This document shows, piece by piece, positions 1-42,427 of a DNA stretch of 42,427 nucleotides. The DNA comes from an uncultured Lachnospiraceae bacterium (lineage in GTDB: Bacteria > Bacillota > Clostridia > Lachnospirales > Lachnospiraceae), in contig CACWHK010000013.1 of NCBI GenBank assembly GCA_902760755.1, positions 1-42,427 on the forward strand, read 5' to 3'. Under the pieces are notes generated by a model, which was not told where the DNA came from, did not search any database, and saw only the letters and a list, made by a program, of their open reading frames with translations. The position numbers were made by a program, and so were the translations under genes. Numbering within the stretch: the first letter of the stretch is position 1; every line of letters begins with the position of its first letter.

Positions 1-2943
1 CTCGATATTCTCGATTCCCGTGTAACCTCTCTGAAGGATGTATCCGAATGCAACCGTAAACATCTCGTCATTTGTGATCTCAGAAAGATCTACCAGATAA
101 CTGAACTCCGATACAACTGACTTGCAGTCTGCGAAGAGCTTGGAGATCGAATCGATCTCACCGGTCAGAGCAAGTGCATAGTCATACTTGTCCTTCTTAC
201 CGAGTTCAACAATCTTCTTCAGGCGCTCCGGCGTCAGAAGTCCGGCATTCTCAACTACCATACTTCCGCCTGCAAGCTTTGCCATATTTGCTTCCAGTTT
301 ATCATCTGCCCACTTGTTCAGGCCCTTGGCACCGATCTTCGCGATAACCTTGGAGGAGCTAAGTCCCATATCATGATAGCTTCGCGCATAATCCTCACCG
401 ACACATACGGAACCGAAGCCGTACTTTCCGAGAATCACGATATTTCTGGAGTTATCCGGATTTTCTGCAATGGCATTGAAGGATTCAACGATGGTCTCGG
501 AAGCGTTGTCGATACCCAGATACTTCTCCAGGTAGTATGCAGCCAGCGGAAGGGTTCCTTCCTCTGTGGGCCGGGTCAGATCGATATCAACCTGATCCGC
601 TTCCTCTGCTCTCTTCTTTGCCTCTTCCTCTGCTGCCTTTGCGCTTTCAAGGATCTTACGAGCCTCATCAGCCTTCTTGGTAGCCTCAGCTGCCTTCTGA
701 ACCGCCTGCTCCCAGAGCTTCTTCCGGTCAGCCTTTGCAGCCTTCTGTTTAGCCTCGTCGTCTGCCTTCTTCTGCTCCGCTGCCTTGATCTTATCTGCCG
801 TAGCCTTAACTGCTGCAGCGATCAGAGCCTCTACGGACTTCTTATGAGCCTCGGCCTCTGCCTTTCTCTTTTGCTCTGCAGCTGCCTTCTTGGCTGCCGC
901 CTCGCCCTCACGGCGCTTCTTCTCGTCAGCCGCCTTCTTTACCGCAGCTTCCAGAGACTTCTTTCTTGCCTCTTCCTCTGCCGCCTTCTTGGCAACCTCA
1001 GCCGCCTGCTTCTTCTCTTCCTCAGCCAGCTGCTTTGCAGCATCCTCGATGGCCTTCTTCTTCTCGTCGATCACGCGCTTTGCAGCTTCCTCAGCCTTCT
1101 TTGCCGCATCCAGTCCTTTGCTGACCTCCGCAACATTCTTCTCGGCCTCAACAACCTGCTTCTTCGCTTCCTCGACCTTGGCCTTCGCCTCGTCAACCTT
1201 GGCCTTCGCTTCAGAAACCTTAGCCTCTGCGGCAACAACCTTGGTATGCTCCTCAGCTGCCTTATCTTCTGCTTCCTTTACAGCCTGTGCACGCTTCTCA
1301 TCCTCGAGCTTACGCTGTGCTGCTGCTTCTTCCTTCTTCTTAGCCTCTTCCGCCTGCTTTGCAGCCTCTTCTGCTTCCTTCTTCTTAGCCTCTTCCTCGG
1401 CCTTCTTAGCAGCTTCCTCTGCTTCCTTCTCAGCGGCAAGTGCCTCTGCCTTCTCCTTCTCTTCCTCAGCTGCGAGACGCTTAGCTTCCTCTTCCCGGAA
1501 CTTCTTCTCGTCTTCTTCGATCTTCTTCTTGGCAGCTTCTTCCTCTGCCTTTGCAGCCTCGATCGCCTTCTGGAGTTCAGCCTCGAAGCCCTTCAGGATC
1601 TCCTCATCCTTCTGCTTTGCAGCAACCTTCTCCTCTGTCAGGCGCTGAACCTCTTCCTCTGCCTCTGTTGCCGCAGCGATGATCCGGGTAGCTTCCTCCT
1701 GCTGTCTTCTGGCCTCTTCCGCATCCTTCAGAGCCTTCTCACGTGCAGCGATCCTTGCTTCCTCAGCCTTCTTCTTTCTGGCCTCCTCGGCAGCCTTCTT
1801 ACGTTCTTCCTCAAGAGCCTTTCTCTTAGCCTCTTCCTCAGCCTTCTTCTTTGCAGCTTCCTCGGCTTTCTTCTTCTTAGCCTCCTCTGCACGAAGTCTG
1901 GATTCCTCTAAGCGCTTCTGCTCTTCTTCCGCCTTCTTCTTGGCATCCTCTTCCGCCTTGCGTCTTACTTCTTCTTCCGCCTTACGCTTAGCTTCTTCCT
2001 CTGCCTTCTTTGCGCTTTCCTCAGCCTTCTTCTTGGCAGCTGCCTTCTCACGCGCTTCCGCAAGACGTCTCTGCTGCTCGTCGATATCGCTGGTAGCCTT
2101 CTTCTTTTGCTTATCCTTCTTCTCGCCCTGCTCTGCCTCAACCTCCGGCTTCGGAGCCTCCTCTGCCTTCTTCTCTTCCTCAGCAGGTGCGTGCTCTGCA
2201 ACATCCTTCAGCTGAGCATCGAAAGCATCATCGTCATCATCGATGTCGTACATGCTCTTAACGTCATTGGTCGGGGTCTTACGATTGGTCGGGAGGATGC
2301 TGTCCATCTCCTCCGGCTTACCGGACTTGGAGGCACCCTTCTCCCACTTGGCATCACTTCCGCTGACAACCTTGGTTCCGTCTGCCGAGAACTTGGCCTT
2401 CTCCTTACCCTTGACATCCGACTTTCCGCTGACAACCTTAACCTTATCTTCCTTGCCATCCATCTTTTCAGGCTGAAGATTCAATCCCAGACCACCGGTC
2501 GGGATCGCACCCAGGCCACCGGACTTCTTGTCATCCTTGCCCTTAGCGCCGCCAAGGCCACCGCCCAGACCGCCGCCAAGGCCACCGCCGAGACCACCCA
2601 GACCATTGCTGGTCAGAACTTCGGTCTCACCGACTTCGTCATCAACGCCGTCATCCGCAGCATCCGTCTCCGGTTCGGACTTCTCAGCGCCCTCCTCTTC
2701 GTACGGGATACCCAGCTCTTCTGCTCTCTTTCTGCGCTTACGCTCTTCGATCTTTGCCAGCTCTTCCGGAGTCAGCGTCTTGTATTTCGGCTTTCCGCCC
2801 GCTTCTTCCTTCTTTGCTGCCGCACCTCTCTGAAGTGCACGCGCTTCCTGTTCCTTCTTCAGCTTTGCAGCCTTCTCTGCCTTCTCCTTCTCAACCTGCG
2901 CACGAACCGCAGCGATGAGGGCTTCTCTTTGGTCAATCGCCAC
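1..2943 (-). CDS. Giant Ala/Lys/Glu coiled-coil protein with degenerate AAA-like C-terminal domain (3' end outside window)
   Basis: Open across 981 codons to the window edge without a stop. It starts at a GTG (2941-2943) preceded by GAAGGAGGTAACATCA, an excellent ribosome binding site. Residues 1-110 are charged. Residues ~114-157 form a Gly-rich linker of GGLGGGL units. Residues ~285-780 are almost uninterrupted A/E/K helix of the KKKAEEEAKR type, predicted as a very long coiled coil. From ~785 the sequence becomes globular and looks like a CbbX/EccA-like AAA module: a P-loop-position loop GKYGFGSV (839-846) in place of GxxGxGKT, and a Walker-B-position strand MVVENAG near 898. The Lys and Thr of Walker A are missing, so ATP hydrolysis is unlikely. 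It is the last gene of a three-gene unit, 46 nt after the TPR protein. The role is unknown; a structural or scaffold function is inference. Confidence 0.8.
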   Translation of the reverse strand, partial: MAIDQREALIAAVRAQVEKEKAEKAAKLKKEQEARALQRGAAAKKEEAGGKPKYKTLTPEELAKIEERKRRKRAEELGIPYEEEGAEKSEPETDAADDGVDDEVGETEVLTSNGLGGLGGGLGGGLGGGLGGAKGKDDKKSGGLGAIPTGGLGLNLQPEKMDGKEDKVKVVSGKSDVKGKEKAKFSADGTKVVSGSDAKWEKGASKSGKPEEMDSILPTNRKTPTNDVKSMYDIDDDDDAFDAQLKDVAEHAPAEEEKKAEEAPKPEVEAEQGEKKDKQKKKATSDIDEQQRRLAEAREKAAAKKKAEESAKKAEEEAKRKAEEEVRRKAEEDAKKKAEEEQKRLEESRLRAEEAKKKKAEEAAKKKAEEEAKRKALEEERKKAAEEARKKKAEEARIAAREKALKDAEEARRQQEEATRIIAAATEAEEEVQRLTEEKVAAKQKDEEILKGFEAELQKAIEAAKAEEEAAKKKIEEDEKKFREEEAKRLAAEEEKEKAEALAAEKEAEEAAKKAEEEAKKKEAEEAAKQAEEAKKKEEAAAQRKLEDEKRAQAVKEAEDKAAEEHTKVVAAEAKVSEAKAKVDEAKAKVEEAKKQVVEAEKNVAEVSKGLDAAKKAEEAAKRVIDEKKKAIEDAAKQLAEEEKKQAAEVAKKAAEEEARKKSLEAAVKKAADEKKRREGEAAAKKAAAEQKRKAEAEAHKKSVEALIAAAVKATADKIKAAEQKKADDEAKQKAAKADRKKLWEQAVQKAAEATKKADEARKILESAKAAEEEAKKRAEEADQVDIDLTRPTEEGTLPLAAYYLEKYLGIDNASETIVESFNAIAENPDNSRNIVILGKYGFGSVCVGEDYARSYHDMGLSSSKVIAKIGAKGLNKWADDKLEANMAKLAGGSMVVENAGLLTPERLKKIVELGKKDKYDYALALTGEIDSISKLFADCKSVVSEFSYLVDLSEITNDEMFTVAFGYILQRGYTGIENIE

Positions 2944-2989
2944 TGATGTTACCTCCTTCTCATGTCTGAAGCTTCAGACTGATCCCACA

Positions 2990-5116
2990 TTATAGTTTTA
3001 TCCCCAAGGATGCCAGCAGAGCTTCCGCCTCTCTCTGTAAGCGTTCCTCCTCTGCCAGGCCTTCGTCAAGTTTCTCATTCTCAGCCAGAGCGTCAAGCGC
3101 AGACCTTGCGGCACGCCATTCCTTCTCTGCTTCCGATTCTTCCTCCGCAACCGGTTCGGATGTCTCCTCTACGACCGGTTCGGGCTCCGGTTTCGCCTCT
3201 ACGACCGGTTCGGGTTCCGGTTCTACGATCGGCTCGGGCTCCGGTTCCGCGATGGGTTCCGGTTCCTCCTCTACAACCGGTTCCGGTTCTTCCTCTACAA
3301 CCGGTTCCGGCTCCGGCTCTACGATCGGCTCGGGCTCCGGTTCCTCCTCTACGACCGGTTCCGGCTCGTCCCAGGTAACAGGCTCTTCGTTTTCGAAGGT
3401 CTCCGATTCCTCTTCCAGAATCGGCCCCGGCTCGTACTCCGGCTCGATGATCGGTGTCTCTTCCACCACCGGCATCTCCTCTTCCACCGGTTCAGCCTCT
3501 GTCTTAGCTTCTATGATCGGTTCCGCCTCAAACTCCGGCTCTGCCGATTCAAAAGACGGTTCAGGAACTGCGATCTCCTCCGGTTCATCCCAGTTGATCG
3601 GTTCTTCGTCCTCGAAGCTTTCTGTTTCCTCATCGATGATCGGTTCCGGCTCGTATTCCGGCTCGATGGTCGGTGCCTCTTCTGCAACCGCCTCTACCTC
3701 CGGCTCCTCTGCCGGTTCTTCTTCGATGCTCTCCGGTTCAGGCTCCGAATCCTCAACAGGCTCCGGCTCTGCCTCCGCCACAGGTTCTTCTGCGACAGGC
3801 TCCGGTTCCTCAACAGGCTCCGGTTTCTCCTCTACGATCGGTTCCGGCTCAGGCTCCGGTTCTCCGGCAAGCTCTGCTTCCACTCTGGCCGTTTCTTCTC
3901 TGTAGACTGCTCCGAGGTTGATCAGATCCAGCGGATTCTGGTAGGCTGCCTCCTCCGTCTCATCCAGATCAGCGATCAGCTCGGATTCCGCGGCAAAACC
4001 GTCATCAAAGTCAATGCTGATCACATCCTCATACGGATTCCGGTCGGGATCCTCTTCCTGCTTCGCCGGGGCTTCCGTCGGTGCGGACGTCTCCGGTTCC
4101 TCCTTCGGAGACTCCTCAGCCTCCGCCGCAGGCTCCTGTTCTTCGATCTCCACCGTATCCTCTGCCGGTGCGTTCTCTGCCACTTCCTTCGAAGCCGCCT
4201 CTCCGGATTCCTCCGACCCGGCAGCTGTGTCCCCTTCCTCTGCAGATGACGTTTCCTCTCCCTCCGGTTTCTCCGGGGTTCCGGCCTCATCCTCTGCTTC
4301 TTCCTTCTTCTTTCGGAACTTCTTTTTCAGGAAGGATTTAAACTTCTTTTCGGTGTCCGGCTCTTCCAGGATCTCGGCATTCTCGTCCTCGATCTCTTCG
4401 TCCGTTTCCACCGGTTGTTCTTCCGAAACACTTTCGGGGTGCAGCCTCCGGTAATCCTTCCTCAGCTGCTCCTTCTCCAGTTCGCGGATCTCACTTTGCT
4501 CCGGATCCTGATCCGGTCGCTCCATGTCCGCAAACACATATAGAAGCTCTTCCGCAGATACCTTCCCGGCCAGGATCTCCTGTACCGTCTCACTGCGTGT
4601 GCTCCTGCGGAAGGTCGCCTGATAATCCGCTGCCAGCATCTCCGTGTCCGCTCCCATCAGGGTAAGGACCAGGAAGAGCTCGAAGCTCCACTCTTCATCC
4701 AGTGAGTGTGTGTAGTAGGGATCCAGGTAGTCCCGGAGCTCCTCCGGCTTTGCCCGTTTCGCCTTCTGCATCACGTACTCGATGTTCTTTTGTTCCTGTC
4801 CCTTTGCGGTGGCGTTGTACTGATCCTTATACTGCTCGGCCAGACCAAAATACCCCTGTTTCAGGTAAAATGTAATGAGTGAGAAGAGGATCCGGTTCGA
4901 CTGCGGTCCCATGATATGCGCCTTCACATACATGTTCCGCGCGTCCTTCAGGCGTCCCACATTCTCATACACCTCTCCGCAAACCCTGAGGAACTGCGGA
5001 TTCAGTGATTTTTCAAGATCCTGCGAATCCAGTATATCTACTGCCAGGCTGTATTCCCTTGCCTCAGCAAGCTCCTTGATTTTATTTACACTTGTCATAC
5101 TAAGTCCGGAGCTCAA
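2990..5116 (-). CDS. TPR-domain protein with long acidic Glu/Pro repeat region
   Basis: A 708-residue protein. Residues ~7-120 are helical TPR-like repeats (e.g. [32 protein letters not shown]), and the helices extend to ~240. Residues ~250-660 are extremely acidic and low in complexity, dominated by EPEPVVEEE-type units. A larger unit containing IEPEYEPxPI and WDEPE occurs twice. The last ~50 residues return to a charged helix. The TTG start is chosen because GAGGTG lies 7 nt upstream; the ATG six codons later would sit too far from it. No signal peptide or membrane segment is visible, so it should be cytoplasmic. It lies 24 nt downstream of the YbjQ/zinc-ribbon gene and upstream of the coiled-coil gene, so the three are probably co-transcribed. 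Function unknown; TPRs imply protein binding. Confidence 0.85.
3150..3370. repeat. Tandem repeats encoding Glu/Pro units
   Basis: Short imperfect tandem units (on the plus strand, variants of ACGACCGGTTCCGG and TCCTCCTCTAC) encode the EPEP/VVEEE stretch near the C-terminus of the TPR protein. They are coding repeats with a period that is a multiple of three, and are likely to vary in copy number between strains. Confidence 0.6.
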
Positions 5117-5140
5117 GTTTGTTCACCTCAAATCAAATCT

Positions 5141-6232
5141 TTAGTGGTCTTCCTCTTCGAAGACCTTCTCAACCTTCTCGATCACGGTATCCTTCATGTC
5201 ACCGCGGGTCTTCTCATACTGAAGACCGGACTCCATGATCTCAAGCAGCTGAAGACGATACTTGGTATCGATGGACTTGATGTAATCCATAAGCACGTCC
5301 TTGATCTCCATGACGTACTCCTTCTCACGCATCTTCTCGATCATCTCTTCGTAGTTGAAGGTTGCCGTAGTCTTGATATCATCCTGCTTTCTGCCGCAGA
5401 TCATACACTCGTCCGTTCCGGCCTCGTTTACATGACCGCAGTTGCAGGTCCAGATCATACCGTCGGTCTGATACTTCTCAACCGCATCGATACCTCTCTT
5501 CTGCTTCAGGGATTCCAGACGCCGTGCGGACATGGTTACCGGGATCGGCGCATCATTGCATGCGTAGATCGAACGCGGTGTCGCGTACTTGCTGATGATG
5601 ACCTTGGCCTCCTTCAGCAGCATGACGTCGTTTGCGGAGATCTGTGCGGGAACATAGCCGGACTCGATCTGCGAAACATTTCCCTTGTCAAACACCAGGT
5701 CCACATCCTTGATGACCAGACGCTCGTCATAGAGGTTGGTCAGCTCCACATTTACGCGGATGGCAAGGATATCGTCCTTGTTATAGTTAACGAACACCAC
5801 CTTCATGTTGATGTTGTCCTTCTCGCCTTCAAGTACCACCTTAACCGGTCGCGGAACCAGTCTTGCGTAGTAGTTCATGACTACCAGTTCCTTCTCGACC
5901 TTCTCTTCCACCTTCGGAAGCTCGCGGATCTTAACCGCCGTTCCGTAGATCACCGCTCCGAAGGAACCACCCTCCAGTGTGGTGTAGATGGCATGAACAC
6001 CGAGGATTGCATTTGCTTTCCTCTTCTTTGCAGCCTTGAACAGCTGACTCTCCGCATCCTCTCTGGCCTTCTCGACCTTCGCCATATCCTGCTCGGATGC
6101 GTTGGTCACACTTGCTGCGATTCCTTTGATGAAGTTCGATCCGAGAATAGCTTCCCCGGATACGATCCCCAGATACTCAACGACCTCGTAGCCCTCAAAT
6201 CCGGTCCCCGTTGTAAGCATCATTTCTGACAT
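5141..6232 (-). CDS. YbjQ/UPF0145-domain protein with zinc ribbon
   Basis: A 363-residue cytoplasmic protein. Residues 1-~105 match the YbjQ/UPF0145 (heavy-metal-binding-like) fold: TTGTGFEGYEVVEYLGIVSG, then KANAILGV and a terminal GTAV strand. Residues ~120-250 form a second domain of beta character that is not recognised. Near 262 a RanBP2/zinc-ribbon knuckle follows, WTCNCGHVNEAGTDECMICG, with spacing C-x-C-x10-C-x2-C. The C-terminus is helical and charged. The start is supported by GGGAGGAG six bases upstream. It is the first gene of the unit with the TPR and coiled-coil proteins, behind a promoter at 6330-6358. YbjQ oligomerises in known structures, but its physiological role is unknown; the zinc ribbon suggests binding of protein or nucleic acid. 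Confidence 0.85.
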   Translation of the reverse strand: MSEMMLTTGTGFEGYEVVEYLGIVSGEAILGSNFIKGIAASVTNASEQDMAKVEKAREDAESQLFKAAKKRKANAILGVHAIYTTLEGGSFGAVIYGTAVKIRELPKVEEKVEKELVVMNYYARLVPRPVKVVLEGEKDNINMKVVFVNYNKDDILAIRVNVELTNLYDERLVIKDVDLVFDKGNVSQIESGYVPAQISANDVMLLKEAKVIISKYATPRSIYACNDAPIPVTMSARRLESLKQKRGIDAVEKYQTDGMIWTCNCGHVNEAGTDECMICGRKQDDIKTTATFNYEEMIEKMREKEYVMEIKDVLMDYIKSIDTKYRLQLLEIMESGLQYEKTRGDMKDTVIEKVEKVFEEEDH

Positions 6233-6251
6233 TTCCTGCTCCTCCCATTTT

Positions 6252-6296
6252 CAAAGACAATCGACCGTCCGTAACCCGTTCCTGCCCCTGTCTTTG
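6252..6296 (-). other. Inverted repeat in 5' leader
   Basis: CAAAGACA (6252-6259) and TGTCTTTG (6289-6296) are perfect complements separated by 29 nt. They lie inside the ~90-nt leader between the promoter at 6330-6358 and the YbjQ-type gene. No known riboswitch was recognised. Confidence 0.3.
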
Positions 6297-6329
6297 ATCT
6301 TCTCCTGTGCACTAAACGTACACTCACAA

Positions 6330-6358
6330 ATTATATCATATTCCACGGTCAAGATAAA
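6330..6358 (-). promoter_or_regulatory. Extended -10 promoter of the YbjQ/TPR/coiled-coil unit
   Basis: On the minus strand, TGATATAAT (extended -10, 6330-6338) has a weak -35 TTTATC (6353-6358) with a 17-nt spacer. The predicted transcript starts near 6323, giving a leader of about 90 nt. Confidence 0.6.
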
Positions 6359-6366
6359 CCTTTTTC

Positions 6367-6882
6367 TTACTGAATTTCGGGAAAGGGAAGCGGATTTTGG
6401 TTTACATAAGTCTGATACCTGTACTCGATGGAAAAACAGGTCTCCTCCTCCCCCTCTTCCGTAAGCTCCCAGTCGGCAAGCTCTTCCAGATTCGGAAAGA
6501 AGGTATCCGCCTCATAGGCATAATCGATCTTCGTGATGATGGCCCGGTCGCAGTAGGGAATCAGCATCTGATAGATGCTCCCCCCGCCGATCACGTAGAT
6601 CTCATCGCTGTCATACTTCGAAAGCTCCCGGAAGAGCTCTTCCTTGTTATGCACGACGATCCCTCCCCGCACGGAGAAGTCCTTCTTCCGGCTGAGGATC
6701 ACGTTGGTCCGCCCCGCCAGCGGCATCCCGTTGGGGAAGCCTGCCAGGGTCTTCCGCCCGAGAACCACCACATGGTTCAGGGTATGGTTCCTGAAATTCT
6801 TCATATCACTGGGAATCCGGACCAGAAGCTGATCCTTAAGACCGATCCCCCAATTCTGATCTACTGCTGCGATTGCGATCAT
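6367..6882 (-). CDS. folA: Dihydrofolate reductase
   Basis: A 171-residue enzyme that reduces dihydrofolate to tetrahydrofolate with NADPH, regenerating the cofactor consumed by thymidylate synthase. Hallmarks visible are the N-terminal MIAIAAVDQNWGIG, the active-site helix acidic residue in RIPSDMKNF, the NADPH-binding GRKTLAGFP, and the IYVIGGGSIY strand-turn. Length is typical of bacterial type I DHFR. It starts 29 nt after the thyA stop, so the two are co-transcribed from the thyA promoter, the usual arrangement in Firmicutes. No convincing terminator follows its stop, so some read-through into the YbjQ unit is possible. Confidence 0.95.
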   Translation of the reverse strand: MIAIAAVDQNWGIGLKDQLLVRIPSDMKNFRNHTLNHVVVLGRKTLAGFPNGMPLAGRTNVILSRKKDFSVRGGIVVHNKEELFRELSKYDSDEIYVIGGGSIYQMLIPYCDRAIITKIDYAYEADTFFPNLEELADWELTEEGEEETCFSIEYRYQTYVNQNPLPFPEIQ

Positions 6883-6911
6883 GGCGCCTCCTCCTTACTG
6901 ACCCTGCGTCA

Positions 6912-7742
6912 CTACACTGCGATGGGGATATTCTTCACCTGGGGACCCGTCTCATAGTCCTCCACCGTGAAGTCATCCGGTGTGAACTGATAAAAGTCCC
7001 TGATATCCGGGTTGAGCGTTACCTTCGGCGCCGGAAATGTAGGTCTCCTGATCAATTCCTCCACGATGGGGATATGGCGGTCGTAGATATGTGCATCCGC
7101 GATCACATGCACCAGCTCTCCCGGCTTAAAGCCGGTAACCTGTGCGATCATCATGAGCAGCGCACTGTACTGGACCACATTCCAGTTGTTGGCCGCCAGC
7201 ACATCCTGGGACCTCTGGTTCAGCACCGCATTCAGCCGGTCTCCGGTCACATTAAAGGTCATGCTGTAGGCACAGGGGTAGAGGTGCATCTCCGAAAGAT
7301 CCTGATGCACATACATATTCGTCATGATCCGGCGGCTGTAGGGATTCTCCTTTAAGTCAAAGAGCACCCGGTCCACCTGATCGAAATCCCCTTCCTTGTA
7401 GTGATGCTTTACGCCCATCTGATAGCCGTAGGCCTTGCCGATGGAACCGGTCTCGTCCGCCCACTCATCCCAGATATGGCTCTTTAAGTCATGCACGTTG
7501 TTGGACTTCTTCTGCCAGATCCAGAGCACCTCGTCGATGGCGGACTTAATGTAGGTCTTCCTGAGCGTGATGGCCGGGAATTCCTCCGAGAGATCATAGC
7601 GGCTGACCACGCCGAACCGTTTGATCGTATAAGCATAGCTTCCGTCCTCCCATTTGGGGCGGACCTTCTCTCCCTCCGTACTGAAGCCGTGATCGATGAT
7701 ATCCCGGCACATATTGATGAACAGTGTATCTGCCTTGCTCAT
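6912..7742 (-). CDS. thyA: Thymidylate synthase
   Basis: Converts dUMP and methylene-THF to dTMP and DHF in the cytoplasm. The 276-residue form from ATG at 7742 begins MSKADTLFINMCRDIIDHG. It holds the catalytic-Cys segment HLYPCAYSMTFNV, the RSQDVLAANNWN dUMP-binding block, NPYSRRI and HVIADAHIYDRH. The ATG at 7742 follows AAGAGGAGGGTGTT. A second in-frame ATG at 7844, itself behind AGGGAGGAAAT, would add 34 charged residues with no resemblance to ThyA. I prefer 7742 but cannot exclude initiation at both. The gene is divergent from the XRE regulator and heads the thyA-folA operon. Confidence 0.93.
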   Translation of the reverse strand: MSKADTLFINMCRDIIDHGFSTEGEKVRPKWEDGSYAYTIKRFGVVSRYDLSEEFPAITLRKTYIKSAIDEVLWIWQKKSNNVHDLKSHIWDEWADETGSIGKAYGYQMGVKHHYKEGDFDQVDRVLFDLKENPYSRRIMTNMYVHQDLSEMHLYPCAYSMTFNVTGDRLNAVLNQRSQDVLAANNWNVVQYSALLMMIAQVTGFKPGELVHVIADAHIYDRHIPIVEELIRRPTFPAPKVTLNPDIRDFYQFTPDDFTVEDYETGPQVKNIPIAV

Positions 7743-7887
7743 AACACCCTCCTCTTTCCTGTATGTCTTCCCCCGGGGTTCTCCCAACGGGGCATTTTCT
7801 TCTCCGAACCGCTGCTTTTCCCGGAAAAACAGCGAAAGCGACATATTTCCTCCCTTCGGCGGATATCCGGTCATTTTTCTGCTACGT

Positions 7888-7916
7888 ATCGTATCATAAT
7901 CCGCGTAACCATTCAA
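7888..7916 (-). promoter_or_regulatory. thyA-folA promoter
   Basis: Minus-strand TTGAAT (7911-7916), a 17-nt spacer and the extended -10 TGATACGAT (7888-7896). It lies about 140 nt upstream of the preferred thyA start, leaving room for translation from the upstream ATG at 7844. Confidence 0.55.
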
Positions 7917-7943
7917 ACCCATTCACGAAAAGGAGGTAATCCC

Positions 7944-8402
7944 ATGTATCCTGTTATTTTCTGGGGCGGTCTCTTCCGGAGTCTCCGGAAATCACGCTCC
8001 CTGCTGCAAAAGGAGGTTGCAATCCTCCTGCACACCAGCCGCCAGAGTTACAGTAACCTGGAGACAGGCCGTGCACACCCGAAGCCGGAATATCTGGCAG
8101 TTCTTTCCTACGTCTTCGATATCGATCTCATCGACTACGTCTTCAAGTCTCTCCCCACGGAATTCCAGGCTGAGCTGAAGGCCTTTCGATCCGAGCAGCG
8201 TCGAAGACGGCTGAAGGAAAGTCTCAGCAGTAAGGAATCCGAATCCGGGAAAGTGATCGAGCCGAAGAAGCGAAAGATCCGAAGGCCCCCGACCCTGATC
8301 CGGCCGAACCTGAACCAGGATCCGCTGGAGCTTCTTCTGGACAGCACGTTGGACATGGTGGCCGAGCCGGGTCCCGAATACGGGAAAAAGAAAAAGAAGT
8401 AG
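7944..8402 (+). CDS. XRE-family HTH regulator with basic C-terminal tail
   Basis: A 152-residue protein. Residues ~10-65 form a lambda-repressor-like helix-turn-helix: LFRSLRKSRSLLQKEVAILL, then recognition helix HTSRQSYSNLETGR and a helix ending VLSYVFDID. The rest is strongly basic (KKRKIRRPP and a terminal KKKKK) with no ligand domain. AAAAGGAGGTAAT just upstream of ATG 7944 fixes the start; the longer frame open upstream lacks a site. It is one of the few plus-strand genes, divergent from thyA and convergent with the pseudo-receiver gene. Targets unknown. Autoregulation across the shared 200-nt intergenic region is plausible for this family, but no operator is obvious. Confidence 0.85.
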   Translation: MYPVIFWGGLFRSLRKSRSLLQKEVAILLHTSRQSYSNLETGRAHPKPEYLAVLSYVFDIDLIDYVFKSLPTEFQAELKAFRSEQRRRRLKESLSSKESESGKVIEPKKRKIRRPPTLIRPNLNQDPLELLLDSTLDMVAEPGPEYGKKKKK

Positions 8403-8430
8403 GCCCCGGTGCAGCCGCCCAAGGCGTAAC

Positions 8431-8464
8431 AAAGCAAGGTCTCCGCATAGCGAAGACCTTGCTT
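8431..8464. terminator. Bidirectional hairpin between convergent genes
   Basis: AAGCAAGGTCTCCGC - ATA - GCGAAGACCTTGCTT forms a stem of about 14 bp with one mismatch. It sits between the XRE stop (8402) and the stop of the pseudo-receiver gene (8469). There is no long U-tract on either side, so termination strength is uncertain. Confidence 0.5.
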
Positions 8465-8468
8465 CCTG

Positions 8469-9626
8469 TCAGGTTGATAATATAAGTGTCAGTGCTTCCC
8501 TTGCACCCTCCACATCTCCCCGGTTCAGAGCACGACTGGCCTTGATCAGCTTCAGTCTCGAGGTACTGGACATATCGTAGGTTAAGATCCGGTCCATACT
8601 TGCAACGGCATCCTCCAGCTCCGACTCATTCAGAAGATCCAGTACATCCTCTGCCATGGCACGGACATCCGCCCAGTGAAGCCGGATTCCGTTGGTGGGC
8701 ATCCGCTCGGTCAGGGTAGCCACCAGCTCGATACTGCGTCCGAGGTAGATCGCAACACCGGATACCACGCGCTCCCAGGCAAGCAGAGTTCTGCCCCAGG
8801 TGGCTGCCGCAACATCCAGGCTGTCATCCTTACTCATATTTACGTGGTCGTCAAAAATATCCGCCAGATGTCTGGCACCGATCAGCTTCGCAGCCTCCCG
8901 CACCTCGCGTGCTCCGTTCATGTAGGAATCCACGTCATTTCCGAAGACGTAGATCGAAAGCTTGCCCTTGTACTCCTCGTACATATCGCAAAACTTCTCC
9001 ATCTGAACCCGAAGCTCGTTCATGTCGCCGCCATTTGCCTTCAGTCCCTCGGAAAGAGAAACTCCGCAGGGCTGCAGAGCCTTTGCTGCCTTTGCACGCT
9101 CCTCGATCTGCTGGATCAGGCGTGGATCCGTGGGGAGCATCTTCGGAGACACATTCTCCATCAGGATCTTGCAGAACAGCGACTCATCCACCGGCATACG
9201 AAGGACCCCTTTGAAGCCCTCCTGGATCAGGCTCTCCTCCGAGGTCTTATCCTCCGGCGCCACCAGTGCATAGATCTTGGCATCCCTGCACTTACTCTCC
9301 TTCGTGGCGCGGATATTCCGCATGGTCTGCGCACCGTCCATCAGCGGCAGATCCTTTGCCAGAAGGATGATATCATACTTATCCTTCAGTACGCGCTCCA
9401 TGCAGGCCATACCGGTATGGGACACCGTGGTGATACAGCCTACCCGGTCCGACAGCTGCTTCAGCTCGATCAGGTCATCCCCCTTCTTATCGATCAGAAG
9501 CACGTAGCACTTTCCCATATTCTGGTCCAGCTTAAACTCCGGAATCGGCTCCTCCTCCGGCTCCTCCTCGATCCCGCGGATCTGATTCAGTTTCTTCAGC
9601 GCGCTTTCCTTCAGATTCTCAAGCAT
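8469..9626 (-). CDS. Two-component-derived protein: pseudo-receiver plus pseudo-HPt
   Basis: A 385-residue protein. Residues ~40-152 have the CheY-like alternating pattern (CYVLLIDKK, YDIILLAKDLPLMDG, KIYALVAPED, GVLRMPVDESL), but phosphorylation residues are replaced. The phospho-acceptor Asp position is Ala90, the switch Thr/Ser is Val122, the invariant Lys before Pro is Met144, and the second acidic-pocket Asp is Lys47. Residues ~188-290 resemble an HPt bundle (GVSLSEGLKANGGD, then REVREAAKLIGARHL), but the phospho-His position is Arg. A further helical region ends the protein. Phosphorelay chemistry is therefore not expected; a protein-interaction role is inference. It lies 51 nt behind tyrS and may be co-transcribed. 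Confidence 0.75.
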   Translation of the reverse strand: MLENLKESALKKLNQIRGIEEEPEEEPIPEFKLDQNMGKCYVLLIDKKGDDLIELKQLSDRVGCITTVSHTGMACMERVLKDKYDIILLAKDLPLMDGAQTMRNIRATKESKCRDAKIYALVAPEDKTSEESLIQEGFKGVLRMPVDESLFCKILMENVSPKMLPTDPRLIQQIEERAKAAKALQPCGVSLSEGLKANGGDMNELRVQMEKFCDMYEEYKGKLSIYVFGNDVDSYMNGAREVREAAKLIGARHLADIFDDHVNMSKDDSLDVAAATWGRTLLAWERVVSGVAIYLGRSIELVATLTERMPTNGIRLHWADVRAMAEDVLDLLNESELEDAVASMDRILTYDMSSTSRLKLIKASRALNRGDVEGAREALTLILST

Positions 9627-9677
9627 ACCTTATACCTTCCCCCAATCTTTCTAAACCACAGGTTTCGGGAGTTCCCG

Positions 9678-10901
9678 TTATCCCTTGAAGACCACCTTCC
9701 GGAAGTTCTTCTTTCCTCTCTGGATGATGAACTCTTCCGAGAATACGTCCTTCGTAAAGCTCTGTCTTACGTCCGTAACCTTCTCGCCGTTGATGATGAC
9801 ACCGCCCTGCTCGATGGCTCTCCGTCCGTCGCTGCGGGTCTTTACCAGTCCGGTTGCCACCATGATCTGGATTGCGTCAATCTGGCCGTCCTTAAAGTCT
9901 GCCTCGGTCACTTCCGCCTCCGGCATATCCTCTACGCTTCCGCCGCCGAAGAACGCCTTCGCACCGGCCTCCGCCTTCTTTGCCTCTTCCTCGCCGTGCA
10001 CCATGGTAGTAAGCTCCATGGCCAGGATCTCCTTTGCCCGGTTCAGCTCCGCATCCTTCCAGTTCTCCATCTCACGGATCTGCTCCATGGGAAGGAAGGT
10101 CAGCATCTTGATACACTTGATCACATCCGCGTCGGACACATTTCTCCAGTACTGATAGAACTCGAAGGGAGAGGTCTTCTCCGCGTCCAGCCATACAGCA
10201 CCCTTTGCGGTCTTGCCCATCTTCTTCCCCTCGGAGTTGAGAAGCAGGGTGATGGTCATGGCGTAGGCATCCTTGCCCAGCTTCTTTCTTATCAGCTCGG
10301 TACCACCCAGCATGTTGGACCACTGGTCGTCCCCGCCGAACTGCATATTGCAGCCGTACTTCTGGTACAGCATGTAGAAATCGTAGCTCTGCATCAGCAT
10401 GTAGTTAAACTCCAGGAAGTTCAGCCCCCGCTCCAGACGCTGCTTGTAGCACTCAGCCGCCAGCATCTTGTTCACGCTGAACTGGGAACCGATGTCCCGG
10501 AGGAACTCGATATAGTTCAGATCCAGCAGCCAGTCCGCGTTGTTCACCATCATGGCCTTACCCTCACCGAAATCGATGAACCGGCTCATCTGCTTCTTAA
10601 AGCACTCGCAGTTATGGTCGATGGTCTCCTTCGTCATCATAAGACGCATGTCGGTCCGGCCCGTGGGGTCCCCGATCATTCCGGTTCCGCCGCCCACCAG
10701 CGCGATCGGCCGGTTGCCCGCCAGCTGCAGGCGCTTCATCAGGCAGAGCGCCATAAAATGTCCCACGTGCAGGGAATCTGCCGTCGGATCAAATCCGATA
10801 TAGAATACCGCCTTCCCGCTGTTCACCAGCTCGCGGATCTCTTCCTCATCTGTGGTCTGCGCGATCAGTCCGCGCTCGATCAGTTCTTCATATACGCCCA
10901 T
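9678..10901 (-). CDS. tyrS: Tyrosyl-tRNA synthetase
   Basis: A 407-residue class I aminoacyl-tRNA synthetase that charges tRNA-Tyr in the cytoplasm. The HIGH motif is H45-V-G-H48 in the context [15 protein letters not shown]. The KMSKS loop reads KMGKT. GGDDQW and [12 protein letters not shown] are the usual Tyr/Trp-site blocks, and an S4 RNA-binding domain occupies the C-terminus ([20 protein letters not shown]). The promoter at 10937-10965 leaves a leader of only about 30 nt, so there is no T-box, unlike many Firmicute tyrS genes. An out-of-frame ATG five bases before the start (10904-10906) is nearer the Shine-Dalgarno than the true start. Confidence 0.96.
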
Positions 10902-10936
10902 GGCATGATTACTCCTTACATTTTCTCTGAGTGCCT

Positions 10937-10965
10937 ATTGTAACATATTCTTCCCGCTTTTTGAA
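10937..10965 (-). promoter_or_regulatory. tyrS promoter
   Basis: Minus-strand -35 TTCAAA (10960-10965), a 17-nt spacer and extended -10 TGTTACAAT (10937-10945), with AAGGAG shortly before the tyrS start. Confidence 0.55.
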
Positions 10966-10984
10966 TAGCAAGTTAGTTTAGTTT

Positions 10985-11030
10985 TTTCGAAAACAACGAA
11001 AATGCCACGGAGAACACTCCCCGTGGCATT
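10985..11030 (-). terminator. Terminator of the lichenase gene
   Basis: A perfect 10-bp stem AATGCCACGG / CCGTGGCATT (11001-11030) with a 10-nt loop lies 14 nt after the lichenase stop. On the minus strand a T-rich tract follows. Confidence 0.8.
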
Positions 11031-11043
11031 AAAAACACGATAT

Positions 11044-12414
11044 TTAGTTTGCAGCGTCGATCCAGAACAATTCCGCATCGCTCTCGGCATCCTTGTACTG
11101 CTCGATGTTTGCACCGTTGTCGCCGCTTCCCCAGGAAATGTTGAGGCACTTGCCGCTCTTACGGTTAATGATCTTGTAGGTGTTGTCGCGTCCGGTTTTG
11201 AAGCTCCACTCCTGGCTCGAATCACCGTAGTAATCCCACTGGTATACATTGGCGCCATCCCAGGTTGCACCGTCCTGAACCGTGAGCACCTTGCCGGTGG
11301 AACGGTTCTTGATGATAAAGTAGCCATTACTCTGCTGCTGGATATACCATCTCTGGTTGTTCCTGCTTCCGTACTGATACTGCAGAACGTTGGTACCGTT
11401 ACTCTGACGGTTGCCCTCAACATCCACTGCCTTACCGCTGTTCTTATTGATGATCTTATAGTCCTTGTTGGAATCGAAATAGATGCCGGAGGACTGGTTT
11501 GAGTTGTTGTTATTATTGTTCTGATTGTTGTTCCAGCTGTTATTGTTGTTCTGGTTGTTGTTCCAGCTGTTATTATTGTTGTTCTGATTGTTGTTCCAGC
11601 TGTTATTGTTGTTCTGATTGTTGTTCCAGCTGTTATTGTTGTTATTGTTCTGGTTGTTGTTTGAGGACCCGGAGGTTGCAGACGGGGAATCATAGGATGC
11701 CCAGTCATAGTAAGCCGTGATGCCGGTTCTGCCGTTAAATGCACGTAACCAGTCATCCACACCCTTGCCGTTCCATGCGTTCATCATGATCTTGCCCGGT
11801 GTCTTCGGGATATCACGGGTTGCGGTATAAACAGCCTTGCCGTCCACATACCATGTGATCGCATTCTGAGACCAGTTAAATCCGTAGGTATGGAAGGACT
11901 GTGATGCATCAAAGCCCAGATTGTACAGATACTCATGGTTTGCCACGCCGTTGGTGTAGTAGTTGAACTGCACCTTCGTTGTGTCATAGCCCAGGAACTC
12001 GATATCGATCTCATCCCACTGGGTTCCGTCCGACGGACCCGTGTAGGTAAAGAAGGAGGATACCACGCCCGGATTCTTGATCGGCTTCATGCTGACCTGG
12101 AACAGGCCGTAGCCGAAATAATCCTTGGTACGGTACTCGCCCGCGGTATAACCGCTCCAGTCCCTGTCGATGGTGATAGCCATCTGTCCGTTGTTAAACT
12201 TTACGTTCTCCGGTTTCCATGTACAGTCGAACATGTCACCGTTGGACCAGCTTGACTTCTCAAACTTGCCGGAATCATCGTAATCAAAATCCATCCCAAA
12301 ATGTGTGCCGTTCCACGCAGATGCTGCCTCTACCTCTGCAACCGGCTGAGCCGTGATCAACCCGCCGATCAGGGAAAGTGCGCATAACGCAGAAAATAAC
12401 CCCTTTTTCTTCAT
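11044..12414 (-). CDS. bglA: Secreted GH16 beta-1,3-1,4-glucanase (lichenase) with ricin-type lectin domain
   Basis: Hydrolyses mixed-linkage beta-glucans outside the cell. Signal peptide residues 1-30 ([18 protein letters not shown], cleavage after VEA). The GH16 jelly-roll spans ~33-240 and closely follows Bacillus lichenase, with catalytic [10 protein letters not shown] (E135, D137, E139), SSFFTYTGP and [15 protein letters not shown]. An Asn/Gln/Trp-Asn linker (~245-310) is built from five NSWNNNQ-type repeats. Residues ~315-457 form a CBM13/ricin-B lectin with three QxW-like subdomains ([16 protein letters not shown]). The ATG at 12414 is preferred because AAAGGA lies 8 nt upstream; the ATG at 12423 overlaps that site. 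It is monocistronic, with its own terminator and an operator-like palindrome at the promoter. Confidence 0.95.
11505..11665. repeat. Asn/Gln codon repeats in the lichenase linker
   Basis: About five imperfect units of 36-45 nt (plus-strand core GTTGTTCCAGCTGTTATT) encode the NSWNNNQ linker. Coding minisatellite; likely to vary in copy number. Confidence 0.7.
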
Positions 12415-12456
12415 TATTCCCATCCTTTCTTCGTATAGAAAACACCCCTATTTTCT

Positions 12457-12486
12457 ATTACCGGCCGGTAATTTACGATGATTATA
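12457..12486 (-). promoter_or_regulatory. Lichenase promoter -10 and palindromic operator
   Basis: A consensus TATAAT (12481-12486, minus strand) is followed by the perfect 16-bp palindrome ATTACCGGCCGGTAAT at 12457-12472, which would cover the transcription start. No convincing -35 is seen. The layout fits a repressor operator; the cognate regulator is not evident in this window. Confidence 0.55.
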
Positions 12487-12569
12487 GTATATCAGGAATG
12501 GGAAATATATTGTTTTTATTTCATTTTTATTGTTTTCATTACTTGATGCAGAAAGAAAACTCTTCTTAT

Positions 12570-13523
12570 TTAATGCGTTTCCTGACCGATCCTCCGGATG
12601 TCGATCATAGCCCCGTCTCCGTCGAAGTAGTACATCCCAAACAGGACATACCGGGCCATCCTTCCGTCCCGGCAGAAGAAATACGTCTTCCCGTCTATCT
12701 CCTGCAGCCCGGGCTTTTGCTCCGGAAGGGGAAGCACATACATATAAGAAGCTCCCTCACAGGTAACCGCGGAACGGTCTATGGAGGATTCCAGCCGGAC
12801 CCCGTTATGGTTTCCCCGTCCGGCCGCGTGATACATCTCGTAGCTACCGTCACCGCCCTTCCCGGCGTAGATCCCGAAATGGCAGTCCCAGCCGGTGGAT
12901 GGCCAGAAGAAAAGGATATACCCTTCCCGAAGCTTCCCTTCCCGGTCCGCCTTTGCAAGTGCCGTCCGGATGGCATCCGGGTCCTTCACCTCCCCAAGAT
13001 CAAAGAGCAGGGTCTTCGGGATGCCCTCCGCCTCATTTCCCTCCAGGAAGTAATACCAGCCGGTACCGTCGGTAAAGGAACCGCTGCGGGGCTTCAGCGG
13101 GTCATAGAGCTGATTCATATTTGCTAGCGCCCCATCCTTCGTTCCTCCGTTTGCATAATAAAGAACGGAGGCAACAAAGCCCGTGCAGTTATAGCCATAA
13201 CCCTTCCGCACGCGGCCCGTGTATTGCTCCGTTCCGTAATTCACGCAGGAGGCAGCGTCCTCATGCGTGATGGCATATGCCGACCGGTTGTATTCCAGTC
13301 CTTTTGTCCAATTGTTCCGGATGGTCAGGATCACTCTCTGGCGTGTAACACGGTCCATCCCGAGATTCTTCGTAAGATAGTCCCCGATGGTTACATCTCC
13401 TTCAATCCTCCGGACCCAGTAGCACCGTTCATCTGCCAGAGCATCAAAGGAAGGCATGCAAAGAAAAAGCACTACGAAAGCCATGAACCATGCAGTTATC
13501 CGTCTTGCTGCCTTATCCTTCAT
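12570..13523 (-). CDS. Secreted NlpC/P60-like cysteine peptidase with wall-binding repeat
   Basis: A 317-residue exported protein. Residues 1-30 are a signal peptide (AWFMAFVVLFLCMPSFDALA). The middle shows a papain-like NlpC/CHAP arrangement: GYNCTGFVASVLYYA with candidate nucleophile Cys113, and DCHFGIYAG with His215 about 100 residues later. The C-terminus (~275-317) holds one to two choline-binding-type repeats (GKTYFFCRDGRMA, YYFDGDGAM). The family cleaves peptidoglycan stem peptides, so wall turnover is inferred. The start is preceded by a weak GGAAG. It lies 20 nt after the STAS gene, so the pair is probably transcribed together. Confidence 0.75.
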   Translation of the reverse strand: MKDKAARRITAWFMAFVVLFLCMPSFDALADERCYWVRRIEGDVTIGDYLTKNLGMDRVTRQRVILTIRNNWTKGLEYNRSAYAITHEDAASCVNYGTEQYTGRVRKGYGYNCTGFVASVLYYANGGTKDGALANMNQLYDPLKPRSGSFTDGTGWYYFLEGNEAEGIPKTLLFDLGEVKDPDAIRTALAKADREGKLREGYILFFWPSTGWDCHFGIYAGKGGDGSYEMYHAAGRGNHNGVRLESSIDRSAVTCEGASYMYVLPLPEQKPGLQEIDGKTYFFCRDGRMARYVLFGMYYFDGDGAMIDIRRIGQETH

Positions 13524-13543
13524 CCTGTCTTCCGACCCTTATA

Positions 13544-13840
13544 TCATTCGACGTCAATGATCTCCAGGAACCCCGTCACAAAGAATACTTCCTTCACATC
13601 CGGCTGCATATTCCGGATGACCATCCGACCCTGACGGTTCATTACCTTCAGCGCGTTCGTGATCACGCGAAGACCTGCGGACGTGATATAGTCAAGCTTC
13701 TCAAAATCAAAGATCAGCTCCTTGATCCCGTCCAGAGATTCCTTCAGCTCCTTATCCAGATCCTCTGCGGTCACCGTATCCAGGCGTCCCTCCAGTGCAA
13801 TGGTAAGGGTTGTTCCTTCTTTCAGTTTCGTAAGCTCCAT
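13544..13840 (-). CDS. STAS-domain protein (anti-sigma factor antagonist family)
   Basis: A 98-residue single-domain protein with the SpoIIAA/RsbV fold: ALEGRLDTVTAEDLDKEL, LIFDFEKLDYITSAGLRVI, and a C-terminal helix. Ser54 in TSAG is at the position phosphorylated by partner kinases. Such proteins release sigma factors from anti-sigma kinases by partner switching. No anti-sigma kinase, phosphatase or sigma factor is adjacent, which makes this an orphan. AGGAGGAACAGG precedes the ATG. The next gene is the secreted peptidase, an unusual companion. Confidence 0.9.
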   Translation of the reverse strand: MELTKLKEGTTLTIALEGRLDTVTAEDLDKELKESLDGIKELIFDFEKLDYITSAGLRVITNALKVMNRQGRMVIRNMQPDVKEVFFVTGFLEIIDVE

Positions 13841-13889
13841 CCTGTTCCTCCTGCCATAATAAAAACAAGATTAAATGTTCCTCTCCCCT

Positions 13890-13918
13890 ATTATACACAT
13901 TTTCTGACAGAATATTAA
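13890..13918 (-). promoter_or_regulatory. Promoter of the STAS-peptidase pair
   Basis: Minus-strand TTAATA (13913-13918), 17 nt, TATAAT (13890-13895), with the start codon 50 nt downstream. Confidence 0.55.
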
Positions 13919-13938
13919 TATTTTTTTATTCGAAATTA

Positions 13939-13967
13939 AAGACATTTTAATCATAACATGGTATAAT
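13939..13967 (+). promoter_or_regulatory. Promoter of the PlsC/GT8 cluster
   Basis: Plus-strand AAGACA (13939-13944), a 17-nt spacer and extended -10 TGGTATAAT (13959-13967). It is arranged back-to-back with the STAS promoter. Confidence 0.6.
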
Positions 13968-14033
13968 CTCCGAGGTATGCTTTAATAGAACAGACAGGAC
14001 TGAATGATCCGTTCATTCCGACGGGTGTGAAAC

Positions 14034-14816
14034 ATGGACAAGCGAAAGGTAATCTACTATACCGATGAGATGAATGATGAGTTCTCCACGGCCGAGATCA
14101 CGCCGCGGAAGATCGATGAATCCTACGTCTATATCCACACCTCTCTCTTCAAGCGGTTTACCCATTTCTTCTGGTACCGGATCGTTGCGACGCCCATCGC
14201 ATTTCTGTATGTGAAGCTGACCTTCGGCCAGCGGACCAGAGGCAGGGAGAAGCTGAAAAAGCATCGGCACGACGGATATTTTATGTACGGGAATCATACG
14301 CAGGATATCGGTGATCCCTTTATCCCGAATGTGATCGTCTTCGCCAAGACCGTCTATATCGTGGTTCACGCCAACAACGTGTCCATGCCCGTGCTGGGAA
14401 AGATCACACCGTCCCTGGGGGCTCTTCCGGTTCCGGAGGGTATGCAGGCATACAAGAACTTCCTGTCGGCCATCGAAACCAGGATCGGGCAGGGTCACTG
14501 CGTGACCATCTATCCCGAGGCGCATATCTGGCCCTATTATACGAAGATCCGCAATTTCCCGGACACCTCCTTCGCCTATCCGGCCAAGCAGGGAACCCCG
14601 GTGTATTGCTTTACGAATACCTATCATAAGCGTAAATTCTTCAAACATCCGAGGATCATAACCTATATCGACGGTCCCTTCTATCCGAACATGGACCTGC
14701 CGATCCGGGAGCGGAAGAAGGAGCTGCGTGACAGGGTATATGACAGCATGTGCAGGCGGGCAGCAACGTCCGACCATGTACAGATCAGATACATAAAACA
14801 GGAGAATAGCCAATGA
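14034..14816 (+). CDS. PlsC-like lysophospholipid acyltransferase family protein
   Basis: A 260-residue membrane-associated protein of the 1-acylglycerol-3-phosphate acyltransferase superfamily. Residues ~45-65 form a hydrophobic segment. The catalytic block reads YGNHTQDIGDPFIP, with His88 and Asp94 spaced H-x5-D rather than the canonical H-x4-D, or with Asp91 taking the role. The later motif TIYPEAHIWPY (159-169) replaces the usual FPEGTRS. This variant belongs to a Clostridia subgroup distinct from housekeeping PlsC. The ATG lies just after GTGTGAAAC, with no strong ribosome site. Its stop overlaps the following GT8 start by 4 nt (ATGA), so the two are translationally coupled. Likely acylates a glycolipid or lipid precursor (inference). 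Confidence 0.85.
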   Translation: MDKRKVIYYTDEMNDEFSTAEITPRKIDESYVYIHTSLFKRFTHFFWYRIVATPIAFLYVKLTFGQRTRGREKLKKHRHDGYFMYGNHTQDIGDPFIPNVIVFAKTVYIVVHANNVSMPVLGKITPSLGALPVPEGMQAYKNFLSAIETRIGQGHCVTIYPEAHIWPYYTKIRNFPDTSFAYPAKQGTPVYCFTNTYHKRKFFKHPRIITYIDGPFYPNMDLPIRERKKELRDRVYDSMCRRAATSDHVQIRYIKQENSQ

Positions 14817-15640
14817 TCGACATTCTTTACTGCGGAAATGACGGAGTTTATGACGGAGTTCTCACCTCGGCGCTGTCCATCCTTATGCGTACAAAGACGA
14901 GGGAGCCATTCTGCTTCCACCTCTTCACCATGGACGTTTCCCATCTGGATGAAAAGTACACCTGCATCACCGAGGGCCACGTCCGTTCCCTGGAAACGGC
15001 AGTAAAGAAGTACAACGAGGAGAACACCGTACGGCTCTATGACGTGACCCGGTACTACATGAAGGCCTTCTCCGGCTGTCCCAATGAGGGAGCCTACTGC
15101 TCTCCCTACACACTGATCCGGCTTTTTGCGGACGTGGTGAAGGGGATCCCGGACAAGCTCCTCTACCTGGATGCGGACATTATGTTCAACCGGGACGTCC
15201 GTCTTCTCTGGGACACCGACCTCTCCGGCTATGAATATGCAGCTGCCCGTGACCATTACGGAAAGTATCTGCTCTATCCGAACTACATAAATGCAGGGGT
15301 TCTGCTCTTCAATATGAAGCTGTCCAGGGAGACCGGCCTCTTCAAGAGAGCACGCTGGTGGATCAAGCGGAAGAAGCTGACCTTTGCCGATCAGAGTGCA
15401 CTGATCCGCGCCACAACCAAACGGAAGGTACTTCCCCAGCGGTTTAACGACCAGAAGTTCCTGCATAAGCACACGGTGGTGCGACATTTTTCGAAGAGAC
15501 TCTTCTGGCTGCCCTACCCGCATACGGACAACATCAAGCAGTGGCATATCGAGAAGGTCCATTCCGTTTTCAAGTACAGACAGTTTGATGACATCTATGA
15601 GGAGTACCTGCGTATAATCAACTTACCCCCGAAGGAGTAA
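14813..15640 (+). CDS. Glycosyltransferase family 8 protein
   Basis: A 275-residue GT-A fold enzyme. The N-terminal DILYCGNDGVYDGVLTSALS is the nucleotide-sugar strand. LLYLDADIMF carries the metal-binding DXD (120-122), and NYINAGVLLFNMK is the GT8 NAGv(l/m)L motif. GT8 enzymes transfer Gal or Glc with retention, typically onto lipopolysaccharide, glycogenin or glycolipid acceptors. No membrane segment is seen; the basic C-terminal half may sit on the membrane. It is coupled by ATGA overlap to the PlsC-like gene and followed 12 nt later by the GT8-PlsC fusion, indicating one pathway. Confidence 0.9.
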   Translation: MIDILYCGNDGVYDGVLTSALSILMRTKTREPFCFHLFTMDVSHLDEKYTCITEGHVRSLETAVKKYNEENTVRLYDVTRYYMKAFSGCPNEGAYCSPYTLIRLFADVVKGIPDKLLYLDADIMFNRDVRLLWDTDLSGYEYAAARDHYGKYLLYPNYINAGVLLFNMKLSRETGLFKRARWWIKRKKLTFADQSALIRATTKRKVLPQRFNDQKFLHKHTVVRHFSKRLFWLPYPHTDNIKQWHIEKVHSVFKYRQFDDIYEEYLRIINLPPKE

Positions 15641-15652
15641 AAATCATTCACT

Positions 15653-17446
15653 ATGAAGGAACCTATTATCCCAATCTTTTACGCCTGCGACGATGCATTT
15701 ATCAAGTTCACCGTTGTCTCCATGACCTCGATGATACAGAATGCCTCGAAGGACTATCGCTATGTGGTTCACATCCTCCACACCGAGATCTCGGATCCGA
15801 TGAAGGAGATCGTCTACCGGCTGGCGAACGAGAACTTCGAGATCCGTTTTGTGGACGTAACGGATTATCTTACATCCATCCGTGACAAGCTGCCGCTACG
15901 GGACTACTATTCCAAGACCACCTATTACCGGTTGTTTATCGCGGAAATGTTCCCGCAGTACAACAAGGCACTCTACCTGGACAGCGACACCGTGGTCCTG
16001 GGAGATGTGAGTCAGCTGTATCTTACCGATATCCGGGACGCTTATCTGGGTGCCTGCCACGAGCAGGTCATGGTGCAGACCCGGGAGTTCGGAACCTACG
16101 TGGAGAAGGTGGTGGGCGTATCCCGCTACAACTTCTTCAATGCAGGACTCATGCTGATCAACTGCGAGCAGTTCCGGCTGCATTTCGTACTGGACAAGTT
16201 CATCGACTACCTGCACTACTACAACTTTGTAGTCACACAGGATGAGGATTATCTGAACCTGATCTGTAAGGATCATGTGTACTGGCTGGATCAGCGCTGG
16301 AATACGGAGACCTTCGGAGAGATCGCCTATCCCATCGAACAGGCGGAAATGATCCATTACATCATGGTCAATAAGCCGTGGCACTATGAGTACTGCATGT
16401 GCGGTGATTACTTCTGGAAGTACGCAAAGGAGACCGTCTTCTATGACGAGCTGAAGGCACTGCAGCAGTCCTACAGCAGCGAGGAAAAGGCACGGGATGC
16501 GAAATCATCCGAGAACCTGATCAGGCTGGCGATCAAGGAGGTCCAGAGGGAGGATAACTTTATGAACCGGATCAATCAGGATAAGCGCGACAAGGGCCGC
16601 GTGGAGATCCTGCACAAGATCGAGCAGTACGAGCTGGAAGGCCGTTTTGACGAGGACGTTGAGAACGATCCTCCGGGACGGATGCTCATGCCGGATGAGA
16701 TCGAATATGTCCGGAAGACCAGAGCCGAAAAGCTGAAGACCAAGATGGCCTTCAAGATGGCACACAAGTTTATCGACGAGCTTGTGGAGGATAAGAAGCT
16801 TATCATCAAGGAGATCAAGGGCATCGAGAATTTCAAGACGCTGGAGCGGGGTGCGGTGATTACCTGTAACCACTTCAACGCCTTTGACAGCTTCGCCATT
16901 CAGCTGGCATATGAAGCAGCAGAGCAGCCCGACCGCAACTTCTGGCGCGTGATCCGTGAAGGAAACTACACCTCCTTCCCCGGCTTCTACGGCTTCCTGA
17001 TGCGTCACTGCAACACCCTGCCGCTATCCTCCAACCCCGCAACTATGAAGAAGTTTTACAAGGCCGTGACCGAGCTGGTGGATACCGGTGATTACGTTCT
17101 CTTCTATCCGGAGCAGAGCATGTGGTGGAATTACCGCAAGCCGAAGCCGCTGAAGAGAGGCGCCTTCCAGTGTGCTGCAAGAAGCGGTGCCCCGGTTCTC
17201 CCCTGCTTTATCACCATGAAGGATTCTGACGTGATGGGCGAAGACGGCTTCTACGTACAGGAATATACGATCCATGTCTCTCCGCCGATCTATCCGGAGA
17301 CGGACCTTCCGCTCCGTAAGCAGGCAGAGCTGATGATGTACAAGAATTATGAATACTGGAAAGAGATCTACGAAGAGGAGTATCATATCCCGCTCTCCTA
17401 CACCACCCTTGAGGATAAGAAGGAGCAGCTGGAGGGCTTCCTTTAA
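15653..17446 (+). CDS. Bifunctional GT8 glycosyltransferase / PlsC-type acyltransferase fusion
   Basis: A 597-residue fusion. Residues 5-265 form a GT8 domain (IPIFYACDDAFIKF, ALYLDSDTVVLGDV with DSD 110-112, YNFFNAGLMLIN). Residues ~270-370 are a charged helical linker. Residues ~375-590 form a PlsC domain with canonical N-H-x4-D (CNHFNAFD, H407/D412) and FYPEQSMWW in place of FPEGTRS. Both catalytic signatures look intact. GAAGGAG overlaps the preceding gene's stop but sits 15 nt from the ATG, so translation is probably by reinitiation. Together with the separate PlsC and GT8 genes it suggests alternating glycosylation and acylation of one lipid product (inference). A strong terminator follows. 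Confidence 0.9.
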   Translation: MKEPIIPIFYACDDAFIKFTVVSMTSMIQNASKDYRYVVHILHTEISDPMKEIVYRLANENFEIRFVDVTDYLTSIRDKLPLRDYYSKTTYYRLFIAEMFPQYNKALYLDSDTVVLGDVSQLYLTDIRDAYLGACHEQVMVQTREFGTYVEKVVGVSRYNFFNAGLMLINCEQFRLHFVLDKFIDYLHYYNFVVTQDEDYLNLICKDHVYWLDQRWNTETFGEIAYPIEQAEMIHYIMVNKPWHYEYCMCGDYFWKYAKETVFYDELKALQQSYSSEEKARDAKSSENLIRLAIKEVQREDNFMNRINQDKRDKGRVEILHKIEQYELEGRFDEDVENDPPGRMLMPDEIEYVRKTRAEKLKTKMAFKMAHKFIDELVEDKKLIIKEIKGIENFKTLERGAVITCNHFNAFDSFAIQLAYEAAEQPDRNFWRVIREGNYTSFPGFYGFLMRHCNTLPLSSNPATMKKFYKAVTELVDTGDYVLFYPEQSMWWNYRKPKPLKRGAFQCAARSGAPVLPCFITMKDSDVMGEDGFYVQEYTIHVSPPIYPETDLPLRKQAELMMYKNYEYWKEIYEEEYHIPLSYTTLEDKKEQLEGFL

Positions 17447-17463
17447 ACCGGGTTTCCTTTCCA

Positions 17464-17517
17464 AAGCAAAGAAGAACAACCCCGTGCCGATATGGCCGGG
17501 GTTGTTCTTCTTTGCTT
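17464..17517. terminator. Strong bidirectional terminator
   Basis: A perfect 20-bp stem (17464-17483 with 17498-17517, core GAAGAACAACCCC / GGGGTTGTTCTTC), lengthened by an inner G-C and GCC/GGC. It sits between the convergent fusion gene and fakA. Each downstream arm ends in a T-rich run. Confidence 0.85.
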
Positions 17518-17525
17518 CCGGAACC

Positions 17526-19181
17526 TTATTCCAGAACGATATAGTAGCTGTAGAGCTCCTGACCTCCATCCAGAACATAGACCTCATAGTCACGATGCTC
17601 CTTCCGAAGCATGGATGCGATCTCCTCTGCTTCTTCCGCCGTGGAATCCTTTCCACGAATGATGATGCAGATCTGATGATCCGTGAAATCCATGCGGGCC
17701 GTCAGCATGCAGGCCGTATCTCTCCGGTCATTATCCGACGATACGATCTCCTTTCCGACGATCCCGAGATACTGGCCCTTCTTCAGGCTAAAGCCGTTCA
17801 TCTCCGTATCACGGATACAGCAGGTTACACTGCCGGTAACCACGCCCTCCATGGCCTGCTTCATGTCACGCTCCAGTTCATCCGGATCTTCCGAATCCAG
17901 ATCCAGCATGGAAAGGATGGCATAGCAGTCACCGATGGTACGGCTGGGAATTACCCGGACATCCGCTTCCTTATACAGCTTTGCAGCCTGCTGTGCGGCA
18001 AGGATCACATTTCCGTTGTTCGGCATGACAAAGATCGTGTCCGCATTGATCCTGCGGAAAGCATCGATAAAGTCGTCTGCCGAAGGATTCATGGTCTGAC
18101 CGCCCTGGACGATCTGATCCGTCCCCATCTCACGGAAGTTCTTCTTGATCCCTTCACCGCTGGCAACAGCAACAAAGCCGAACTGCTTATGCTCTTCCGG
18201 ATGGGAAAGCTTGCTGTCCGCCGGAAGATTGTTGTGCTGCAGAGACATGTTCTCGATCTTTACCGTCAGGTACTCTCCGAACTGCTGCCCGTATTTCAGA
18301 ACCTGATAGGGTTCCTTGGTATGTACATGAAGCTTGACAACGCTTCCGGTCTTCAGGCAGACAACGGAATCTCCGATGCTACACAGATACTCACGGAAGG
18401 CTGCAAGATCAAAATTCTCGATATCCGTCTTCTTCCGCTGCAGCCGGAGAAGAAGCTCGGTACAATAGCCGTAAACCAGTTCACTGTCTTCATCAAAAAG
18501 ATCAAAGTTGAGGCCTGCTCCCGGTGCCGGTGCGGATGTATGTCCCGAAAAGGCTTCGGACGCCTCCACGGGCTCTCCCTTCAACACGGAAAGCGCACCC
18601 TCAATGATATAGATCAGCCCTGCTCCACCGGAATCCACCACGCCGGCCTTCTTAAGGATATCCAGAAGATCCGGTGTATGACGAAGGGATTCCTGTGCCT
18701 GGGCAAGAAATGCATCCAAATATTCCTGAACGTCTTTGCAATGAAGAGACGAAGCATACTCTGCGGCTTCCCGGACCACGGTCAGGATCGTTCCTTCCAC
18801 CGGCTCTGCCACTGCAGAATACGCATGTTCAACTCCACACCGGAAGGCCCGGGCCGTATCCTCTACATTGGCATATTCCACGCCGTCAAGTCCTGCTGCA
18901 AATCCGTCTGCGATCTGTGACAGGATTACCCCGGAGTTTCCCCGGGCTGAAAAGAGCATGCTGTCCGCAGCACGACGGGCATAGGACCCGATCGCCTCAT
19001 CCTCATAGGGAGTGACGCTTTCGCTGCCCTGTATGGTCATAAGCATGTTGTTTCCGGTATCCCCGTCAGGGATCGGAAATACATTCAGATCATTGACCTC
19101 GTCTCTGTGGATCACGAGATTCTGAATCCCGCCGTTGATCAGCTCTGCAAGCATCCGGCTGTTTATCGCATTCTTTTCCAT
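17526..19181 (-). CDS. fakA: Fatty acid kinase catalytic subunit (DAK2 domain)
   Basis: A 551-residue FakA/YloV family protein that phosphorylates FakB-bound fatty acids with ATP, feeding acyl-phosphate to phospholipid synthesis. The N-terminal DAK2 domain has NVFPIPDGDTGNN (Asp39/Asp41 for Mg-ATP), SARGNSGVILSQ and AGVVDSGGAGL. A middle domain with YGYCTELLL and KLHVHTKEPYQVL and the C-terminal DUF1949-like part (ADTIFVMPNNGNVI, VIPSRTIGDCYAILS) follow, giving the full family length. The start is set at ATG 19181, behind GGGGAGAAGTAAG; an upstream in-frame GTG is inside the fakB end. Only 1 nt separates it from the fakB stop. Confidence 0.93.
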   Translation of the reverse strand: MEKNAINSRMLAELINGGIQNLVIHRDEVNDLNVFPIPDGDTGNNMLMTIQGSESVTPYEDEAIGSYARRAADSMLFSARGNSGVILSQIADGFAAGLDGVEYANVEDTARAFRCGVEHAYSAVAEPVEGTILTVVREAAEYASSLHCKDVQEYLDAFLAQAQESLRHTPDLLDILKKAGVVDSGGAGLIYIIEGALSVLKGEPVEASEAFSGHTSAPAPGAGLNFDLFDEDSELVYGYCTELLLRLQRKKTDIENFDLAAFREYLCSIGDSVVCLKTGSVVKLHVHTKEPYQVLKYGQQFGEYLTVKIENMSLQHNNLPADSKLSHPEEHKQFGFVAVASGEGIKKNFREMGTDQIVQGGQTMNPSADDFIDAFRRINADTIFVMPNNGNVILAAQQAAKLYKEADVRVIPSRTIGDCYAILSMLDLDSEDPDELERDMKQAMEGVVTGSVTCCIRDTEMNGFSLKKGQYLGIVGKEIVSSDNDRRDTACMLTARMDFTDHQICIIIRGKDSTAEEAEEIASMLRKEHRDYEVYVLDGGQELYSYYIVLE

Positions 19182-19182
19182 C

Positions 19183-20079
19183 TTACTTCTCCCCACCTAC
19201 AAAGGTTACTTCCTCGCCTAAGGCGAATACCGAGATCGCATCCGGACCTACCGATGCTCCGATGATCGGTCCGATGGAACATACATAGATGTCTTTGCAG
19301 GGGATCTCCTGTTGAATCTTCTCCTTCAACGCACTTACCTCTTCCGGTGCGCAGTCCGCATGCGCCAGGAACACGGTCTGTTCCTCCGGCTTCCGGATCT
19401 TCTCCTTCAGAAGATTCACAATCTCATCGATGGAAGCTTTTCTTCCCTTTACTTTCTTATAGGCTGCCTGATTGCCCTCCGCATCGGCGATAATGATCGG
19501 CTTTACGCCGAAGAGGTTTCCGAAAAATGCGGCAGAGCCCTTAACTCTTCCGGCACGGTGAAGGTATTCCAGCGTATGAACCGCGCAGAACTCCAGTGCC
19601 GTATTTCTTATCTTCCAGATGGCGTCATATACTTCCTCTGCGCCCTGTCCGGCTGCAGCAAGCTTCGCCGCCTCCATGGCCAGAAGTCCTTCTCCCACCG
19701 CAGACCGGTTGGAGTCCATGCAGAGCACCTTTGCGCCCTCATATTCCGCTTCCAGCTTTTTTGCAAGTACCTTTGCGGTATTCACCGATCCGGACTGCTT
19801 CGTGGAGCATGCTATGTATACGATATCTAAGCCCTGCTCCAGATATTTCCGGAATACTCTGTCGTACTCCTCTACAGGGACCTGGGTTGTTGTATAACGC
19901 CCTCCCTTACGTATGGTTTCATAAAACTCATGGATCTCGGATGCAGTCCAGGAAAGCTCCGCCGGTGATTCCTTTCCCTCAAATACGGTGTTCATCCTTG
20001 CATAATCGATGCCGTAGCGCTCCATAAGCTCCGGCGTAAGATCACTGCAGGTGTCCGTAATGATCTGTACCTTTCGCAT
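19183..20079 (-). CDS. fakB: Fatty-acid-binding DegV/FakB protein
   Basis: A 298-residue two-lobed DegV-fold protein that holds a fatty acid for FakA. Visible family features are the N-terminal IITDTCSDLTPELMERYGI, TTTQVPVEEY, ACSTKQSGSVNTA with lipid-head contacts, LEYLHRAGRVKG, and FGVKPIIIADAEG. The start is placed at ATG 20079 (MRKVQIITDT), preceded by AAGGAAAGGA; the frame open further upstream lacks family similarity. It is followed by fakA after 1 nt, so the kinase and its lipid carrier are made from one mRNA. A perfect palindrome lies upstream at 20162-20176. Confidence 0.92.
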   Translation of the reverse strand: MRKVQIITDTCSDLTPELMERYGIDYARMNTVFEGKESPAELSWTASEIHEFYETIRKGGRYTTTQVPVEEYDRVFRKYLEQGLDIVYIACSTKQSGSVNTAKVLAKKLEAEYEGAKVLCMDSNRSAVGEGLLAMEAAKLAAAGQGAEEVYDAIWKIRNTALEFCAVHTLEYLHRAGRVKGSAAFFGNLFGVKPIIIADAEGNQAAYKKVKGRKASIDEIVNLLKEKIRKPEEQTVFLAHADCAPEEVSALKEKIQQEIPCKDIYVCSIGPIIGASVGPDAISVFALGEEVTFVGGEK

Positions 20080-20161
20080 TTTTTCATAATCCTTTCCTTG
20101 GGTTTTCGGAAGAATCCACTCCCCCAAATAAGGATGTTATCATTCAAATCTAAACTGAAAC

Positions 20162-20176
20162 GAAACAAATTGTTTC
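20162..20176. promoter_or_regulatory. Palindrome upstream of fakB
   Basis: GAAACAA-A-TTGTTTC is a perfect 7-1-7 inverted repeat in the 101-nt gap between the histidine-kinase stop (20181) and the fakB start (20079). It is AT-rich without a GC stem or U-tract, so it looks more like a protein operator than a terminator. The regulator is unknown. Confidence 0.4.
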
Positions 20177-20180
20177 ATAA

Positions 20181-21248
20181 TTACATTTTTTTCGGCAGTG
20201 TCACAATAAAGGTATTCTTCCCGTCCGCACATTCCACGGCTACGCTTCCCTTATGCAGCTCGGTGATCTTCTTTACGATGGCAAGTCCGACGCCGTTTCC
20301 CTCCGTCGCGTGGGATTCATCCGCCTGGTAGAACTTCCCGAAGATCCGCTCCCGCTTCTCCTCCGGGATGAGCGCTCCGTAATTGGAAACCTTAACCCGA
20401 AGGAAGTCACCCGCATCCTCGACTCCGATCTCCACCGTACTGTTCTCCTCGGAGAACTTGATGGCGTTGTCCACCAGATTGATCCACACCTGCTTCAGCA
20501 GCTCTTCATTTCCGTGGATCTGATACTCCTCCTCCGGAAGCACCGGTTCGATATTCTTCCTGCTCCACTTGGTCTCCAGCAAAAGGACACAGTTGCGAAG
20601 CTGCTCGGACAGGTTGAAATCCGCCGTATCCGAAAGAATACTCTGGTTCTCCACCTTGGCCATGTTCAGAACGTTGGTAGCCAGCGCGGAAAGCCGGAGG
20701 GACTCCGCTTCTATGATGTCCAGATATTCATTCTTCGTTTCCTCGGGGAGGTTTCCCTTCTTCAGAAGCTTCGTGAAGCCCGCGATGGAAACGATGGGAG
20801 TCTTGAACTCGTGGGAGAAGTTGTTGATGAAGTCCGTTCTCAGCATTTCGATCTGTCCCAGCTCCTCCGCCATGGTGTTAAAGCTGTCCGTCAGCTTCTT
20901 AACCGGCGGAAGCTTTGCGAAGTGTCCCCGGAAGGAAAGCCGGACGGAGTAATCTCCGGAGGCCAGCCGGTTGGTGGCATCCATGATCTTCGTTACCGGC
21001 TTCAGCGGAAAATGTACCGTCAGGAAGGAAAGGATCGTTCCGAAGAAAAGTCCGAGTCCGATAAAGATAAAAAAAAGCGAGGTCGCACTGATCCCCGTAT
21101 ACTCCAGCTTCAGCATACCCCGGTAGATAAAGAAGAACACGATCACGCCTACTATGATGATGGTCACGAGAAGCAATCCCATGACCGCCATGGAAAGGGT
21201 GATGATCAGGGAAAGATTCTCCTTCGAATTTTTCAGTTTGTTATTCAT
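20181..21248 (-). CDS. Membrane sensor histidine kinase
   Basis: A 355-residue kinase with two membrane helices (~12-42 and ~52-80) and almost no extracellular loop, so it probably senses within the membrane or through partners. A HAMP linker (PLKPVTKIMDATNRLASGDY) is followed by the HisKA box NFSHEFKTP (His146). The HATPase_c boxes are NLVDNAIKFS (N), ERIFGKFYQ (F) and GNGVGLAIVKKI (G). All catalytic boxes are intact. Its start overlaps the response-regulator stop by 4 nt (ATGA). Together with the upstream CHAP hydrolase this points to cell-envelope regulation (inference). Confidence 0.95.
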   Translation of the reverse strand: MNNKLKNSKENLSLIITLSMAVMGLLLVTIIIVGVIVFFFIYRGMLKLEYTGISATSLFFIFIGLGLFFGTILSFLTVHFPLKPVTKIMDATNRLASGDYSVRLSFRGHFAKLPPVKKLTDSFNTMAEELGQIEMLRTDFINNFSHEFKTPIVSIAGFTKLLKKGNLPEETKNEYLDIIEAESLRLSALATNVLNMAKVENQSILSDTADFNLSEQLRNCVLLLETKWSRKNIEPVLPEEEYQIHGNEELLKQVWINLVDNAIKFSEENSTVEIGVEDAGDFLRVKVSNYGALIPEEKRERIFGKFYQADESHATEGNGVGLAIVKKITELHKGSVAVECADGKNTFIVTLPKKM

Positions 21249-21919
21249 ACCCGCTTCACCGCCTTATACCCGAGTCCCCGTACGGACTCGATGGAAAAAT
21301 CATCCCAGTTCTCAAACCGCTTTCTGAGTCTGCCGATATGGACCGTTACCGTCTCCCAGCCCGTCTCGCTCTCCGTTCCCCAGATTTCATCCATCAGCTG
21401 GATCCTGGTAAAGATCCTTCCGGGATAGGAAAGAAGGAGAAAGAGCAATTGGAACTCCTTCTGCGGAAGTGTCTGAACCTCCTCCCCTCTGGTAACGGAC
21501 AGACTGTCATAGTCCAGAACAACATCCCCCACCTCGATCCGACGTTCATTCGCGATCTTGGCCCGTCGCAGGAGCGCCTTGATGCGGAGGATCATCTCCG
21601 TTTCATCGATGGGCTTCGTGATATAATCATCCGTTCCAACCAGAAAGCCTTTATGCTTATCCGCCGGGAGCTGCTTTGCAGACACCATGAGGATCGGCAG
21701 AGTACTGTTTCCCTCCCGAAGGATCCGTGTGAATTCATAGCCGTCCATCACGGGCATCATGACGTCCAGGACCACCAGATCGATCTTCTCCTTTTCGAGG
21801 ACGGAGAGAGCCTTCTCTCCGTCCTCAGCCGTGCTCACCAGATATCCGTCTGCCTCCAGCACCGTCTTGATGTAAAGACGCGTATTCTTTTCATCATCCA
21901 CTACCAGAATATGAAACAT
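21245..21919 (-). CDS. OmpR-family response regulator
   Basis: A 224-residue DNA-binding regulator. The receiver domain keeps VVDDE, the phospho-acceptor in VVLDVMMPVMDG (Asp52), a switch Ser in LMVSAK, and Lys-Pro in DYITKPID. The C-terminal winged helix (~125-222) has LPQKEFQLLFLLLSYPG, TVTVHIGRLRKRFE and VRGLGYKAV. GGAG precedes the ATG at the expected distance. It sits 29 nt after the CHAP-hydrolase stop and overlaps the kinase, giving a hydrolase-regulator-kinase operon. Confidence 0.96.
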   Translation of the reverse strand: MFHILVVDDEKNTRLYIKTVLEADGYLVSTAEDGEKALSVLEKEKIDLVVLDVMMPVMDGYEFTRILREGNSTLPILMVSAKQLPADKHKGFLVGTDDYITKPIDETEMILRIKALLRRAKIANERRIEVGDVVLDYDSLSVTRGEEVQTLPQKEFQLLFLLLSYPGRIFTRIQLMDEIWGTESETGWETVTVHIGRLRKRFENWDDFSIESVRGLGYKAVKRV

Positions 21920-21948
21920 ATACTATCTCCGTTTCGATCTACACCGTG

Positions 21949-23805
21949 TTACTGTTCGATAAGATACCCGTCCCGATCAAATGTATAGCTTACGCCGTTG
22001 ATGATATAAGACGCTCCCTTTGCGTACCAGCCGGAGGTATCACCGAACCACCAGCCCTTCTTTGCCTTATGCCAGCTTCCGACGGGGGCATAGCTCTGGA
22101 TCGAGTTCTTCCCGATCCAATAACCGTTTACCCATTCATTTTGGGCAGCGGTTCCGTCCTTCTTGAAGAAATACCAGTTACCATCGATCTTTTTCCAGCC
22201 GGTAGCCATGGCTCCGCTTGGGTTCAGATAATACCAGCTTCCCTTCCACTGCAGCCATCCGGTCTGCATGGCTCCGGAACTGCCCAGATAATACCATTTC
22301 CCGCCATCCGCGAACCATCCGGTTTTCTTCGCTCCGTCCTCTGCGTAATAATACCAGTTTCCATCCAGTTTCTGCCAGCCGGTCACATATACATTGATGC
22401 GAAGGACAACGCCGCCATCTTCAAGCACCAGAGACAGGGCATTTTCACCGTTCTTTAAACGATTCAGAAGTCTGGGGGAGAGTGTAACCTCTCCATCCTT
22501 CATAGAAACTTCGCCGGTTTTCGATTTTGCCGTGAGTCCCTCTCCGTAGATCGTAACAGTTGAGGAGATTGAATTCGTCTTAACCGTGATCCCCTCCTCA
22601 GAATCTCTCTTCCAGGTAAAGGATGTCTGCTCTGCCTCGATCAGAGGGGATGTGATGGTGATATGGATGATCAGGGTTCCGTCATCAAACTTCAGCGTTA
22701 CGATATTCTCTCCGTCCGGAAGATAATCCAGAAGCTGGGCTCCGATGATGACATCACCGTATCGAAGGATCAGCTGAGCCGGCCAGGTCTTGTTTGAATC
22801 AAAGAAACCGCTGTCAGCCGTAAGAAGCACCTGCTTCGATTCCGAATCCGTCTTCACCACGATTCCGTCTGTGCTTCCCCTTGTCCATGCGAAGGATGTC
22901 TCCTCTGCAGTGATCTCCTTCTCTGCCGGGGTGGTGTAAGCGCCGTACTCCGCATAGGCCATGATGCGGTAGGCATTCATGGTTTCAACCTGTCCGTGGA
23001 AGGCTTCTGTCTTATCCAGATCGATCACACGTGTGGTAACGGCGTAGTCCACATTTCCGTTGATGTAGGTAAGTTCGCAGGTCTCGGGATCGTAGCTTAC
23101 CACGATACCCACATGACTGAAGTACTTCCCGGAAGCATCCCAGGAGAAGAAGATCATTCCTCCCGGCTTGTAGGGGATCTCGAAGGGATCCACTTCCGTA
23201 TGGCTGTAACGGCTCCAGTAGTAAGCATCCACCTTACCTGCCGCCGTGGGGGTATACCATACCTTATCATGATCGAAGTTGAAGGACTCGATCCAGCTTC
23301 CTGCCGTACGCTCCTCTCTCGGATCCGCGTAGTAGGAATAAAAATACTTCTTCAGATCTGCCTCACTGTAGTAGCCTGCCTGATACATGCACCAGCTGGC
23401 AAAGATCGCACACCAGTCACAGTCCAGATAGATCTCGTCTCCCGAACGTCCCATCACGTATTCCTGTGCCCAACGGGTGTACTCCGTATTCCCGGAGCCG
23501 GAGACATTATCATTCTCTCCTTCTTCCCCGGTCCAGAGATATCCCGCATCCCGTGCTGCAGCCGGCGTGGTGCCTCCCATACAATAATCCTTGTAGCCCT
23601 CCTGGGACTGCGCAATTTTAAGCACCCGGGTCATAATATCCTGATCCTTGCTCTCCGAAAGGGCGGTTTGCAGCTGACTGTAATACTTGGATCCCTTATA
23701 CTCTTCCGAATAGGATACATCCTTCTCTTCTGCCGCATATGTCGTTGCCGGAGCCATCATGGCCAGAGAAAGCGCCAGTGCCACCAGCCTGATTCTCTTC
23801 TTCAT
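21949..23805 (-). CDS. Secreted CHAP-domain cell-wall hydrolase with Ig-like domains and choline-binding-type repeats
   Basis: A 618-residue exported protein. Signal peptide 1-24 (LVALALSLAMMAPATTYA). A CHAP/NlpC-like catalytic region spans ~55-290, with DWCAIFASWCMYQAGY (Cys132) and KYFSHVGIVVSYDP (His231). Two X2/Ig-like beta domains (~305-385 and ~390-475) each begin with a TSFxWxR strand. The C-terminus (~478-618) has five or six GWxxxxGxWYY wall-binding repeats, the last degenerate. The substrate is probably peptidoglycan, with anchoring through teichoic acid or glycan. GGAGG lies about 10 nt before the ATG. It is the first gene of the operon with the two-component system. Confidence 0.88.
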   Translation of the reverse strand: MKKRIRLVALALSLAMMAPATTYAAEEKDVSYSEEYKGSKYYSQLQTALSESKDQDIMTRVLKIAQSQEGYKDYCMGGTTPAAARDAGYLWTGEEGENDNVSGSGNTEYTRWAQEYVMGRSGDEIYLDCDWCAIFASWCMYQAGYYSEADLKKYFYSYYADPREERTAGSWIESFNFDHDKVWYTPTAAGKVDAYYWSRYSHTEVDPFEIPYKPGGMIFFSWDASGKYFSHVGIVVSYDPETCELTYINGNVDYAVTTRVIDLDKTEAFHGQVETMNAYRIMAYAEYGAYTTPAEKEITAEETSFAWTRGSTDGIVVKTDSESKQVLLTADSGFFDSNKTWPAQLILRYGDVIIGAQLLDYLPDGENIVTLKFDDGTLIIHITITSPLIEAEQTSFTWKRDSEEGITVKTNSISSTVTIYGEGLTAKSKTGEVSMKDGEVTLSPRLLNRLKNGENALSLVLEDGGVVLRINVYVTGWQKLDGNWYYYAEDGAKKTGWFADGGKWYYLGSSGAMQTGWLQWKGSWYYLNPSGAMATGWKKIDGNWYFFKKDGTAAQNEWVNGYWIGKNSIQSYAPVGSWHKAKKGWWFGDTSGWYAKGASYIINGVSYTFDRDGYLIEQ

Positions 23806-23852
23806 GTTTTTTCTTCCTCCGTATCCTTATCAAAATCTCCCGTGCTTTAAGA

Positions 23853-23909
23853 TCAACGCTTCCTGCTGAACATGATCCCAACCACGACCATATAGATGAC
23901 TATCCCCAA
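23853..23909 (-). other. Possible tiny membrane peptide or remnant
   Basis: Immediately after the stop of the 240-residue membrane protein, another frame encodes a TTG-started 18-residue hydrophobic peptide (LGIVIYMVVVGIMFSRKR). It resembles a C-terminal membrane anchor with a positively charged tail. The ribosome site is weak. It may be the displaced end of a longer ancestral protein. Confidence 0.2.
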
Positions 23910-23910
23910 A

Positions 23911-24633
23911 TCAACCTGTCCGCTTCTTCCGTGACGGATCCTTCTCAATCCTGATCTTTTTGTCCGGATGAAACTGCTGGCACCTCTCCCGGAGGATATC
24001 CAGTTCCATCTGCACCAGTTCCGGATCTTCGATGGTCTCCGAGAGGATCAGTTCATTGATCCCGTTGCCGGAGGGATGAAGACACAAGGCATCCGCATCC
24101 TGCCATTTGAACAGGCTCACATGAATTCTTTTATTCCGGATCCTGGTTTTCAGCAACTCGATATCCTCATATCTTGCCACCATGACCCCATTATGAAAGC
24201 CGATGATGATGGCAGGCGCCAGTATGATCCCAAGTGCCGGCAGCCATTCGGATTCCGGCGCATTTGCCTCGGCATCCACCTCCTCGGGAGAAAAGGCTTT
24301 CTTCCTTCCTGCAGTATAAACCTTATACCAGTCAGCGATCTCATAACGCTCCACCGAGAAGAAGCCTATATCAAAGACGATCAGAAATGTCAGTCCGAAG
24401 ATCAGTGATATCAGATGATGCTCCTTTAAGTCATCCCAGAAGCCGATTCCCACGGCCTTGCTCACCCCATCCATGCGGTCGATAAAGGTCGCCAGGAAGC
24501 TGTACAGCGTCAGTCCCAGCGGAATGATGACCAGAGAGAAGAACCACCAGAATTCCTTCCTTTTTTTTCGGATAAACTCCTGCAGGTGTGGATTTGTGTA
24601 GCGATATATGCCTTTCATCTTGTTTTTTCCCAT
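23911..24633 (-). CDS. Membrane protein of unknown function
   Basis: A 240-residue protein that I do not recognise. The basic N-terminus (FIRKKRKEF) precedes three likely membrane helices: ~27-51 (WWFFSLVIIPLGLTLYSFLA), ~72-94 (LISLIFGLTFLIVFDIGFF) and ~130-147 (ALGIILAPAIIIGF). The C-terminal ~90 residues are soluble and end in a charged tail (DPSRKKRTG). GAGG six bases before the ATG supports the start, and a promoter with extended -10 sits 30 nt upstream. It is likely monocistronic. Nothing in the neighbourhood assigns a role. Confidence 0.7.
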   Translation of the reverse strand: MGKNKMKGIYRYTNPHLQEFIRKKRKEFWWFFSLVIIPLGLTLYSFLATFIDRMDGVSKAVGIGFWDDLKEHHLISLIFGLTFLIVFDIGFFSVERYEIADWYKVYTAGRKKAFSPEEVDAEANAPESEWLPALGIILAPAIIIGFHNGVMVARYEDIELLKTRIRNKRIHVSLFKWQDADALCLHPSGNGINELILSETIEDPELVQMELDILRERCQQFHPDKKIRIEKDPSRKKRTG

Positions 24634-24662
24634 CCCAAACCTCTATCGTTTTTCCGCTCTCC

Positions 24663-24690
24663 ATTATACCAAAAAAACGCCCGCAGCAAA
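24663..24690 (-). promoter_or_regulatory. Promoter of the membrane-protein gene
   Basis: Extended -10 TGGTATAAT (24663-24671, minus strand), with a poor -35 (TTTTGC) at 17 nt. It is placed just after the terminator of the ABC remnant. Confidence 0.55.
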
Positions 24691-24692
24691 AC

Positions 24693-24724
24693 AAAAAAAG
24701 CACCGCAGAACGCGATGCTTTTTA
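24693..24724 (-). terminator. Terminator after ABC pseudogene
   Basis: AAAGCATCGC - GTTCT - GCGGTGCTTTTTTT on the minus strand forms a GC-stem hairpin followed by seven T. It still stands although the gene it served is broken. Confidence 0.75.
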
Positions 24725-24727
24725 TTT

Positions 24728-25305
24728 TCAGGCCAGCTTCCAGCTTACCGCCTGTTTTCTTCCCCGGATAAAGCTCCTGTAGATTCCATCTTCCTCCATA
24801 AGTTCCTCGTGTCTTCCCTTCTGCACGATCCGACCCTTATCCACCACCAGGATCTGATCCGCATTTCTTACGGTCTTCAGTCTATGGGCGATCATTATGA
24901 TGGTCTTTTGCTTCGTAAGATTCCCGATGGCTTCCGTAAGCTCCTTCTCGTTCTCCGGATCCACATTTGCAGTTGCCTCATCCAGAATGATGATCGGTGC
25001 ATCCTTCATGATGGCACGGGCGATGGCTATACGCTGCCTCTCTCCGCCGGACAGGGTGGCTCCTCCCTCTCCGATCACCGTGTCATACCCCTCCGGCAGT
25101 GCCATGATGAAATCGTGACATGCAGCCTTCTTAGCGGCTTCGATCACGTCATCCATGGAAGCTTCTTCACGATGTTTGCAATCAACAGGTAGGGAACAAA
25201 GGATGCTGCCACACCGCAGATGGCAAGGATCACGCTTCCGGCGAAGTATTTTCGCTTTCTCCCCGCAAACTCAAGCACCCAGGATAACAATCCTCTCTTT
25301 TTCAT
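24728..25305 (-). pseudogene. ABC exporter (TMD-NBD half-transporter) with large internal deletion
   Basis: The 5' end is intact: AGGAGG site, ATG at 25305, then about 48 codons that look like the start of an exporter membrane domain (WVLEFAGRKRKYFAGSVILA). After NIVKK the frame runs to a stop. From ~25163 another frame carries the C-terminal half of the nucleotide-binding domain: signature TLSGGERQRIAIARA, Walker B IIILDEATANVD, H-loop IAHRL. Walker A, the Q-loop and nearly all membrane helices are gone. A normal family member is about 570-600 residues, so roughly 1.2 kb has been lost in one deletion that also changed frame. The product cannot transport. An operator-like palindrome lies upstream and a good terminator downstream. 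Confidence 0.88.
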
Positions 25306-25330
25306 TTCAAGCTTCCTCCTATAGCCTGGC

Positions 25331-25348
25331 GGTTAGCATATGCTAACC
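25331..25348. promoter_or_regulatory. Operator-like palindrome, GGTTAGCATATGCTAACC
   Basis: A perfect 18-bp palindrome located 26 nt upstream of the ABC pseudogene start. Its GTTAG-N6-CTAAC core is repeated at the ZIP transporter promoter. It resembles binding sites of DtxR/IdeR-type metal repressors in general form. Confidence 0.55.
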
Positions 25349-25359
25349 GTCTGTCCGAA

Positions 25360-25386
25360 AAAAATACCGCCATTCGCGGCATTTTT
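25360..25386. terminator. Bidirectional terminator after ZIP gene
   Basis: AAAAATACCGC - CATTC - GCGGCATTTTT has A and T tracts flanking a CCGC/GCGG stem. It can end the ZIP transcript on the minus strand before the ABC remnant. Confidence 0.7.
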
Positions 25387-25430
25387 CCGTAGTAATATTT
25401 ATAGCTCCACCCCGGTACCCCGGGGGCTTA

Positions 25431-26213
25431 CTATCCAAGTGTAACATCCAGGGCCATCATCACGGTAAAGCCTACCGCAAACATGACCACACCGATATTC
25501 GAGTGCTCTCCGGTGGACATCTCCGGGATCAGCTCTTCCACCACCACATACATCATGGCCCCGGCTGCAAAGCTGAGCAGGTACGGCATGGCCGGGACGA
25601 TCAGGCCTGCTGCGATGATCGTCAGAAGTGCACCGACGGGCTCAACCGCTCCGGAAAGCACCCCGTCCAGAAAGGCTTTCCCCTTGCTCCGTCCTGCAGC
25701 ACATAGCGGCATGGATATGATGGCACCCTCCGGGAAATTCTGGATTGCAATTCCGATCGCCAGAGCCAGCGCTCCTCCGGAGGTTATGGTCGAATTCCCG
25801 GAAATAAGTCCTGCATAAACCACACCAACCGCCATCCCCTCCGGGATGTTATGAAGGGTAACGGCAAGCACCATCATGGTGGATTTCCGAAGCTTCGCCT
25901 TCGGCCCCTCCGCCTTCTCCGCATTCATATGAAGGTGGGGGATGACCGAATCCAGAAGCAGGAGGAACAGGATTCCCAGCCAGAAGCCCACAAATGCCGG
26001 AAGAAATCCAAGCCTCCCCATATCCTCCGTCTGATCCATGGCAGGGATCAGAAGACTCCAGATAGAAGCCGCAACCATAACGCCGCTGGCGAATCCGGTC
26101 AGTGCCTTCTGCAGCAACGGGCCAAGCTCCTTCTTCATCAGAAAGACGCCGGCCGCGCCAAGCGCCGTTCCGGCAAACGGGATCATAAGTCCTAAAACCA
26201 CTTCACCTTTCAT
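25431..26213 (-). CDS. ZIP-family divalent metal transporter
   Basis: A 260-residue, eight-helix inner-membrane transporter that imports Zn2+ or other divalent cations. The binuclear metal site is evident: TLHNIPEGMAVGV on TM4 and AIQNFPEGAIISMPL on TM5, with a short loop holding HLHMNAEKAEGPK between TM3 and TM4. GAGGAGGAAAGAGG precedes the ATG. A near-consensus promoter and a GTTAG-N6-CTAAC site over the start point imply metal-dependent repression (inference). It is closest to the ZupT/GufA subgroup. Confidence 0.92.
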   Translation of the reverse strand: MKGEVVLGLMIPFAGTALGAAGVFLMKKELGPLLQKALTGFASGVMVAASIWSLLIPAMDQTEDMGRLGFLPAFVGFWLGILFLLLLDSVIPHLHMNAEKAEGPKAKLRKSTMMVLAVTLHNIPEGMAVGVVYAGLISGNSTITSGGALALAIGIAIQNFPEGAIISMPLCAAGRSKGKAFLDGVLSGAVEPVGALLTIIAAGLIVPAMPYLLSFAAGAMMYVVVEELIPEMSTGEHSNIGVVMFAVGFTVMMALDVTLG

Positions 26214-26248
26214 CCTCTTTCCTCCTCGGGAAGCTTCGCCCCATCGAA

Positions 26249-26264
26249 GTTAGCCTTGCCTAAC
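26249..26264. promoter_or_regulatory. Operator-like site at ZIP promoter (GTTAG-N6-CTAAC)
   Basis: GTTAGCCTTGCCTAAC has the same half-sites and 6-nt spacing as the palindrome at 25331-25348. It lies 7 nt downstream of the ZIP -10, covering the expected start point, where a repressor would block transcription. Confidence 0.55.
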
Positions 26265-26271
26265 CGCATTT

Positions 26272-26300
26272 AATATACATCAACTTACGGGCATGGTCAA
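26272..26300 (-). promoter_or_regulatory. ZIP transporter promoter
   Basis: Minus-strand TTGACC (26295-26300), a 17-nt spacer and TATATT (26272-26277): one of the best promoters in the window. Confidence 0.7.
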
Positions 26301-26348
26301 GTGGTATTTACGTATTCCCCTATGCTCCGTGTGCAACACCCCCACCTT

Positions 26349-26405
26349 GTTCCGTATCAGGCAAAACGGAACAGGGACATCAACACCCTTCGAGATTGAC
26401 GCCCC
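26349..26405 (-). other. Two hairpins after the argD-like gene
   Basis: In the minus-strand RNA, GGGGCGTCAA (26396-26405) pairs with TTGATGTCCC (26374-26383) through two G-U wobbles. Next, GTTCCGT (26366-26372) pairs perfectly with ACGGAAC (26349-26355). No U-tract follows. The first hairpin shares the GGGCGTC arm of the leader hairpins at 28662, 37049 and 40847. Possible terminator or processing element. Confidence 0.45.
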
Positions 26406-26428
26406 TTTCGTTCCTTTGCGTATTCAGT

Positions 26429-27643
26429 TTATTTCACTGCCCGGATTGCTTCCGCAAAGATATCAACTGCCCGATCACAGTCTTCCTTTGTGATGATCAG
26501 CGGAGGCACGATACGGATCACCGAATTACCGATAGCCGTGGTGAGCAGCTTTCGATCAAAGCATGCATGCTTGATCTCCACACTGTCGTAGCCCTCCTCG
26601 AACTCTATACCGATCATCAGGCCCATACCACGAACCTCTTCCACATGCGGCAGCTTTCGAAGCTTTTCCATGAGATACTCTCCGGTCTCCTTAGCTTTCG
26701 CAGCCAGATTCTTCTCAAGCATCTCCGAGATGGCGGCATATGCCGCTGCACAGCTGACGGGATGTCCGCCGAAGGTGGAGCCGTGTGATCCCGCAGAGAA
26801 TGCCTTTGCTACTTCATCCGTGGCACAGATGGCTCCGATGGGAAGTCCGCCGCCCATGGCCTTCGCCATGGATACGATGTCCGGCTTAATCCCGTAGTTC
26901 ATGTAGCACATGGTTGCACCCGTCCGGCACCATCCGGTCTGAACCTCATCGATGAGAAGCAGAAGTCCGTGTTCATCCGCATAATCCCTAAGTGCCTTCA
27001 CGAATTCCGGTGTTGCCGGATTCACACCGCCTTCGCCCTGAACCAGCTCGATCATAAATGCGATGGTATTCTCATCTGCCTTAGATATAAAGTCTTCCGC
27101 ATTGTTAAACTCCGCATATTCAAATCCCGGTGTGATATCTCCCAGGTTGATCTGGATCGCAGTATCCGGCTGTCCTGTTGCGGACAGAGCGCCGAAGGTT
27201 CTCCCGTGGAAAGACTTTTTAGCAGAAATGATCTTATACCGACCCGGACCATACTTCTCAACGCCATACTTTCTGGCCATCTTGATCATGGCTTCATTTG
27301 CCTCGGAGCCGGAATTCTGATAGAAGATCTTATCCAGTCCGATCGTATTGCAGATCAGCTCAGCCAGCATCACCTGGGGAACCGTGTACGGATAGTTAAA
27401 TGTCTGCATCACGGTCGCACACTGTTCCTGTGCAGCCTTCACAACTCTCTCATTGCAGTTACCCACACTGTTCACGGCGATTCCCGCATAGAAATCCAGA
27501 TACGGGGTGCCCTGTTCATCATACAGGAACTGATTCTTTCCGTAATCGGCAATAAAATCGTAACGTTCATAGGTCTCAATGATATATCTCTTTGATTTAG
27601 CCTTCAGTTCTTCCGCTGTGAGGCCGGTATCTTCCAATCTCAT
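26429..27643 (-). CDS. Class III aminotransferase, acetylornithine/ornithine-type
   Basis: A 404-residue PLP enzyme, fold type I. Visible features are the phosphate-binding NSGSEANEAMIKMARKY, KKSFHGRTFGAL, the PLP-ring Asp in LLIDEVQTGWCRTG, the Schiff-base Lys in SMAKAMGGGLPIGA, and HGSTFGGHPVSCAAA. The pattern matches ArgD/RocD-type enzymes that transfer an omega-amino group to 2-oxoglutarate. No arginine-biosynthesis genes are adjacent. It lies 39 nt behind the amino-acid binding lipoprotein, so it probably acts on an imported amino compound. GGGAGG precedes the ATG. Exact substrate not determinable from sequence. Confidence 0.88.
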   Translation of the reverse strand: MRLEDTGLTAEELKAKSKRYIIETYERYDFIADYGKNQFLYDEQGTPYLDFYAGIAVNSVGNCNERVVKAAQEQCATVMQTFNYPYTVPQVMLAELICNTIGLDKIFYQNSGSEANEAMIKMARKYGVEKYGPGRYKIISAKKSFHGRTFGALSATGQPDTAIQINLGDITPGFEYAEFNNAEDFISKADENTIAFMIELVQGEGGVNPATPEFVKALRDYADEHGLLLLIDEVQTGWCRTGATMCYMNYGIKPDIVSMAKAMGGGLPIGAICATDEVAKAFSAGSHGSTFGGHPVSCAAAYAAISEMLEKNLAAKAKETGEYLMEKLRKLPHVEEVRGMGLMIGIEFEEGYDSVEIKHACFDRKLLTTAIGNSVIRIVPPLIITKEDCDRAVDIFAEAIRAVK

Positions 27644-27682
27644 AACTTAAGTCCTCCCGTCATTTATGCAAAGTCTCTTCGA

Positions 27683-28630
27683 TCAGTTCGATGACGGCTG
27701 TAGCTTCAGCATTTCATCCATCATCGGGTCAAACTTATCGGAACGATGATCCTTGGTCCAACCGATCCGGTCCATGGCACCCTGTACAGTGTCACGAAGC
27801 GGACTGCCCTCTGAGAAGCAGATACAGCAATCGTTTGTGGAACCCTCCGGAGCCACAAAATCATCGGACGGATCCAGGGTCAGCATCTTCAGTCCCGTCA
27901 TGGAAGCAAGTGCGGACTTGGTGGTTGTAACATCAAGAATTACCATATCTGCCGATTTGTTCTGTACTGCCATAAAGCACTCTGCGGATGTCTCATAATC
28001 CGTAGCTGCCACACCGGACGGAACCTCATCCTTGTAAGGAACGTAATTGGTACCCAGCTGGGTACAGATGGTGGGGTTCTTTCCTTCAAAATCGGAAAGC
28101 TTTGTTACGGAAGCCAGCGGGCTGTCTTCCCGGACGGTTGCCACGATGGTTCTGCAATAATACGGGGATGTAAAGTCATAGCTGATATCCCGTTCCTCAC
28201 TGTAGCAGAAACCGCTCATGATACAGTCATAGGTTCCGTCCTGCATGCCCATGAAGATCGCACTCCAGTCACTCTTATAGATCTCCAGCTCCCATCCAAG
28301 CTCATCCGCGATCATCTGTGCAAGCTTTACATCATATCCATATGCGTAGCCGTCGGCATTCTTGATCTTCACGGCCTTATCACCATTTGCCACAGTCTCT
28401 TCTTCCTGTGTCCAGTTATACGGTGCATAGGCACACTCGATACCTACCTTCAGCACCTTCTTTTCACCCGCAGCCCCTTCTGTGGTTGCACCTGCAGTGG
28501 TGCTCTGAGCCTCCGTCCCTGCCGCTCCTGCGGTGGATCCGGAATCCTTTCCGCAACCTGCAAACATGGTTGTCATCATCATAGCTGCTACAAATCCTGC
28601 TGCCATTTTCTTTCTTAAGGTCTTCTTCAT
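27683..28630 (-). CDS. Amino-acid ABC transporter substrate-binding lipoprotein (family 3)
   Basis: A 315-residue exported lipoprotein. Basic N-terminus, hydrophobic core and lipobox MFAGC (Cys near residue 26), then a Ser/Thr/Gly/Ala-rich tether. The binding domain shows LKVGIECAYAPYNW, YGYDVKLAQMIADELGWELE, DWSAIFMGMQDGTYDCIMSG, ISYDFTSPYY and TQLGT, the SBP_bac_3 signatures for polar amino acids. The start is the ATG at 28630, which has GGGAGAG eight bases upstream; the GTG at 28639 overlaps that site. It presumably serves the permease/ATPase pair at 35455-37001, 7 kb away on the same strand, with the catabolic genes between them. Confidence 0.92.
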   Translation of the reverse strand: MKKTLRKKMAAGFVAAMMMTTMFAGCGKDSGSTAGAAGTEAQSTTAGATTEGAAGEKKVLKVGIECAYAPYNWTQEEETVANGDKAVKIKNADGYAYGYDVKLAQMIADELGWELEIYKSDWSAIFMGMQDGTYDCIMSGFCYSEERDISYDFTSPYYCRTIVATVREDSPLASVTKLSDFEGKNPTICTQLGTNYVPYKDEVPSGVAATDYETSAECFMAVQNKSADMVILDVTTTKSALASMTGLKMLTLDPSDDFVAPEGSTNDCCICFSEGSPLRDTVQGAMDRIGWTKDHRSDKFDPMMDEMLKLQPSSN

Positions 28631-28661
28631 AACGGTCACTCTCCCTTCGTTTTAATGTGAA

Positions 28662-28695
28662 CAAGGGCGCCTGCCAATTTTGACAGACGCCCTTG
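28662..28695 (-). promoter_or_regulatory. Leader hairpin before binding-protein gene
   Basis: Minus-strand CAAGGGCGTCTG (28684-28695) pairs with CAGGCGCCCTTG (28662-28673), a 12-bp stem with one U-G. It ends 31 nt before the lipoprotein start and lacks a U-tract. The 5' arm GGGCAAGGGCGTCTG matches the hairpin at 37049-37080 nearly base for base. Confidence 0.55.
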
Positions 28696-28775
28696 CCCGA
28701 ATGTGCTGTTTTTTTAGTGAAGTACCTGTTACATGTTGCATCTTACCCCATCTCTCATGGAAATGATTGTATAAA

Positions 28776-29561
28776 TTACACCTGATTCCCCATAACATTT
28801 GTTTCCGGCAGAAGATTCCCGCCGTCGATCACCTGCTCTGTCCCCGTAATATACCCTGCCTCCCTGCTCGCCAGGAAGTACGCCAGGTGTCCTATCTCTT
28901 CCGGACGGCCGAGCCGCTTCATCGGAACTCCCTCTGCGATTCCCTGCAGAACGGCTTCCGGATCCTCCGGATTCGTGGTCGCAGCACTCCTTCGAACATT
29001 GGGTGTCAGAATAAATCCCGGGCAGATCGCATTGACCGTGATCCCTGCGTCCGCATACTCTCTGGCCAGTGCTTTTGTAAGCCCGATCAGGCCGGCCTTC
29101 GTCATGGCATAGGCGCTGTAGCCCTTATCACAGACGAATGGCCCTGTCACGGAAGAGATTATGATCACGCGACCGAAGCCCTGACTGAGCATTTCGGGGA
29201 TCACCGCCTGCGTCATGTTCCATGTTCCGCATAGATTCACCCGAATATGAAAATCCCTCTGCTCCTCCGTTGTTTCGGTAAAGGGCGCAATCCTGGCCAC
29301 TCCCGCATTATTGACGAGCACATCTATCTTCCCATACTCACTGATGATCTTCCGTATCACCTGATCCACCATGTCCGGATCCGTGATATCACAGAGCATT
29401 CCTTCCGCGGAACACCCTTGTTCCACCAGCTTCTTTGCAGAGTCAAAGACTCCCCTGTCCCTATCCAGCATCAGCACCATATCCCTATGCTCCGCAAATA
29501 CGGAAGCGATCCCATAGCCGTTTCCCATGGCTGCTCCGGTTACGATCACAATTCGTTTCAT
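28776..29561 (-). CDS. Short-chain dehydrogenase/reductase
   Basis: A 261-residue classical SDR. The Rossmann motif is VTGAAMGNGYGIA, with Asp-Arg at the end of strand 2 (LMLDRDRG) suggesting NAD(H) preference. NNAG, the catalytic Ser in IIISSVTG, and Tyr-x3-Lys in YSAYAMTKAG are present. The C-terminal IDGG strand is also typical. It oxidises or reduces a hydroxyl/keto group of an unidentified metabolite. It is the last gene of the block beginning at the ABC permease, 43 nt after the AEC transporter, and precedes the leader of the binding-protein gene. Confidence 0.9.
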   Translation of the reverse strand: MKRIVIVTGAAMGNGYGIASVFAEHRDMVLMLDRDRGVFDSAKKLVEQGCSAEGMLCDITDPDMVDQVIRKIISEYGKIDVLVNNAGVARIAPFTETTEEQRDFHIRVNLCGTWNMTQAVIPEMLSQGFGRVIIISSVTGPFVCDKGYSAYAMTKAGLIGLTKALAREYADAGITVNAICPGFILTPNVRRSAATTNPEDPEAVLQGIAEGVPMKRLGRPEEIGHLAYFLASREAGYITGTEQVIDGGNLLPETNVMGNQV

Positions 29562-29604
29562 ATGTACATCTCTCCTCTTCTATAAATTTACAATCTACAG
29601 CCGG

Positions 29605-30510
29605 TTAATAACCCAGAACCAGTGCCAGCAGCGGTATGGAAAACAGCGACACCACCGTCGTAAGCGCCACTCCCTTCGTTGCCGTTTCAAAATCCTCCCT
29701 GGTACCGTACTGTGCAGCCATCATGGTATTCATACTGGCTGCAGGCGCTGCGATCATAATAAAGCATACACCGATAAATGTTTTATCCGTCAGGATGGAA
29801 GACAGGATCAGCATTCCCGCTGCCGGAAGAAGGAACATTTTTAACACGGTGAACAGAAGTAGTCTTCTGTCCTTCACAAATCCCGTACGAAGGATTCCCG
29901 GTATGGAGGCTCCGATGATCATCATGCTGAGGGGTGCCGTAATATCGCTCAGCATTCGTGTCGTATCGATGATCACATCCGGAAACCGGATCTTAGTGAA
30001 ATAAAGGGCCACCGCCAGCACACTGACGATGGTTCCGATATTCAGGGTTTTCTTCCATGCCCCCTGCTTCTTCGTCCCGCTGAGACGTAGCACCCCGTAG
30101 GTGTAAATGAGCAGGTTAAACGGAATCTCAAAGAGTGTCACGTAGATCAGGGCATTCTCCCCGTACATCGCCCGGACCAGCGGCATACCCATGAAACCGA
30201 TATTGGAGAATACCAGCATCAGACTGTACACCTTCTCATGATTCCCGAAAACCCGGTCAAACAGAAGGCCCATCAGCAGGAAGAAAGCAAAAACCCCCAC
30301 CGCTACCAGTCCGTAGAACCCGAAGGTGCGAAGGGGGATTTTTTCCGTTCCTGCAATGCTTCCGTACAGGATCAGCGCAGGATTTGCAATATCAACTACG
30401 ATGGCTGAGAAGTTCCGAATGTTGTCCTCCGTGATATAGTTTCTTTTTCTGGCGATCATTCCCATCAGCATCATGAGGAAGAATACCGCCATCTGTTTTG
30501 CAAGTGTCAT
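29605..30510 (-). CDS. AEC-family transporter
   Basis: A 301-residue integral membrane protein of the auxin efflux carrier/AEC superfamily, about ten helices in two inverted halves. Typical features are the first helix with MLMGMIARKRNYI, a broken helix NPALILYGSIAG, VFSNIGFMGMPLVRAMYG, and MIIGASIPG in the second half. Bacterial members carry malate and other organic acids or amino acids. The start overlaps the upstream kinase gene by 4 nt (ATGA) and has AGAGGAGG. Within the cluster it may export a carboxylate product or supply a substrate (inference). Confidence 0.9.
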   Translation of the reverse strand: MTLAKQMAVFFLMMLMGMIARKRNYITEDNIRNFSAIVVDIANPALILYGSIAGTEKIPLRTFGFYGLVAVGVFAFFLLMGLLFDRVFGNHEKVYSLMLVFSNIGFMGMPLVRAMYGENALIYVTLFEIPFNLLIYTYGVLRLSGTKKQGAWKKTLNIGTIVSVLAVALYFTKIRFPDVIIDTTRMLSDITAPLSMMIIGASIPGILRTGFVKDRRLLLFTVLKMFLLPAAGMLILSSILTDKTFIGVCFIMIAAPAASMNTMMAAQYGTREDFETATKGVALTTVVSLFSIPLLALVLGY

Positions 30511-31493
30511 AAGACCTCCTCTGCCATACGAACCGTTATGCTCTTATACTCCGCCGGGACAGTCCTTACCGTATCACTCTCCTGATGCGAACCGATCCAG
30601 GCAAGACGCATCATCCGTCGGAGCAAAATGAAGACCGGAAGTGCTCTAAGCTCCTCCCGAGAGAGCTGTCGGTACTCCATATAGCCGGATACCCAGGCCT
30701 GTGAAAGCTCCTCCAGATCCTCTGAGCAGGTACAAAGCGTACATCCGAGATCATACAGATAAAACCCGTACCCGCAGTCATCGAAATCGATCAGCTGGTT
30801 TCCTGTTTCATCATGAATGATATTATAAAAATGCAGGTCCCCGTGGATCATCCCGTAATGCTCCGGCGTCCTTCCATACTGATCCAGCCAGTTTCGGATC
30901 CGTCCTTCTGCAGCCTCCAGGATTCTTCGGTCTTTCTCTGTCAGATCCGGATAATCTCTCCAGTTTCCCCAGATCCCGTTACGCTCAAACAGATTCTCCC
31001 CGTCCCAGGCCGGCCGGTCCAGACGCCCCCGATATTCCCGGCGTTCCGCCTGCAGATGCAGCCGGGCCGTGATCCCTCCGATATCCCGGATCTCCCGCAG
31101 CATATCCTCCCTGCTCAGATTTCCGAAGGTCGTTCCCTCAAGAAAGCTTACCACGGAGCAACGGTACTCTTCCCCGCTTTCTCCCGTAAAATGCTGAAGC
31201 AGTTCTCCGTTCCTGCCCGGAATCACCTCCGGAAGCCGAAGATCCGTTTCCTCCTTCAGCTCCGCCATCCACTGAAGCTCCGCCTGCAGTTCCCCGTCCG
31301 TATGATACCTCGGCCGATGTACACGGAGGATCAGGGACTGCCCCTCACGAAGATCCAGCCGATAGATATAATTCTCCGACAGCTTCAACCGCCGGAGCCC
31401 TGCTTCTCCTCCAAAGGAATACAACCCCGGAAGGATCCTGGTAAGACGCGTCCGAAGGGATTCCTCGGAATCCAAAAACCTGTTATCCGGCAT
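30507..31493 (-). CDS. APH-fold small-molecule kinase
   Basis: A 328-residue aminoglycoside-phosphotransferase-fold protein. The N-lobe has ENYIYRLDL and the ATP-site Lys replaced by Arg in LILRVHRP. The C-lobe has the Brenner motif MIHGDLHFYNII (catalytic Asp) and the DFG-like LIDFDDCGYG. The family includes choline, ethanolamine, homoserine, fructosamine and hydroxylysine kinases. Placed between a class-III PLP enzyme (14-20 nt gap) and an AEC transporter (overlap), it most likely phosphorylates an amino alcohol or hydroxy-amino acid rather than an antibiotic (inference). The ATG at 31493 is preferred; the ATG at 31499 abuts GGGGAG. Confidence 0.85.
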   Translation of the reverse strand: MPDNRFLDSEESLRTRLTRILPGLYSFGGEAGLRRLKLSENYIYRLDLREGQSLILRVHRPRYHTDGELQAELQWMAELKEETDLRLPEVIPGRNGELLQHFTGESGEEYRCSVVSFLEGTTFGNLSREDMLREIRDIGGITARLHLQAERREYRGRLDRPAWDGENLFERNGIWGNWRDYPDLTEKDRRILEAAEGRIRNWLDQYGRTPEHYGMIHGDLHFYNIIHDETGNQLIDFDDCGYGFYLYDLGCTLCTCSEDLEELSQAWVSGYMEYRQLSREELRALPVFILLRRMMRLAWIGSHQESDTVRTVPAEYKSITVRMAEEVL

Positions 31494-31513
31494 ATACATC
31501 TCCCCTATCTTCC

Positions 31514-32776
31514 CTAACGTCGGGACACCGCATCCGCAAAGGCTTCATCCATTTTAAGAAACAGTTCATCAAGAAATGCATCATCACAGAGCAGTCCCAG
31601 CTTCAGCTGGAGCACGTTGGGACGCAGTCTGGAATTATGCGCCCATACACCATGGTCAAACAACGGCTTTGCAACGCCGCGGGATGCATCCTCGCAGTTG
31701 AACGAAAGCCCCATGATCACGCCTCTTTGCGTATATCCGGTCAGAAAATCACTGTACTTTCCCTTCAACTGATCCACCCGCTCCGTGAGGATTGCAGTAT
31801 TCCTCCGGATCCGGTCCAGGGTCTCCTTCCGGGTTGTGATCTCCAGTACCTTCATGGCCACGGCACAGCCAAGCTCCGAGCCTCCGCAGGTGGAGCCGTG
31901 CATTCTTCCGATATCAAACATCCAGCTTGCCGCCTTTCGGTTCATCACGGTCGCCGCGATCGGATAGACCCCGCCGCCGAAGCCCTTGGCCGTAATGACC
32001 ATATCCGGCACAAATCCCTCATGCTCGAAGCACCACATCTTTCCTGTCCGCATAAGCCCTGTCTGCACTTCGTCGGCAATATACAGGGCTCCGTACTTCT
32101 CACAGAGTTTTTTCACGCCTGCAAGATACCCCGGGTCCGGAATCGGAAAGCCGTAGGTTGCAAGCAGGGACTCGATGATAACGCAGGCCGTATCTTCCTT
32201 CTTCAGTTCTTCTTCCATCGCATCCAGATCATTCAGGGGAACCTGCACAAAGCATCCCTCTTCTCCCTGACACAGGAAGGGGTCCTTGAACATGCTGTCC
32301 CCGGTGGAAACCGAGAGTCCCGTATGCCCGTGATAGCAGCCCCGGATGGAGATGGTCTTCTTCCGCTTCGTCGCATACCTTGCACTCTTGATCGCCACAT
32401 CCACCGCTTCACCGCCACAGGTGGAGAAGCACACATAATCCAGTCCCTCCGGGCAAAGCCCGGTCAGCTGCTCCGAAAGCAATGCCTTTGTGATCCCCGT
32501 AAAATGATGGTTCCCCACATCCAGCTCCCCTGCCGCGGAAACCAACGCCTGCACCACCTCGGGATTCCTGTGTCCCAGATTATAGGTTCCGCCGTTGATA
32601 TGGATATTGAGATATTTCTTTCCGTCCAGATCCCAGAAGCAGTAACCCTCTCTCTTCCCGATCACAAGCGCCATGTCCCGGTCGATCCACTCCTGTGTCT
32701 TCCCGGGATTCCAGTGCGCCAGGCTCAGCTCCAGAACGGACTTTTTCGTAATCTCAGGATGATCAATAAAACTCAT
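31514..32776 (-). CDS. Class III aminotransferase-fold PLP enzyme, possible phospho-lyase
   Basis: A 420-residue fold-type-I PLP enzyme: GYCFWDLDGKKYLNIHING, STCGGEAVDVAIKSARY (phosphate site), GCYHGHTGLSVSTGD, Asp in YIADEVQTGLMRTG, Schiff-base Lys in ITAKGFGGGVYP, HGSTCGGSELGC. These fit the aspartate-aminotransferase-family/AGXT2 group of class III. Members next to APH-fold kinases include ethanolamine-phosphate and phosphohydroxylysine phospho-lyases, which eliminate phosphate and ammonia. That role is inferred from context only; a plain omega-transaminase is the alternative. ATG 32776 overlaps the Fe-ADH stop (AAATGA); the upstream GTG lies in the ribosome site. Confidence 0.87.
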   Translation of the reverse strand: MSFIDHPEITKKSVLELSLAHWNPGKTQEWIDRDMALVIGKREGYCFWDLDGKKYLNIHINGGTYNLGHRNPEVVQALVSAAGELDVGNHHFTGITKALLSEQLTGLCPEGLDYVCFSTCGGEAVDVAIKSARYATKRKKTISIRGCYHGHTGLSVSTGDSMFKDPFLCQGEEGCFVQVPLNDLDAMEEELKKEDTACVIIESLLATYGFPIPDPGYLAGVKKLCEKYGALYIADEVQTGLMRTGKMWCFEHEGFVPDMVITAKGFGGGVYPIAATVMNRKAASWMFDIGRMHGSTCGGSELGCAVAMKVLEITTRKETLDRIRRNTAILTERVDQLKGKYSDFLTGYTQRGVIMGLSFNCEDASRGVAKPLFDHGVWAHNSRLRPNVLQLKLGLLCDDAFLDELFLKMDEAFADAVSRR

Positions 32777-33933
32777 TTCCACCACTCCTCCCTGCCATAG
32801 TAGACAAGTTCAACCATAAGACGCATGTCTTCCTTGGAGATTTCGATGGGATTCACCCTGGTTGCTCCAAGCATCGCATGGTCCGTCAGGGTCTCCAACT
32901 CCCGGATGAAATTCTCTTCCGGAATCCCTGCCTCCTGAAAGGTGTTCGGGATGTCCAGAACCTCACGGATACTCCGGATTTCTTCCACGATGTCCTCGCA
33001 TTTGCATGCATAGGAAAGGGTCCGTAGCTTCCGTTCCACCCGGCTGTCCTGCCGGTTATAATCAAGAACGTACGGCAGGATCACTGCGTTCGTCAATCCG
33101 TGTGCCAGGTTGAAAACCGCTCCAAAGGAATGGGCAATTCCATGCACCATCCCAAGACCAACATTTGCAAATCCCATCCCTGCCATGGCCTGATAATTAT
33201 GCATACTCTGTCTTGTGGCAAGTGTCGGACACTTCACGGATGCAACGAGGTTCTTCATGATCCCCTCGATTGCTCCCTTACAGATCACTTCCGTAAAATC
33301 ATCCAGATTATGATTGGTATATGCTTCGATGGCATGTGTCAGCGCATCCATTCCCGTTTCAGCCGCGATCCGATCCGGCATGGTCATGGCGATCTCCCCG
33401 TCCAGGATTGCAATATCCGGACGGATGCATTCCGTATTGATGGGAACCTTGATCCGTTTTTTCGTATCCGTGATCACGGTTACTCTTGTCACCTCGGACG
33501 CAGTACCGCTGGTGGAGCCGACACAGATCAGCTTGCATTTGCATGCATGGGGGATCGCATCCTCTTTGATTTTTTCTGCAACATTCTGAAATGTAAGCTC
33601 CGGAAATTCATAAAAGAGCAGCATGCACTTGGCCGCATCCATGGCGGAGCCACCTCCGATGGCGATCACAACATCCGGACGCACCTGCCGCATCCGATCC
33701 AGTCCTGCCAGCACCTCTTCCTCGGAGGGATTCTTTCCGATTCCGGAATAAACCTCACACTCACAACCGGTTTCACCCAGGTACTTCAGCGCTGTATCGA
33801 TCACGCCGAACCTTTGCATGGAGCTTCCTCCGGTCACCAGAAATGCTCTGGAAAAGCAAGTCTCCCTTAAATACTCCAGGGATCCCGGGCCTGTTACCAG
33901 CCCGCCATCTCTTGTAAGAACCAGTCGTTTCAT
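32773..33933 (-). CDS. Iron-containing (group III) alcohol dehydrogenase
   Basis: A 386-residue NAD(P)-dependent enzyme that interconverts an aldehyde and an alcohol. Nucleotide-binding GGGSAMDAAK; phosphate loop GSTSGTASEVTR; metal ligands in TGMDALTHAIEAY (Asp, His) and GMVHGIAHSFGAVFNLAHG (His, His), all present. Closest in pattern to the FucO/4-hydroxybutyrate dehydrogenase branch. ATG 33933 follows GGGGGGATTTTTG; the TTG immediately before it is less likely. It is translationally coupled to the class-III PLP enzyme, so it probably reduces the aldehyde that enzyme makes. Confidence 0.92.
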   Translation of the reverse strand: MKRLVLTRDGGLVTGPGSLEYLRETCFSRAFLVTGGSSMQRFGVIDTALKYLGETGCECEVYSGIGKNPSEEEVLAGLDRMRQVRPDVVIAIGGGSAMDAAKCMLLFYEFPELTFQNVAEKIKEDAIPHACKCKLICVGSTSGTASEVTRVTVITDTKKRIKVPINTECIRPDIAILDGEIAMTMPDRIAAETGMDALTHAIEAYTNHNLDDFTEVICKGAIEGIMKNLVASVKCPTLATRQSMHNYQAMAGMGFANVGLGMVHGIAHSFGAVFNLAHGLTNAVILPYVLDYNRQDSRVERKLRTLSYACKCEDIVEEIRSIREVLDIPNTFQEAGIPEENFIRELETLTDHAMLGATRVNPIEISKEDMRLMVELVYYGREEWWK

Positions 33934-33966
33934 CAAAAATCCCCCCCATTCTTCCCAATCTGATCG

Positions 33967-34725
33967 TCAAACAATACTGTAATACTCCAGATTCTTTACC
34001 AGCTTATGCGGCGTGATCAGGGTATGCTTCTTAAACTCCCGGATAAAATGTGCCTGATCGTAGTATCCCAGGGTATCGTAGACATCATCCTCCCGGCCTT
34101 CCATCACCCGGTCGATAGCCTCCTGCGCCCGCACGATCATGGCGTAACGCTTCATGGACATTCCGATCACCGCACGAAATACCCGGTCCACGTACTTCTG
34201 GCTGTATCCCATGGTATCAGTCAGTTCGGCCACCGAAAGATATCCCGACGATTCACGGATCTTATCCATGGCATACCCTGCCATATGATTCCTCGTAGAA
34301 GACAGTCCCCATACACCCAGATACTGACGAACCAGATGAACCTTTCCGGCAAAATCTCCGGTTTCTGAAAGACGGAGCATCAGCTCCCGGAAGAGCGGAT
34401 CCTCTCCCACCTCAATTCGGTTATCTACCAGTCCTTCCGTCTGATCCTGTACGATCTCCGGAATAAATCCGGGATTCAGCTTGATCCCGAAGCAGCTCTC
34501 ATACCGGTTTACGGGGGATACCGTCCCGCTCGTAAAGCTGCCACAGATATACACCCGGTCCTTTCCGTCCTCCCGCACGAATTCCAGATCGATACACCCA
34601 TCCGGTACGGAGGTGACCGTCGAGGTCCCGCTGTCGATCATATACATCTTATGTACCACTTCATCCTGTAACAGTATTTCCTGATAATTCACGCCCTTTT
34701 CCAGCAAAAAGGTTTTTATACTCAT
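33967..34725 (-). CDS. AraC-family transcriptional regulator
   Basis: A 252-residue regulator. The N-terminal ~130 residues are a cupin-like sensing domain with the SVPDGCIDLEF motif seen in a subgroup of AraC proteins. The C-terminal two-HTH module spans ~155-250, with first helix-turn-helix LSVAELTDTMGYSQKYVDRVF and the conserved tail DTLGYYDQAHFIREFKK followed by TPHKL. ATG 34725 has GAGGAAG ten bases upstream. It lies in the same direction between the cytidylate-kinase-like gene and Fe-ADH and probably controls the cluster; its effector may be the transported amino compound (inference). Confidence 0.9.
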   Translation of the reverse strand: MSIKTFLLEKGVNYQEILLQDEVVHKMYMIDSGTSTVTSVPDGCIDLEFVREDGKDRVYICGSFTSGTVSPVNRYESCFGIKLNPGFIPEIVQDQTEGLVDNRIEVGEDPLFRELMLRLSETGDFAGKVHLVRQYLGVWGLSSTRNHMAGYAMDKIRESSGYLSVAELTDTMGYSQKYVDRVFRAVIGMSMKRYAMIVRAQEAIDRVMEGREDDVYDTLGYYDQAHFIREFKKHTLITPHKLVKNLEYYSIV

Positions 34726-34771
34726 GTAACATCTTCCTCTCAACAACACATTCGTAACTTCTTCACTCTTC

Positions 34772-35452
34772 TTACTCTGCAGCCCTTTCCCCGAAATAGC
34801 CCGGGAACCGGAGTCTCAGATAATCCAGGATCAGCTGCACTGCCCGATCCTTTCCGACCCGTTCCGAATTGATCGTCAGATCATAATTCACGGGATTCGT
34901 CCAATAGTTACCACCGGTATAATGCTCATAATACTCTGCCCTGTACTTGTCTGTCTGTGATATGGACCGGTGTGCGGTTGCTTCATTTACGTTCATCCGC
35001 TCCATCACCTCCTTCAGGCAGTACCTTCTGGGAGCCTCGATGTAAAGGCTCACAACGTTGTCTCTGTCCTTCAGGATCCAGTCGGCACATTTCCCGACGA
35101 TCACACAGCTTTCCGTCTCTGCAAGACCCTCGATGATCTGCTTCTGATACTCAAACAGCTTTTCATCCGACACAAATTCCTTCGTCTCCGGAATTGGTGT
35201 GTTCCGTCTCGGTAGTCCTCGAAGAAAGCCCGGCAGGATACTCTTCGTTCGCATCTTCTCATTTACTTCATCAAAGATCTCCTGATCCAGTCCGCTCATC
35301 TGCGAAGCCAGCATCAGGATCCGGTTTTCATAGCAGTGGATCCCCAGCTCCTTCGCCACCATGCTGGCGATCTGCTTTCCGCCGCTGCCAAAGCCTCTTG
35401 CCACGGTGATCACGATGTTCTTCGGTGTTTCATTTACTGCCTCATATACCAT
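34772..35452 (-). CDS. Cytidylate-kinase-like P-loop protein
   Basis: A 226-residue member of the Cytidylate_kin2 family. The P-loop is ITVARGFGSGGKQIASMVAKEL, in the GSGGK form typical of this family. VGKCADWIL and APRRYCLKEVMER with a lid-like Arg cluster follow, and a C-terminal YDLTINSERVGKDRAVQLI is typical of the group. True CMP kinase activity is not established for this family; many members lie beside transporters. It begins 2 nt after the ABC ATPase stop and is surely co-transcribed. A regulatory or salvage kinase role is possible. Confidence 0.85.
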   Translation of the reverse strand: MVYEAVNETPKNIVITVARGFGSGGKQIASMVAKELGIHCYENRILMLASQMSGLDQEIFDEVNEKMRTKSILPGFLRGLPRRNTPIPETKEFVSDEKLFEYQKQIIEGLAETESCVIVGKCADWILKDRDNVVSLYIEAPRRYCLKEVMERMNVNEATAHRSISQTDKYRAEYYEHYTGGNYWTNPVNYDLTINSERVGKDRAVQLILDYLRLRFPGYFGERAAE

Positions 35453-35454
35453 AC

Positions 35455-36204
35455 TTACGCCCCCTTTGCCTCCATATATCTGGAAAGAAACTCTCTTGTC
35501 CGGGGGCTCTTCGGATTGACAAAGAGCACATCCGGTGACTCGTCCTCCACCACATATCCGTCATCCATGAAGATCGTACGTGTGGAAACATTTTTGGCGA
35601 ATTCCATCTCGTGGGTCACGATGATCATGGTGAGTCCCTTCTCAGCCAGCTCCTTCATACACTTCAGGACTTCCCCCACCATCTCCGGGTCCAGCGCGGA
35701 GGTGGGTTCGTCGAACAGAAGGACCTCGGGTTCCATGCACAGTGCTCTTGCGATGGCAACCCTCTGCTTCTGTCCTCCGGAAAGCTGCGAAGGTCTCGCA
35801 TTGATATAGGCTGCCATTCCCACCTGCTTCAGACAACGGATCGCACGCTTCCAGGATTCCTCTTTCGAAAGATGCAGGATCCTTCTTGTCCCGAACATAC
35901 AGTTCTTCAAAACCGTCATGTTATTGAACAGGTTGAAGGACTGAAATACCATCCCAACCTCGGAGCGGTACTTCGAAAGCGACCGCTGCGTGTTCCGAAC
36001 CTCTACGTCATGGAACTTCACAACACCGGAGGTCGGTGTCTCCAGATGATTGATGCATCGAAGCAGTGTTGACTTGCCGGAGCCGGAGGATCCGATGATG
36101 CACACCACTTCTCCCTTTTCGATCTCAAAATCGATTTTCTTTAATACCTCATGATCGCCAAAGCTTTTTACGAGGTTATCTACCTTGATTATCGCTTCAC
36201 CCAT
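35455..36204 (-). CDS. Amino-acid ABC transporter ATP-binding protein
   Basis: A 249-residue GlnQ/HisP-type ATPase that powers uptake of polar amino acids. Walker [12 protein letters not shown]-loop FQSFNLF, signature [16 protein letters not shown], Walker [12 protein letters not shown], and H-loop VTHEM are all intact. The start is ATG 36204, six bases after AAGGAGG; the ATG at 36210 lies inside that site. It sits 11 nt behind the permease. Its binding protein is encoded far downstream, at 27683-28630. Confidence 0.95.
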
Positions 36205-36215
36205 GGCCATCCTCC

Positions 36216-37001
36216 TTATTCTCCATCCAGATACTCTGTTGCCAGCTCGTAATCCTCTCTGCCCTTCAGCTTCTTTTCGATCAGAGCAAAGATCCGGTTG
36301 AATACGAAGCAGAGAATGAAATAGATCACAGAGATCACGATATAGGATTCATAATACTTGTAGTAGGTTCCGCCGGCGGTCTTGGCTGCCAGGAACAGCT
36401 CGGACACACCGATCACATTTAATACCGAGGTCATCTTCAGGTTGTTGACGAAGGTGTTCCCCATCTCAGGGATCACGTTCTTCAGTGCCTGCGGAAGGAT
36501 CACATGGATCATGGCCCCGAAGTGGGACATGCCCATGGCCAGTGCACCTTCCTCCTGCCCTGCATCCACGGAGTTGATACCGCCGCGGACCGTCTCACCC
36601 ATATAGGCTCCGGTATTCAGTACCGTTACCAGAACACCGGCCGCAAATGTGGAGATCATGATGTCATTCTGCCGAAGTCCGTAATAGATCACCATGCCCT
36701 GTACGATCATCGGTGTATCCCGGAATACCTCAACGTAGATCATGACGATACCCTTCAGGATTACAAAGAATATCTTCTTCAGAATAAAGTCTTCCTTCTG
36801 GATCTTCGTTGTATTCACAAGGCCCACCAGAAAGCCGAGCAAAAATCCGATCAGTGTACCGAGAACCGCAACCGCCAGTGTCATCAGGGTTGCCTGAAAA
36901 AACATTCCCGCATATTTCTGTGCCAGATAATACGACCAGTCCCATATTCCGCTTGTCGCATCCGGCGTTGCAAGATCCGCTAATACCATCGCACCATACA
37001 T
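36216..37001 (-). CDS. Amino-acid ABC transporter permease (His/Glu/Gln family)
   Basis: A 261-residue inner-membrane permease with about five helices. [20 protein letters not shown] begins the domain; [12 protein letters not shown] is the family motif; [20 protein letters not shown] with [14 protein letters not shown] is the EAA loop that docks the ATPase. The start is ATG 37001, seven bases after AAGGAGG; the frame open upstream (FERDVRGEGGE) is the ribosome-site region. It is the first gene of the long cluster, behind a near-consensus promoter and a hairpin with a U-tract in its leader. Confidence 0.94.
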
Positions 37002-37038
37002 AGGCTCGCCTCCTTCTCCTCTGACGTCTCTTTCAAAC

Positions 37039-37080
37039 AAAAAAGGGAGGGTGCCTGACTATCAAGCCAGACACCCTTGC
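37039..37080 (-). promoter_or_regulatory. Leader terminator-like hairpin before ABC permease
   Basis: Minus-strand GGGTGTCTG (37068-37076) pairs with CAGGCACCC (37049-37057), and CCCTTTTTTG follows. It begins within a few bases of the predicted transcript start and ends ~40 nt before the permease. It looks like an attenuator or promoter-proximal terminator. The 5' arm GGCAAGGGTGTCTG is shared with two other leaders. Confidence 0.6.
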
Positions 37081-37089
37081 CTCAAAGTG

Positions 37090-37118
37090 ATTTTATTACC
37101 TGCGTATTTGAACGTCAA
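37090..37118 (-). promoter_or_regulatory. Promoter of the amino-compound cluster
   Basis: Minus-strand TTGACG (37113-37118), a 17-nt spacer and TAAAAT (37090-37095). Transcription would start just before the hairpin at 37049-37076. Confidence 0.7.
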
Positions 37119-37206
37119 AAGATTTTATTTTTGTCCTATTATCCTCCGGGGAAAGAAAAAAAGATTGTATTTTTTTCACCCATTCCCTCTTCCGGGAATC
37201 AAAACA

Positions 37207-38187
37207 TCAGATAAGATCATTCTGGAACCTGGACAGATGCTCATACGGGAGGATGAGGCGTCCGCGGTAGAGTCCGCAGCCGTCATTGATCAGATTGTTG
37301 TCCGCTGCGCCGAACATATTCACATCAACACGGCTAAGATCCAGCTGCTGCAGCTTCATTCCTCTCTCGTAGGCATCATCAAAGAAGATGTTCTCTCCCA
37401 CCGGGATCTCCTCTCTCCTTGCCCGCTCCTTCTCCTGCCGCTTCTCATATCCCAGATGGTTTGCCGGCCCGATCTCCGCGTTATCATCCATCTCCTTGGT
37501 CCGAAGCTGCATCTCTATGTTGCTTCGCGAGGTATTGTCAAAGAAGGAAATATGAAGGGACTTATACCCGTAATTGTTCGGCTTTTCGATATAATCCCGG
37601 TAGTACTTTCTGTAGGAGGAGTCGATGGTCATGCTCTGGGAATCCAGACCGGAAAGCTCCGGATTGAAGCCCCGTTCCTCCAGAAAGTCCGGCAGCGCGT
37701 TGGCGATCTCATACAGGTAACGGAGTTCCCGCACCTGCCTGTTTTCGTCCGGCTTTACATGACACTTGGGCAGGGATACCACGATCCTGTAGGCGATGAG
37801 GTCCTTGATCCGCCCGATCTGATCCTTGATCTCCGTCTCCGAGGGATACTCTCCGGTCATACGGTGATAGTCATAGATAAACTCAACGATATTCCCGTTG
37901 ATCTTCTCCTCCAGCCGGATCAGGGATTTGATCCTCCCCTTAAATGTAAATGCCAGGAAGGGGTATCTGTCGGCCATATACTTGTAGAATTCCCGGATCT
38001 TCTGGGACTGGGCCGTAAGGAAGTCGTTATGCTCCAGAAGCTCCAGCATCTGCAGCAGGCAGTTACTGTGCGCCAGGTCCACGCCGTTGTCATACTCAAC
38101 AGCCCCTTCCTTCAGATCCTTCAGATAGCAGTGCAGGATCTTGACCACGGTATCTCCGTTATATAAATAATCATTCAGTGATATCAT
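37207..38187 (-). CDS. RelA/SpoT-type nucleotide synthetase-domain protein
   Basis: A 326-residue protein with a (p)ppGpp-synthetase fold at ~60-255. Visible blocks are GRIKSLIRLEEKI (84-96, ATP site), KDLIAYRIVV (R134), RDYIEKPNNYGYKSLHI (197-213, GDP-stacking Tyr), and IEMQLRTKEMDDNAEIG with catalytic Glu225 and a following His. There is no hydrolase HD domain and no TGS/ACT region, so it resembles a small alarmone synthetase with an extra ~60-residue N-terminus and ~70-residue C-terminus. All synthetase residues appear intact. GGTGGAG precedes the ATG. It lies 38 nt after the PEP-synthase-like gene, giving a two-gene operon. Product could be (p)ppGpp or a related nucleotide. Confidence 0.88.
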   Translation of the reverse strand: MISLNDYLYNGDTVVKILHCYLKDLKEGAVEYDNGVDLAHSNCLLQMLELLEHNDFLTAQSQKIREFYKYMADRYPFLAFTFKGRIKSLIRLEEKINGNIVEFIYDYHRMTGEYPSETEIKDQIGRIKDLIAYRIVVSLPKCHVKPDENRQVRELRYLYEIANALPDFLEERGFNPELSGLDSQSMTIDSSYRKYYRDYIEKPNNYGYKSLHISFFDNTSRSNIEMQLRTKEMDDNAEIGPANHLGYEKRQEKERARREEIPVGENIFFDDAYERGMKLQQLDLSRVDVNMFGAADNNLINDGCGLYRGRLILPYEHLSRFQNDLI

Positions 38188-38225
38188 AATGCTCCACCTT
38201 CAATTCTTCACACATTCGGGTTCTT

Positions 38226-40808
38226 TTACAGCGTAACCAGAAGCCTCTCTTCTGTCAGGTCATAATAAAGCGTCATCTCCGAGGCGGAGCAGCCAAATAC
38301 CCTGAGGATTCCCGCATGCTCCTCCGCCGGTTTCGTGATCTCCTCCGTGATATCCCGGATCCGCTCCGGATCACTCTCAAGGATCTCCGGATGGTATGCG
38401 ATGGTATGGTTTCCTTCGAATACCGCCGTATAGAGGATTCCTGCCTCCACCAGATCCTGGAAGATATGGCTTCCGTAGCTAAGCTCCGGGATGTAGCCCG
38501 CCTTGGTCTCCGAAACCTCTGCGATCACTGAGAACTCACTGATATCCGCAAAGGTGGAAGGAACCCCCAGCTCCGGAGAAGAGGTACAGATCCGCCCCGG
38601 TGTAAGGAGCAGCAGCCGTTTTCCTTTCCCCCGGAAGTACCAGTTCACATCCGTAAGATACTTCTTCACATCATACTTCTGACGATAAGGCATGTTGTAA
38701 TACCTGACCGGATCGATATACACCACCACATCCACGGGGATCTTCCGGGAAAAGCCCATGGATACGCCCTTTGTTTCGAGAAGAACTCTTTCCTCCCGGA
38801 CATCCTCCGGGAAGTCCACCTTATCTCCGTCCTGAGTCAGCTGAAGCGGACGACACTGCAGAAGATCGACCACATAGCTTCCGTCCTGAGATAGATTGAT
38901 GGTATATTCCGTATCCACCGGATATTCGTAATGCTCCTGGATCAGGGCCAGCATATCCTGCATATCCTTCATCAGCTGCTGATTCTTCGTAAGCCCCTCA
39001 CAGGATACGAAGAGGATCTCCCGCCGCTCTCCCCGCTCCCGGAACATCCGCTCCGTATCGGAGTTGTGAGAATAAAGATTCTTCTTCTGGTAATAGGGAA
39101 ATGCATCGCTGATCTTCAGGGGATCAAAGCCCTCCACCTTCCCCGTCTCCAGGCTCACCGCATCCACGATCCGCTGGGAATACTGCTGCCGGTCCGACAT
39201 GGTGGTATGAATGATCTTCGACGGAGCATCCAGAGATACCATCCGCGGATAGGAACCGGTCCGCCGGTCCACCGCTGCCGTACCAAGACCCATGACCAGC
39301 CGGAGCATGCCGGATTCCGACTTCACATTTCCGATCCGGTAGGGGCTCATGGAGTACCCGACTCCCGCTGCACAGGGCATGAAGAAGCCCTCATACCGCG
39401 ATCCGGAGACACGCTGCACCAGGATCGCCATCTGCTCGTCCCGCTTATCCAGTCCGCGGCGCTTCCGGTAGTCCAGGGCCGAGAAGCTCATGGTGCTGGC
39501 GTATACCTCCTTGATCGCACGTTCAAATTCCTCCAGACGCTCCTCCGGAGTTCCCAGATTTCCGCAGAAGACGGATTCATACTTCCCGGCAAATGCATTT
39601 CCGAAGCCATCCTCCAGGATGGAGCTGGACCGGCAGATAAAGGGATCATTCCCGTAATAATCAATGATCCGGCGAAGCTCCGTCTCGATCCGGCTGGAGA
39701 AGCTTCCTTCCATCAGTCTCTCGGCAAACTCCTCCGCCAACGTAAAGTAGCCTTCCTCCGTTCTCTGCCGGATTCGAAGATCCCAGAACCCGTTATCCAC
39801 GATGAAGGAATAGAACACATCGGAACCGATATAGAAGGAATCATGAGGCTCCAGCCGGCTGTAGAGATCCGGGTTATGGTTTTCTATGATCTTACGTGCC
39901 AGCAGCATACCGCAGGCCTTTCCTCCGATCATTCCCGTTCCGATCAGACGTCCGTGGATCTCGAAATAATCCTCCGGCCGGAAGTTTGCCTTGATCAGCT
40001 TCCGCATGCGTTCATCCCGCGTCAGCATGATATTGCAGATCCGCGAGCAGGCGTCCGTGATATCCTCCCCGGAGAGGAACCGCCGTTTCGAGGTCTTAAA
40101 GAACCGCTCCCAGCTATCCAGATTCTGATCGATCCCGCCGAAGAGCGCCTTATTCATGATGCTGTAGAAGCGACTGACCTCCGTGCCGTCCGAAAGCACC
40201 CGGAAGCTCCCCTTTTCGGCATCCAGCGCATGGGGCTGGAACATGGTGGGGGAATACCGCTTCCACACCTTCATGGGACGGACGTAGAGCTGATCCTCCC
40301 CCTTGTAGATATCCAGGAACAGCTGCGTCGTATCCCGGATGGTGGCGATGGCATCAAAGGAATGACGCCCGCGGATCAGAGGGAAATATGCCACCGTATC
40401 CAGGATGAAGAGGTAGGGGCAGGTAAGATGGAAGAAGTCTCCCATCATAAGATCCGTGGCCCAGGCAGCCTCCAGCTCCGAGAGACAGTCAAAGACGTAG
40501 AAGGCATCCCGTCCCTCCCTCTCGATCAGATTATGAATATCCACGGTGAAGGTCTCAAACCGGTGAGACAGCTCCACTCTCTCGATCTTCAGACCTTCCC
40601 GCGGGGTAAGGATCGGTTCATGCTCCGCAAAGCGGATGTAGATCAGATTCCTCCTGTCCCGGATTGCCTGCTCGGCAAACCGCTCCGCAACAACGCGAAA
40701 CTCCTTCAGAGACGGCACCTGCCACACCACATTATCTCCCAGACGGATATACTGCAGCGCCTCATCCATCATCGGAATCCCGGATTCTGTCTTATCAAAT
40801 GCAGCCAC
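38226..40808 (-). CDS. KaiC-like domain fused to PEP/pyruvate-binding (PEP synthase-like) domain
   Basis: An 860-residue protein. Residues ~10-195 follow a KaiC/RecA-like ATPase fold (RLGDNVVWQVPS, NLIYIRFAEHEPIL, AFYVFDCLSELEAAW), but the P-loop GxxGxGKT is lost. Residues ~285-720 form a PPDK N-terminal/ATP-grasp domain: GMIGGKACGMLLARK, FICRSSSILEDGFGNAFAGKYE (Arg393, Glu399), and VDLLQCRPLQL. The last ~130 residues contain GRICTSSPELGVPSTFADIS; the phospho-His swivelling domain and PEP/pyruvate barrel of true PEP synthase are absent. The GTG at 40808 is preferred (GGGGGTGA upstream); longer frames would enter the leader hairpin. It is followed by the RelA/SpoT-type gene. Confidence 0.82.
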   Translation of the reverse strand: MAAFDKTESGIPMMDEALQYIRLGDNVVWQVPSLKEFRVVAERFAEQAIRDRRNLIYIRFAEHEPILTPREGLKIERVELSHRFETFTVDIHNLIEREGRDAFYVFDCLSELEAAWATDLMMGDFFHLTCPYLFILDTVAYFPLIRGRHSFDAIATIRDTTQLFLDIYKGEDQLYVRPMKVWKRYSPTMFQPHALDAEKGSFRVLSDGTEVSRFYSIMNKALFGGIDQNLDSWERFFKTSKRRFLSGEDITDACSRICNIMLTRDERMRKLIKANFRPEDYFEIHGRLIGTGMIGGKACGMLLARKIIENHNPDLYSRLEPHDSFYIGSDVFYSFIVDNGFWDLRIRQRTEEGYFTLAEEFAERLMEGSFSSRIETELRRIIDYYGNDPFICRSSSILEDGFGNAFAGKYESVFCGNLGTPEERLEEFERAIKEVYASTMSFSALDYRKRRGLDKRDEQMAILVQRVSGSRYEGFFMPCAAGVGYSMSPYRIGNVKSESGMLRLVMGLGTAAVDRRTGSYPRMVSLDAPSKIIHTTMSDRQQYSQRIVDAVSLETGKVEGFDPLKISDAFPYYQKKNLYSHNSDTERMFRERGERREILFVSCEGLTKNQQLMKDMQDMLALIQEHYEYPVDTEYTINLSQDGSYVVDLLQCRPLQLTQDGDKVDFPEDVREERVLLETKGVSMGFSRKIPVDVVVYIDPVRYYNMPYRQKYDVKKYLTDVNWYFRGKGKRLLLLTPGRICTSSPELGVPSTFADISEFSVIAEVSETKAGYIPELSYGSHIFQDLVEAGILYTAVFEGNHTIAYHPEILESDPERIRDITEEITKPAEEHAGILRVFGCSASEMTLYYDLTEERLLVTL

Positions 40809-40840
40809 GCTGTCACCCCCATTCTCCCATATAACAAAAC

Positions 40841-40876
40841 AAAAAAGGGCGCCAATATCTTTCGATATCGACGCCC
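40841..40876 (-). promoter_or_regulatory. Leader terminator-like hairpin before PEP/RelA operon
   Basis: Minus-strand GGGCGTCGATATC (40864-40876) pairs with GATATTGGCGCCC (40847-40859) across a GAAA tetraloop, and six T follow. The stem is 13 bp with U-G wobbles. It ends 32 nt before the GTG start. It has the same GGCAAGGGCGTC 5' arm as the leaders at 28662 and 37049. Confidence 0.6.
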
Positions 40877-40895
40877 TTGCCTTCATCTATAAATA

Positions 40896-40924
40896 AGAAT
40901 AAAGCAAACGCCCGAAAAAAGCAA
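40896..40924 (-). promoter_or_regulatory. Possible promoter of PEP/RelA operon
   Basis: Minus-strand TTGCTT (40919-40924), 17 nt, TATTCT (40896-40901), just upstream of the leader hairpin. Each box matches consensus at 4 of 6 bases. Confidence 0.35.
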
Positions 40925-40990
40925 CCTGTTTTTTCAGGCAGAAAACGGATTCCCGGGTTCAAAATAAAAAACTCATGTTACAACTCGGAT

Positions 40991-41164
40991 ACAAGTGTAT
41001 GCTATGAGGACGAGAATCTTTCAAAGCTTGCGGAGGAATGCTTCATCACCTATGTAGCCAAGATCGCACAGACGGATTTTGACAAGTTCGTGGCGGAGCT
41101 CGGCGATCACTGGACAAAAAAGTCCGCAACCGAGTATAGCTGCAACGACGGAGTGAATGATGCA
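40991..41164 (+). pseudogene. Orphan coding remnant, unrecognised
   Basis: About 58 codons on the plus strand with natural-looking protein sequence (LAEECFITYVAKIAQTDFD, AELGDHWTKKSATEY), but no start codon, ribosome site or end of its own. It continues into the antisense of the GNAT fragment. It looks like the interior of a lost gene left at a rearrangement junction; family not recognised. Confidence 0.4.
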
Positions 41165-41302
41165 ACGGTAGACCGCATCCTGCTTCGTAAGCCTTTGCAG
41201 TGCTTCCGTATCCCGGAGTTCCGGCGGTCGAAGGCATAGGTTTCTCCCGGGAAGGATCGGCAGATCAGAAAACAGTTCCATCATGTTGTCCATTTTATTC
41301 AT
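41161..41302 (-). pseudogene. Truncated GNAT acetyltransferase (5' fragment)
   Basis: It starts 14 nt after the vanX stop. The first ~47 codons carry a typical RimJ/RimL-type GNAT start (LPILPGRNLCLRPPELRDTE, then ALQRLTKQDAVYR). Similarity then ends abruptly near 41161, and the frame drifts to a stop at 41021. A normal member is 160-190 residues, with an acetyl-CoA-binding loop that is absent here. The fragment abuts the plus-strand orphan remnant, marking a deletion or inversion breakpoint. Confidence 0.6.
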
Positions 41303-41315
41303 AATTCCGGATTCC

Positions 41316-41966
41316 TCACCGCCTCAGATATTCAGATGATACCGGAAACTCAAAATAGGTATCCGGATACGGTTCATCCTTCAGGGAGAAGTGCCACCAC
41401 TCAACACTGAGGGGTAAAAAACCGTTCCGTACCATGGCACGCTGCAGGATCATCCGGTTCTCATACTGCGCCTCCGTGATCCCCTTATAATCCGGATGAG
41501 ACACCTCACTGAAAAGATCAAAGGGGCTTCCCATATCCAGCTCCTTCCCCGTCTTCATGTCCAGGAGCGTCAGATCCACGGCACTTCCCCTGCTATGGCT
41601 GGACTGCCTGGCTATGTAGCCCTTCAAAAAAAGCTCCTGCTTCTGCAGATCCGGATAGAAGTAAGGCTTCATCCGGATATCCTGATCCTCGATCCCCCAC
41701 AGCACAAAATGCTTCACGGCACAGGCCGGACGATAGGCATCAAAAACCTTCAGCCGGTACCCCTGCACAAAGAGCTCGTTGCTCACGGCCTTCAGTGCCC
41801 GGGCCGCTTCCTTCGTCAGAAGAGCGCAAGGCTCCTCATAGCCGTCAATTCTGTCCCCGATAAAGTTGTAGGTGGAGAAGTATCGGATCTCCTGAATAAT
41901 ATGCGGAACATAATCCGACAGGAGAACAAATCCTGAGGAATCCATTTTTATATCATTACCTGCCAT
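41316..41966 (-). CDS. D-alanyl-D-alanine dipeptidase (VanX/DdpX family)
   Basis: A 216-residue zinc dipeptidase. Zinc-binding SSHSRGSAVDLTLLD (SxHxxGxAxD) and EWWHF supply His, Asp, catalytic Glu and His; VFDAYRP has the conserved Arg. VanX homologues hydrolyse free D-Ala-D-Ala. Without vanA/vanH genes nearby, a role in peptidoglycan dipeptide recycling is more likely than glycopeptide resistance. GGGAGG lies before two consecutive ATGs (41969 and 41966); spacing favours the second. The start overlaps the stop of an upstream membrane-protein remnant, showing it was once a downstream operon partner. No signal peptide. Confidence 0.9.
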   Translation of the reverse strand: MAGNDIKMDSSGFVLLSDYVPHIIQEIRYFSTYNFIGDRIDGYEEPCALLTKEAARALKAVSNELFVQGYRLKVFDAYRPACAVKHFVLWGIEDQDIRMKPYFYPDLQKQELFLKGYIARQSSHSRGSAVDLTLLDMKTGKELDMGSPFDLFSEVSHPDYKGITEAQYENRMILQRAMVRNGFLPLSVEWWHFSLKDEPYPDTYFEFPVSSEYLRR

Positions 41967-42106
41967 CATCCTTCCTCCCTCTTCAAAGCGTCCGTCTGCA
42001 GCTTATGCTCCATCAGTATATAACCGATAAAATGGAGCAGCGCAAAGGCTATACCTATGGGATATGCGATCTCCTGACGGATCCCGAAGCCTTTCCGAAT
42101 CGGATG
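41966..42106 (-). pseudogene. 3' remnant of a membrane protein
   Basis: Forty-six codons in a frame that ends by overlapping the vanX start (GGATGATGG): IRQEIAYPIGIAFALLHFIG then YILMEHKLQTDALKREEG. A membrane helix with a charged tail is clear. Upstream the frame meets a TAG (42107-42109), and no start or ribosome site is present. The 5' part of the gene is missing; family not identifiable. Confidence 0.5.
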
Positions 42107-42138
42107 CTATACACGAATCCCCCTCAGATACCAATTCT

Positions 42139-42167
42139 ATTTTATATTTTTCTATACTCAGGTGCAA
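42139..42167 (-). promoter_or_regulatory. Promoter reading into vanX
   Basis: Minus-strand TTGCAC (42162-42167), a 17-nt spacer and TAAAAT (42139-42144), about 165 nt upstream of vanX. The transcript would carry the membrane-protein remnant as a leader. Confidence 0.55.
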
Positions 42168-42328
42168 TAGTATCTTATTCTTCACGGTACAGAACCGGAA
42201 CTTTGCTGTGTCACTCTTTCAGATAATCCGTTATGGCAGGGACGATGACCATCAGGGCGTCGTCATCCATTAGTGAATCGTGATGTAAGCGTAGCTTCCC
42301 CCTGACCGACGCCTTGCAAAGCAAGGCG
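42168..42328. other. Non-coding stretch with possible short remnant
   Basis: No real gene seen. A 19-codon minus-strand frame at 42211-42270 (MDDDALMVIVPAITDYLKE) reads like a protein C-terminus but has no ribosome site. A short inverted repeat GCCTTGC-AAA-GCAAGGC lies at 42311-42327. Confidence 0.35.
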
Positions 42329-42357
42329 GAGACCTTGAACCCTGGGTTCAAGGTCTC
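42329..42357. repeat. Perfect 14-bp inverted repeat
   Basis: GAGACCTTGAACCC (42329-42342) and GGGTTCAAGGTCTC (42344-42357) are perfect complements separated by one base. No U-tract follows; it abuts the larger hairpin at 42357-42418. Confidence 0.75.
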
Positions 42358-42418
42358 TCCCGCACAAAAAAGAGAGGCTTGCACTCTCGTGCAAAGCCTC
42401 TCTTTATTTGTGCGGGAG
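42357..42418. terminator. Very long hairpin, probable bidirectional terminator
   Basis: Outer arms CTCCCGCACAAA/TTTGTGCGGGAG (12 bp), middle arms AAAGAGAGGCTT/AAGCCTCTCTTT (12 bp) and inner GCAC/GTGC close a TCTC loop, with only two single-base bulges. The A and T runs flanking the middle arms give the usual terminator pattern in both directions. It probably ends transcription from a gene to the right of the window. Confidence 0.7.
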
Positions 42419-42427
42419 ATGGGACTT

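Follow-up and report, generated by a model that had tools for sequence, protein, structure and literature searches.

Hairpins with a six-nucleotide loop that carries A at position 1 and G at position 4 and overlaps an intrinsic terminator are a known target type of ANTAR antiterminators. The ANTAR antitermination regulons described for EutV, NasR and AmiR (Ramesh 2012, PMC3369931) combine such leaders with an ANTAR response regulator in the genome and with nitrogen genes (P-II, amt, gln, glt) among the targets. The usual targets have two hairpins, and in the eut system (eutP) both of them, including the first hairpin P1, are needed (PMC3369931); a single hexaloop has been described as the minimal ANTAR binding motif (PMC8934654). 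Alarmones have been connected with nitrogen supply in E. coli, where NtrC activates relA (PMC4066584), and in Caulobacter, where the alarmone level is under phosphotransfer control on glutamine deprivation (PMC4848567).

The locus analysed here lies on a 42,427-nt stretch of DNA from an uncultured Lachnospiraceae bacterium (the window) and encodes a KaiC/PPDK-like protein and a RelA/SpoT-type synthetase (REL) in one operon, PPDK-REL. It shares the leader type, the kind of nitrogen targets and the ANTAR response regulator with the described regulons, but its leaders lack P1, and a RelA-like synthetase and a KaiC/PPDK-like protein stand among its targets. The main text of PMC3369931 contains none of the words ppGpp, pyruvate and Lachno-. 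Titles and abstract starts in an open-licence collection (for the KaiC/PPDK-like protein, those of 8 among 18 matching papers) revealed no paper linking ANTAR/nitrogen control to an alarmone synthetase or a KaiC/PPDK-like protein.

The PPDK-REL operon and its leader

The operon comprises the following features, in the order of transcription:

40838..40886, minus strand: leader of the PPDK-REL operon, a hexaloop hairpin (GGC-AAGGGC-GUC plus outer pairs) overlapping an intrinsic terminator
38226..40808, minus strand: gene of the PPDK-like protein, 860 aa, GTG start
Residues 1-220 of the PPDK-like protein: KaiC-like fold without P-loop
Residues about 257-656: PPDK/PEP-synthase ATP-grasp
Residues 657-860: C-terminal region with an invariant His781
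37207..38187, minus strand: REL, RelA/SpoT-type synthetase, 326 aa, no HD hydrolase domain

Computational analysis identified the leader, with its 6-nt loop (A1, G4) and overlapping terminator, as the best match in the genome to R1, the model built from such leaders (47.3 bits), although it is itself an R1 training sequence. The hexaloop with A at position 1 and G at position 4 is found in 29/29 leaders, which were partly picked for that loop, and C-AAxGxx-G is invariant across leaders. Pairing in these 29 leaders stands at 92.4% for the hexaloop stem (32 double-change cells) and at 96.8% for the terminator stem (74 such cells); none of 500 shuffles reached the pairing or double-change values of either. 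The number of hexaloop-stem pairs changed on both sides (3/5) is not above the shuffles, 364/500 of which reached it. Both alternative hairpins covary in the 29 leaders, and the formation of one excludes the other. Promoter-like sites (at least 9 of 12) lie directly upstream of 30/44 leaders, with 3.3 expected, and their distance to the element is 2-16 nt, with 5 the commonest value, which would make the transcript begin at P2, the hairpin that overlaps the terminator; the site of the PPDK-REL operon matches at only 7 of 12. The original prediction took the leader hairpin as a hint of conditional expression, which is strongly supported and now takes a specific form, ANTAR-type antitermination as part of a nitrogen regulon. 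Both the PPDK-like gene and REL appear to be controlled by an RNA switch that resembles those preceding nitrogen-uptake genes of the cell.

The synthetase and the PPDK-like protein

REL starts 38 nt after the PPDK-like gene. All of the 17 checked synthetase positions, among them those we take to be catalytic, are invariant in 20/20 aligned sequences, window included, and REL has the synthetase fold with the catalytic and substrate residues in place. Rel and small alarmone synthetases rank first among its structural matches. Only PF04607 scored above the Pfam cut-off, covering just the second half of the protein, and neither a hydrolase nor a C-terminal regulatory domain was found. This confirms the original description of a RelA/SpoT synthetase without hydrolase, and the key synthetase residues are not lost in its homologues. 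RelP, RelQ and RelSeq likewise combine the synthetase fold and the checked residues with the lack of an HD domain. REL differs from them in several respects. It is 326 aa long, and its N-terminal part is long and helical; its C-terminal segment (CGLYRGR-LP-EHLS) is highly conserved, is assigned to no domain and is modelled with low confidence; and identity is low, about 16-28% where the structural alignments are better. Because the synthetase residues are kept, a signalling role of REL is plausible on sequence grounds, and its product is probably (p)ppGpp or a near relative. The same genome encodes four other RelA_SpoT-domain proteins.

The PPDK-like protein has the nucleotide-binding ATP-grasp domain of PEP synthase/PPDK and a KaiC-like fold. 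The ATP-grasp motif residues are kept in 44/44 sequences and a Walker A P-loop occurs in 0/44, in agreement with the original prediction of a KaiC-like domain without P-loop joined to a PPDK ATP-grasp. The predicted lack of a PEP barrel was also borne out; Pfam gave PF01326 as the sole match, with no PEP/pyruvate TIM-barrel, and the protein stops about 200 aa past its ATP-grasp part. The K, RSSS-ED, D-E and Q-R motifs are shared with PEP synthase/PPDK and rifampin phosphotransferase, whereas the KaiC-like N-terminus, the missing barrel and the lack of a sequence-recognisable His domain set the protein apart from them.

A rifampin-phosphotransferase-type dikinase, with a divergent C-terminal His swivel domain and an unknown nitrogen metabolite as substrate, is a possible but doubtful identity for the PPDK-like protein. 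In VIA-align comparisons, which cover only the folds that Foldseek found, the ATP-grasp part alone gives 286 aligned (model 257-656), and two matches reach past it, rifampin phosphotransferase with 380 aligned (model 230-808) and PEP synthase with 369 (model 257-860). These comparisons lend a swivel domain weak structural support, and His781 is invariant in 44/44. Yet when the C-terminus was compared by profile with PEP-synthase His domains, the probability came to 0.07%, and Pfam had no match there, which leaves such a domain unsupported by sequence; only 24/44 sequences keep the Gly at His+9. As for REL, it could be a RelA-fold enzyme of toxic or defence type, like toxSAS/CapRel, instead of a housekeeping alarmone synthetase. 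This is very improbable, given structural Z-scores of 12.4 for Rel and 11.0 for SAS against 9.3 for CapRel, and given the occurrence of REL in glnA-ANTAR, PPDK and citrate-branch operons. A defence system was considered and rejected, with one weak PADLOC match only.

The regulon in this genome and across the family

R1 has 8 matches at E<1e-4 in the genome of the window. Its training leaders were chosen near these genes, which makes PPDK/REL matches at the training loci circular. The training sequences in this genome are the leaders of the PPDK-REL operon, the permease, SBP_bac_3 and amt-PII; the new matches precede glnA-ANTAR, gltBD (where GltD, cluster c4 behind gltB, was named by eye and position, as ArgD was by eye), pyrG-purF and a FAD/2Fe-2S operon. 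The genome encodes one ANTAR protein, the gene of which lies between glnA and amt, both with a leader. Further members of the regulon in the window are:

37040..37086, minus strand: second leader of the hexaloop kind, before an amino-acid ABC permease and ATPase
36216..37001, minus strand: BPD_transp_1 permease, ATG start at 37001, same regulon, separate transcription unit
35455..36210, minus strand: ABC ATPase after the permease, named from sequence by eye
28656..28702, minus strand: third leader of the hexaloop kind, before a family-3 solute-binding lipoprotein
27683..28582, minus strand: SBP_bac_3 solute-binding protein, same regulon

A promoter-like TTGACG-17-TAAAAT stands directly upstream of the second leader. 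The permease start was placed at ATG 37001 because the TTG at 37040, from which the Pfam search was run, touches the leader.

Among 120 family genomes, ANTAR and R1 occur together in 93, ANTAR alone in 12, R1 alone in 2 (of the 15 ANTAR-negative genomes) and neither in 13 (p=5e-9, with kinship and incomplete assemblies uncorrected). When 29 other genomes were each represented by their best R1 locus, 22 of these loci directly preceded genes for GSIII (13), AsnB (5), Amt (2), PurF (1) or a CP-ATP-grasp protein (1). REL follows directly behind glnA-ANTAR in two genomes (L168, L171), with no R1 before that run, and in rumen MAGs it closes an R1-headed citrate synthase-IDH-aconitase operon; of 29 non-redundant REL loci, 19 lack both R1 and any recognised nitrogen operon. 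In the cultured relatives Lachnospiraceae bacterium AB2028 and V9D3004 the gene of the PPDK-like protein has an R1 leader; AB2028 carries two REL genes, and in V9D3004 the match to REL falls into two pieces. From the leader type, the covariation, the targets in the own genome and the ANTAR co-occurrence we therefore place, on balance, PPDK-REL in an ANTAR-type nitrogen regulon, in which nitrogen limitation would induce the alarmone synthetase by antitermination.

A nitrogen-linked attenuator read by another RNA-binding protein or a small molecule is quite unlikely. It would account for the missing P1 (a hexaloop within 70 nt upstream in 11/44 leaders, 8.8 expected), which eutP needs (PMC3369931), for the lack of an Rfam match at the leaders (six matches at E up to 5, all below gathering score and elsewhere), and for the 12 ANTAR-positive genomes without R1 and 2 R1 genomes without ANTAR. 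It fits less well with the C-G closed A1/G4 hexaloop overlapping a terminator, which is the ANTAR signature, with the strong co-occurrence and the ANTAR gene between leader-bearing glnA and amt, and one hexaloop suffices as a minimal binding motif (PMC8934654). The original prediction went further, to a signalling module in which PPDK-like protein and REL act on each other. Its signalling part stands as plausible for REL, with the residues kept, but mutual action is weakly supported, and a dedicated two-protein module, one protein modifying or controlling the other, is unlikely. The 38-nt gap speaks for it, as do the Caulobacter precedent of phosphotransfer-controlled alarmone level (PMC4848567), four rumen MAGs in which one divergent cluster has the two genes at its two ends, and the recurring adjacency (G112 in the same order, G103 in reverse order, and the near relatives L066 and, with a damaged junction, L109). 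This adjacency is above chance, yet confined to few lineages and absent in most genomes examined, so that the conservation expected originally was found only in part. In 199 family genomes, counted by hand with the own genome left out, 8 have both genes, 34 only PPDK and 15 only REL (Fisher p=0.10). REL is thus missing from 34/42 PPDK-bearing genomes and PPDK from 15/23 REL-bearing ones. A partly overlapping set, assembled through other loci, comprises 44 PPDK-bearing genomes, of which 9 have REL and 35 lack it. Common regulon membership alone explains the clustering, and an obligate partnership as a general rule was rejected on these counts.

A proposed link between nitrogen shortage and the alarmone synthetase

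In the ANTAR regulon we favour, the PPDK-like gene and REL would form one transcription unit, the transcription of which halts at the leader terminator just past the promoter in nitrogen-replete cells. Nitrogen shortage is very probably the signal, and the ANTAR protein, with similarly high probability, the factor acting on the leader. When nitrogen (probably glutamine/ammonium) runs short, the ANTAR response regulator whose gene follows glnA would hold the hexaloop hairpin, the terminator could not form, and the operon would be made together with glnA, amt-PII, gltBD, pyrG-purF and the amino-acid uptake genes. REL would serve as an inducible alarmone synthetase slowing growth under nitrogen stress. 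The PPDK-like protein, usually without REL in the genomes examined, would be an ATP-binding nitrogen-response protein in its own right, which, in the operon of the window, may tune REL or a target common to both. As with NtrC and relA, a nitrogen-stress regulator would raise an alarmone synthetase gene, although E. coli uses activation of a sigma-54 promoter (PMC4066584) and antitermination is proposed here.

A bolder possibility, which we regard as very unlikely, is a new Clostridia pathway from nitrogen to alarmones, with a one-hairpin ANTAR leader and a KaiC-shaped ATP-grasp phosphotransfer protein that senses nitrogen/glutamine and directly sets synthetase activity. If true, it would replace the roles of NtrC-relA and PTS-Ntr-SpoT in Proteobacteria. 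The regulon itself gives a physiological context to a widespread KaiC/PPDK-like protein lacking an assigned function, as well as to a distinct RelA-like family, and its many natural one-hairpin leaders offer a test of whether ANTAR antitermination needs two hairpins. The findings suggest that nitrogen shortage may directly set off the starvation signal, by a route to the stringent response in anaerobic gut/rumen Clostridia that uses RNA antitermination instead of sigma-54 activation.

The PPDK-REL operon and its leader RNA

The window is the entire contig C13 of an assembly of 2.58 Mb in 78 contigs, and both open reading frames of the operon agree with the original prediction. They and a neighbouring gene lie as follows:

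37207-38187, minus strand: REL, a RelA/SpoT-type synthetase without hydrolase, 326 aa
38226 (end) to 40808 (likely start, GTG): PPDK-like gene (KaiC-like plus PPDK ATP-grasp), 860 aa, ending 38 nt upstream of REL
41316-41969, minus strand: VanX-like D-Ala-D-Ala dipeptidase gene, lying immediately before the operon (PF01427 in Pfam; NF033115 in NCBIfam at 198.8 bits, below the cut-off of 320)

Translation of the PPDK-like protein likely starts at GTG 40808, because the 886-aa reading from ATG 40886 begins within the attenuator and many orthologue alignments begin only at residues 22-27. The genome (~2.6 Mb) encodes five RelA_SpoT-domain proteins, on C2, C6, C8 and the window: two long ones (frames of 762 and 748 aa), two of ~225 aa on C2, and REL.

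Ahead of the operon lies a hairpin terminator; its 5' arm can alternatively fold a small hairpin with the loop AAGGGC. This leader fits the rule described for targets of ANTAR antiterminator proteins, namely A1, G4 and overlap with a terminator (Ramesh 2012, PMC3369931). The scan of loci for a hexaloop with an overlapping terminator gave 49 distinct matches, including a few inside genes, whereas three block shuffles averaged 4.3. In 29 aligned leaders C-AA-x-G-xx-G is invariant and both alternative structures covary: the hexaloop stem is 92.4% paired with 32 double-change cells and the terminator 96.8% paired with 74 (0/500 shuffles as high for either), while shifting the pairing partners reduced both pairing and covariation score. 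A cruder count of pairs changed on both sides gave 8/13 for the terminator (reached by 4/500 shuffles) and 3/5 for the hexaloop stem, the latter not above shuffles (364/500).

The R1 regulon and ANTAR proteins

The covariance model of the leader (R1) found eight sites at E<1e-4 in the genome, three of them within the window. Training sequences account for the sites at the PPDK-REL operon (best score), amt-PII, an SBP_bac_3 lipoprotein and an amino-acid ABC permease; those outside the training set precede pyrG-purF, gltB-gltD, glnA-ANTAR and a FAD/2Fe-2S oxidoreductase operon. The last site (L190:3694-3742) scores on both strands, and its operon is possibly an amino-acid oxidase target of the regulon. 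Three weaker matches comprise one upstream of a Na/alanine symporter (E 0.006), a reverse-strand copy and one that is probably spurious. This genome has a single ANTAR protein, a response regulator whose gene directly follows glnA.

Among 120 Lachnospiraceae genomes, R1 (strict filters) occurred in 95 and ANTAR in 105; both were present in 93, ANTAR only in 12, R1 only in two and neither in 13 (p=5e-9, ignoring kinship and incomplete assemblies). This table was counted by hand, with five R1-negative genomes absent from the listing assigned by elimination. The best R1 locus in each of 29 other genomes lay directly before GSIII (13), AsnB (5), Amt (2), PurF (1) or CP-ATP-grasp (1) in 22 cases; the other seven preceded PPDK (3), REL (1) or no assigned gene (3, one with Amt >1 kb further), the four PPDK/REL sites being training sequences and hence no independent evidence.

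Usual ANTAR targets consist of two hairpins (P1 and P2), whereas the leaders described here have one. Upstream hexaloops were found in 11/44 leaders versus 8.8 expected, which is no excess, and a promoter-like site (≥9/12) ended 2-16 nt before the element in 30/44 (3.3 expected). Such a site is absent at two of the 44, window position 28656 and glnA of the same genome, and that of the PPDK-REL operon matches at only 7/12. Wherever the promoter-like site holds, the transcript would begin at P2. The one-hairpin leaders represent a natural test of the ANTAR two-hairpin model. At L107, a tandem pair of hexaloop-terminator elements lies ahead of amt.

Distribution and neighbourhood of the PPDK-like gene and REL

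According to hand-counted tables, a REL orthologue (>170 bits) is present in 24/200 family genomes and the PPDK-like protein (fragments counted) in 43/200, this genome included in each. The latter count omits ~640-aa short forms (the sole form in G057, G085 and G152), a G033 match at 29% identity and matches <30 bits. Short forms of ~620-670 aa without the KaiC-like N-terminus occur in these three genomes and in G104, G136 and G148, where a long form is encoded elsewhere. Without the genome under study, both proteins co-occur in eight genomes, PPDK alone in 34, REL alone in 15 and neither in 142 (p=0.10).

The original prediction suggested that the pair may form one signalling module and looked to conserved adjacency, which held only in part. 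The genes are adjacent in two of the eight family genomes having both, G112 (same order) and G103 (reverse order), but not in the other six. REL is present in nine of 44 PPDK genomes reached via other loci, a set partly overlapping the family sample; here the genes were adjacent in G200 (L066) and in G241 (L109), whose junction is truncated, but not in the remaining seven: four (G202, G203, G209 and G222) have them at opposite ends of one divergent cluster, and three (G201, G231 and G236) at separate places. At L109/L172 (~3402), REL residue 61-62 directly follows PPDK residue 857, reflecting a gene fusion, a deletion or an assembly error.

Contexts were counted in long-flank, non-redundant loci (identical copies removed, kin retained), leaving out PPDK matches with short or no flanks and REL copies that lack a complete start (L109/L172, L132, L133). 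R1 lies ≤400 nt upstream of PPDK in 22/59 loci; in 19 more PPDK follows, on the same strand, carB (5), purF (2), amt (2), the gene after gltB (9) or REL (1), and 18 show neither. L107 (194-14635) reads carA, one other gene, R1-carB, PPDK, R1-amt, R1-GSIII and R1-gltB, and at L103 R1-PPDK follows argJ, an argB-like gene and an argD-like gene (argD by eye). REL belongs to R1-headed units in 8/29 loci (three directly, three behind PPDK, two ending an operon that begins with CP-ATP-grasp) and stands behind glnA-ANTAR in 2/29, where no R1 was found before glnA and the L171 copy of REL is split in two frames; the other 19 show neither arrangement. These contexts therefore link PPDK strongly to nitrogen, and REL in part.

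A rumen MAG operon (L164:6369-16680; also L165, L166, L167) has an R1 leader at its head and REL at its end, in the order CP-ATP-grasp, Alpha-E, transglutaminase, two AstE/AspA-like genes, citrate synthase, IDH, aconitase and REL (IDH and aconitase were not seen in L167); PPDK is divergent from it, with its own R1. This operon may encode an amide-ligase or a nitrogen-storage system under nitrogen regulation. At L118, REL has no leader of its own, and R1 (5938-5985) lies beyond the gene that follows it, before a purF-like and carA-like pair (by eye).

Proposed nitrogen control of an alarmone synthetase

PMC4676874 tells of the nitR antiterminator of ammonia assimilation in C. acetobutylicum and of an ANTAR gene within the GS-GOGAT cluster of C. 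thermocellum; therefore, the link between ANTAR and nitrogen in Clostridia was already known. Literature searches of titles and abstract openings found no report of REL or the PPDK-like protein as part of it. The simplest account of the sequence data is that expression of an alarmone synthetase and a nitrogen-response ATP-binding protein would be under nitrogen control, for which NtrC-relA in E. coli (PMC4066584) offers a parallel.
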